Below are positions 1-64,000 of a stretch of 64,000 nucleotides of DNA, one piece after another. Source of the stretch: Mortierella sp. BCC40632 (lineage: Eukaryota; Mortierellomycota; Mortierellomycetes; Mortierellales; Mortierellaceae). The translations under genes and the position numbers were made by a program. The notes beneath the pieces were generated by a model. That model had not been told where the DNA came from, ran no database searches, and was given only the letters and a program-made list of their open reading frames with translations. The stretch lies in NCBI GenBank assembly GCA_011634665.1, contig WAEK01000001.1, positions 1,007,501 to 1,071,500 of the forward strand, read 5' to 3'. Numbering within the stretch: position 1 is the first letter of the stretch; each line of letters begins with the position of its first letter.

Positions 1-29
1 TCTCTCCCCCTGCGCCCCAATCTGCAACC

Positions 30-2146
30 ATGTCGGCCCAGCACGATCTCACCTCGAAGATGATCCCCTTCTTGGATCTTCATCTCGTCTTCCCCTTGCT
101 CGAATTCCTCGAGATCAACGAAGTAATGTGCCTGATCATCAATGATCTACGCTTGCGCCCCTATCCCATGCCGCCTGCACTAGAACCGGATCCAGGACGC
201 TCAGCATTGTCCCTTGTCAATGTTGATCCCGCCTCGATCGACTTTGTCTGCTATCACCCTTGCTAACGTGATCGATCTATTCCCCTGCACTCCTTACACT
301 TGTCTCGACAACTATCTTTATATTTTCTCATATAGCTCTTCTACACTCCCAGCACCGTGCTGGAGGCCCGTTATGAGCTCGCCTTGAAGACCAACATGAT
401 CGACTTTATCGAGAAGCTCAACGGCGAGTTGAAGGATGCTGGCGTTACTCCCGCTGGTGAGTACATGGGCGCGTCCATCCGTGGGAGAGGATGGGAGGAA
501 AACTATCGAATTGGTTGACACTCGAGAGGGTCTATCATGTCTCTCTTGTCACTGCATACTAATACGAATACGACATATTGTTCTGATCACTAGCCATTGA
601 ACTTGGCAAGAAGCGCGAGGAGATCTTGGAACAGTTCCAGAACCAGCAGGCTGAAGCTCAGAAGGTCATGGATGTCATCGAGAACCCCGATGTTATTGCT
701 GCTCTCCGTCAGGACAAGCTCCAGAACTTGCAGTTCTTGCGGGAAAACTATGGCGTATGTTGTCCTAGTTGAAAAAAAAAAAAAAAAGATCGCCTTTGCC
801 CAGTCTTCCGAACCCCTGCTCTTTTGCTTTCATTTCTTTCTTGCCTTCCATGTCGTTTTTTTTAACACATATTTTTATATTTGTCGATCATTAGATGACC
901 CCTGAGATGATCCAGACCCTCTACAAGTTTGGTCAGTTCCAGTACAGCTGCGGTAACTATGGTGGTGCCGCCGATATGTTGTACCATTACCGTGTTCTGG
1001 TATGTGACTCCAACATCATGTTATGACCATCTTGTTTCTGCCTCGCTTCTCTCGCATTTTTTTTCCCCTTCCCATGCTGCGGTAAGCGGATAAAATTCTA
1101 ACAGAAATTCATGGTAATCCTACTGTCTCGTTGTAGTCGACTGACGATGTCCATGGACTCTCTGCCCTCTGGGGCAAGTTGGCCTCGGAAATCTTGGTCG
1201 GAAACTGGGAGGTTGCTTTCGAGGCTGTCCAGGAATTGAAGGACAACATTGACAAGACGGTAAGCGCACGGGATCAAGTTCTCTGAGAAACTCGGGCTCA
1301 TTCAAATGGAAAAGCGACTGCGAACAGACCACCCTGGACAAATATATAAAAAAGTCGCACGATATTAACCGTCGGGCCTGCTTCTCTCTCACACACCTAT
1401 ACGAATATGAATAGCATTTCGCCTCGGCTCTTCATCAGCTGGAGCAGCGCACCTGGTTCCTTCACTGGTCCTTGTTCGTTTTCTTCAACCACCCCAAGGG
1501 CCGTGATGCTGTCATTGACCTGTTCTTCCAACCTCAGTATATCAACACGATCCAGACTTCTTGCCCATGGATCCTCCGCTACCTCACAGCTGCTGTTATC
1601 ACCAACAGGCGTCGCAAGAACTTGCTCAAGGATCTCGTCAAGATCATTGAGCAAGAGTCGTACCAGTACCGCGACCCTGTCACAGAGTTTGTTGAGGCCC
1701 TCTATGTCAACTTTGACTTTGACCTTGCCAAGCAGAAGCTTGTCGAGTGCGAGGAGGTTCTTGAGAACGACTTCTTCTTGGTTGCTGTCCAGGAGGACTT
1801 TATTCAGAATGCTCGCTGCTTCATCTCGGAGACTTATTGCCGTATCCACCAAAAGATCGACATTTCGGAGCTCAGCCAGACCCTGAACATGTCAAAGGAG
1901 GAGGGTGAGAAGTGGATTGTCAACTTGATCCGGGATACTCGCGTCGATGCCAAGATTGACTACCAGGAGAACACTGTCGTCATGAACACCAACCCAACAT
2001 CCGTTTACCAGCAGATCATTGAAAAGACAAAAGGTCTTTCCTTCCGTTCTCAGGTTTTGGCCACCTCGATCGATAAGCGTGAGGCTGCTCAAGCAAAGGC
2101 AGCTCAGCAGGAGAAGACCCAGCAGGTTGCCTCAGAAACAGCCTAA
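30..2146 (+). CDS. eIF3e / INT6: Translation initiation factor eIF3 subunit e (INT6)
   Basis: Encodes the e subunit of eIF3, the multi-subunit factor that loads the 40S ribosome and mRNA in the cytoplasm. I read six exons: 30-122, 336-456, 594-754, 895-999, 1137-1259 and 1439-2146. All junctions are GT-AG, in phase, and give 436 aa (human about 445). The N-terminus ([24 protein letters not shown]) is the family signature. The last exon carries the helical and winged-helix PCI domain, with family blocks such as [46 protein letters not shown] and [11 protein letters not shown]. The tail after LSFRSQVLA is a short Q/A/K-rich stretch. The ATG lies only 29 bases from the window edge, so the promoter is not visible. 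An AATAAA poly(A) signal lies at 2300-2305. The identification is very secure; exon ends come from reading splice sites and family similarity. Confidence 0.96.
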
Positions 2147-2545
2147 GCATCGATTTGCATTTCAATGTATGAAGAAGGAGGAAGAGGAGAAGAAGGAGGA
2201 AGAAGTGGTTGGAGCTCGGTTAGCCTGCAATAGGGGCTGTTTTAGTGATGACACGGTTCTGTTCATTATGGAGTCGCCTTGGACAGTTTGTACTAGAGGA
2301 ATAAAACATCGACGTATTGATAGCTCTAAGGTATCCACTTTTTTTTTTTTTTTTTTTTTCTGGTTTTTGTTGGCACGTCCTATTGACTGAATATGACAAC
2401 AATGACAATGGGCTTGAATGTCTGAATATGTTGTATGTGTATGAGTCCCCCATAAAGCAGAAAGTAATTGTTGACATAGCCCATCCATTCTTGTTGGTGG
2501 GAGTATTTTCTAACTTGCCGACCATCTATAATTGGAGCTTCCTGA

Positions 2546-2583
<38 letters not shown>

Positions 2584-2988
2584 AGTCAAGTTGAAATTGG
2601 CTTTTGCATTCGTGAGGAAACCACAGTGCTGTTCGTGTCCTACATTACAGTAGCGAGCCAAGGACGAGGTTTTGTTGATGGCTGCACTCCAGACTCGCTG
2701 CCAATTTTTTTCTTTTTCTTTTTTTCGTGCTAGTGTGGTAGGAGGTGGTCAGAACAAAGACGTCGCGAGTAAAGGACAACTGCCAAGACAATGGACTCAT
2801 CCTTCCCAGGGTTTGTGCGTCGCGGCTGTCGGACAACAATCTATGGGAGATCGACATAGGAGAAGGAGGGACAGGGCGGGGAGACAAACAGACTGACAGG
2901 AAAAATAGCCTTTTTTAGGAAAAGGACCAAACAGCCCTGCTCAAGTCAAGAGACGAACAAAAGCACCCCCTTCTCAAGGCTCCCAATG

Positions 2989-3019
<31 letters not shown>

Positions 3020-3447
3020 CGAGCCCAGCTTCGTTTGCCAAGAAAACACACAGACAAATCTCTTGGCCAAATTCGTCGCGCAGCCATTTCGGGAAAGGGG
3101 GTCTGTTGCAGTCGCACTCTGCATGCATGCTTGCCCAGACAATTGGCTTTTGCCCCGCCGCGAGGGAAGAAGCTTATCCAGTGATGAACGAGTATGGCAC
3201 TCTCAAGGTACCTGGCAAACCGAAAGACTCGCGCGTCGGAGAGTGGGGAGTGGACTGACCGCAGTTGTATAAATGGTCGCGACATACCCCTACACAGCTC
3301 GGACAATTGTTGCTCTCCTCTCTATTCCAACTGCTGATCCACAGTTTCTGACACCCACCACTCTCGACACTTACCACTCTCAACGCCATAACTCGTCGTC
3401 AGTCCCTCCTCCCCACCTTCTCAAACTCAAAGAAATAGTAATTTACC
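2147..3447. other. Spacer: eIF3e 3' end and promoter of next gene
   Basis: No gene seen. It holds the eIF3e 3' UTR, a T20 run near 2340, a (GA)n tract at about 2549-2580, a T run near 2993-3019 and a TATAAAT box at 3268-3274 about 175 bases before the next ATG. Confidence 0.6.
3268..3274 (+). promoter_or_regulatory. TATA box of the 3448-4479 gene
   Basis: TATAAAT, followed by a C/T-rich leader running to the ATG at 3448. The position suits a core promoter. This is inferred from the motif only. Confidence 0.5.
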
Positions 3448-4479
3448 ATGGCTGCGAGTCTAGCAGTGTTCACAACGGTCATCCGCTACCTGACCATCGT
3501 TGCATGTGCAGCCGCTTTCGGAATCGACATGTACCTTATCCGCCTTCACCACAAATACGACCAGGTCGTGTTCCTCTGGCAGTTCTATGTCCACACCCCA
3601 GTCACGGGCTTTATCCTCTTGGTGTTAATCATCTCACCATCCGCCATCAAACTCGCTCGCAAGGCGCGGCCCGAGTCTGTCTTGCCTTTGAGCACCTCAG
3701 AGTTTCCCAAAGAGTCTGAAAAGATTCACAAACAGCACATGCTCTTCAAGTCGTGCTTCAACGTTTTATTCAACATCACTCGCGTCATTGTGCTACTCGT
3801 CGCAGCAGCCGCTTTATTCAATGCTGCTATTTTCTGCATTGTTCGTGGCTCCCACTCGGTCATCACCTTGCCTTTCAGCCGCAAGTCACCCGAGGCAGAT
3901 TTTATCAGCTATTCTAGCTATGATCCTCGAGACCTGTACCGCTGCCCTAACTTTGATTGGGACAACGCATTGTCGACGATTTGCCTCTGGGACCAATCTA
4001 CCATCCATCTTGTGACCTTAATTGGAGGTCTTTCCATCCTTGAGGCGATCTGTAGTGCCATTCTTCAGGACAGAGTCCGACGTGCTTATATTCGAAACTA
4101 TCACAGAGCCTCATCAGCCAAGGCAGACCGATTCGAGCGCAGCCAGTTCCAATCGCCACCTGTCGAGCTGAGTGCCTTGTCCGCAAGTCTTATGGTCCAG
4201 CCCCCAACACAGCTACCCCTGGAAACGGAGCCCGCAGGCTATAGACCAAACTTCCAATCTCATTCCGTTGTTGTCCCCGTCGACACATCCTCGCCTAACC
4301 TCAACCGGACCTTGCCACCATTGCCTCCAAGAGATGACGATGGAAATGTATGGATGGCTACCGCTATCCCTTATTCTGACTATCCCATCCCGGCCGGCAG
4401 TAGCAGTGCTGTACCCGAAAAGGAAACCTATTATTATGTTCCACCTCTTGATGAGAAGAAGAAACTTCCTCTTGATTAG
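3448..4479 (+). CDS. Four-helix membrane protein, MARVEL-like topology, unknown function
   Basis: Intronless, 343 aa. Four hydrophobic segments are visible at roughly residues 5-28, 40-64, 100-130 and 183-210. They are separated by short loops, and a soluble tail of about 130 residues follows. The tail is rich in P, S and Y and contains the PPLPPR motif (LNRTLPPLPPRDD), which could bind SH3 domains, and it ends in a charged KKK cluster. The second loop between TM3 and TM4 has several cysteines, suggesting an extracytoplasmic disulfide. The topology (four TM, cytoplasmic C-tail) resembles MARVEL or SUR7-like fungal plasma-membrane proteins, but I see no diagnostic motif, so no function is assigned. 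The ATG context (accATGG) is good and a TATA box lies 175 bases upstream. The gene is very likely real because of its long open frame, promoter and coherent composition. Confidence 0.8.
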   Translation: MAASLAVFTTVIRYLTIVACAAAFGIDMYLIRLHHKYDQVVFLWQFYVHTPVTGFILLVLIISPSAIKLARKARPESVLPLSTSEFPKESEKIHKQHMLFKSCFNVLFNITRVIVLLVAAAALFNAAIFCIVRGSHSVITLPFSRKSPEADFISYSSYDPRDLYRCPNFDWDNALSTICLWDQSTIHLVTLIGGLSILEAICSAILQDRVRRAYIRNYHRASSAKADRFERSQFQSPPVELSALSASLMVQPPTQLPLETEPAGYRPNFQSHSVVVPVDTSSPNLNRTLPPLPPRDDDGNVWMATAIPYSDYPIPAGSSSAVPEKETYYYVPPLDEKKKLPLD

Positions 4480-5389
4480 AAAGGGTAAAGGGCCTCTATC
4501 TCTTTCTGTATCTCTCTCTCTCCCTACTTTACCTTTTCTCGCTGTAGCCTTCCACCATTCCTTATGTAGAATAATGTACAATCATGACTCTCTGAACCAA
4601 CGAGACGAGAAGAAGATCTTTCAGACTTTTTTCTTTGTCTGTGGTAGAAGGAGACTGTCCCCTTCCTAGCTTTCGCTATCCAAAAGCAAATGTATAGAAA
4701 TAACAATCAGAGAAAACGACGCGTGAATTTGCTTCCTTGTCCTTGTTCAGTGTTGTCTTAAAAAGGCTGTAGATGATCCTGTCGGGATCTCTTTTAAAAA
4801 AGGTACATTGATTGATGCTCAACGGAAAATCTAGGTACTCTACCCCTTCTGAAAGGTCAGTCTGGTCCTACCTAATCATTTGTATGCTCTAGTAGCGGTT
4901 AGCTCCTAGTGTAGGACATGCGTTACCGAACCTAGAATACAATGATGTGGTTTTGCCGCAAAGATCTGAGAACAGGGAGCTCGCGACAGACTCTGGATGC
5001 TGAGCACTGATTGAGCCACGAGGCAACTACGTCAAACGAATATGGTCTATTAGCAGCCTTGTTATGCTCGTGCTGGGGGACGAAGGGACAGCTTGGACTA
5101 GAGAGCGGCATCTTGTATGGTGATTGTTCAAGAAGCATGGGTCTCCAGTGAGAAGTAGCGAGACGTTTGTTGGGCAGCAAGGGTGCGAAATGAACAAAAA
5201 ATTGGTGGCACACATTGGGGACGGGGGAAGCATGCACGTGCTCAAAATATGACTTTGGATTCTCTTTCTCTCTCTCTCTCTCTCTCACTCTTTCTCTTTT
5301 TGATCTTTACTTATTCATCCAGTCCAGGGGACCACACTGGGACAATTGACTCTACTTTATACCACAGAAGACACATTGGATTGCAAATC
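4480..5389. other. Spacer without recognised gene
   Basis: Holds the 3' UTR of the membrane-protein gene and the promoter of the CstF-50 gene, with a CT-rich tract at about 5263-5290. A CACGTG hexamer lies near 5235. No coding signal was recognised on either strand. Confidence 0.5.
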
Positions 5390-7845
5390 ATGTCATCTGA
5401 GCAAGGGCAACTTCGTCAAGAGGAGGTGCTCCCATTGATTATTGGGTCAGTGCCTCTGTTGCTTGCATGCTTGTTTATTGTTGTTGTTGTTGTTGTTTTT
5501 TTTTTTTTCTAGTGAATTTCTGGGACATGACAGATCTTGGCGTCTGATTTCTCAAGACGCCATCGGCTCAACTCTTTTACTTTCTTCTTTCATTCTCCTC
5601 TCAATCATGTAGACAGCTGGCAGAATATGGATACTCTCAGGTATAGAACAGCGCCTCACTACCATTACCGACTGTGCATTTGCTCACCAAATGGGCGGGA
5701 ACTAATGCTTTTTTGTTCCAGAAAGGGAGCACGCTCACTAACACACATGCCTTTCCTGTTTCCCTTTCTTCTACATATACCAACATAGCTTGCGCAAGTA
5801 GTTGCGGACCAAACTCACACTGACGCTTCTATCAAACCGAGCTCAAAGCTGAGCGAAATGCTCTACATCGCCAAAAGTACTACTTATTATTATTTTCTAC
5901 CTGTGGATCCGGAGTATCCATGTCTGGAATGCCCCCAGTCGGTAGTGCTCACCAACTCTTTTTTTTTTTGTCGTCATTTTAGACGAATCCGAAGAGATTG
6001 AGCCAACGGATCTTGCCAAAGTTCGTGCAGGCGCCAACCTGTCTAAATCTACTGACGTGGACGACTATGATGATGAGATGGACGATGACATGGATGATGA
6101 CAATGGAAACAACGGCGGTGATGGAACCGGTGGCGGTGGCCCCCGATCAAGGCATAAAACCACACACCTTGAGATTGATATGGAAGCAAAATCAGGGAGT
6201 GGCTCAGGATCGAGCTCAGGATCACCATCCTCGGGCCCGAATCTATCCACGATCTACATGACAACTCACAAGGATGCTGTGACTTGCTGCACGTTCTCCA
6301 AGGATGGACGGTATGCGGCCTCGGGGTCCGCAGATACGTCGCTCAAGATCTTGGACGTGAATAAAATGAAGATGATGAACGATGATGTCCATCCAGTGAT
6401 CCGAACTCTCTATGACCACACTACCGTAAGCGCCAACGACCTATTTTATTTTATTTTACTCTCTTGTCCCAAATATTCTTCGATGTTTGTATCCAACGAT
6501 CAGGGTATTTTTGAGATTGCTCGAAATGCTGCTTGCTCGTATTGAGGCAATGACAGCAGTGCTTGGAGTTTGCCTGGATCTCTAATTGAGAAAGATGCAA
6601 CGAGAGAATGATGCTCGCCTTGGAAGTTTTTCAAGTAGTGGGATAAACCACGGAGCCAGATGGTGTATCTCCGTATCGACCTCTTGCTTTGTTTGAAGGA
6701 AGGAAGGAAGGATGGAGGAAAAAAAAAAAAAAAAAAAAACAGGGACATCAAAGTTTGAACGACTAACCTTCCACTGGTACTTCTAACTTGGTGATAAAAA
6801 AAAATGCCGAAAATAGCCGGTGACGGATGTGGACTTTCATCCTAACGGCCTAGTACTTGCAGCAAGTTCCGATACCGTTGTCAAGTTGTACGATCTCTCA
6901 AAACCATCTGTCAAGAGATCCTTCCGATACTTGCAGGTAAGACAATCTCAATTTTGAAAAAGCCGAGTATCAACAGCTCTGTGGACTAGAAAGTTTACCT
7001 TTTTTTTTTTTTTTTTTTTTTTCGCCTAATTCTCGCGTGCTGTTTAAACTATAGGACTCGCACCCGATTCAGTCTGTATCCTTTCACCCTTCGGGAGACT
7101 TCTTGCTGGTGGGCTCAGAGTCTGAGACGGTTCGGATCTTTGACGTCAAAACTCTGCAATGCTTCACGCCCCGTGCCTTCTCCTCCAACGACCACAGCCA
7201 ACAGGATTCTGAACAAACACAGTCTGGACCCCATCGTGCGGGCATTAACCACATTGAGTATGCACCCACAGGCTCTGTCTTTATCACAGCCTCCCAAGAT
7301 GGAACCATCAAGGTCTGGGATGCGGTTTCAGGCAAGGTGGTCCGGACAATTGCCAATGCTCATTCAGGGAAGGGAGTGACATCGGCAACAATTTCAAAGA
7401 ACGGCAAGTATATCCTCTCTAGTGGATGGGATTCTCAGAGCAAACTCTGGGACCTTGGATCTGGAAAACTGATCCATGGGTTCCAAGGTGCGGTTCAAAA
7501 GGTAAGTTCTATCGACCATTGCCTTGCTGCTGGCATGTTTCTTTTTTCCCTTTTTTTTTTATACAAACTGATCAAGTTTCATCTGGATATCTCTAGTCCG
7601 AAAAACAGTCAACAGTATTCTCGTATAATGAAGAGTTTGTCTTTAGCACCGATGAATCCAACAACACCATTGTCTGCTGGGATTCAAGGACAGCAACCCT
7701 CGTGAAACGATACTCAGGACACAACTCTACGATCCGTGCCTTGGCTGCCTCACCCACAGAGAATGGCCTTGTTAGTGGAGGGAATGACCATCGTGTCCGT
7801 TACTGGAGTCAACCTAATCCTGCTCAACACAACACTCAGCATTAA
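5390..7845 (+). CDS. CSTF1: Cleavage stimulation factor subunit 1 (CstF-50), WD40 protein
   Basis: Nuclear mRNA 3'-end processing factor, partner of CstF-77/CstF-64 in cleavage and polyadenylation. Seven exons fit in phase: 5390-5445, 5613-5640 (a 28-nt micro-exon), 5789-5876, 5983-6425, 6817-6936, 7055-7501 and 7597-7845, giving 476 aa. The N-terminal homodimerisation helix is spread over the first three small exons (PLIIGQLAEYGYSQLAQVV, KLSEMLYIAK). A D/G-rich linker follows. WD40 repeats then run from about residue 145 to the end, with family blocks HPVIRTLYDH, LYDLSKPSVKRSFRYLQ, SFHPSGDFLLVGSES, GKYILSSGWDSQSKLWDL and NTIVCWDSRTA. The acidic linker (runs of D and G, around 6057-6135) is longer than in animal CstF-50. 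The N-terminus is split into tiny exons, so an automated call is likely to miss it and start at the methionine near 6057. The match to the human protein runs through the whole length. Confidence 0.93.
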
Positions 7846-9299
7846 TGATGACCATGTCCCATGCTGTGGCTTTATTAGACTGTCCTTCATGGGCCTTAGG
7901 ATAAACCTCCTTCCCTCCTTCCCCCCATTGAGTAACCAGCTACCTAGTAGGACCCGGAGGAGAGTAATAGATTCGACATGTAGATTGATTGAGCTTTTGA
8001 GGAACAAAACAGAAAAAAATATAGTTCTCCCCCTTGTAATGTATGTACTTGCCATTGCGCGAAATGGATACATTAGGAAAGGCACAAGTGGATAGAGAAC
8101 GAGGGGAAAGGAGAGGAAGCAGACAGTCGATCACCCATTGTTTCTAGTTCAGAGCCAGGGAAAAGGGAAAAAAGGAAAATAAAAAATAAAAAGAAATAAA
8201 GTACAAGTCCGACGACTACATTCCTCTGCTGCAGCCAAGAATATTCGTTCAAATGGCGTTTGATATTCATTTTAACTAGCTCACCTCCTTCTCACAACCA
8301 CGAGGACCAGGTCTACGCCTAGTGCGACAAGAGCAAAGAAAGCTTGCATTTGTTCCGCCCAGATGAGAGTGAAAATAAAGGACACTGCGGAGGGGGGGGG
8401 AAGATAGAGAAAGAAAGAGATTCTGGACCGTTGAACTATCTTCATCTATGCAATCACGGTGAGTTTAAAGCTGAAGCAACGCCCCTGTGGGCTGTTGAAG
8501 GTAGTCAAAGAGGTCGTTCAAGGGTCAACATGGGTGAGATGTTGGAGTGAAGTGGGCGTGATTGTGTTATGAAAAGGCGGCCAGCAGGGTTGGGCTAGGA
8601 AAAGGAGGAAAAGTGAATGAGAAGAAAAGAGAGCGCATCATGCATTCGGGGCAAGAGCAGACGGGCTCTGCTCCTAGTAAACCAAGAGGGCACGGAACGC
8701 TCTCATGGCCCGGCTCAATTCTCTTTCTTCCAGACAGAGAGAGAGAGAGAGAGTGTGTGTGTGTGAATGTGTTCGAATGAATTATGTGGTCGTTTGGGCT
8801 ATGAAAGCCCCTGCCCGGGTTACACCGGTCTGTGTCCACGGTTCGGCGGATGAATATTGGCAGCAACAGTTCGGTTTTCCTCACCCTTGGTTTATAATAT
8901 CCGTTTGCCCCCTCCTCCCCATCCTTTCGAATTCTTCTCTTCCACATTCTGCGCATTCTCTCTTTTTTCCTCTCCTTCCATCTCATCCAGATCCGCCATT
9001 CTGCCAGTTCGCGTCCCCACTCCTTCCGCGCCTGGCGCCCTGTCTCTGGATTGAAAGACATCCGGCACCCATTCCTCGGCATCCCTGCCTCTCCATTCAC
9101 ACTCACCACACACACACTCTCTCTCCACTCTCTTGCTCCCACGACCTCACTCTCTCCTCTCTCTCCTCTCTCTCCTCTCCTCTCCTCTCCTCTCCACATA
9201 CACTCTCTCTTGTGCAGACGACGTACATGCTCCTGTCACATTAAGCCTAACGTTCTCCACTCCCCTGCGGCCTGAGTAGACGCTCCCTGATCAACCACC
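7846..9299. other. Spacer with long CT-rich leader
   Basis: No gene recognised. After the CstF-50 3' UTR there is a G8 run near 8392, a (GA)n(GT)n tract at about 8738-8764 and, from about 8900 to 9240, a strongly pyrimidine-rich stretch with CTCTC repeats at 9144-9195. This stretch looks like the promoter and 5' leader of the gene at 9300. Similar CT-rich leaders precede the genes at 12091, 51080 and 59907. Confidence 0.5.
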
Positions 9300-11075
9300 A
9301 TGGCTGATCGCACTGAACGCCCTGAGCGTCCTGAGACAACGACTCGCGCGCCTCGACCCACCAATACCAACACGCGATCCAACAGCAATAGCGCTTCCAC
9401 TACCTCTCGTCCTCCCCGAAATCGCTCCTCCTCCTCCACCGCACTCCCCACGACTCTCACCTCCACCACCGCCCCTTCCACCTCTGGCTCTCTCTCGCCT
9501 TCTCCCTCGACATTACCCGATCCTAATGCTGGGGGACTCTCCGGTGGAGCCATTGGAGGCATCATAGGCGGTGTCGTTCTTCTTTTTGGGCTTGTCGGTT
9601 TTCTCTGCTTCAAGCGCAAGAAGAAGGCCGGTCTTGGCAAAACTGTCAGCGCTCGAAGGGTCTCCAAGATCCAAGTCGATGGGCCTATCTCGGGTCCGTT
9701 GGCTTTGGCACCTGACCAGGGTGTGGCCCACTCCATGCCTTCGCATCGCCCCGAGGCTCAGTTCCGGCAACAGCAGCAGTTCCGACCCGGCATGCGGGAT
9801 GAACTCTTTGCCGCCCCCGGCGCTCGTAATAACAGCAATAGCAACAGCAACAACAACGGAAACAACAACGGAAACAACAACGGAAACAACAATGGCAACA
9901 AGGACAACATGTCCAGTCAGGGTCACCACCGTCAACTGAGCAATAATGCTGCTCCTCCCTACCAAGAGTATAAACCTTCCAATGGCCCCAACCATGCTGA
10001 CCAGGAGAAGCAGGGCGGCTATTACGATGATCCTCTTGTGCATGACTACTACGGTGAGGAGAAGCGAACGACGACAGGGATGTCCATTGGAGCGACCCGA
10101 CCGGCACCAGGAGTAACACGCAATCCATCTCAAGGAAGCTTAACACCAGCGCCTGAGTATTACGTGGGAAAGGAAGATGCCAACGCACGAAGAGAGGATG
10201 CTTATCGAGCCCAGGCCCATCCAACGAACCCCGCCTCTCAACAGCAACAACAACAACAACAACAAGGGCCACCTGTCAACCATCATGAAGATGATAGTCC
10301 TCGCTCGTCGTTCTCATCCGATAACGAGAGCGTGTACCAAACCTTGGAGGAAGCACAAAGAGCACACAATCGAAAGATGATGGGTCACAAGCAAAGCATT
10401 GGGTCTGTCGACATTTTGCTTGAGAACAGTAGAGCTGCAGCTGCAGCTGCAGGTCCCACCAACCATGGCCCTAGCGGTGGGTTTGCTCCTCATGGTAACC
10501 TTGGATATGGTGGTCCACCTAACGGTCACATCCTATCTCCCGACATTTCGGTCTATGCTCATGATGCTCACATGTCGATGGCTCCGACCGAGTCCACCAT
10601 GTCCATGATGCCAGCTCTGCCTCCTACTGCTAGCCCAATGACCTTCCGGAATGTTGACCAACACGGCTATGTGCACCGAGGACCAGGACCAATACCCATG
10701 TCACCCATGTCACCTCTTGGAAGAAATGAACTCTATGCTGAGAGCGCCTACAGCAGTGATGACTTTTCAGACGATCGGTCCGTTGGATACTATGGTGGAC
10801 ACTCCCAGCCGCCGTCAACACCACCTGGAGGACAAGGATACGGATACGGCGGTCGAGGGGGGGCCCCGCCACCTGGACCTTATGGGCCCTACAATGGACG
10901 AGGACCTGGATCTCCCCAGCAGCGAGCATATCCGAACGGACCAGGAGGTGGAGCAGGCTATGGCCCCATGTCGCCTCCGTTCCATAGCACTCGACCCCAG
11001 CAGCCTCCTCGCGGAGGTCCAGGCTATGGACCAAACGGACACGTGCCTCAGGGACGTCCACTCCCACCGTTTTGA
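9300..11075 (+). CDS. Single-pass membrane protein with Ser/Thr-rich head and low-complexity tail
   Basis: Intronless, 591 aa, no recognised enzyme domain. Residues 1-75 are rich in S, T, P, N and R, as in O-glycosylated wall-facing ectodomains. A glycine-zipper transmembrane helix follows at about residues 80-102 (GGAIGGIIGGVVLLFGLVGF), then a KRKKK stop-transfer cluster and a cytoplasmic tail of about 480 residues. The tail contains a 12-bp DNA repeat coding NGNN units (about 9836-9900), poly-Q, an Ala run and Pro/Gly/Tyr-rich C-terminal sequence with repeated YGP/PGG motifs. The layout resembles Mid2/Wsc-type wall-stress sensors or similar fungal single-TM receptors. However, no N-terminal signal peptide is visible, so either the protein is type III or an upstream exon is missing. 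The function is not assigned; the existence of the gene is well supported by the long open frame. Confidence 0.8.
   Translation: MADRTERPERPETTTRAPRPTNTNTRSNSNSASTTSRPPRNRSSSSTALPTTLTSTTAPSTSGSLSPSPSTLPDPNAGGLSGGAIGGIIGGVVLLFGLVGFLCFKRKKKAGLGKTVSARRVSKIQVDGPISGPLALAPDQGVAHSMPSHRPEAQFRQQQQFRPGMRDELFAAPGARNNSNSNSNNNGNNNGNNNGNNNGNKDNMSSQGHHRQLSNNAAPPYQEYKPSNGPNHADQEKQGGYYDDPLVHDYYGEEKRTTTGMSIGATRPAPGVTRNPSQGSLTPAPEYYVGKEDANARREDAYRAQAHPTNPASQQQQQQQQQGPPVNHHEDDSPRSSFSSDNESVYQTLEEAQRAHNRKMMGHKQSIGSVDILLENSRAAAAAAGPTNHGPSGGFAPHGNLGYGGPPNGHILSPDISVYAHDAHMSMAPTESTMSMMPALPPTASPMTFRNVDQHGYVHRGPGPIPMSPMSPLGRNELYAESAYSSDDFSDDRSVGYYGGHSQPPSTPPGGQGYGYGGRGGAPPPGPYGPYNGRGPGSPQQRAYPNGPGGGAGYGPMSPPFHSTRPQQPPRGGPGYGPNGHVPQGRPLPPF
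9836..9900 (+). repeat. 12-bp in-frame repeat (NGNN units)
   Basis: Tandem copies of a GGAAACAACAAC-type unit, preceded by AGCAAC repeats, coding Asn/Ser/Gly-rich sequence in the membrane-protein tail. The unit length is a multiple of three, so copy-number change would keep the frame. Confidence 0.7.
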
Positions 11076-11507
11076 GAGTTAGGATAGCAAACAGAGAGAA
11101 AGAAAGAAAGAAAGAAATAACAACGATGAACGCGTTTTTCTGTTACAGAGACCCAAGAATACCAGTTCGTTGTTAGGGAGCGATGATGAGTAGAAGAGTG
11201 AGCGGCTGACAGACTGGTAAGGCCAATTGGGGTGCGGAGAGAGAGAAAGTAAAAAAGAAAAAGGAAAAGGAAAAGAGAGAGAGAGGCGTTGTTGGTGTTG
11301 AGCTCATCGAGACATGACATTGAGATTTGTTTAATGGCACACACAGCACGGGGACAGACAGACAGACACACACACATACACAGGAACAGAGGCAGGCACA
11401 GGTACAAAAGCAAGGCACGTAGACAGATTCACGGGAGACAGATTCACGGGCAGTGAGAAAGAACGAGCGATCTCGTGCACGCAAGGATGGCTCAGAGTGG
11501 GGGAGAC

Positions 11508-11570
<63 letters not shown>

Positions 11571-12090
11571 AAGGGGTCGGAAGAGAAGAAGAGGCATCAA
11601 AGGGGGGGGAAAGAAAGAGAAAGAAAGAGAGAGAGAGAGAGAGAGAGATCCTTTCTCTCTCTCTCTCTCTCTTTGTCTCTTTTTCTTTTTGATCTTTTTT
11701 TCTCCTATTTTGTCCGAATTGTGCGTGGACCTTTTTTTTTTTCTTTTCTTTTCTTTTGATTCCCTCCATTCCCATCCACGCGACTTTTTGCATCCACTGT
11801 GGCCCCTGTCCGGTAGATAGTTTGCCACTGCTCTCAGTGCTCTCTCTCTCTCTCCCCTTCTCCTTCTCCATCACTCACAGCCACGCAGTCACCAACACGG
11901 ACGCGCGAGCTTCTTTTTCCACGTCCGATCCTCATTCTCTTTTATCTCGATTATCTCTTATTCTCTATTCTTAAAAGATTCGTTTTTTTCTTTTCTCTTT
12001 CACCACCATCTCCCTTTCTCTCCAGCACTCTCCCTGTGCTCCCTGTCCGTGTCCTCCTTTCCTCTCTCCCCCTCCTCCACCCTGCCCGCC
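11076..12090. other. Spacer dominated by GA/CT simple repeats
   Basis: No gene seen. It contains (GA)n at 11511-11567 and again near 11626-11648, a (CT)n tract at about 11653-11672, and a CT-rich leader before the ATG at 12091. The GA and CT tracts are complementary and could fold back on each other in RNA. Confidence 0.55.
11511..11567. repeat. (GA)n microsatellite
   Basis: About 57 bases of uninterrupted AG dinucleotide, in the spacer between two plus-strand genes. Confidence 0.9.
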
Positions 12091-17387
<5,297 letters not shown>

Positions 17388-17929
17388 AGGGTTGAATAAA
17401 CAGACAAACAAAATTTCAAAGTATATTCACGTACTCACACTCACTCACATATAAGCACAATCAAACAACGAGTGTGGGAAGGGGGGAGAGGAGATGTTGT
17501 ATCCTCTCTTCTCGTATGGGTTGCAAAGAGTCTTTTCCTTCCATTCATCTTGCAATTTTCTTTTTATTTTCTTTCATTTTTTATTTTTTATTTTTTTTTT
17601 ATCCTTATCCTGGCAAAGCTTTCATCTTCTTCAGTACTATCCGACTATCCTTCTCTCCCTTTTGTCTTTTTCTTCCAATCTTTTTGCTTGCATGCCTCCT
17701 GTATACCTGTCCTGTCATTATATAAATGCAACAGTTTAAAAAAAAGGGGAGGAATAAGAAAATAAGAAAGAAAGAAAGAAAAAATGAGACACCCATGTCC
17801 CAACATCAAATGTTTCAAATGAGAAAAGAAAGAAGAAAAAATAGTATGATAGCTTCTACATGGCTGCCAGTATCACTCGTTGGTTTGAATCAGTCCCACT
17901 CCTTCCTTGTCCCCCGCCTCCCCGCTCCA
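17388..17929. other. Convergent 3' spacer
   Basis: Lies between two genes that end toward each other. It is A/T-rich with T runs near 17585-17600 and no coding signal seen. Confidence 0.5.
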
Positions 17930-20816
17930 TCATCGCCGACGACGAGAATAACCTCCCGTGTACATGGGCGCAGCAGATGGAGGTGGGTGGGATGGAGGTC
18001 CAAATGCTTGATCGGAAGGCCCAGCTCCACCACCGACACCAATTAATCCTGGTGGTCCTGTTGGTTGATTTTGTCCATTTTCCGAGTTGTACAAATGGAT
18101 CGCTCCTCCAACAATTTCAATCCCTCCTCCTCGATGCGCCGGTGTCTCTTCTGGTCCTTTGCCTCGAGGGAACGCGTTCCTTTCTGCAAACGATCGGTTA
18201 TCACCTGAGTTAGGTCCATTGGCCGATGGGGAGTTTGGTCCTCGTCGGAGGAATGAGATGGTCTGGGGTCCTACCCCAGGAGGTCCGGGAGTGTGTGCAG
18301 GTGATACTCCAGGCGAATCCGAGATTTCGATCGGATCAAAAGAAGTTGAGCCTCTTGCAAATGCCGTGGTGGGCATTAAAGCTGCACCTGGTGGTAATGG
18401 CGGTGCACGACCTCGGTGACGAGGACTGTTGTTAGGGCTGTTGTTGAAAGCACCTGTATCAGGTCTTGGAGGAATGGGATGTCGGATAGGTATTGAGCTA
18501 GATTCACCATTGTTGTCTCGTCCTTGATCCTTGCTTCGATAGCTGTCCCGTTCTCGGTCCCGGTCCCGACCTCTAGCCCTGTCTCGGTCCCTTTCTCTGT
18601 CCCTGTCACGATCCCTGTTTCTATCTCTATCCCTGTCTCTGTCTCTATCCCTGTCTCTGTTCCTGTCCCGGTCATGCTCTCGGTGACGATCCCAATCTCG
18701 GTCCCGTCCTCGATCACGACCTCGATCGTTGTCTCTTCTCCTGTCCCGGTCATTGTATCGATGATCGGCTCTGCCGTAATCGCGTGACACTTCACTGTCT
18801 CTGTCACGGTAGTTTCGTTCATTGTACCGGTCTCGGTGCGAAGAAGATGACGGATAGCCATTGCCATAAGATCTCGATGATGATTGAGACTGGAAGCCTG
18901 GTCCTCTTGGACTGAAAAACGCCGATTCTGAACTAGCATAGAAAGGTCGCATCTCTGGGCAATCCTATTTGAATATTAGATTTACAAAAAAAAAAAAGGT
19001 CAAAGGACAAGACTGTTAGGATATATATTCCAAGTCTTATCAAGGACTGAGATAGTAACAAAAAATGGAGCATGGAGAGAGTAGATGGGTAAAACAAATC
19101 ACATACATCGCCAAAATGTCCTTCCGCAGCGCAGTTGTAACAATACTCCCGGATATGCTCATCTCCTGAAGTCTCTGTGTAGACATATTCTCGCCAAATC
19201 GTTGGGCAGTCCTATATGTGTCCGAAAAAAAAAAAAAAAAAAAAAAAGTTATGAGTGTCCACAGATCTTGTGGTCATCTTTGAGCAACCATAGTGGTACA
19301 CCAAGCAAAATAATGGACAAATGAGTCAATTTCTCTCCGTTTACCTCTCGTGTATGTCCAACTTTGCCACATATTGAGCAGTCCACAATTCCTCTGTATC
19401 CTCGTGGTTTAGGACATCTCTATGGTCGTAGAACGAAGGTAATAACAGGGGATCAAATCTTTGTTCACTACTAGAATATACCAACAGGTAACAAAATGTA
19501 GAAAGAAGAGCTTACCTCGGCCAAGTGTCCTGTTTTGTTGCAGTTTCGACATGTTCTTAGAGGACAATTCCTGTCTGAATGGCTGCCGATCTCTCCACAG
19601 AATCGACACTGTTATTGATATTACATATATATATATATATATAAAAAGGGTCATGAACATGCGAACTCAATCATCTCATCTTTCCAGTCAATCCGTAATC
19701 CCTTTTGCTAAAGTGCAGTTCACTGGCTGACTCTGTTGGACCATTGCTTACCATTACTGTGGTACAGTCTCGACCAAAGTGCCCCACCAAACCACACCTG
19801 TAGCATGCCTTGGGAGCCACCCTTTCTTGCTCCATGTAGTATCTGTTTCTTCCCTAGAAGAGATTGGGAATGAAGGTCCAGAAGAGAAAAAGGTATTAAA
19901 ATACAAAAACAAAAGCAAAAACGCCGAGGCCTGGTATTATCTCAAAGAGTTTACACATCGGACTAAAAGACTTTATTTGTCTACATTGTCTCAAGATGCG
20001 ACTCACCATAAACTCTTTGTCTTCGAGATGCTCAAGGTCCTTGTCTGGATTAAGCATAGGTTCATCGGAGCTATCATCCTCCATGTTATCCAGGTCCAGA
20101 TCGTGTTCAAGCATTTCACTCATCGATGGATACTCGTCCTCACTGTCGTTCACATCGTCTTCTATGCTGCTGAGCTGACTCTGATTCCCATCACTGTTGT
20201 CACTGATGTCCATATCAGAATCGTCCTTGATGACAACAACTTCTGGATCCGATCCGGCTTTTGCTGTGGATGACTCTCCGGTCGGTGTGCCTGATTGTAG
20301 CAGTTGTCCACTCCAGGAACTCTCGCCAAGGGATTGATTTCCATCCCGACTCTGTTTCTTTTTGACATTGTATCTAGATTCTTCCTGATCTTCTTTATCC
20401 TCTTGTTTCCTTTGATCCTGTTGGCTAATAGCACCTTCTTCTTCTTCTTCTTCGTCTTCATCTTCTCCATCGCTAGACTCTATATTGACATTTCCGCCAT
20501 CCTAATAGTGTATTATGTAAGGGAGTTCATGTCAGGAGTCAATAATGAGATAAAATCCTGGATATTACATCGCTGACTTTGTGGATCGAGCTTCTCTGGT
20601 AGAGTGAAGGAGAGAGAGAAGTTTCTCAGTTTTACTTACATCAAGGGAAGGCTTAGAGGGCCGTTGAGCAAGTCGTTTTGACACGTTGGTAGAGTAGTTT
20701 AGCCGACTTAGCATAGCATCCTCAACCTCACTATCGGCCTTGTCACTCTCGCTAGGTAGGACGAGAAGGAGGGAATGGGGCCGAATTAATGACCACTTGC
20801 CCTTGACATTGAAATA

Positions 20817-20870
<54 letters not shown>

Positions 20871-21018
20871 CTTTCTTTCTTTTGGCTCATGCCTCATGCC
20901 TCATGCTTCCAGGACCCATTGTTAGGTAGCCGTCTTATTACCTATCCTCGCTCGACTCCCTATACATCTCGTCCTCATACTGCCGATAGCTCTCATAGTC
21001 GTCGTCGCTATAATCCAT
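17930..21018 (-). CDS. AIR1/AIR2-like: Air1/Air2 (ZCCHC7)-type zinc-knuckle protein, TRAMP complex
   Basis: RNA-binding subunit expected to bridge the poly(A) polymerase and helicase of the nuclear TRAMP surveillance complex. Eight exons on the minus strand: 20942-21018, 20640-20751, 20007-20501, 19752-19853, 19516-19608, 19345-19419, 19107-19211 and 17930-18964. They are in phase and give 697 aa. The first half is acidic and low-complexity. Five zinc knuckles follow: CYRCGLVGHFGRDC, CRFCGEIGSHSDRNC (one residue longer between C2 and H), CRNCNKTGHLAERC, CSICGKVGHTREDC and CYNCAAEGHFGDDC. Between knuckles 4 and 5 is CPTIWREYV, matching the IWR motif of Air proteins. The exon-8 tail (about 345 residues) is rich in RD/RDRD dipeptides and Pro/Gly and is much longer than in yeast Air proteins. 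The five knuckles plus the IWR motif make the family call strong. Whether the tail has RS-like splicing functions is open. Confidence 0.88.
18560..18720 (-). repeat. Degenerate 6-bp repeat coding (RD)n
   Basis: Tandem CGGGAC/AGAGAC-like hexamers in the last exon of the Air-like gene, coding an alternating Arg-Asp stretch of about 50 residues. Confidence 0.8.
20820..20870. repeat. T51 homopolymer in an Air-like gene intron
   Basis: About 51 consecutive T on the plus strand. It is a run of A on the coding strand, inside intron 1 of the minus-strand Air-like gene. Confidence 0.85.
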
Positions 21019-21130
21019 GATTCCGAGAGGGATGGCGATGCTGATCTAGCCTGGAAAGAGGCTCGCTTCCTAATGCCTTTTTTTTTCAGTCAGATAAAAA
21101 AAATTGTAGTTGGTCAGCTGACCTATAGAG

Positions 21131-21171
<41 letters not shown>

Positions 21172-22112
21172 GAGAGAGTGAGAGGATGAGAATGAGAGAG
21201 AGACATCACCATGGCCACCAGGTTTAATAAAAAAAAAAGACGAATCAACATGATCCATCGTATGCTAGTTTAAAAGATCACTCACCTCTTATCTCCTTGT
21301 CCCTACCAACCAACCAACCAACCAACCAACCCCTACCCCCCCCTAAAAGGTTTGGTCCACGAAGTAAGCTCTTTGGCTTGGACTCCGTGACGGCGAACAT
21401 TTTGGCGCGCCTCGTTTTTATTCCTTCCATCGGCCTGACCTTGAGACCGTCCGTCTGTCCATCTCTCCTCTCTCTTTCTCTCTCTTGCACGGCACTCGCT
21501 CCGTCTCCTCGCTCTCTCTTTCTCTCTCTCTCGCTCTTTTGCACACGCACGCACGCCCCATACCACTCGCATACACAGACACATACATCCATTCGCCCTC
21601 TCCCCCCCCCCTCCGCCGGCCACTGCCCGCGCGCTGCATTCGCTCGGTCCTGCCAACCCGTCGCTATTCTTTTGTGCTCTCGCGCCATTGCTTGTCTGCC
21701 GGCTGGCCGGCCAACCCATCACCAGGGCTGATCACTGATCAGATCCGTCGCAATCATCCAGCCCCCGCCCCCCATTAGAGCGGCCTACATCTACCGTCCA
21801 TTTTTCACTCCCTCCAAGGTGCCGGCTGCGATCAGCTTCAAAAGACATTGTCCACGCCATCAGGCGAAACGCGGTTGTGAGCCAAAAAGCGGCGCCACTT
21901 TTTTTTTTTCTTTTTCACTTTCTCTCTCTCTACTCTCTCTCTCTTGTCCCCCCCTGTTCATCGACCAGAGCACGGACAGGGACCTAGCAACAGCCTTCAT
22001 CTTCTCCATCACCAGCTCTAGACAAAAAAAAACAAAAAAACAAAAAACAAGAGAAAAAAAAAAAAAAAAAAAAAACATCAGCATCTGAATCCTCTACAAA
22101 CATACACACGCC
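21019..22112. other. Divergent promoter region (Air-like gene and INO80)
   Basis: About 1.1 kb shared by two head-to-head genes for nuclear RNA/chromatin factors. It contains CT/GA tracts near 21131-21180 and 21470-21535, an (ACCA)n stretch near 21305-21330 and A-rich sequence near 22022-22076 just before the INO80 ATG. No gene was recognised. Confidence 0.6.
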
Positions 22113-23444
22113 ATGGACCGTGATCGGGACGACGGAAATGGCCCAAGAGAACGACGTATCGTCGCGCGGCCTGATCCGCACATGGGCCATGAGGCGGACA
22201 GAGCCGATCAGCATCCGGCCGATGCCTCATCAACATCATCCTCGCCCCACAGTCATGCCGTAGGCCAGAGCCTCGGACGGAACCATGGCGCCCATGGCTC
22301 TCCCTACTCTGCGGGCACAGCCAGCCGATCGCCCTATCTCACCCCATCTGCCCCCACCACAACTTCTGCACTCCGTCATCCCTATCCACCAACGTCGCAT
22401 TCGCACTCACAGATGCATCATGCATCCTCCACTTATTCGCAGCGGTCTGGGCCCATCCCAGGAGACTACCACGAGTCCCCCCCAGAATCCTCCTCGCACA
22501 GGAGACGTATTGCTTCTCCGAGCCCATATGCAAGTTCGACAGGAGGACCGGCCTCGCCAGGACACTACGGTGGTCCATTTGGTCGTCATTCCAATTATGT
22601 GCACGATGACTATCTTGGCCGACAGAGTCATAGGCATGACTATGAGTACGAGTCAGCCTCCGCGACGGCTGGACATGATTATCTAATGTCAGCTCCAGGC
22701 CTCGGGGGTAATAGCAGCCCCAGTGGCAATAATGGAGCCACAGGTCGAAGCCGATATGTTTCCTCGCCGACGACCCATCCGATCCGAGAGTCTGCTGGAG
22801 GAGGTATTTCCCGTCGCTCCCATCCATCGGCCACCACGACCGAGTATGGCATCGCCCCGTCGACCTCGTCTCCACCTGCAGCTCTGTATCACTATCGATC
22901 TGGGCAGGAGCCAGACTTGGACCGAGACAGTGATCGCGAGAGACAACAACCACTCCGTGGATCGCCTATGCGCACAACAAACCGTCATCTTTATGGTGGT
23001 GATCTCTATACGGAGCGCTCTCCTTCGCCGGGACCAGGTGGACATGGCTCTGGACCAGGGTCTCGTCGCTACGAGTCACCGCCATTGCCGACCATGTCGC
23101 GCCGTCCGTACTACGATCAGCAGCCATCCCATCCACAACAACAACCGCCACAACAGCAACAACAGTCTTCACACATGGCGTTGTCGTCAAGCCGTCCCCC
23201 GGCTCAATCGCAAGGGCGATCTTATCAACACGAATACTTTGCTTCTGATGGCGAAGGTGAGAGTCCTGTTATGGACCATCGCTCCACGGCACCCAGAAGC
23301 TCGTCCTTTCGCTCATGGCAGCCCAGAACACATGAGCGCGACTATGGAAGTTCGCACCAGGTGAGTGGAGGAAACACACTGCTGCTGGGACTGTGTAACT
23401 CGGGCTTAGAAAAAAAAACTTTTCTAATTTAGTGCTTCAAAATT

Positions 23445-23484
<40 letters not shown>

Positions 23485-23817
23485 TCCCCGACTCACTACA
23501 TCACTATGGTTCCCGACAGCCGGCACATTCTGGACGGTATGAGGATTCAGGATCAGGGTCAGTAAGGGCGACGTCACCCTTCCAGCCTTATGGGTCTCGG
23601 CCCCATACTCGAACCGGAGCCACCGCAGCACCTTCCATCCCGCATGTGAGCTCATGGGAGAGCCGAGCTCGCTCACCTGAACACCACAGTGGTTCTGATC
23701 CTGGCTTCCGACGAAGATCCATGAGTGCTGATGAGAACCTGGAACGTGACAGGGTAAGTTATGTGGACCAGAAAAAGAGGGAAAAAAGACCCCTACTGTT
23801 GGATAGAAAGAAAGGGA

Positions 23818-23861
<44 letters not shown>

Positions 23862-26800
23862 AAAGAGAGAAAGAGAAAGAGAAAGAGGAGCATGGCAATG
23901 CAACAAATGACTTTGGACAGCGCAGCTAACCCATGTCCCTCTTCCCCTCCTCTCTCCTTTATTTTTATTGCCATTTCTTTCGATCGTGTACTGAAACACT
24001 AGTATCGCTACACTTCAGCATACCACTATCCTTCCCATACAAGATATCGCTCAAGGAGCCCAGGTCGACCCATGTCACCGGCACGTGGCCGCTCCCCCGA
24101 GAGATATCAGGTTGGTTCTCTTTCAGACCTTGCTTTCTAAGGCATTGGTTCGTCCAGTGTCACACACACACACAAACACACATGCACCACACAGACCCGG
24201 ATGTTTATTCATTCCTTCTTTTTTCTCTTTCCCACCCTGTCCCAATGACTTGATCTCTAGTTCAACATTGGCTCGTACCATGGAACACCACCCTTTGATG
24301 AGCCTCAGTATATTTCCTCGCGATCACCTTCACCTGTCCAGCTTGTGTCCCACATGACGGAGCGGAAGGCGCCAGCCATGTCGATCGCTCAACTTCTCTC
24401 GGACAGAGGATCCAGGGAACCAACACCAGACTACTTGGACGAGCGCCGACACGTCAATGAGGATCGTCTTCGGGGGCCACGCCATGACCGGGGCCATGCA
24501 CCGTACTCGTCAGAGAAATCAAAGACGGGGCGTGAATCTTCCCCACCGGGTCTAGGCTATTTCCGAGACCGATCGCCTCAGGACCTACCAGCGCATCACA
24601 TTCATGCCAACATGCCTCATTCTGTCCAACCAGCGACGGCTCTAGCTGAAAAGAACCAAAAGCACTCCTCCACGAGAGCGGCAGGCAGGACAGCAGAACA
24701 TGGTTCAACCCGACGAGACGCGGCAGGCTCATCCAGCCGAGGAACCGGGTTTTCTCAATACAGTCGTGTCCTTTCACCTGATTATGAGGGTTATTATTCC
24801 AAGGGTACAGTAGGATCTAGTAGTCGCTCGACTCGATACACGGACGAGCTTCATCCTCCACCTCACATGGGACTGTATGAAGAAACACAGTCCATCTCGA
24901 CCGAATCCACTCGGACTGATCATTGGCCAGATAGGGAACAGAGCGAGGCTCCGTCGTTGCATCCTCGGGACTTGCATGAGAGACATGGACAGACACCCAT
25001 GCAGGTGAAGCGACGTGTCCCGACCGAGATGGACATGCGATCCTCTCGAGTCAAGACGGACGAAAGACGACTTCGCCCTGAACCGGGAATGGAGGAAGTT
25101 AAAACCAAAGGTCGACGTGGACGGAAACCCAAGGATCGGGAGAACCCATTAGAGGCGCCAGGAATGACATCATCGGGCAATCCAGAAGGAGGAGCCAAGT
25201 CCTCCATGTTGTATAACGATCGTTCAATGTCCTCAAGGATATCACATGCGGGACCAGGTAGTAGTGGAGATTCATGGTCAAGGCGTCCGCGCCGATCGGA
25301 TTCGATGACAGACGTTCAACAAGTCCATGAAGCGATCCGAAGCATCGGACTTGATCAGAACGAGCGAGCGGCAGGAGGATATGTGGACAAGGCCCGAGAC
25401 CACTCTGTGCGGAGGCTGGAACCACCGCCCGCTGGGAGAAGTGATCTTTCGGACATTGATCCTGAGGATGTGGCCTTGTTCTCGGACATGCGGAAACGAG
25501 GGCCTAGAGATCCTTATGAGAAGCAGGCCATGGTAAGTGTTGTTGTTGAAGAGCCGGTTACTTTTTTTTTTCTTTTTTTTTCAACAACTTTCGATATTCT
25601 CTTTTCCATATACTTTATCTGATCGCATCCTTTTCTTTCTCCTTCTTCTACTCCCAAATATAATGACGACGCTGTTCAGCAGAAGAGACGCAAGCTACAG
25701 GAATCAGGTCTGGAAGGTCAAGGCCGAAGGACGGATTCAACCGGCACACGATCCAATGCCATGGACGACGAAGGTTACCTGGGCTCGCGAGCTTCATACG
25801 AAGGTCCCTCCTTATCCTCGCATTCTCATTCTCATCTTGCATTACCAACTCGTGGACGTGGTCGAGGCCGAAGGAAACTTCAAGCTACTTCGGGAGCAGA
25901 TAGTCGACTGAGATATGGACTTGGTGAGGGAAGAAGTAGTAGTAGTAGCGCCATGATCCAGGAGACAAAGGCTGAAAAGAAACGAAGGGAACGCAAGGCA
26001 GCTGCTCAGGCAGCAGCGATGGCTCAGGTGGAGGCGATCAAGGCTAGAGCGCGTGCACACGAGAATGGACATTCAGTAGTAGCACCTTCTTCAGCGGGTC
26101 GATCTGGACCTTTGTCCCCAGGGAATGCAGCATCAGCATCTGGAATGGATTATGATGATGATGACCAGGATGCACATGTACCTCGTTCGATTCCATTCGA
26201 TGTTGATAGCGATGGAGCCGAGTTCAGTCAAGATGGTCGAGCGGATTTTGATGTCTCTGGAGATGAAGAAGGGGACCAGGAGGAAGGAGCGAACCATCTG
26301 GACGAACGGAGCATTAAGCACGAGTTGGTGTATGAGGAGACGCCTGCACAACGACAAGAAAGAGAATATGAGGCGAGACGCAGGGCTATTTGGGACCTTA
26401 TTGCGCACAGACACATTCGTGAGGTAGGCGATCGAACATCTCTCTCTTTTTATCTTTTCTTTTTCTTTTCTTTTTTTTCCTCCCCTTGCATACCGGTTTA
26501 TCTCTGATTATCATTAACCTAACGTTTGGGCCTACTTTGTCAAACTCACGCTGCTCCTGACCCTCTCCTGATAATCAACTTGACCAAATTAATAGGCCAC
26601 CAAGATTGTAGCCTTGACAACCTCGACCAAGCTCTCCAATTGTAAAAAAGTGGCCCAGTTGTGTCAGCGAGAGGCCCGGAAGGCAGCGGCACGGTCTGTC
26701 AAGTCGAGCAAAGAAATCCATGCGAGGGCACGACGTGTGAACCGAGAGATGCTCTTTTTCTGGAAACGAAATGAAAAGGAAGAGCGCGATATGCGAAAGA

Positions 26801-28259
26801 AGGCAGAAAAGGAGGCGATTGAACGATTGAGGATTGAGGAAGAAATGCGAGAAGCTCGACGACAGGCACGAAAACTCAACTTTTTGATCACGCAGACAGA
26901 GCTTTATAGCCATTTCATTGGCAAAAAGATTGGAAGTAAGATCCTGTCATTTTTTTTATTTTTTTTGTGATACTAACGGTTCTCAGAAAAAGAGATAATG
27001 GAGGGGAAAAATTTATTAACATTCCTTTTTTTTTTTTTTTTCGCTCTTTATAGCGGAAGCGGCCGAGACGGACGATGACGGTGCTCGTGTCCGGATGCAA
27101 CCTGGCGAATCTTCCGAGTCTTCGATCCTTCAGGATCCTAACCATACACCGATCCAAGGAGAACTTGACTTTGAAGAGGCCTCGGATGAAACATTGGAGG
27201 CTCAGGCCAAGTGGGGTGCTCAACAGGCCCTCTTGGCTGCTCAAGAGCGGACAAAGACTTTTGACGAGGCTGATAAGGAGCATCGTGAACATCGACGGAC
27301 CATGTCAATCAACCAGGATGATTGTAAGTCGGATCAAATGTCCTGTGCTCCTAATTGATGTCTTGTTTTTTGCTGGAAATATGGAACTCATGTCTCTTTT
27401 TTTTTTTTTTTTTGCCTAGTCGATGAGATGAACTTTCAAAATCCTTCCAGTATGCCTACAGGTGCTGAAATCGAGCAACCCAAGATGCTTATGTGCCAGC
27501 TCAAGGGCTATCAGATCAAGGGTCTCAATTGGCTTGCCAACTTGTACGAACAGGGTATCAACGGCATCTTGGCGGACGAGATGGGTCTAGGCAAAACGGT
27601 CCAATCCATCTCTTTGATGGCGTACTTGGCCGAAGTTCAAAACATTTGGGGTCCCTTCTTGGTGATTGCTCCCGCTTCGACCCTCCACAACTGGCAACAG
27701 GAAATCTCAAAGTTCACCCCTGGATTGAAGGCTCTTCCTTATTGGGGAAACCCGACTGATCGAAAGACGCTCCGGAAGATCTGGACCAAGAAACAGATCT
27801 ATACCAAGGATTCACCTTTCCATGTGGTCGTGACCTCTTATCAATTGGTAGTATCGGACGAAAAGTATTTTCAACGGGTCAAATGGCAGTATATGGTCCT
27901 TGATGAAGCCCAAGCGATCAAGAGTTCCTCCAGTGCTCGATGGAAGACACTTCTTGGATTTAATTGTCGTAACCGATTGTTGTTGACGGGTACACCGATT
28001 CAAAACTCGATGCAAGAGTTGTGGGCGTTGTTGCATTTTATTATGCCCAGTTTGTTTGATTCACATGAAGAGTTTAGTGAATGGTTTTCAAAGGATATTG
28101 AGTCTCATGCGGAGAACAAGGGAACGTTGAATGAGCATCAATTGAAACGACTTCATATGATTCTCAAGCCATTTATGCTTCGTCGTATCAAGAAGAATGT
28201 CCAGAACGAACTTGGTGATAAGGTAAAGAAAAAGAAAAAAAGAAAAAGAAAAGAAAAAG

Positions 28260-28293
<34 letters not shown>

Positions 28294-28431
28294 AGAGAGA
28301 GAGAGAGGGTCTATATATTATCGAATGACCATTTCTACCTTTTCTCTTATTCTGTTTATAGAAAATGCCGCCTGACACTGACATATTATTTTCTTTTTTT
28401 TCTCTCTCTTTCTCTTTCTTTCATCCCTTCA

Positions 28432-28476
<45 letters not shown>

Positions 28477-30575
28477 CTGATATTTAGATTGAACTGGAAG
28501 TTCGATGCGAGTTGACAGCAAGACAGCGAGCTCTTTATCGTGGACTAAAGGACAAGATTTCAATCTCAGAATTGCTGGAAAAGGCCTCGTCCTTGAACGA
28601 TACAGACTCTGTCGATAGTTTGATGAACCTCGTCATGCAGTTCCGAAAGGTCTGTAATCATCCCGAGTTGTTTGAACGTGCCGATGTCGTATCTCCTCTG
28701 GCTCTCTGTAATTTTAGTCAAACCCCTTCCATCGCTCGAGAGGGTGATGATCTCTATGTCGCCTACACGACGAAAAGTAATATCTCGTATTCGATTCCCA
28801 AACAACTCTATCGAGATGGTGGACTCCTTCATATCCCCTGTGAGTCTTCGAATGCAGGAAGTGATACCAAGTATCTGGATAACTTGCTCAACATCTGGAC
28901 TCCCAACAACATTCTGGAATCCATGTATGAACAAGAGGGTCATGGTGCTTTTTCATTCCTACGCTTTGTGGATTACTCCCCTGGAGAGGCGAGTCAAGTC
29001 TTTCATTCAAGTGTCATGGATCGATTTATCTATCATCTGGAAACAGCCGGGGTTCGGTCTCGACGTGGCTATGGTCTGAAAGACGATGGTATTCATTCAC
29101 TCGAAGAGGCACAAGTCGAAGCAGCAGGTAATACTTTTGCAAGGCTTGAAATCATGGAAGCCCAGGATCTGTTCTCATCCAATGAAGCATTCCAGAGTCC
29201 CTTGCAATCTCTGAGTCGAGTACTTGCCAAATCCGAGATTGGAGAGTATTTGCCCGTTATGGAGCCCGCCTACCGACCCAAGGCTGTAGCACCCCCGATT
29301 GAGGCAATTTGTTCAGATCGTGAGTTCTTGGTGAATCAACAAGAGACTTTGTTTGATCTTCGGATACGACAGACCTTGTTGGGACTTTCCCCATTGATCA
29401 CCGAGATCCCCACCCAGACCGAAGAAAAGTTCTCACCTGTGACGGATTTGTGGCAGGTAACGGAAGGACGAGGTATTTTGGGAGAACCCTCTTTGAGTTC
29501 CATGGGCTATTCGACCATTGCTGTCCCTCAGATGAAACAATTGGTGATGGATTCAGGCAAGTTGGCAGTGTTGGACAAATTGTTGGTGGAATTGAAGGCA
29601 GGTGGACATCGAGTGTTGTTGTATTTCCAGATGACGAGGATGATTGATTTGATGGAAGAATATCTGACGTACCGTCAATACAAATACCTTCGATTGGACG
29701 GTTCATCCAAGATTTCGGATCGTCGAGACATGGTGACGGATTGGCAGACAAGACCCGAGATTTTCATCTTTTTGTTGAGTACAAGAGCAGGAGGATTGGG
29801 TATCAACTTGACGGCAGCAGATACGGTCATCTTTTATGACAGTGATTGGAACCCGACGGTGGATCAACAGGCGATGGATCGAGCCCACCGATTGGGACAG
29901 ACTCGACAGGTGACGGTCTACCGATTGATTACTCGAGGAACGATTGAGGAACGAATCCTGACAAGAGCGAAACAAAAGGATGAAATCCAAAAGGTGGTCA
30001 TCTCGGGTGGAGAATTCAAACAAAGTGTGGAATTCAAACCACGAGAGATTGTGTCCTTGTTGTTGGATGATGATGAATTGGCGACCAAACTTCAGGAACA
30101 ACAGATGAAACGTAAGGTGGAGGAAGAGGAAGCCAAACAAAGTCGCAAGTCGGTCAAGGAGGCTCAAAGAGAGAGTCGACCGACGAAACGAGCTCGACGG
30201 GGAGACAAGGCTGAGACGACGGCGTCTTCTTCGAATGGGAATGCAAAGGGTTTGTCGTCGTCGGGCTATGTCTCGACCCCACCAGGATCGACTCCCGGAA
30301 TGGAATCCGAGGGAGTCAATGGATCACCAGGCAATGGTTCTGGAGAGGACAAGAGTCGAGGAATGATGCCAGGTGTAAGGCGGCGACGAGGTCGAGGAGG
30401 CAAAGAAGCAGGAGGGGAGCCACGAGAGCCCTCTAGACGAGGAGGAAGGGGAGGAGGAAGAGGAGGTGCGAGAAAGGCCTCTCGACTTGGACAAGTGACG
30501 ACATTGAGTGAAGAAGGAACTACAGGTGGAGGTCTTAACGGGGATGATCTGGATGTTGATTTGGAGGGAATATAA
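22113..30575 (+). CDS. INO80: Chromatin-remodelling ATPase INO80
   Basis: Catalytic subunit of the nuclear INO80 complex, which slides nucleosomes and exchanges H2A.Z. Nine exons: 22113-23360, 23485-23753, 24003-24110, 24261-25532, 25680-26423, 26596-26935, 27054-27323, 27420-28222 and 28488-30575, about 2,380 aa. The first about 1,200 residues are disordered (S/P/H/R-rich). Exon 6 is the DBINO (HSA-like) domain, with [20 protein letters not shown] and [17 protein letters not shown]. Exon 8 holds the first RecA lobe, with DEMGLGKT (near 27575), a DEAQ box (near 27902) and [11 protein letters not shown]. Exon 9 carries the INO80-type insertion and the second lobe, ending with [17 protein letters not shown] (near 29877), then a basic Gly/Arg-rich tail. 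One problem: exon 1 ends in phase 0 at the strong donor GTGAGT, but the open frame of exon 2 needs one extra base. An alternative donor at 23395 (GTAACT) would be in phase. The family identity is certain; the N-terminal exon joins are less so. Confidence 0.93.
23452..23482. repeat. Poly-T tract before INO80 exon 2
   Basis: About 31 T immediately before the AG acceptor. It is an extreme polypyrimidine tract and a likely site of sequencing or assembly error. Confidence 0.8.
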
Positions 30576-30596
30576 ACAAGATATCCTCTACACCTC

Positions 30597-30643
<47 letters not shown>

Positions 30644-31102
30644 CACATACACCAACACCATACACAGACACAGACACAGACACAGATACGGACACGGACA
30701 CGGACACGGACACGGACACGGACATGGACATGATTCTTTTTACCAAAAAAAAAAACCTATTAATTTCGTTTTCGTTTCTCGCTTTTTCTATTTTATTTTT
30801 TTTTTTTTTTTTTCCCTCCTTACCGCGTAATAAAAAAACCAACACTTTTTTTTTTTTTTCCTTATATAAATATAAAAATATAAATCTTTAATCCGTTGAT
30901 TGATATCTGTAGAGACTTGTGGATTATACTAGTGGATCAAGAACAATTAGCGGAGAAAAAGAAGAAAACAATGTTCCAGAGAAGATTCAACTTTATCATC
31001 TTGAAAACCTTTTTTTTTTTTTTTTTTTTTTTTTTTTGTTCTCTATCAGGACGGGAGTATACTACTTTTCATTTTCTTTCCTTCTAAAATATTTGATTTG
31101 AT
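30576..31102. other. Tail-to-tail spacer with CGGACA repeats
   Basis: Contains a T39 run at about 30605-30643, a hexamer tract of CAGACA/CGGACA units at about 30664-30735, and T runs near 30798 and 31012. It lies between the 3' ends of INO80 and RNF121. No gene seen. Confidence 0.6.
30664..30735 (+). repeat. CGGACA/CAGACA hexamer tract
   Basis: About twelve tandem imperfect hexamers in the presumed 3' UTR of INO80. It would code alternating Thr-Asp if translated but lies after the stop codon. Confidence 0.8.
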
Positions 31103-32805
31103 TTACTTGAGACCTGTCATATGGAATCCAAACTGGACAAGACCCATGATCACTGGTTGCCACACAATCAAGTATCTGGAAAAGAAAAAAAGAAAAAATA
31201 AGAGGAAAAAGACACCACCATGGAATATGGATTCAGACGGTTAGAACATCTTGTTGACTCGCACACCAAAGGGGAAAAGAGAGAGAGAGAGAGAGAAGGC
31301 TAGTGCGGATCAAAATTATTTTTTTTTTTTTTTTGATTTCTCTTACCTCAAAGCATCCAACAAATTCAAATAGAGTTGCTGTGTCGTATCCCAAGGGTTG
31401 GTCTTGAAGGCTCTGAGATCCACTTTTTCCTTGCAATAAGGACACATGTCCTTCTTACCAATCAAACACCAACCTCGGATACATTCCTCATGGAATTCAT
31501 GTCCACAGTTCAATTTGATGCTCGACTCGACCGATCCTCCAGTTCCATTGACAAGTGAAGGCTGCACGGCAACAGGTGGTTGAAGATGACCATGTGCATC
31601 GATCGTACTGATCGAGTTGGAAACACTGATACCACAAATGGCACAAATGTTGCCTCGGAGATGTTTACGAGGGAATCCATCCTTGGTATAATAACCGAGC
31701 GTGGAAGCCATTGACTCTGTACAAAACTCGACAAAGTCTCGACCAAGGACTCTGTTGTTGGAGAGGAGAGAGAGAGAAGTGGATATATATTGTGCTTAGT
31801 GTGTGAGAAGGGCAGATTAAAGATAGAAAAAAAAAATAAAAATAAAAGGTCACCTTCTTTCTTCTTCTACTACTTACCCAAAGTAAATGCCATAGGTCAG
31901 GAATGTCAATCCCCATGAAACAAACGACGAGCTCTTGGGTGGTTCTCCTTCACGCTGCTCAGGGACACCGAAACCCATAAAGATCAAGAACATGCAGCAG
32001 TAACCGATGATACCAACCACATACGAGATCTGGTAGATGATCCAATACCACTTGTAAACCAATCTGTTGTTTGGGGGGTGGGGGGAGAAAAAGAATAAGA
32101 AATGTTAGAGCAAAAGGATACAAAAAAAAAAATAGCCATTTTAATGTCATCTTGAAAATAATGAGAAAGGAAAAAAAAAGAACATAAGAGAGAGAGAGAG
32201 AGAGAGAGAGAAATAGAGGTCCATACTTGGGTGTCATATGGTGAAGTGGTTTCCGGGTGGCCTTGAAAATGATCCAAGAGTTCAAGATCGAGAAGAGTAA
32301 CCAGAACGAGATAAACTGATGCATCTTGCCATACACTGCAATTCCAAACGGAATCAACCTAAATCGAGTGTCACCAGATATAACAAAAACAAACAACAAA
32401 GACGACAACAATAATCGAAAAAAAAAAAAAAAAAAAAAAAAAATCGGTTGGTAAGTGATCATTTCTTCTTTTTATCCTGGCTCCCCTCTCTTTCCCCCCA
32501 AAAAAAAAGGTAGCAGCAGCTCAACACAGTAATAATTAAAAAGAAGACAACAAGAAAAAGAAAAGAAACCCCTCCTCTCCAATGATGAGTGAACGTGCGA
32601 TATGCGTACCATAACCCGACGGTGGTGGTTGCCTGGAAGGATCGGTAGTAATGCTTCTTCCACCAGAGAAGCACAAACTGAAAGGCGATTAGAGTACCGA
32701 TGATGATCAGTGTCATCGTACTATGTGCTGCTTCGTGTCCCGCATGTTCGTGAAAGTACTCGGATTGACGCTCCAGACTGAGAGAGAGATGACATAGAAG
32801 AGAAG

Positions 32806-32836
<31 letters not shown>

Positions 32837-33174
32837 GTCAGTACAGCCCTTGTATTTTGGTTCATATGAAAGAGATAAAGAGAGAGAGTACCCCCCTCCC
32901 CTCCCCACCGCACTGACCGGTGTTGATATACCCCTGGTCTGGATCGGTACTCTTCATAACAGAGGTGGAAGGACGAGTGAAGAGGAAAAGCAAAGAGCTT
33001 TTCTCTTTTCTTTTCTCTCTCTTTCTCAACCTCATCTTTCCCTTCCCCCCCTTCCCCCCCAAAAAAAAGAAAGAAAGAAAAGGCTTACTTGTGGATCTGA
33101 TATTCTGAGAGATTGACCTTGCCGTCATGCGCAGCTTGGATGATGTTGTCGAGCCTCTGTGCTTCCTGTTCCAT
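31103..33174 (-). CDS. RNF121: RING finger E3 ubiquitin ligase RNF121, ER/Golgi membrane
   Basis: Multi-pass membrane E3 ligase; in animals RNF121 works in ER/Golgi protein quality control and trafficking. The first exon is 33089-33174 (MEQEAQRLDNIIQAAHDG). Later exons code EYFHEHAGHEAAHSTMTL, IPFGIAVYGKMHQFISFWLL, IIFKATRKPLHHMTPK, LVYKWYWIIYQISYVVGIIG and YGIYFGVLGRDFVEFC, and the last exon is 31103-31175 (YLIVWQPVIMGLVQFGFHM). The RING is CAIC...CGHEFHEECIRGWC...CPYCKEKVD. The order and sequence follow human RNF121 from end to end, including the C-terminal hydrophobic segment after the RING. That segment lies in a small final exon that is easily missed, since reading through the donor near 31341 gives a false stop. 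An insertion with several Ser/Thr sits between the two RING halves (near 31530-31620). Confidence is high. Confidence 0.93.
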
Positions 33175-34497
33175 GATGCCGATGTCGTTGCTGGCTTTAT
33201 TATTATTATTATTATTATTATAATTACTTGGATGATGAAAATCAGAAAAGAGAGAGAGGTGCGTATGTGTGTCTGTGGTGAATGCTGGGACTTTTGAGGA
33301 ATGGTTCTCTCTTTGCAAAGTGAGAGGATGGATTGGTTGGTTGTGGTAGAGTTTGACTGGGATCGTTCCTTAATTAGATTCTTTTTTCTTTTTCACTCAA
33401 TGCTGATGGCGAAGAGAAAAAAAGGATTGGTCTCAGGGCAAGAGACAAAAAAAAAAAAAAAAAAAAAGGTCCGAGCGAAAGCTTGGGGCAAAGCTGATCC
33501 GATGGGCGATGCACTAGAAGACTTGTCCTGGAAACGAAGAAATGAAAAATAAAAAAGTAAGAGATGGTACACCTCTGGAATGAAGATGATGGGGAAAGAG
33601 AAGGAGAACGAGAGAGAAAGAGAGAGAAAAAAAAAAAAAGGAAAAGGAAAGAGAGAGTGAGAGAGAAAGGAGACAAAAAGGTTACTTTTTCTCGTTCTCT
33701 TTTCTCTCTTCGCTCTCACTCTCCTTTGGAAAGAAGAGAGAACCGGAACCTGCCCACCCACACGCACACGAACACGCATCACTCACACACACACACAGAC
33801 GAAATTCCATAGGGAGCCATTTCGATCACTTGATCTAGAGAGAGAGAGGAGAGGCACACGGCTCCGCCCTAGTCGTCACTCTGCCCTGACACAACTCTCT
33901 TTTTTTTTTTCTCCAGTGTTCTTTTGCCCTTTTTTTTTTCTTTTGGTGCTCACGATCGTGCATACGTCTACACAAGTGTAGACAAAACTGACCTTTCTAG
34001 CTCTCTGCACTTCTGGCCTGAATGGTCAAAGAAAAAAGGCCTGGGAATAGGATTTAGAGGATAGGTTGATTTTTCTCTCTCTCTCTCTCTCTTTGTTGTT
34101 ACCTTGCGACCAATAAAATATATCGGTTCAGCTGCAGTCCTTCGTTTGGGTGGTCCCCCCCCCTCTCCCTACTTACGTTTACCACATTACTACCAACAGA
34201 ACCGGTTTTTGCATAAAACCCAATCAACAAAACCGTTGATCATTGAAAAAATAAAAGGATACGACGTTTCCCTCGTACCACCCACCTGCACCAAAGGTCT
34301 CAAAGAAAGAAGGCTGACAAGAAGAATGATGAATCCCAAGTATCACACACACACACACACACCTCGTCGTTCTTTAAGCGAGGGTGATGAGAGCGAGGGG
34401 AGGAGAGAGACAGCGTCCTTTCCACTCACACACACACCCTCTCTCGCAGAGAACAACAAAGCTTTTTGCCTGTGCAACACTCTGGACGCTTTTTTCA

Positions 34498-34536
<39 letters not shown>

Positions 34537-36350
34537 GTACCTGGAAATCTTGTTGGTAATTGAGTTTGGATAAAGGCACTATTTCCCTCCCCCCTCTTTG
34601 GTCAAAAAAAAAAAAAAAAATCGCGGCAACACAACAATTTTAACAACAAGACGTATGTGTGCTTTTCAAGACTCGGATGAGTCCGATTCAAATGTAGATA
34701 TAAAATTCTGTAAGGCGTACAAAAAAAAAAAAAAAAAGATAGATAGATCTGCGGAGTAAATTCTTTTTGTTTAATGCTCTAGTCTCTTTTTTTTTTTTTC
34801 TCTCTTTTCTTTTTTTTTTCTTTCTCTTTCCTTCACTTATTTGTTCAGGATCGCACAGGCCATACTGGAAAATGGAGTGGTCTACGAGCCAATTGTTCAC
34901 AGCCAGGAAGACTCAGCAGGGAGATATAAAAATGAGAAGAGGAAGGATTAGGGGGTTGAAGAGTGGAGGGGTGAGGAGGAGAATGGTGAAAGGGGCAGAT
35001 CGAGTCCAAAGAACACGCTTAAACACTATGATGATGCACAAAACAAGAAAAAATAGGGAAAAATAAGATAAAAAAGCAAAATAAAAAATAAAAAAGAAAA
35101 AAGAAAAGACAACCCTCAGGAAGGAAAGGACAATGACTAATCGGAAAGGAGGAGAAAACATATATATCTATATATCCTTCTGTCTTTTTTCTCTTGTAAT
35201 ATTTTCTATCGCGGTTTTACCTGCTGTTCCCGGAACATAAAATATTCAACTAGTCACTCGATTTTCTCTTGTCATCATACCTGCGAATGGAAGCACTATC
35301 TCACTCTTGATTCTATTCCAACTTGGAGATAATTGCTTCCTCTCACTAACAGTCCTACTATGTTGTAAAATTGTGAGAACCCCCCGCAATACCAACGTAT
35401 GAAACACATACCCTTCGATTCTATGCCGTCAAAGCCTCATGTATTCTGTGGTTACCATATGGACTGAGTATTGGGTGCACTAGAATCTAAGAAATCCTAC
35501 TCTGAGCAACTTCGTTTGAAAAGACTCTTTTTGGAGAGGATGAAACAACCACATGACCGCTGGGATGTTGACAGAAGGATAAAGGACACTATGAACAATG
35601 GTCTTCAAAGCTGGTTCCCAAACAAGGAGGGTGACCAGTGCTTTTTTTTTTTTTTTTTTTTGCTCGCGTTTGCTCTACTTCAGGTGTATCCGATGCTTTA
35701 TTACTTGAGTACTGCATGGTGTTTCGGGCAATGTGATTTGAACTAGTGGACTTGTGGTCGGTCGATGATGGAGTTTGAAAATCCATGTTTGTAATCTCCT
35801 TTCCTCGTTCATGACAGAGTTTCTTATAGTGGAGCATGCTTTTGGCTCGCGACAAAAGAGCGGAGAGCAAAGTGAAGGAGAATGCTGGCAATCGGTTGAA
35901 GGCGCTATTCTCTTCAGATCCTAGCTCTTTCTTGGTGTGCGGGGGTCTCAATTTAGCTCGCGGCAGAAGTGCGGAATGTGGAAAATGGCGTATTCACTAT
36001 CGTCATACACTGGTGTTCTGATGTCTCTTTGAGGTTTATGGTATGGACAAGTAAGAGGTGTTTGAGATGGGTGATTACGCTACAATACAGATTACCAGGA
36101 AGTTCAGAAAAGACAGGTACAACGGCTCAAGACAGTTTAGAGAACGGCTCCGAACGAAGCAATTGTATGGTTCCAAGAGAAAGGAAAGAGACTAGAATAC
36201 ACATACTTTGCGAAAGACATGATTTCAGATGCGAGAAAAAGAGGCTAGAATAATGATCAATAAAAGGCACTGGGCGCTTTTGGAACTTCTTTTGCTTCTG
36301 TCACCGCGTCTTTTTTCGTTAATGTGTAGGAAGAGTAGGAGAAAAGGTGC
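33175..36350. other. 3.2-kb spacer without recognised gene
   Basis: Includes the CT/GA-rich RNF121 promoter (33240-34560) and an A/T-rich stretch from 34600 to 35300 with several A and T runs. From 35470 to 36240 the base composition is more balanced and has short open frames, for example 35471-35650 and 35969-36253 on the plus strand. I could match none of them to a family. They may be remnants of genes or transposons. Confidence 0.45.
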
Positions 36351-37601
36351 TCACTTCTCAGTATCAAGTGCGCTTGGGATCAAAACGACCTGCTTGTGCT
36401 CAATAACTTTCCAGGCCTCTTCAAAGGCACCAACAAGAGCTGGTGGCAGTGGACCCATCTCCAGGTCTTGCAAGTTTTGCTCTAGTTGCTTGAGAGACGA
36501 TACACCCACCAGGATCGCATCTTCGTTTGTCAACCCCGAGTGGTGGCGTATCCAACGATTGGTCGCCTGAGCAAGAGGAATGCCTTCCTTGTCGACCGAA
36601 TTGGTCAACAAATCCAGTGCAGCAAAGATCTCGCGATGCCAGTATCGTTGCTTGAGGTGATCACCAAACCCAGTCGTGGAGTGAAGACGAGTATTGGCGC
36701 TGGGTTCTCTATCAAACTTGTACTTGCCAGTCAGCAATCCTGATGCCATGGTGCCGTAAGCGTAGTAGCGGATGCCATGTTTTTTTAGTACCTCACGGTG
36801 AGCGAGATAGTCCGCGCGCACGATGGGCGAATACTTGAGAGATGGAAGACGTGGAAAAAAGAAATATAGAAACTCTGGTGAATATCGAATGAAAGCACAA
36901 GAGCCAAGTGCACTCTCCAACTCTTTTCTCTTCATTCCTTTCAGTATCATATCATGAAAAACAACTCACCAGGCCTTGGTAGACAGTAGGGGCGACGAAA
37001 CCTTTGGCCTTGCAGAGGGTGACAATTTCTTCAATCTGGCGAGCACTAAAATTGGACAGACCAAACTCGCGGAACTTGCCCTGCTTGTGCAGCGTGTCTA
37101 CCGCTTCCAAGGTCTCCTCAACTGGAACCGACTCGTCTGGTTTATGCAAGTAAAACAAACTCACATACTCCACACCGAGGGCTGAGAGCGACTCGTTGAA
37201 CTGTATTATAACATTTTCTTTGGTGAAGGGCAAGATGAAAGGGTGCACCTTAGTCGAAATCTTGAGATCTGCGAGGGCACTTTTGTCCAATTGCCCGAGG
37301 ACGGCCTCGGAATCCGTATAGATACGGGCAGTGTCGATTTCATCATAACCATAGGACTTGAACAGGTTTACTAGAGGCTGAACAGCATTGGCGCCATGAA
37401 GGCGCACAAAGGATCTTGAGCTATCCGTGTGCTCGAGTCCAAATGTTCCAGCGCTATCATCAATAGATGAACGAATGGTGAGACGAATGTGGTAAGTTGA
37501 TCGGCTTTGTTCTACTCTTCTCTAATGCTGTGCAAATATCTCCTTCTCTCTTACCCAAGAACAAGTCGAGGAATGTTATGCTGATTCGATACGTTGGACA
37601 T
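36351..37601 (-). CDS. Aldo/keto reductase, AKR7 (aflatoxin-aldehyde reductase) type
   Basis: NADPH-dependent reductase of aldehydes and ketones, presumably cytosolic. Three exons: 37555-37601, 36970-37453 and 36351-36833, all GT-AG and in phase, 337 aa (usual family length about 325-340). The (alpha/beta)8 barrel motifs are in order: GYDEIDTARIYTDSEAVLG contains the catalytic Asp and Tyr, KISTKV the Lys, and YLHKPDESVP the His. FREFGLSNFSARQ follows, then YYAYGTMASGLLTGKYK, which is the AKR7-typical strand before the cofactor loop. ILVGVSSLKQLEQNL near the C-terminus is the NADPH-phosphate binding segment. The whole catalytic tetrad is present, so the enzyme should be active. The substrate cannot be told from sequence; AKR7 members reduce dialdehydes and succinic semialdehyde. 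Confidence 0.92.
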
Positions 37602-39026
37602 TGAAGTGATGTGCTGTAGGGATTGTTGTGGAGGGTAAGGGGAGGGCGACAGAAAAAGAAAAAGAAAAGGTGTAGAGATGTGAATTGGGCATCCTGAGGA
37701 TATTTGTAAAAGGAAGAAAGAAGGTGATGCTGTCAAGAACTGCGTGGTCCAACTGGACTAGCTCGTTCTCTTTTTTTGGAAAGACAACTGGATACATGCT
37801 TGCTACGCAAGAAAAAAAAAAAAAGTAGTCATTGAGAAAGCCTGGACAGACTGATGACTGAAGAATGTGTTTGGTGGCGAGAGGATTTCGCCCCTCATCG
37901 CTGCGCAGATGGTCGGTTTAGCCTTACCTTTTTGGCAATTTTGCTTGGCTTGGACAAGGAACACGGCCCTTTTTTTTACCCTTTTTCATGGTCATTGCCC
38001 GCTGGACGACTTGCTAATGAAAGAGTCGAATGAACTTTGTCTGGAGCTCAGCAAGCCAGTTGTTTAGATTGAAGTGCTTTGCTACAACATCCTGATAGAC
38101 AGACGCAAGCTAAGAGGCAATGTCGGTCTATTTTATGCGAGCACCAAATAATATCTGGTACAGGATGATCGATTAACCACGCGTTTCTGGGTTTAGAGCT
38201 TCTAGCTTTGGCCTGAAAGATAGTTTCCACTACTTTTGAGTAAGTAAGCTCCTGCTTGGTCACCACTGGCTCATTTGAGCATTGTGTTGAGCTTGATTTT
38301 TAGACCAACACTTCTTTCCGTCTATACTAACAAAATAGGTTACATGGAATTCTCAGGATGGAAAACTAAAGAATCGATCAAGCAATGCATTTCCTGTGTG
38401 CTGATGTGTCTGTCAGACGAGGAAAATATATATATATATCAAGGCCAGCATTGTCTTGAACACCCTCCACAGGACATGGTTGATACACCGTTTGACAAAT
38501 TTGCAGGCCGTTTTCGCCTAGCCATTGCTGCAATGTTTGTACTTTGAGATCACCATAGAGCAGTCTAGATTACAGTATATTCAACATTAACAGCCTCTAT
38601 ATCTGTATTTCTCTCTCTTTCTCTTCCTGTAGGAAAGGGGTTGTCGAGAGCAATGTGCTTAGTATAATGGAGGTGAATCATCAAAGATGCAAAAGACAGG
38701 CTGGTATCTTGGGTACATCGACATGTCAAGGGTAATTTTGTGTCTTGACTTGTCGAAACTTCAAGACGAAGTATCGAGTAGTTTGGAAGCGGGCAAGAAA
38801 AAAAAAAAAAAAAACAAAAGAGGCAGGGAGTAGAACAAGGCTTCTCGACTCTTTTTCTTTTTCATTGGGTAAAAGATGGAGTGAATGGATCGTGGAAAGT
38901 AACAAGGAGCAAGGAAAATAGCAAAGGCCAGAGAGGTTTTTTTTTTTTTTTTTTTTTGGGTACAAAAAAAAAATATGCATAACTCTTTCATTTATCTCTT
39001 TTCTCTTCACATCACAACTTTTTCCT
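37602..39026. other. Spacer without recognised gene
   Basis: Holds the aldo/keto reductase promoter and the eIF4B 3' UTR. Short open frames at 37867-38067 (+) and 38275-38547 (+), and an open stretch on the minus strand near 38380-38545, have no recognisable family. A runs lie near 38800 and T runs near 38940. Confidence 0.45.
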
Positions 39027-41936
39027 TTAGGCCTCAGGCTGCTTCTCGGCCTCAGCTTCGGCCTCATCAGCAGCTGGCTTCTTCTCACCAGAAGCAGCAC
39101 CCCTCTTGCCCTCCTTCTCCTTTTTAGCCTTCTCCAAAGCCTCCCTGCGCTCCTGCTCTCCCTTCTCCAACTTTTCCTCAACACGACGGAGAATCTGCTC
39201 GCTATCAACAGGCTTGGCTCCTCCGAAGGGGTTGGGACGCGAAGAGGCCGAGGTCGAGGCGCCCGAGGCCTGAGCCTCGGCGCTACGGGGCTGCAACTCC
39301 AACTTTCTGCGGGTGGCAGGGGCTATAAGGAAGGAAGAGTAGATAGAATCTTGTTAGTATAGATCAATAGACCTTGCTTCTCCCAGAATCATCTACAGAG
39401 GATGAGCCACCTCAAAGACAACCACTTACCAGGGGGAGCACGGTTCGAGAAAGAGGATCCACCGCTACCCCAAGAATTGTCGCGCTGCTCGCGGGGAGGG
39501 CGTGGCCGATCCCAACCAGGACGAGCATTGTCCGAAGGAGGGAGAGGCTCAGTACGTCTCCAGCTGCCGACATCCGTGCGATCGGGGGGACGCTCCGAGT
39601 TGGCGCGACCAGTTCCAAACTCACGACGAGGTGGACGATCAGCACCAAACTCGCCGCGGTCACCGCGGTCACCACGGTCACCACGGTCGCCTCCGTAGCG
39701 GTCGCCTCCGAAACGTCCTCCGCTGGGTCCTGAGGGTGCAGGCTCACGCTCACGGCGCCAGTCTCCAGCAGTTCGGTCCACGCGGGTCTCACGTTCACGG
39801 GCTTTTTTCGATCAGATCAAACGATCAGGTAGACACGAGTCAGTGAAAAAGAACGATATAAAGTCCCTGCATCCACACCGCAATGAAAAGAAAGAAAGAA
39901 AGAAAGAAAAACACATACGTGGCTCGGCAATGCTGACACGGACATTTCTGCCGCAAAGACTCTGGCCATTGCTCTCCAAGGCTCTCTTGAGATCATCCAG
40001 AGTGTCAAACTCGACATATCCAAAGCCCTTGGGCTTGTCCTCAAAGTCCTTCATGATGCGGATCTGAGTGATCTATTGATTTCCCAAGTGGAAGAAAAAA
40101 AAATAAACAAAGGGCAAGTCCTAGATGAGCCTCGAGAGAAAAATAAAAAAGGAAGGGAGCTCCCTTCATTCCCATCCATCCTTGACACTTGTTGGCTGCT
40201 CAGGCTTTCAATCATCAGCTATCATTCTCCTTCTTCTTCTTCCATCTCTCTGTACCTGGCAGCCGGCGAAAAAGTCTTCAATGTCACGGTCGGTAACATC
40301 GAACGACAAGTTGCCAAGGTGGATCGTGAAAGGAGGACGAGTGGGGAGCTCGACTGGCGCGCGAGGAGGGAAGCGAGGCTCATCCCTATCGCCAAATCCT
40401 ACAGTCAAGAAAAAAAAATAGAAAAAATAGAAAAAGTGTGTGTGTGTGTGAGTAAAAGATATGGAGACTAATATGCTTCAAGAATAAAACGCCTTCTTTT
40501 GTCAAGCTGTAACAAGAGGGTGTGTGTGTGTGTGTAGAAAGGTCGAGTTGACTCAAAAGAGAGCGAGAAAGAGAGAAAAGAGAGAACTGGTTTACTTACC
40601 ACCACGGCTCGAGAAGCCACGACCGCCACGATCCGCGCCACGATCGTTACCGCCGTATCCGCCAGAGCGGAAATCGTCTGATGTATGGTGAATCCCAAGA
40701 GTGGAAGGGTACGGAGAGAGAGATAGGGAGAGAGAGAGAGAGAGAGAGAGAGATTGAAGGAGAAAGAGAAAGGTAGAATCCAGTCAAGGTGAGCAAGGTT
40801 GGTCAGGAGACAGCCCACAAAACAGTGTCGACAGAGAGAAGACGCCTAGACCAAACTCCTAGATTCCTGTGACAACACATTCTATATATATTTTCTTTGT
40901 GTACCTTGGCCAACAGCTGCAAAAGAAGGAAGAGGAAAGAAAGTTAAAAAAGAAAGAAGAAAAAGTGTTGGGAGATAAGTTGTCTGGGGTTTAGCTTATT
41001 GTAGACAAACTCCGGTCCAAGAGATCCAATCGTCCAAAAGCTCTAGTTGCATATGAAGAAGAAGAAAAAAAGACTTACCAGCAGGGGCCGAGGGCAAATC
41101 GTCCATCTCATCAGCCCAGGAACCAAGGGCTAGTGATCAGGAACAAAAGTGTATCCAGGATGGACATGGACCAACGTTCATTAAAATATCAACACGGAGG
41201 TACCAGGGTACGGAGAGAGAAAGAGAAAGAGAGAAAAAAAAAACGGCGGGAGAGAACGGAAAGAAGAGCAGAGGAGCCTGTCAATAAAAAATAAAATAGA
41301 AAAGCGGTGGACAATCATTCCTCCATGGTGGCCGCAACGATGGCGATGGTGGACAAAGTTGGTGAGGATGGAAGAGTGTGATGCAGAGGGCGAAGCTGCT
41401 ATGAAGAAATGAATCCGTCTCCTGGCTAGTTGTCGAGCTTTGTTTCTGTCGTGCCGTGGGGAGTAGGGGAGGAGGGGGAGGAGAGTGTGTGTGAGAGAGA
41501 GAGAAGGCGCATAGTAGGGTTGGATACATACTGGAGTCCGACAAGAACTCGCTCAAGCCCATCTTGACGACTTTTTTCTTTTGCTTCTTTTGACCTAAAG
41601 GGATGTCGAATAAGCGTCCCCCGAATAATAGAGAGAGAGGTAGACAGCGAGAGCATGATCAGTTGTCTATAGAGGCATTCGACTGGTCGCAGAGAGTTCT
41701 CCTACTCCATGGATCAATGTCAGGGGCAGGCTTTTCTTTTTTTTTTTAAAAAAAAAAAAAAATGAAAATGAAAAGGACGCAATTGAGCTGCAGTAAGACT
41801 GGAACTGCAAATGGAAAATTTTTGGAGGCGGGAAAAGGGAGCCTTTCCAGATGCTCATCCCATCCTGCTTTCCCCATTCTCCTGCTACAACCCGTCGGAT
41901 CTGAGTAAAAAAAACGGATCCCGCACCTTCAGCCAT
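39027..41936 (-). CDS. eIF4B / TIF3: Translation initiation factor eIF4B
   Basis: RNA-binding cofactor that stimulates the eIF4A helicase during mRNA scanning. Nine small exons can be joined in phase. The first is MAEG (41936 leftward), then QKKQKKKVVKMGLSEFLSD and LGSWADEMDDLPSAPA. A 12-nt micro-exon (40905-40916) is followed by an RGG-like G/R-rich exon and then the RRM. The RRM is split over two exons, with RNP2 IHLGNL and RNP1 KGFGYVEF. Next comes a GDR-repeat exon (near 39640-39700) and the last exon, with the charged KLEKGEQERREALEKAKKE helix and an acidic end. The SEFLSDS...LGSWADEMDDLP opening is diagnostic for fungal eIF4B. The GDR repeats come from 9-bp DNA repeats. The start is well placed because the first exon joins in phase with the lysine-rich second exon. 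Confidence 0.92.
39655..39705 (-). repeat. 9-bp repeat coding (GDR)n in eIF4B
   Basis: Tandem 9-bp units (complement of GGTCACCGC/GGTCACCAC) coding GDR tripeptides. They correspond to the repeat region that in yeast Tif3 contributes to ribosome and RNA binding. Confidence 0.75.
40905..40916 (-). other. 12-nt micro-exon of eIF4B
   Basis: CTGTTGGCCAAG flanked by CAG acceptor and GTAC donor. It joins the preceding PSAPA exon and the following DDFRSGG exon in phase (codes the A-V-G-Q-D junction). Confidence 0.6.
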
Positions 41937-42686
41937 GGTGGAATAAAATGAGTGATGGAACAAGAAAATAAATCTGGCAGGTTTTTCAGGTGCTCGCATG
42001 GGACTGTTGCAGGCCCAAAATTGCGATAATTACGTCACCGAAGCTATCATCGCTCCTACAGCCTGATGATCAGCACAAAAGCGTTTGGTTCCGAACATAC
42101 AAAAAAAAAAAAACTTCTAGCCTAAGCCTAAACTACACTAAAGCTTGGCGATCTTGTTAACGCGTTCGCTTCCTACGCCAGGAATAGTCCTCTTGGCGAC
42201 TCGGGGGGGACTGCTTGAGGCACTGGAGCTTGCTATGCCATTGCTGGCGCTGGAGCTGCCCAAGGCGGTGCTACTGCTTGCATCAGTAACTATTCTTTCC
42301 TCTGCAAGCGATGCAGCCTTTCATGGATATCGGCCGTCTTCAGTAACCGGTTGGAGGTAAAGTAGCCTCTCTCGCTTTGTCGGGTAGCCTCGCGCAATGT
42401 TGCTCATATTCTGCGCTGCCATCGTGTCCCTGTGGTAGTATCTTTTGCACTGAGGACAAAATAGTTGATGGATGGTCACTTGAGCAACAAATTTTTGGCA
42501 ATCAGGATACTTCTTTGAAGTGTAGAATTCATTAATCCCGATTACAAGATACCCTAAGGGTCGAGCCTAGACAAGAAGAGTTTGTCAGTACCGGGAGACA
42601 CTAGCAGACACCAACTTCATTTCGAGAAAAATTCTTACCAATCCGATAAAGTAACGCAGGAATGAAGAATCCAGAGAAGACATTCG

Positions 42687-42694
42687 AATAGTGC
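42687..42694. repeat. 8-bp direct repeat, left copy (target-site duplication)
   Basis: AATAGTGC on the plus strand, identical to the copy at 43070-43077. It marks the left junction of the insertion. Confidence 0.6.
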
Positions 42695-43069
42695 AAAATA
42701 ATATTTGGAACAAGCACAAAAGGGAAATGGCTCGCACCGCTTGGCAGGCACGGTCGTTAAACCGGATTGGGGAAGGGGATATGGGGGACAATCCAACCAA
42801 TGCGCATCGCCCGATCTCCAAGAAGAAGAGGGGAAAGAAAGGAATAAAGTGATACAAAAGACTCGTGAACCGCACAATATCTAGCTGCAGGGTCTCGCCT
42901 GCGGGACGAACTAATAGGCGGACCTGCTCTGGAAGGTAAGCTTTCAAACTAACGGATCGAGGAGAAAGAGGAAAAAAAAAGAACTGCCTTTATAAAATGC
43001 TGTAGAGGGGTGCCTTTTATATACCTCCCCCCCCCCTGGAAGATCTTCCAGGTGCATTTATTACACCAC
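42695..43069. mobile_element. 375-bp MITE-like insertion inside the Fanzor-like gene
   Basis: Bounded by identical 8-bp copies of AATAGTGC at 42687-42694 and 43070-43077. Taking out the 375 bases plus one copy leaves the two coding halves in the same frame (GKF-stop-STIRMSSLD). The ends show only weak inverted similarity (TAATATTTG against TAATAAATG). The insert carries a GGAAGATCTTCC palindrome (about 43038-43049), a C10 run and a TATATAAAA-like box on the minus strand. An 8-bp target duplication is typical of hAT-type elements, but the ends are not classical hAT ends. Confidence 0.55.
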
Positions 43070-43077
43070 AATAGTGC
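43070..43077. repeat. 8-bp direct repeat, right copy (target-site duplication)
   Basis: AATAGTGC on the plus strand, identical to 42687-42694. It marks the right junction of the insertion. Confidence 0.6.
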
Positions 43078-43269
43078 TCTAGAACTTCCCGAGTCCTATG
43101 GCAATCAGCACTGGGTTTGTATTGTTGGTGTTGTAGATCACATTTCTCTCAGCAAAGTCGATAAATAGGAACCTAAATAGAGAGCCAGAGGAGACGTTTA
43201 GAGGTCGTCTGCATGCGAAAGCTGTAAACAGGGCCATTTTTACTCCCATAGCTGGCATAGCAGGGCCAG

Positions 43270-43276
43270 TATAAAT
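43270..43276 (+). promoter_or_regulatory. TATA box upstream of the small gene at 43468
   Basis: TATAAAT about 190 bases before the candidate ATG, in the same arrangement as at 3268. It also lies within the 5' piece of the Fanzor-like remnant. Confidence 0.4.
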
Positions 43277-43339
43277 ATTGACCTTAGCCCTTGAATAAAC
43301 CACACATCTTATCTCACCGTCATCCCCTTACACAAACAT

Positions 43340-43370
<31 letters not shown>

Positions 43371-43467
43371 CGGTGAAGAGCCAGTGTTGTTCTTCATTCT
43401 GACTTTTCGTTCCTATCAACCACATCCCCTTTCCTGTTTCCCCATCCCTCTTTGCTTTTTTTCCTGC

Positions 43468-43943
43468 AATGGCCACCCCCCTAAAACTCCTCTGTTCGGC
43501 GGTTCCTCTGCTTCTGCCTCCTCCTCTGACCAGCTTCGCCCGCCGGCTTTCTCGAGTGTCCATCCGAGTGGCCTTGAGGACGTGGAGATGAAAGAGACCG
43601 TGAAACAGAAGTCTCGTGCGAATAGCGATGAGGACTCGTCCGAGCCGCTGATTCACCCATTGCTGGCTGCATATCAGGCTGCTGATATGGCTGCTAGAAC
43701 TGCAGCGAATGCAGTCACCGTGGAAATACTTGCCAAGGACCCATTGCTGGGCGACCTGCTCGTTTTCTCGAAAGCACAGGAAGCCAGAAAGAACAGAATG
43801 ATATGCGAAGGGATAAGGTAGCAAAACAGCTGCTCAAAAATCACGATTACAAGAACAATACGCTACAATATCTCTCTTCCAGAGCTATCAGTCGTTCACA
43901 GAAGAAGACAGCCAATGTGACAAAAGGGCGAACAAGTCCTTGA
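43468..43943 (+). pseudogene. Small gene of unknown function with a frame break near its start
   Basis: The ATG at 43468 opens into six C (after ATGGCCA). The frame that starts here soon stops. The frame shifted by one reads on as TPLFGGSSASASSSDQLRPP, then LIHPLLAAYQAADMAARTAAN and FSKAQEARKNRM to a donor at 43818. A second exon, 43883-43943, follows in phase (AISRSQKKTANVTKGRTSP, stop). One more C in the run would give a continuous protein of about 135 aa with a Ser-rich start and a helical core. There is no recognised family. A TATA box lies upstream. It could be a live gene with a sequencing error in the C-run, a decayed gene, or cargo of an element. Confidence 0.35.
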
Positions 43944-44331
43944 GACCCAAGGTCAATAACCAAGGAAGTTGTAATAAAGAACATCACCTTTCTTACCCGT
44001 TACCACCTCGTCTCATATTCACAATATCACTCACTAGCATTAGCTGAAGAGTTTGAATAATAATAAAAAAAAATTGAAATGAAAGTGCACAGCTCGACGA
44101 CCACGGGGCATAACGGAAACAGGTGCGAGACGCGATCGTCGCTTTAAATTCGTCACGGAAGTTGCAACCAAGGCTGCAGCGACAATGGGATTCTTTAACG
44201 CGTACAACTCGATATTTTCTTTTCTCTTCCCCTGGTCGCGTGGATGTGCTACATACTTCCATGTTGCACGAAGTAGGTCGTAAAGGGTGAACCCTAACTT
44301 TAATGAAAGACGATCCGGTTGCCCACACCAG

Positions 44332-44634
44332 TTATGACCTTGTTGTCTCCTTCACAAGGAGCTCCAGGTTAGATTCTCTAATCATTCTAAGGATAGCGCT
44401 TGCTGCCATCCTGAACTCCTCCTCTCTTGATCGCTGTGTGTTCCATTGATGTCTGAGGGTGATGTTGTGTTGTCGCATACTCCTTCCAAGTGGTTTGGAT
44501 TTTGTTTTTAGATCGCTCCTGATACCTTCTTTTTGTTTTGGATCTTGACGATGAGGAAACTTACACTTGAAGTTCTTTATCGATTTAGAAGGGGCCTTAC
44601 CAGTATTCCTTTTGCCATCGGCGTAGGTTGTGCT
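44332..44634 (-). pseudogene. Second Fanzor-like fragment (no start codon)
   Basis: A 100-codon open stretch on the minus strand, bounded by stops and with no upstream ATG. It reads YADGKRNTGKAPSKSIKNF, FPHRQDPKQKEGIRSDLK, HQWNTQRSREEEFRMAAS and ILRMIRES. Just before its stop the neighbouring frame continues with GDNKVITGVGN, which resembles VLIAIGLGKF in the other remnant. That suggests a frameshifted central segment of a related Fanzor-like protein, from a different copy. This is inference from pattern likeness only; no catalytic motif is present in this piece. Confidence 0.35.
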
Positions 44635-44688
44635 TTAACATCTTGAGCCAATGTCGATTCTCCGGTGCTGGTCACCTTGAGACGGGGT

Positions 44689-44726
<38 letters not shown>

Positions 44727-45900
44727 CAAGGCCTCAGCAATGTTGCAAAATCAAGACTTGGTTCCTTAGTATGTAGCATCCAGATAATCCATGACCATGT
44801 GTACATATCCAAATCAATTACCTATCCCTATTGGTACCTTTACCAATGTCGATTGGCCTTTTTCTCCCTTTCTTTCTTTCTTTCTTGTCAAGTCAGGCCT
44901 CCACCACATTTTTTTTCTGCCTCTTTATCTGTTATGCAAAGAGGCTCCCTGACTTGAAGGACCAATCGATTTCATTGCGCCGTTGGAAGGGGGTTAAAAG
45001 GTGTAAATCAAGAAAGTAAAAGGATCGACTCTGATATCTCTAAAAGATCCCTCAGGGCAAAGGCGAGGAGAGGTGCGGAAAAAGGCTCCTTTGAACAAAC
45101 AGATTCGTAGCTGTGCTCTCTTTCTCTTTCTCTCTCGAATACATAGCCCAGAGACTGATGGCGTCCGCAACCAGATAGGAGTGGTACTGCTGTAACTAGA
45201 GTGATGGAGTAGAGAGCGCCTGTGAGAGAGAGAGTGAGAGAGAGAGAGTGAGAGAGAGATGGTCCCATGTGAAGAATCAAGGTCCAATCAGCTTCCAATG
45301 CCTGCTTCCTCTCCCATCATCATCGTCATCAGCATCATTTTCATCATCATCATTTTCATCATCGCCATCATCGAGCCTTGGTCGCATTCCAGATTGTAAA
45401 ACTCCCAGTCGCTTTGTACTCTTTCTCACTTGAGAGGTGGGTCGGTCAGTCATGCTATGAAAGGAGCTCCTCAGTGTATAAAAGAAGAAAAGTTGTTCCA
45501 GTTTGTACCAAAGCCAAAGCGTCTGGATACCTTATTTATGTAGCGTTGGAAGGAACGTCGGCTGTTTGAAGGGATGGACCCATCATCTCTTGTTGTTGCT
45601 CTTTGTTTGTTGCTGGTTTTCTTTTTTCTTTTTTTTTTTTTTTTTTTTTTTTCGTTGTTGGTATGAATGCTAGAGTAACCTGTTTGGGATGATGGATTGT
45701 CTCGATCGATTGGTTCTCCACAAAAACGAGAGCAAAAAAGAAAAGAAGAGAGAGAGAGAGAGAGAGAGACTCAATGATGGTGGTCGACCCATGCCATGGT
45801 TACCAACCTGCAGAACCGAATACATCAAGTATTTAAAAAACCGTGTGTGACCGAAGTACACCTGCATGGCTCTCTGAGAAATGAATCAAAAAATAAGCTG

Positions 45901-45936
<36 letters not shown>

Positions 45937-46668
45937 ACTGCAGCCCATGCCCGCACACTCTGAAGGACGCGCGACTGTGAGAGGCCCAAGAATGAGCACT
46001 CCATAGGTTAGGGCTCCAAGTCGTGCATCAAACCTCTCCCATTTTTTTTTTTTTTTTTTTTTTTGCACGCAGTAACAGCGACAGGCGTACGATGCAAGAA
46101 CTACCGGGAGAAATGAAGGAAAGGACTTGGGGACAATGAATGAGCTGTTGGCCATGTACCAACGACTGATTAGGGGGGGAGGGGTCCCAGGCCCATGCTC
46201 ATATTCTATTGTCCGGGAATAGGTTCAGGCGCCGGCATGGTTATCGAGTGATATTAAACACCTAGAACTGACTAACGAGCGACCTACGGAATATTGCGTT
46301 TCCGGGAAAAAAAGGGTGCATGTCATTCCCCGCAGAGAAGAAGGCGGGGGCCAGATTGGATTAGGCTAGAGAAGGTATAGAGAAAGAGAAGCCATGATGC
46401 CAGTACCAAAAGAAAGAAAAGGTCCAGGTACAACTTGATTCCCATCATCTCGGCGGCTTTGAATTCAACTAGAGAGGGTACAGAGTTTGAGGTTGTCTAC
46501 TATAACGATAACGACAACGACGGTCGAGTCCCTTGCTAGGAACAAAGGATTCATGTTACAAAAGCAACCAGGGTAAGGGAAATGACCTATCATGGAAGCA
46601 CACATGCAACCTTAAAGCCTTCGAGCAGAAAATGGGCGGGGCAATCCTTTGGGCAGTAAACACCCTTG

Positions 46669-46702
<34 letters not shown>

Positions 46703-47352
46703 AAGAGAGCGGACAGAGTTAGGTTAATTGCTCAGCGTCTCGGAGCTGGGTCTATTTTTTGCCTCGATCCCCTTGCATTGCAGATGTAGCAGACGTTGCA
46801 GCTGTGCAGAGGTGGGTTCAGGGCTGCTGGCGGGGGGGAGCGTGGCCAAGGAGAGAGTGGGAATGAGAAAGAGGAGAGAGAAGAGAGACGAGAGAGAGTG
46901 AGAGTGAGAGAGTGAAGGAGAAGCCTAGTGGGTACCAGACAGCGTCACAGCAGTGTTGGAAAAGTCCGATGGATCTGGGGAGGATGACGCCAGACAGGGT
47001 CTCGACTGCAGGAGGCCAAAGGATCACAGCACTCCCTACATGTTGTCTCCCAGAGTGGAGAGCATACATTAATATCATATATTGCGTTTGTGCAGATAGA
47101 GTGAGGAGGAGGAGAGTGATAGAGCAATGATGAGAGTAAGAGAGAAGAGAGAGAGAGATGAGAGAGAGAGAGAAACGAGAGAAACGAGAAACGAGAAACG
47201 AGAAAGGAGAGAAGGAAAGGGAAAAAAAGGTGAGAGAAATCCGTGCTGAAAGGGTGCACGAGCGAATGAACGCTGAGCAAAGGTCGCGCACCAGGTTCAC
47301 AGGGAGCTAAAAGGGAGAGCGAGAGAGAGAGAAAGAGAGAGAGCGAGATAGA

Positions 47353-47383
<31 letters not shown>

Positions 47384-47624
47384 GAGAGAGAGGGTGAGCG
47401 AGAACAGCGCTCAACGGGATTTTTTTTTTCTTTATTTATAACAGCGGCGCGCCTCTTTTTTATTTTTTTTTTCTCTTCTCTTCTCTCTTCATCCATCTCA
47501 TCTCATCTTCATCCATCCTCATCCTCATCCACCTCTACCTCCTCTCCGCCTAGCTCTCTCTTCTTCTCTCCTCAGTCTGCAAGCCCTTACCCGCCTGACC
47601 CTCCCGCACTCAACCTTGCTCGCT
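44635..47624. other. 3-kb spacer without recognised gene
   Basis: T31 run near 44692-44726, CAT/CATCAT repeats near 45317-45370, GA/CT tracts at 45232-45260, 45750-45770, 45903-45935, 46672-46700 and 46855-47395, and a T run near 46040. From about 47400 a CT-rich leader leads into the Sec14 gene. No coding sequence or RNA gene was recognised. Confidence 0.5.
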
Positions 47625-48026
47625 GTAAGTATCATCTACCTCCTCGCCACCCTCTTTTTATTCCTTTCTTTTCTTTCATGCCCAGAATGCAAAGACAGTA
47701 GACGATGCGGATGCACTTCTGTGGCCCATTCAATGTGAACCAATGCAAGAGTAAAAGAAAAGGAATGGGGAGGAGAAGAAAAAAAAGGAAAAAAAGAAAA
47801 GGAAAAGAGTTCACCTGCACCCAGTCGAAGCCAGGTGAGCACAAGGTGCTCATGGGGCTACGGATGATCTGACGCTGGGATGATCATCGTTGCTTGGGGT
47901 GAATCGGGACGAATGTGTCGCATCATCGATCGGAGCTTTCCTAATCACTCGCCTCCCTCTCTATCTCTTTCTTATCCATGGACCGCTGCTGACGCTCTTA
48001 TTGCTTTCTATTCTTAACTCGTATAG
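47625..48026 (+). other. Probable 5'-UTR intron of the Sec14 gene
   Basis: A good donor (GTAAGTATC at 47625) and a pyrimidine-supported acceptor (TATAG ending at 48026) bracket 402 bases just upstream of the Sec14 ATG at 48079. The sequence before the donor is a CT-rich leader, so transcription probably starts near 47.5 kb. Confidence 0.5.
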
Positions 48027-48078
48027 TTCCATATCCGCAGACCACACACATACACCCACATACACACATTCAAGAACA

Positions 48079-48924
48079 ATGTCGACACCCGCACCCGTAG
48101 AAATCCTCCCCGGCCGCGTTGGCAACCTCACGACAGAGCAGGAGCATGCATTGACCGAGTTCAAGGAGCTCATCAAGGCCGAGGGTCTCTTTGTTCCCGA
48201 GCGTCATGACGACCACTATGTCCTGCGCTTCTTGCGTGCACGCAAGTTCCACATTGCCAACACGCACAAGATGTTTGTCGACTGCGAAACTTGGAGAAAG
48301 GAGAACAATGTCGATGATCTGATCCACTCATTCGTCTTTGAGGAGGAAGAGGCGGTTCGTAAGTGCTATCCCCGCTACTACCACAACATTGACAAGGCAG
48401 GCCGCCCTATCTACATTGAGCACATTGGCGTGATCGACATCAAGACCTTGTTCAAGATCACAGACGAGGAACGCATGACAAAGCAGCACGTTCTCTCGTA
48501 TGAGCGTCTGATCCGCGACCGCATGCCTGCTTGCTCAAAACGCGCTGGCCGTCATATTGAGCAGTGCTGCACCATCCTCGACCTCAAGGGTGTCTCCTTG
48601 CGACAGTTTGCAAACGCCTTTGGCTTTATCAAGCGCACGTCAGCCATTGCCCAGAATTACTACCCCGAGATGATGGGCAAGATGTATGTCATCAATGCCC
48701 CCATGATGTTTACCTCTGTCTGGGGTATGGTGAAGCCCCTTCTGGATGAGGTCACAGTCAAGAAGATTGTTATCCTTGGCTCAGACTACAAGAAGACTCT
48801 GCTCGAGGATATTGAGGCTGAGAACCTCCCCAAGGCCCTTGGAGGTGTCTGTGAGTGCACTAACAATGGAGGATGCCAAGTTGGCGAGCCTGGACCATGG
48901 AAGGATCCTCAGTACATGAAGTAG
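48079..48924 (+). CDS. SEC14-like: Sec14-type phosphatidylinositol/phosphatidylcholine transfer protein
   Basis: Cytosolic lipid-exchange protein that supports PI-4-phosphate signalling for Golgi export. Intronless in the coding part, 281 aa (yeast Sec14 is 304). The CRAL-TRIO-N helices are at residues 15-75 (LTTEQEHALTEFKELIKAEG, YVLRFLRARKFHI, ETWRKENNVDD). The lipid-binding CRAL-TRIO domain runs from about 90 to 265 with GRPIYIEHIG, CCTILDLKGVSLRQF, NYYPEMMGKMYVINAPMMF and the gate-helix and C-terminal strand region TVKKIVILGSDYKKTLLEDI then ENLPKALGG. The lysine in TVKKI corresponds to the PtdIns-headgroup lysine of yeast Sec14 (K239), so inositol-lipid binding should be intact. I chose the ATG at 48079 because the upstream in-frame sequence lies in a probable 5'-UTR intron. 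The identification is very secure. Confidence 0.95.
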   Translation: MSTPAPVEILPGRVGNLTTEQEHALTEFKELIKAEGLFVPERHDDHYVLRFLRARKFHIANTHKMFVDCETWRKENNVDDLIHSFVFEEEEAVRKCYPRYYHNIDKAGRPIYIEHIGVIDIKTLFKITDEERMTKQHVLSYERLIRDRMPACSKRAGRHIEQCCTILDLKGVSLRQFANAFGFIKRTSAIAQNYYPEMMGKMYVINAPMMFTSVWGMVKPLLDEVTVKKIVILGSDYKKTLLEDIEAENLPKALGGVCECTNNGGCQVGEPGPWKDPQYMK

Positions 48925-51079
48925 ACAATTCTTTTTCTTTTCTTTTTCCCTTTCTCTCTCTCTCTCTCTTTCTCTTAGTATATCCGTCTTCCTCTCTATC
49001 ACTACCTCTCTCTCTCTCTCTCCACCTCCATGCAATAGATGCAAATGACGATGGCATGGATTATACTACAAACTCGAATAGAAAAAAAAAAAAAAAAAAG
49101 GGCTTTCGATACTTTGATGTCTACACTTTTCTCCACTCTTTCTTTATTTTTCTCTCTCTCCTGGACAATGTCCAATACAGTGTGTATCCCAATTATCGAT
49201 CGTACTTCTTGATGCTTCTTTCATGAGAGGAAAAAAAAAAAGAAAAAAGAAAGTCTTTGGTATCAAACCAGAGCCCCCCGAGTAAGAGTGAGAGAGAGTG
49301 AGAGAGAGTGAGAGTAATGTGGTAGATGGAACGAAAGAGGAGGGCGATGGAGGGGAGGGATCCCAACCAACAAGGAGCATGCGAATGAGGAGCAGGATGA
49401 GAAGAAGAAAAAAAATTAAGAAAGAGAGAGAGAGAGGCTCATTGTCTCTGGATTCTAAAAGTGATCACTCTCCAGCTCTGATGAGAGGAGGCCATCGACA
49501 AATTTATCAGTGTCCCAGGCTCATTTTATCTTTTTTGGGTTCATATCATCATCATCATTATTATTATGATTATTAGGATTTTTTTTTTTTTTTTTTTTTT
49601 TTTCTGATCCGTCCGTCTGTCTTCCCAGACAGGCTGTGTTATCGATTTGATTCGTGTTGGCCCATGCCCATGGGGCCCCTTGGGTTGCACAACTCACACA
49701 CACGCACACACACACGCACACGCACACGCACACGCACAACCACACACAGCCAACACACTCACAGAAATGTACGGTTACTGTCCACCTGCTTTTGTCTTCC
49801 TGACTGAACTTTGTCAGGGTCCCTCCTCCTCCTTCTCCTCCCCCTCCTCCTTTACCTGGGACATTATTACCCGTCATAGCCAAAGGGGAGGAGCGGAGTA
49901 GTGCCCTTGCACTTCACTCTCACTTTCTCTCTCTCTCTCTCTTTCTCTCTTTCTTTCCCTCTCAGCTCTGCTTTGCTCTACTTTGCTCTGCTTTTGCTTT
50001 TGCTTTTGCTTTTGTCCTTGCCTATGCCTTTGCCTACGCCTTTGCCTTTGCCTTTGTTGCTTTTGGTCTGCTCATGGTCGGATTACCTGTTGCACCCTTA
50101 ATCAAGCCTGGGCATCCAGTTGTTTGTTACCCAAGTGAGAGAGAGCTCACGATGTTGCTATATAATCTGTTGACTTGTTGTTCTGTTTTTTTATGTTTGA
50201 TGTTTGAGAGGATCGTTGGATTAACAAAAAAAAAAAAAAAAAAAAAAAAAAGGGGTGAAGGTACCAGGGGAAGGAAAGAAAAAAAAAAAAAAAAGAAAGG
50301 GAAGGGAAGGGAAGGGAAGGAGGTAGGGGGAGAATAAAAGGAGGAGGAGGTTGCATAGGGAGGTATGGTGCAACGAATAGGAATGAGAGAGAAATGAGAC
50401 GACCGGCATGCCTCAAGTGTCACGTTAGTTTGCCAGTCTCAAAGAAAAGCTGGAAATCGGGTTCCCTTCTGGGTTACCTCGCCAATGATCGATATTAGTG
50501 AAGAAAACAAAAGAAAGTGTGTGTGAGTGAGAGAGTCGAGTGAGAAAGAAAGACGATGAAAAGTGAGAGAAGGAGTGAGAGAGAGAGAGAGAGTAAGAGA
50601 GAGAGAGCGAGAGAGAACCAGATCTCTCTCTCTCTTTTTTTTCCCCTGGGGACTGTCTCTCTTTTCTTCCCTCGCAAGACATGTGCATGGCAGGATCCAG
50701 TGACCTGGAAACCGCACCGCAGAACCGCAGCCTGTGGCACTGAGCTAGAACCCGATGGGCTGGAGAGGAGAAAAGGAGAGGAAGAGGAAGAGGAGAAGGA
50801 GAGAACAAGAGAAGAAGAAGGAGAGAAAGCACCCTCGACTTGTCAATAACAAAAGACCAAAGAAGAGGACTCTATTTCTTTTCTTTCTTTCTCTCACTCT
50901 CTCTCGTTCTCTCTCTTTCTCTGTCTCTCTCTCTTTCTCTCTTTCGCATACCACTCTTCTCTCTCTCTTCTCTCTCTCTTCTCTCCTCTTTCTCTTTCTC
51001 TCTCCCCTTTGCGCGCGTCATTGTGTGTCGATTGCACTGACCCGGGACAGCTACGTAGGGCATTGTCCTCTTTGCCAGC
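48925..51079. other. Spacer rich in GA/CT and A/C repeats
   Basis: Contains the Sec14 3' UTR, a T run near 49580-49603, an alternating (CACACG)n stretch at about 49697-49747, an (A/T)GCTTT repeat at 49972-50060, A29 near 50225-50251, and mixed GA/CT tracts 50520-51040 preceding the PHO81 start. A CACGTT hexamer lies at 50421. No gene was recognised. Confidence 0.5.
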
Positions 51080-52810
51080 ATGAAGGTAGGCCTCTCCGGA
51101 CGAGGCTCCTGCTCCCCTCGCTCATTCTCTCTCACTCTCACTCTCGCTCTCTCGCTCGCTCTCCCCTCCCCGGCATCATCCGCTACTCTCCACAGAACCT
51201 GATCAGACACGGGACTGGCTCATATTCACCCTCTCTCTATCTCTCCATTGCATCGCCTGCAACAGCCATTTTCTAACCTATCCATGCATGCGTTGCCATC
51301 CATTTTCAATCCGATCCAATCCAATCCGACCCATCCATCCTTTCCTTTCCTTTCCTTGCCTTTCCTTGCCTTCCTTCTCCTCCATTCATCTTTTCTTCCT
51401 TCCAATGGCATGCCATTCTTTCCTCCATCTTCTTCTCTCTAGTTCGGAAAGCAGATCCAGTTCCAGCAAATCACAGAATGGCAGAATCACTACATGAACT
51501 ACAAGGGTCTGAAAAAGATCATCAATTCACTGATCCAGGAAAAGGCCCAGTCCATCACCACCATCAGTGCCTCACCACCTCCTGCTCTCCCCGGAAGTCT
51601 CTCACCACCGACGACGATCGCCTCTTGCCATGCGACTACGAGTACTTCTTCCTCCGCCGCAGCCTCGGGCGATGACGACCACTACTCGCGATTTCTACAG
51701 TCTCAAAAGGCCGCGTTCTTTTTCAAACTTGAGCGAGAACTCGAAAAGGTATGTCCTCCCCCTTTGCTCTAATTCTAAACTTTTTTTTTTTTTTTTCTTT
51801 CTTTGTACACACACATACAACCCTACATACGCATACTATCGCCACGATAGAGAGCTCACGCCACCCTTTTTTTTTTTTTTTTTTTTTTCCCTGAATAGGT
51901 CAACACGTTCTACTTGCAAAAGGAAACCGAGCTCAAGGTCCGGCTTCGGTCTCTGATTGACAAGGAAAAGATTGTTCTGACTCGCCAGGGCAGACCAGGC
52001 ACCAGCTCTTCCATCAACTCTCTCCGCGAGGCTTATAGACAGTTTGAACAAGACCTGAACAAGCTCCAGGTGGGTTCTCTTTTGACCTGGACCCAGTGTT
52101 TCTCTCTTTCTCTTGTTCTCTCTATTCTCTCTGGTGCAATTATCACATGGAAAGAGAAAGAGACAGAAAGAAAGAAAAAAAAAAAAAAAAAGTGCCAACT
52201 AACCCGCATAATTTGTCCTCTTTCTCTCTCCCCTCCTCTCCATGCATCTCGACGTCCATAGAAATTCGTAGAGACCAACGGGACGGGATTCCGGAAGATC
52301 TTGAAAAAATGGGATAAGCGATCAAAGTCAAGCACCAAGGAACTTTATCTCTCTCGCCAGGTCGAGCTCCAACCTTGCTTCAACCAGGATGCCATGGTCG
52401 AACTCGCCGACAATGCAGCTTACCATCTCTTGGGACTCGAAAATTTTCAACAGCAGCAACAACAACAGGTGTACAATGGCAATCATCATGCCCTGAACAA
52501 TCGTACCTCCTCTTCCAACCCTCCCAGTCCCATCTCCGCTACCGCTTCCACATTTGGCTCTCTCTCGGCTACCGCTGGAATACCAGGGTCCGACTCCCAG
52601 GCCTTGTCCTCGCCAACTCAGCTTTTAATGGATGAACTAGAATCGGATCTTTTTACCGCCCTGACCACTAACCAGGTCGATCTTGTGCAGGAACTCTTGA
52701 ACCGCCGACTGGCAACTCCCTCTGCACTCGAGAATAACTCCTTGTCTACGTCATTTGCTCTTAATCACAACAACGGTACCCCTGGTAGTACCCTTGCCAA
52801 TGGAGATACC

Positions 52811-52852
<42 letters not shown>

Positions 52853-55478
52853 AGCAGCAGTAGCAATGGGATCATTGGACTGGAGAATGCAAAAGAAGTG
52901 ATTTCTCGCGTCTTTTGGAGATGCTGTTCAGAAACCAGTGTATCCGACAGTGCGATCCAACAGCTTGTCAGGAGTGGTCTCGTCAACTTTAAGTTTGTCG
53001 ATGACATTAGTGACCGGACTTGTCTCCATGAAGCAGCCATGGTCGGTCGACTGTCTCTTCTCAAACTTGGTGTCGAACATGGGGCCAGTCCTGAATGTAC
53101 AGACGTCTATGGTCGGAGACCCCTTCACTATGTCTCGATGTACGGTCATGCAGACTGTGCGACCTATCTCTTGTCGATGGATGCATCCACGACGGCGACG
53201 GATCACGATGGTTTCCGACCCCTGATCTATTCTGTCATGAATGGTCACACGCGTTGTGTCAAGATCTTTTTAGCTCATGGAGTGGAGATTGAGGCGAGTC
53301 AGGAAGGAGATCCGATCCCACTTAGTCTTGCCTGTCAATATGGACATGAGGATATCGCCATGATGCTCATAGGATGGGGAGCCAATGTGATTGCTAGCAA
53401 TGCCGATGGATTAGAGCCGCTGCATATCACTTGTCGTGAAGGCCATACACGGTTAGCAAGGACGTTGACGACACGAGGTGCTCGACTAGATCAGGAAGAC
53501 AAGTACATGTGTTGGACACCCCTGTTCTATGCTGCGAGCGAAGGGCACGTGGACTGCGTACGAATCCTGCTTGAGGCCGGGTGCAAGGTCAACGTTGTGG
53601 ACGAACTTGGAAAGACTCCGATCTATTATGCAGCCAGCGAGGGTCACGCGAGTTGTGTACAACTCTTACTTGATGCAGGAGGAGAGGCCGAAGGGGGGAA
53701 GACCAAGTTGGAAGGACCTGTGACAGTAGAGTCGATGCGATCGACCACGCCTTCCATGATCTCTACCACGGTTGTGAATACGACGAGTAGTACGATCCAG
53801 TCTGGGATGGACCATGGTCTGAATGCAGTATCGGGCATGTCGAGTCCACCACATTTGGATGAATTGGATATGGATTTTATTCCTACCTTGGCACTTCCAC
53901 CGCCTATTATCCCCTTTAGGATTTATGGACATAATTACTTGGACAAGAAGTGTCAGGTCAACTTGACGTTGGGTCATCCCAACTTTCCGGATCATTCGAT
54001 CGAGAGCCAACAGGAGCAGGATAAGGAAAAGAGCAAGAAGGGTCTCACTACTACTACTACTACTACTACTACCAACAGCAACAGTAACAGCAACAGCAGC
54101 AGCAACGGCAATAACAGTAATAATAACAGGGTACCGACCAAAGGACCTGTTCATTTGTATGGAACGTCTCAGATTTCGTCACTCAAGCTCATCATTTCGT
54201 CTCGACCTGACAATGGCATGATTCCTCATAATGTGATTCTGCCCTTGGGGGATGAACGAGAAGTGTTTGGATTCCAAGTGGATTCGTTGGAGCATTTTAC
54301 GGTGGAATTCGAAATCTTTCCCACGTTTGGGTCCAAGGCGATTGGACGGGCAGTGGCTCTCCCAAGTTTGTTCATGTCGGAAGGACCAGGGTCGTCTTCG
54401 ATCGGCAAGGCGATCTTGCCATTGTTTGATGCTCATCTCAAGGTGGTAGGAGAGGTTGCGTTTGAGTATTCAGTGATTCGACCGTTTGAAGGGGTACGAC
54501 TTGAAGTGGGAGGAAGGGTAGAGACTTATTGGAAATCGACCAATAGCATTGATTCGTCCTCCTCGGCCAATGCTGCTGCCACGACCACCACGACCACCAC
54601 TACGGCGACCTCGACTCCTGTGACGGGTACACCCTCGGTGATGCCAGTGAGCACCTCCACATTTGCGGGAGGGCTGTTTTCTTCTTCACAGTCGTTTAGT
54701 GGAGGTGTAGGAGGAGGAGGGATGGGAGGAGGAGCAGGAGGACAAATGATTCCGTCGTACATTACGGCATCGTCACTTTCGGGAGAGTACATTCAATTGT
54801 CGATCCAGTTGACTCGAGATCTTGTTCCGGTGGTGTTTGCGAATTGGTACTTGCCTGTGGATGGGTTTGACCTGGCCATTTCGGATGTGTCATTTGCTCA
54901 GTTCAAGATGTTTGGTGAGATGTATATGCGACAGCATCAGCATGCAAGTGGAAGGGAGACCAGTGGAAGGATAGCTGACTCTTGGAGGAGTAGTGAGTGG
55001 AGAAAAAAAAGGCCTATGAGCGATGGATGAGTCTTGAGCAGGTTTTAAAAGGTAAAAGGCAAGGTTGTTGGTTTTCCTTTGGCTTGTTGTTCTGATCAGA
55101 TGCTGACCCATGCGTCTTTTCTTCTTCTTCCTTTGTCGGAAAAATAGATTCTTCCAAAGCACATTGGAGTGAACCTGGAATTGAAATATCCTACGCTCTC
55201 GGAGCAGACATTCTATAGGCTTACCAATTGTGTAAAGGTGAACAAGTTTGTGGACACGATCCTTCAGACAGTCTACGACTCTTCCTCGGCAACGCATCAT
55301 CCAAGTGTCATGTTCTCGTCTTTCAACCCAGTCATTTGCTCGGCCGTCAACTGGAAACAGCCCAATTGTAAGTGTTTTTTTTTTTATTATTTTTATTATT
55401 ATTGCTATCATGTCATGTGGCGGCCAACGTTTTGTCCTCCGATGTTTCTACTCGACTAAAGACTGAAAAACGAATCCA

Positions 55479-55523
<45 letters not shown>

Positions 55524-56154
55524 GTCCCTCTCCAATTTCTAGATGCGGTCTTCTTTAGTACCTATGCTGGATATGACAAGAGCAGGAGATCCGAGTCTAC
55601 GTGTCTTGCCCGATCTTCCAACGGAACACAGACATCTACTCCGACAGGATCCAAACGGAAAGAACCCATGGATCCCGAACAACTTCCTTCCCCCAAACAT
55701 GGATCTGCAGCGATTGAAACTCAACTGGATTCAATATCTAGAGTGATCAGCAATGGTTCTACTCTCGCTAGCTCTACGACTGCTACCACCACTGCAGAGG
55801 TTTCATCTTTCACAACAACAGGAGTGGTTGCTGCTGGAACGGTGACGGATCCTACTTTGGAGACCTCACCTTTGTTGACGCGACCAGGCACGGTGACGAC
55901 CTTGACCTCGAATGTGCCTAATGAGCCCGAATTTTGTGAGGATGACAAACGGTGTTTGTCGATCAAGGAAGCGGTCAAGTTTGCGAGAACGAATAACCTA
56001 CTTGGTGTTATTTGTGAGGCTACACCTCTGGTACGTTGGGATGAAGCATGGTGTTAAATGCGGGCAGGGTTGGAGGAAGGAGGGGGGAGGGGGAGTTGCT
56101 ATTCGACTGATGACTTGATGAACTGGATCCTAACTTGATAAATGTCCTCATACA

Positions 56155-56210
<56 letters not shown>

Positions 56211-56632
56211 AGGTTCAAGTGCCCAGCTTGATCACACACATCAAGGAAGCTGGTCTGATCCTGTCGAGTTTTGGCGTCGGTAACCGAGACCCAACATGGG
56301 TACAGATCCAAAGAAACCATGGTGTCGATGCATTGATGGTGACAGAAGACTATGGATCTGAACTTGTGACGACCACAGGACAAAGAACTGGACATTCCGA
56401 GAGATTGTCATCATCCACATCGCAATCGTCTTCGTCTCGTCCTAGTTCTTCCTCGTCCATGAGTGGAACAGGTCTAGGATTAGGATCGACGACAACGACA
56501 ACAACAACAACATCAACAACAACAGCATTGGGAGGAGGAGGAAGTGGAGGAAGTGGATCGAGTGGAAGTATACCCGAGGTGGAGGAAGGTGTATTGAGGT
56601 ACCAAAATGGGGTAGATTCAGGACTCTTTTGA
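51080..56632 (+). CDS. PHO81: Phosphate-pathway regulator PHO81 (SPX-ankyrin-GDPD-like)
   Basis: Regulator that senses phosphate through its SPX domain and inhibits the Pho80-Pho85 cyclin/CDK in fungi. The first coding exon is only ATG-AAG (51080-51085). Next come 51443-51748, 51899-52069, 52262 to about 55041, 55148-55367, 55543-56030 and 56213-56632. The SPX domain opens FGKQIQFQQITEWQNHYMNY and closes with FRKILKKWDKRSKS, carrying the lysines that bind inositol pyrophosphates. Ankyrin repeats follow at about 52900-53700 (DRTCLHEAAM, YGRRPLHYVSMYGHADC, GKTPIYYAASEGH). The C-terminal part is the degenerate GDPD-like domain (RDLVPVVFANWYLPVDGFDL, ILPKHIGVNLELKYP, NYAVFFSTYAGY, CLSIKEAVKFARTNNLLGVIC). 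Poly-Q and poly-N insertions are present. Problem: around 55003-55010 (A8) the frame leads to a stop, while AYERWMSLEQ in the next frame fits the family. Either a small intron or an indel is involved. Confidence 0.92.
52808..52872 (+). repeat. (AAC)n in-frame trinucleotide repeat
   Basis: AAC repeats coding a run of Asn followed by Ser in PHO81, between the SPX and ankyrin parts. A second AGC/AAC-type tract lies at about 54048-54128 in the loop before the GDPD-like domain. Confidence 0.85.
55480..55523. repeat. (AT)n(GT)n tract in a PHO81 intron
   Basis: About 20 bases of alternating AT followed by about 23 bases of GT, just before the acceptor of the intron 55368-55542. Alternating purine-pyrimidine sequence of this kind can adopt Z-DNA. 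Confidence 0.85.
56163..56209. repeat. A47 homopolymer directly before a PHO81 splice acceptor
   Basis: 47 consecutive A end one base before the CAG acceptor of the last PHO81 exon (exon starts 56213). Confidence 0.85.
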
Positions 56633-59600
56633 TTGCTATTATTGTATAACAAAAGGAAAGAAAAGAAAAAGAAAAAGAAAAAGAAAACTAACATCAACAA
56701 TAAAATTCAGCTACTCTGTATTGGATAAAACTCTGGGAATGTGGTGAGAGAAAGAGAAAGAGAGAAGGTAGAAAGGAAAGCACAAAGATTTGTAAATGTC
56801 AAAATAACCAACCAAAAACGAATCATAGTCGACTCGACTTTTTGGGGAGTAAGGGATGTGGCAGGGAAAGGTAGATGTAGGATCAGTTTGTCCTACGAAC
56901 CATGGATCGGTAGGATAAAAAAAAAAAAAAAAAAAATCTAGGAGTGAGGTGCTACGTGTGGCAGTGAAGAAAGAAATGTCAGAAAGAGGAACAAGGAATG
57001 CGGAAGAAAGTTGTTTGTCCAAGAGAATAGAAGTCGGGGAAAAGACTATTGATTGGGCAGATACCTCTAATTATCAGGGATGATTCGACCAGAATCTCTT
57101 GGTATGTAGTGGCGATGTGGTGATGTGTGGTACTTTGGTTGCTTGATGCGTGTACACAGTGTTGTGTGGCCTGGATAATGTATGTGTTGGTCATCGATGA
57201 GGACGGACCGGGCATGCTCACGACTGTCACTTTTTTTTTTTTTTTTTTACCTCCTGCCCCTGGATTTCAGGAACAAAGAAAATGGCAACAAACAAGCTCA
57301 ACGAGATGGAAACGGACTAGGAAAAAAAAATCATAAAGATAATTAAAGAGAAAATCACAGACCGACAAGGAGAGGGGGGTGACAAGCATTGACCAACAAC
57401 CAACCAGTCTTGTTCATCTCTGTTGAGTATACGTATATGGTCCAAAGAAGAAACAAGGCAACTCAGTTACACCACCACCACAAAAAAAAAAAAAAAAAAA
57501 AAAAAAGATACATGGCCCTTACCGGGGATTGCGAAAGAAATGCTCTTCTGCACGAGCGCCCACGGCCTAATTGGAGAGGACGAAAGTCCAAACTTTCTTT
57601 TACTCTGACTTTGTCGAAAATCAAAAAAGCCAAAAAAGAGGTTTTTTGGTGTTCCCATCCTCCTCCTTCTCTCTCATCCAACCAAGTTCAGAACTCTTGC
57701 TTCCCCAATCGTATGCAGGCCCAAGTGCACGCGCATTGCTCGACCGTTGCCCTGACGACCTCTTGGTGTTGCACGTGGCTAGGACAAGGCATCTCCAAGG
57801 GACGACCACCCCTAGACTGTCTGCCTCACTGAGCCATCCCATGTTAACATGCATGCTTGACCTTCTGTCCTCCCATTTCTAGACCTCGTTGTTTTTTCTT
57901 CATCTTTTCTCTCCACCCTGTCTCATCGTGGCAACCACGCTTTTACATAAAGTAAGCTGATACGTGAGGATATGGCGGGAGAGAAGGAGGAAGAAATAGG
58001 AGACAATGGCAACCAGTCCCCGGTTTGAAAAAAAAAAAAGCGGTCAAGGAGAATAGCGGAGATAGGAGAATCCTTTTCTTCAGCAACCAGGCGACACTGA
58101 GCCCTGGTATCGCTGCTCACTTTGAAGAAAAAAAAAAAAAGGTGTGCACAGCGCACGCTAGCCCTGTCTCCCTGCAATGAGGATCGTCTCTTTTCTAAAT
58201 TGTCTTGCCATCGGCGAGTAGCTCTTTTTGGATCCAGACTGGGCGGGTATTCAACTCGAAAAAATGGGCGTACCTCTCTCCTTCTTTCTTCTCTCTCTTC
58301 CTCTTTCCACTTCATATCTCCACCCCCATCCCCCCTTTCTGGAGAGCACGCACAAACTTGTACAAAGTAACCAATACCTGAGTGTACACGGGTCTGTCTC
58401 CCCTACCCTGACTCCAACCCTACCTTCCTAGGGTACGCATTAAGCCAGTAAGAATGAGAAGCAAAGAAAAGTGGTTTTCAGCGAGAGCCGTTAATAAGTA
58501 TTGCTGCGCGATGGTTCTAGACTGGTCGAGGTTTGGACCATTACGTTGTGTACGATCGTTCCTTCTACCTGCCCCTTCCTTCTTTTCTCTTTTCCTATTT
58601 TTCTCCTTTTCTTTTCGCGCGTGCTCAAGAGACAGGGTCTGCGATGACCTTCACACTCGTCAAAAAGAAAGGGCTGGACCCATTGATCTGTTTTGAGCGG
58701 CAATTGCTTGGTCATGACTTACCCGTTCGACTGGAACCCCGTGATACCCGCCAAACCAAAAGACAAGATCTCTCTTTTTTTCTTTTTTTTCTGTAAGAGT
58801 CAGAACGTTGTTGTGCACGTATTGAAAGCCGGATCTTGGACCGGATGCAAAATAAAAGTAAAAACCCCAAATAGGGAGCCGATGGTCTCGGGAAGAGAGA
58901 GAAGCCATGTGGCGCCCTTTTTTTTCTAATAGGTGCTACAAACGGTCATCAGCCTTTTTTTTGGATCCAACACAGATAAGAAGGATGGAGGCATTATTCA
59001 GACCTGAACTGGAGATTTTTTTTTTTTAACGGCCAGGGCAGAAGCTCCGTCCTGTCGAAAGGGAGAGACAGTCTGTGTAAGCGAGCGTGTTTGTGTGTGT
59101 GTGTATGTGTGCAAGGTCGACAGTTTGTGTGTGAGTATGTTTGTGTTCACGGCAGACAGGGACCTCCAGGAGAGAGAGAGAGAGAGAAAGAAAGAGGTTT
59201 TGTTCTGCCTATGGCCCAATCGCAGGCGCGTATACAGCTCGTGCGTGCCACTGAAGCCCTCGGACGGGCCAACGTGTGCTGCATGGCCGAGCCACGACGG
59301 TGCCGCGCGAGAGCAATGGACGAACGCCCTGGTCGAAAAAGCCAGCATCAGAGCACTCTTCTTGTTCTTCTTCCTCTCACTCCCCTCCCCCCCCCTCTCC
59401 CCTGGTATCTCTCGGTACGGGGCGCCACGCACTCCTTCTTCCTCTTCTTTTCTCCTGCATTGCCCGATTCGCGCAAGGTTATTAAAGCGCTTCGCTGCCC
59501 CACACCTTTTGTTCTCGCTTTCCTTTCCTTTTCATCTGGTCCTCGCCGCATTGCGCTGAACCCCCCGTCTTCTTTCCCACCGCTCGTCCTCTTTTCCTCT

Positions 59601-59906
59601 TTCTCTCTCTCTCTCTTTCTCTTCTTCTTCTCCCTCTCCCTCTTTCATTTTTTTTTTCTCATCCCTTGTTACTGTTCTTGACAACGTCCCTCCCTGAGCA
59701 CACTCCACAATTGCTCCGCATCCTACGGCATACTCCTCCCTCACCCACACTCTCTCAGTCCTCGTCTCACACTCAACATCGATCCTGCTCGATCTACTCG
59801 ACAACACACTTTTTCCTTTCTTCTTCTTGCTTGACAGCCTCTCCCGCCACCCACCATTAGCAGACGCAGCCCCACCATCACGCCCCTTGTTCAGGGCTCA
59901 CACACC
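56633..59906. other. 3.3-kb spacer between PHO81 and PHO84
   Basis: No gene recognised. It contains E-box-like hexamers relevant to Pho4-type regulators: CACGTG at 57772-57777, CACGTA at 58816-58821 and AACGTG (CACGTT in reverse) at 59271-59276. There is a (TG)n tract at about 59089-59110 and, from about 59345 to 59890, a CT-rich leader before the PHO84 ATG. Confidence 0.5.
59271..59276 (-). promoter_or_regulatory. Candidate Pho4-type site (CACGTT)
   Basis: CACGTT on the minus strand, about 630 bases upstream of the PHO84 ATG. CACGTG/CACGTT are the yeast Pho4 core sites. A hexamer is expected often by chance, so this is a weak call. Confidence 0.25.
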
Positions 59907-62216
59907 ATGGAGATGACAGAGATTCACTCTCAACAGCGGGGGCACCACCAGCAACAACCTGCTTCGCCTCATAGCCCTTCGTTGAGGCCTCCACCTCGGC
60001 GGCGTCCAATCGACCCTCCAATGCCTTCTTCTCCTTCGACGGACCGACCTTTTTCTCCTGTATACCCTTCTTCAGCTTATGACCCTACTTCATATTCTTC
60101 TACACCTTCCTCTCCTTCATCCCCTTCCCGACACCTGCCTCCATCTTCAAGACTTGGTGCGCTGGACTCGCACCTTGATGGCCAGATGAGCAACAGCAAC
60201 AACAATAACAATAACAACAATAGCAACACCAACAGTGCCTCGAATTTTTCACGGGGTAGTGTCTATGACGATCCTCGAAAACGTCGACAAGAGACGTTGG
60301 CGATTGTGGACAATGCCGAGTTTGGATGGTTCCATGTCCGAGCATGTATGGTGGCGGGTGTAGGATTCTTTACGGATGCCTATGATTTGTTTGCGATCAA
60401 CTTGGTCTCGCCCATGCTTGGGTTTGTGTATTTCAGTCATTTGGGGAATACGGTCCCGGCCGATATCGATTTGGGTCTCAAGATCTCGGCCTCCGTGGGC
60501 ACTTTTTTCGGTCAGGTTGGATTTGGTTACTTGGCTGATAAACTGGGTCGTAAACGTGTAAGTCCTTTCTTTCTTTCTTTCTTTCTCTGGTACCTTGATG
60601 AAGTCATCTTCTCCTTCTTCTACAAGGCCAATCAACTGACAACTTTGTCTCCTTTTCTGATTCGTTTACGATCCTATACCTCTCTTGTGTTCTTTCTTTC
60701 TTTCTTTTTTGTTGGGGGATGTCCTGATTCTCTGCTATAGATGTACGGTGTCGAGTTGATGATTATTATCGTGGCCACATTCGGACAAAGTCTTTGCGGT
60801 GACAGCTTTGCTCTCTCACTTCCTATGGGTATCATCCTTTGGCGGTTTATTCTCGGTGTCGGTGTCGGAGGCGATTATCCACTCTCTGCTGTCATCACTT
60901 CTGAATTCGCAACGACGAATCGACGAGGTGCCATGATGGCTGCCGTCTTTGCGATGCAAGGCTTTGGTTATCTCACCACGGGTATTGTCGCCATCATCTT
61001 GCTTCTTTGTTTCCGGGGTTTGATCGAACAAGATCCTCGCAACCTTGATTATGTCTGGCGTTGTTTGATCGGTCTTGGATGTGTCCCCGCCTTGGTCGCC
61101 GTCTACTTCCGTTTGACCATTCCCGAAACCCCTCGTTTTGTCATGGATGTCGAGAACAACATTGGCAAGGCCGAACGAGATGTCGCTACCGTCCTCAAGA
61201 CTCGGAATGCTCTCCAGAGTGCAAGAGATGTGGTTGAGGAACGCAACACTCAATTCAATATGGTACACCCTCGTAACAACAGTTTGGGTAACCCCAATTA
61301 CCGGTACGATTCCGCCACGAGTTCGTCCACCAATGGAGATCGTAGTGGTCGAGGTGTGATGGGTGGAGGTGGAAGCTCTGGATTCGGTCATGACGGCTAT
61401 TTCCACCTCTACGGTTCCTCGCGCGAGTCTGGATCCATGGCGACAACTCACCGAAAGACGACCATGATGGATTTTGCCCGTTACTTTTCAAGATGGGAGA
61501 ATTTCAAGATCTTGATGGGCACTTCCATGACATGGTTTGCTTTGGATGTTGCCTTTTATGGTATTGGCTTGAACAACACGTTTATCTTGTCGACGATTCA
61601 TTTCGGTTCCGTCAGTGGAGATGCCTACCATACCATGTGGAATGCAACGGTCGGTCAAGTGATCATTGTCATGTTGGGTGCCATCCCCGGTTACTGGTTC
61701 ACGGTCGCGTTGATTGAAAAGATGGGTCGTATCCGTATTCAAGTCCTTGGCTTTGTCATGTCCTGTATCCTCTTCTGTGTCCTCGGTTTTGCCTACAATC
61801 AAATCCGGAATCTGTCACCAGTCCTGTTTGTCTTTCTCTTTGCCATCACTCAGTTCTTTCAAAACTTTGGACCCAATGCCACGACGTTCATCATCCCTGG
61901 TGAAGTCTTCCCAACTCGGTATCGATCCACAGGTCATGGTATTTCGGCCGGCATGGGCAAGCTTGGAGCCATTGTTGCTCAGATTGGTTTCTCGAGTATG
62001 AAGGACCGAGGTGGTACGAATGCGTTTATTCCTCAGTTGCTCCAGATCTTTGCACTTTTCATGTTCATTGGTCTGTTGTTCACGTACTTTGTTCCAGAGA
62101 CAAAGGGCAAGACCTTGGAAGAGCTTTGTGGTGATGATGATTATGCCGTCAAGCAACTTGAACGTGAACGGCCATACCAGAACCCACTCCATGAAGAAAA
62201 GGAGGAAGGATTGTAA
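59907..62216 (+). CDS. PHO84: High-affinity phosphate:H+ symporter, PHO84 type
   Basis: Plasma-membrane importer of inorganic phosphate, major facilitator superfamily, PHS family. Two exons, 59907-60557 and 60741-62216, in phase, 708 aa. An unusually long hydrophilic N-terminus of about 130 residues, rich in S/P/Q/N, precedes TM1 (VRACMVAGVGFFTDAYDLFA, the family signature). The RKR-type loop after TM2/3 is LADKLGRKR, split by the intron. GVGVGGDYPLSAVITSEF is the PHS phosphate-binding signature in TM4. After TM6, PETPRFVMDV opens the long central cytoplasmic loop, here with G/S insertions (near 61260-61440). The second half contains SWFALDVAFYG-like TM7 and ends with PGEVFPTRYRSTGHGISA and VPETKGKTLEEL. 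All expected membrane segments are visible. It follows PHO81 in the same direction, 3.3 kb downstream, so it is probably regulated with it by phosphate. Identification is very secure. Confidence 0.95.
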
Positions 62217-62298
62217 ACCAAAGGCCAAACTCCGCTCAGTTTCCTTTACTCTTCTTCCTCGTGCCAAAAAAAAAAAGTGTATAAAGACCAACTTTTTA

Positions 62299-62343
<45 letters not shown>

Positions 62344-62383
62344 CGGTCCTACTATGACTTGTATTCCATTTTGATGTCTATAC

Positions 62384-62427
<44 letters not shown>

Positions 62428-62861
62428 CTCTTGATTACTACTCATACCTCCCATTACCATTACTATTTTACACAGCAATAAACTAAAAACCCCCCACTCA
62501 CAAAGGGAAGCCAGTCAGAGATACAATCTCTCACTGGCCATCACTCTTGTAAAGCATACAAAGTACTCAAGATACTCGTCTCCAGACGTATTCCTCCGAT
62601 GGTGTTTTTCCTCCCTTTCTTCTTCATATACACGCCCCCTTCTTTCTTTTCATGCTGACTGGTGAGCAGTACACGTTTTTGATTCATCAAAGGAAAAAGG
62701 AAGAAAAAAAAAAAAAGATGTGAGCAAGATGGATGGCCGAGTTGGTAACGGGAAAACGGTAACAGAGCGTTCATCCACAAACGTGTTTCCAGTCTTTCTA
62801 ATGATTTGAAATATGAATTATTGATAATTTTTTTTCTCGCCATAAAGTACTCTTCTTATGC
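62217..62861. other. Tail-to-tail spacer, PHO84 and NIPA-like gene
   Basis: A41 run at 62300-62340, a (CT)n tract at about 62390-62423, and A/T-rich 3' UTRs. A GGATGGCCGAGTTGG stretch near 62734 recalls a tRNA D-arm, but no full tRNA can be folded from it. Confidence 0.5.
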
Positions 62862-63961
62862 CTAGTATCGTCGAGGAGGTCCCATTGATTGCATCCGCTG
62901 CCGCCTCTCTTCATCATCTGTCCATTCTTCTTCCTCATCTTCTGTTCCTTCCTCTCCCTGAAGATGATGATGGTGGTGGTGCTGGTGCTGTGGATACTCA
63001 TCCTCTTCACTATCTCGAAGTTGGGTCAGACCAAGACTCTCCTCATCAAAGGGACTCCGACTCAACAAGGCTCGTTCACGCGAAGGTCGTCCATCTTCTT
63101 CATCCTCCAAATCCCCATTTGTGATGGCACCTGCACTGGTTCCGCTGGTGGATTTATGTCGAAGAGGAAGACCTGAATGATCATCCGAGGTGTATTGAGC
63201 ATTGTTGAGGAGCAAGACTCCTGAGAAAATGGTACCGAATCCACAAAAGAGTGAAACTACGTTGACGGTCGAGGTCGTGTTGAAGCCCTGAAAGAGAATC
63301 ACCGAGGCTGTGATGGTTGCTGTCGTGAACATGACATAATAGATTGGCATTACCCTATAAAAGAGGTTCAGAAAGAGGAAGTTGACTGGTTAGGTTTGCC
63401 TAGTTTTTTTTTTTTTTTTTTTTAGAGAGAGAGAAAGGAGACTCCTCTTTCCCCTGTCATGTTGTATATGCATATGCAACGCCATGATCAACTCGTGCTG
63501 CGTTTTGAGAGAAAGTGAGAAAGAAGAGAGAATGGCCTGGTCAAGCAAAAGACCAGCGGCCCTAGCCCAAACATCTTGGCACGTTGAACCTGAAATACGG
63601 ATGCATTTGCACGAGCAATTGACCCCTTTCTTTCTTTTTTTTTTCTCTCTCTTCCTGCATACTTACACGTTGGTGGAGAAGATGTCGAGAGCCTTGTTAA
63701 AGTAGTTCATCTGGGTCACGATGCAGATACCGACCAAGAAGGCAAAGACATAGGTGGAAGGGTGGGTCAACTGATTCGAGCCCGCAAAGGTCAACTTGAG
63801 AGCAATGCCAAAGCCTTTGCTAGCCATGACAGTGATGGAGCCAACAAAGGAGCAGATGGAGATGTTGACGATAGGGGTTTGGTTGCCATAACGGGGGACG
63901 ACTTTGTAGATCATGAAGACGGAGAAGCAGAGAACAAAGAGACTATACATCATGAACCCTA
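62862..63961 (-). CDS. NIPA-like: NIPA-type Mg2+ transporter, 5' end outside window
   Basis: C-terminal half of a NIPA/DUF803 magnesium transporter of plasma membrane and endosomes. Two exons are visible: about 63666-63961 and 62862 to about 63355, joined in phase (STNV then VMPIYYVMFTTA). Upstream exons lie past the window edge, and the acceptor CTAG next to 63961 shows that an intron continues there. Family blocks are PIVNISICSFVGSITVMASKG, FGIALKLTFAG, QMNYFNKALDIFSTNV, MPIYYVMFTTATITASVILF and CGFGTIFSGVLLLN. At least four membrane helices are visible here, of the nine or so expected. The cytoplasmic tail is acidic with a His run (HQHHHHHH near 62970) that could bind metal; this is speculative. 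Confidence in the family is high. Confidence 0.88.
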
Positions 63962-64000
63962 GATTGTGGAGGGGGGAAGCGTGTTTTGTACTTGGTTAGT

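Follow-up and report, generated by a model that had tools for sequence, protein, structure and literature searches.

The window analysed here, a stretch of 64,000 nucleotides from Mortierella sp. BCC40632, carries on its minus strand what is, judged from sequence, probably the dead C-terminal part of a transposon-borne, Fanzor-like gene from a multi-copy family. The remnant spans from about 44613 to 42138 and is followed by a 3' RNA as far as 42008. A sequence-only reading had placed a decayed Fanzor-like gene at 42138..43303; the location was right, but the remnant proved to be longer. Its features, with the evidence for each, are as follows.

44371..44613, minus strand: remnant of the helical region before RuvC-II (HQWNTQRSREEEFRMAASAILRMI); tblastn and profile
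43129..43319, minus strand: foreign repeat of ~190 bp, within an insertion parting two gene pieces; many genome copies
43082..43123, minus strand: RuvC-II strand NTNPVLIAIGLGKF, canonical Glu absent; sequence and profile
42695..43069, minus strand: interspersed repeat of 375 bp inserted in an exon; genome matches and octamer duplication
42639..42692, minus strand: end of the RuvC-II exon (TIRMSSLDSSFLRYFIGL); tblastn and profile
42567..42638, minus strand: GT-AG intron of 72 nt; sequence and exon map of L009
42138..42566, minus strand: last exon with the shifted Glu (NEFYTSKK), zinc ribbon, RuvC-III HRD and tail; Pfam, genome matches and profile
42008..42103, minus strand: decayed copy of a 3' structured RNA, candidate omega/reRNA; covariance model
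42029..42040, minus strand: RNA core CGGTGACGTAAT; 11-mer and 12-mer counts

All of the motifs on which the earlier reading was built (IGLGKF, NEFYTSKK, CPQC, HRDTMAAQNM and a mutated CxxC) are present on the minus strand where it had put them. The minus-strand frame 42566-42321 matched Pfam PF07282 (Cas12f1-like_TNB) at 1.4e-9, which passes the cut-off, as well as NCBIfam guided_TnpB (2e-6, under the cut-off) and, weakly, the mimivirus TnpB-like protein L79 (0.1). A scan of 2525 window frames of at least 12 residues with a profile of the family recovered four minus-strand pieces in the correct order, at 44634-44335 (6.7e-5), 43327-43082 (0.13), 42989-42588 (0.085) and 42566-42324 (6.5e-32), and the two middle pieces, weak alone, were credited because their order and position fit. 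The helical region covers model positions 33-63 and was also detected by tblastn with P0014 and P0036 (E ~4e-4), the RuvC-II strand follows collinearly at positions 68-84, and the end of the RuvC-II exon occupies positions 87-106 and is spanned by tblastn with P0050 and P0005. C1 and other zinc domains of Pfam also match weakly, which might suggest that the frame is open by chance or that it encodes some other zinc-ribbon protein, the latter being the outcome named beforehand as contradicting a Fanzor-like origin; however, PF07282 lies seven orders of magnitude ahead of the next family, and the Pfam and family profile matches refute this explanation, to which we assign practically no weight.

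In-frame stops directly after IGLGKF (43079-43081) and, in the last exon, after DGRYP (42321-42323) indicate that the gene is dead. The final stop lies at 42138-42140, and the tail 42138-42320, without a family match, is assigned by position only. The stops and the insertion reported earlier are both present, but the interruption between IGLGKF and NEF consists of two parts, the 375-bp repeat and the 72-nt intron, whose position is that of the last intron of the intact copy L009, and a second insertion, containing the 190-bp repeat, lies upstream of IGLGKF. The 375-bp repeat has at least 45 genome matches among those listed, its own copy included, and the octamer GCACTATT on either side of it (43070-43077 and 42687-42694) constitutes an 8-bp duplication; in its appearance it is a MITE- or SINE-like element. 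Genome copies of the 190-bp repeat are likewise numerous, with an identity of up to 89%. The mutated cysteine pair was also correctly recognised, the first Cys of the first CxxC of the zinc ribbon being replaced by Tyr (YPDC), but this change is common to the window and L002, the closest genomic copy, and may therefore predate the death of the window copy rather than belong to its decay. A tRNA search of the window was negative, and at gathering thresholds Rfam had no hits there or in six loci.

A search for intact copies, proposed as a check by the sequence-only reading, was successful in the same genome (49.9 Mb, 62 contigs). The last exon has 59 genome matches, its own included, several of which fall in near-identical sets, and locus L009 gives an uninterrupted protein of 1346 residues from six exons with hand-placed introns. 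Four other copy pairs showed dN/dS values of 0.06 to 0.72. Retrotransposition was set aside in view of the introns in L009, the one copy looked at. The first ~260 residues of L009 are FEN1/Rad2-like (best PDB match 3.1e-6; Pfam XPG_I 0.034, below the cut-off). Sequence comparison and gene models thus suggest, with good probability, that the intact proteins of about 1150-1360 residues combine an N-terminal FEN1/EXO1/Rad2-type 5' nuclease and a C-terminal Fanzor1-like RuvC nuclease in one chain. Neither this N-terminal nuclease nor the departure of RuvC-I from DPG had been noticed in the first reading. A homolog search with L009 residues 880-1346 returned 72 proteins, 71 of them with an organism name, the genera of which we take to be Mortierellomycota. 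The organisms named in two further searches belonged to the same taxa (120 listed of 352; 8 of 8), the 120 listed of the 352 proteins from the C-terminal search all being from Mortierellomycota or without an organism name. In the public gene models P0029, P0052 and P0068 some catalytic residues are absent from the alignment, owing to mis-annotation, misalignment or decay.

The fusion is predicted from gene models and hand-placed introns, and many genomic copies show only one half, as would be expected if the remnant were Fanzor-like but the upstream FEN1-like part were a separate neighbour gene and the fused models prediction errors. We nevertheless consider this very improbable. In L009 the reading frame continues through all exons without a stop separating the two halves, both Pfam domains occur in one protein in four of the 72 homologs, these four being public models from four genera, and the linker between the halves is conserved too, for example in the RYSFK and HxPP columns of the A2 alignment. 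Moreover, after merging of the genome matches into 57 TNB loci and 48 XPG-like loci, 20 of the TNB loci had an XPG-like locus at a spacing of 2.9-4.1 kb upstream on the same strand, compared to none on the opposite strand and four downstream. The other 37 TNB loci had no XPG match in the span 1.5-9 kb upstream (one pair on contig C19 being closer than this span) and 28 of the 48 XPG loci had no TNB, and truncated copies and host nucleases are likely to be among these unpaired loci. A FEN1 remnant was sought in the window by tblastn and profile and was not found (best profile E 0.15, on the wrong strand); for the window copy, a fused origin would follow from its relatives, among them L002, which has an XPG-like piece 3.7 kb upstream.

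The N-terminal half of the family resembles FEN1/EXO1/Rad2-XPG nucleases in the fold of residues 2-297 and in all seven catalytic carboxylates (FEN1 residue numbering; the EAD variant is that of EXO1). It differs from these enzymes in its low identity to FEN1/EXO1 (15-16% in the best rows of the structure search), in being joined to a Fanzor-like domain and in forming part of a mobile element. In the C-terminal half all three RuvC carboxylates are kept. The proposal that the RuvC-II Glu has moved to a second place is documented in PMC10711439 and agrees with the family itself, in which 46 of the 51 rows with a letter at that site carry Glu, separated by six residues from the first zinc Cys in each of the 44 rows keeping both; in the window it is seen as NEFYTSKK. 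This spacing to the zinc ribbon is shared with Fanzor1 (SpuFz, PpFz, GtFz), and so is the TDG/TNG motif (of 72 rows with letters, 54 have TDG and 12 have TNG), TDG being located in the WED domain of Fanzor1 according to the same paper. Structure searches ranked Fanzor1 structures first in three of four cases, with the Fanzor1 fold present in the C-terminal two thirds, while in the fourth EXO1/FEN1 entries were on top and the PpFz Fanzor was row 44 of the best 50. Collinear profile matches, the shifted Glu and this ranking together support the decayed Fanzor-like gene proposed earlier. Unlike Fanzor1, the Mortierella-type proteins add the N-terminal FEN1/EXO1-type nuclease of ~300 residues, and their RuvC-I is mostly DLG, DGG or DAG instead of DPG (DLG in 49 and DPG in 2 of 70 rows; the RuvC-I piece is lost in the window). 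Because RuvC-I thereby departs from one half of the published fingerprint (PMC10711439), we call the C-terminal half Fanzor1-like and not a member. The shifted Glu, the TDG motif, the fold, the RNA and the transposon setting suggest that it would work like Fanzor1.

The same departure of RuvC-I from DPG, together with the MULE-like gene inside one element type (see below), could also mean that the family is catalytically alive as an accessory of transposition and not RNA-guided. We regard this as quite unlikely, given that the family preserves the Fanzor1 fold, the TDG/TNG motif, the spacing of six residues and the full set of three RuvC carboxylates, as well as, in most subfamilies, the RNA.

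The check for a structured RNA beside the 3' ends of intact copies was positive for most subfamilies, in which, as we state with considerable confidence, the gene is immediately followed by a conserved hairpin RNA that extends up to the 3' end of the element. The window copy was recognised by a covariance model from six loci, the window left out (24.2 bits, E 4.9e-4), and when folded by itself it does not outperform shuffled sequence. The window contains a single copy of the 11-mer GGTGACGTAAT, against an expectation of 0.02, and the genome contains the 12-mer core 49 times versus 7 times for a reversed control. Nineteen of these 49 copies share the strand of a TNB locus and sit no more than 700 nt 3' of it, compared to none for the opposite strand. 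The other 30 are not near a TNB locus, where ~7 would be expected from the control, and may mark other RNAs or decayed copies. With up to one mismatch, GGTGACGTAA follows the gene in 18 of 28 loci (overlapping the frame end in L023) and was not found in the other ten (L002, L004, L007, L008, L015 and L024-L028). The core, a putative difference from the Fanzor1 RNA, is exact in nine of ten aligned representatives, with one substitution in L009, and the last exons of core-sharing copies have only 44-57% identity to that of the window.

From an unmodified MAFFT alignment of ten 3' ends, RNAalifold recovered just seven pairs, and a hand-drawn structure was therefore fed to the RNA model. Its search of 28 sources yielded 24 matches up to E 1. 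Through removal of sources and a stricter threshold, seven of them were left out of the pair count: L024 and L025 (both with E 0.012 and on the strand opposite to the gene), two in L004, and one each in L016 (minus), L002 and L027. In helix 1, 95.5% of cells are paired (15 distinct rows), and one pair of the core hairpin forms in only 6 of 15 rows. Over the structure as a whole, two-sided changes occurred in 10 cells versus 3.0 in shuffles (0 of 500 as high), a comparison in which the model alignment leans to its own structure and related rows inflate the control; two other covariation controls were unimpressive (double-change pairs 19/500, further pair types 185/500). Folding beat dinucleotide shuffles in six of ten copies (z-scores: L018 -7.2, L016 -5.8, L003 -4.6, L010 -4.2, L009 -3.7, L022 -2.6), and was weak in L020 (-1.6), L006 (-1.4) and L005 (-1.2), the window giving +0.16.

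The copies within each of three sets, L010 with five, L016 with three and L018 with two, lose homology to one another at a single point right after the RNA; in L020, homology to L018 breaks off before the end of the others. Such a stop agrees with a flank-derived guide of the kind reported for Fanzor1, in which the RNA extends ~15 nt past the duplication and folds into three stems (PMC10711439). That homology ends exactly at the hairpins, and that the core is near-invariant like a protein-binding site, would also suit a DNA end recognised by the transposase of the element. This explanation appears unlikely, since helix 1 stays paired through two-sided changes and six of ten copies fold better than shuffles, both of which point to RNA; moreover, both functions are possible in Fanzor1, whose reRNA scaffold includes transposon ends (PMC10711439).

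Like Fanzor1, the family sits in eukaryotic DNA transposons, with the hairpin RNA at the 3' end beside a target-site duplication. Elements of the L016 type begin with GGA(T/A)AT... on the left and end with ...GATGCGTGGCTTTC on the right, and three copies are flanked by 8-bp duplications, namely AAAAAAAG (L016, of low complexity), CCACTACC (L017) and TAGTCCGA (the copy on contig C15, predicted from the left flank and afterwards read on the right). These duplications come from one element type only, and none was seen at L021. A search for terminal inverted repeats found none, its right-end part giving only matches of 10-11 bp. A divergent gene inside the L016-type element (SWIM 3e-7; FAR1 7.8e-4, below the cut-off) appears MULE-like by sequence; MULE transposons have terminal inverted repeats and duplications of about 9 bp. 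The MuDR-type Fanzor1 elements of Mucorales (ROr-4, PBl-3, MCi-4) are similar in being fungal and in associating Fanzor with MuDR-type elements, but, according to PMC3627910, they possess TIRs as well as duplications of 9 bp but no gene for a MuDR transposase, in contrast to the 8-bp duplications, SWIM/FAR1 gene and lack of a detected TIR in the L016 type.

The literature searched contained no earlier description of a fusion with FEN1, although subscription journals could hold one, and nothing was found on Mortierella with TnpB, Mortierella with Fanzor or the Cas12f1-like TNB domain. XPG and Mortierella had no occurrences in PMC10432273, PMC10711439, PMC3627910 and PMC11423790, nor had FEN1/FEN in the first three. 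The nearest earlier mention found is a single sentence on 'Fanzor flap endonuclease homologs (Fendons)' in viral contigs, which links the two names and, in the portion of PMC11071296 available, describes no fusion; the comparison is by description only.

The analysis shows homology, fusion in gene models, conserved active sites, RNA structure and element 3' ends. For two DNA nucleases that are linked within a mobile element and retain intact sites, RNA-guided cutting followed by 5' trimming would be the likeliest role. An RNA processed from the 3' end of the element and running into flanking DNA would serve as guide, with which the Fanzor half would cut a matching site, for example an empty insertion site, and the tethered FEN1/EXO1 half would trim the 5' ends or flaps left exposed. 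Enzymes of the FEN1/EXO1 type act on 5' flaps and recessed ends, which would steer the break towards recombination, and trimming may favour repair copied from the element-bearing chromosome or complete transposition, to the benefit of the element. The explanation as a whole, from the dead Fanzor tail through the fused family and its 3' RNA to guided cutting and trimming, seems to us probable. More speculatively, and with rather less than even chances, the fused protein might be a self-contained homing machine, in which a guided break at the empty site is resected or trimmed by the EXO1/FEN1 half and repair copies the element in. If this architecture is confirmed, an RNA-guided nuclease with its own flap/exonuclease domain would be new among Fanzor-type enzymes, would make testable why eukaryotic transposons keep Fanzors (break processing, homing) and could seed genome editing with built-in end processing; the 352 related proteins from one search (120 listed), together with copies whose 3' RNA ends are sharp, offer starting points for both biology and editing.

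At two loci, L013/L016 on contig C2 and L014/L039 on contig C15, an L016-type element with its duplication starts exactly at the 3' end of an L010-type element, the flanking bases being different; under the speculative homing model, different element types might therefore even target each other's 3' junctions. L024 and L025 contain, upstream of the FEN1-Fanzor gene and in the same direction, a second Fanzor-like gene with DPG and DEFRTSQTC (TNB 0.0048, below the cut-off), so that this element may carry two Fanzor-like genes. In L018:1-3899 a second XPG-like plus Fanzor-like gene lies in tandem upstream, with DPG at RuvC-I (by eye), TNB at 1e-4, below the cut-off, and an XPG-like piece without Pfam match. 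In the window, a gene at 41562 (minus strand), whose start we take to resemble eIF4B/TIF3, begins ~450 bp downstream of the remnant's RNA, and the presumed start codon of the next gene lies 127 bp past the end of L018 and 808 bp past the end of L025, these genes presumably being NDUFS2-like and EF-Tu-like. The elements may thus favour the 5' flanks of genes.
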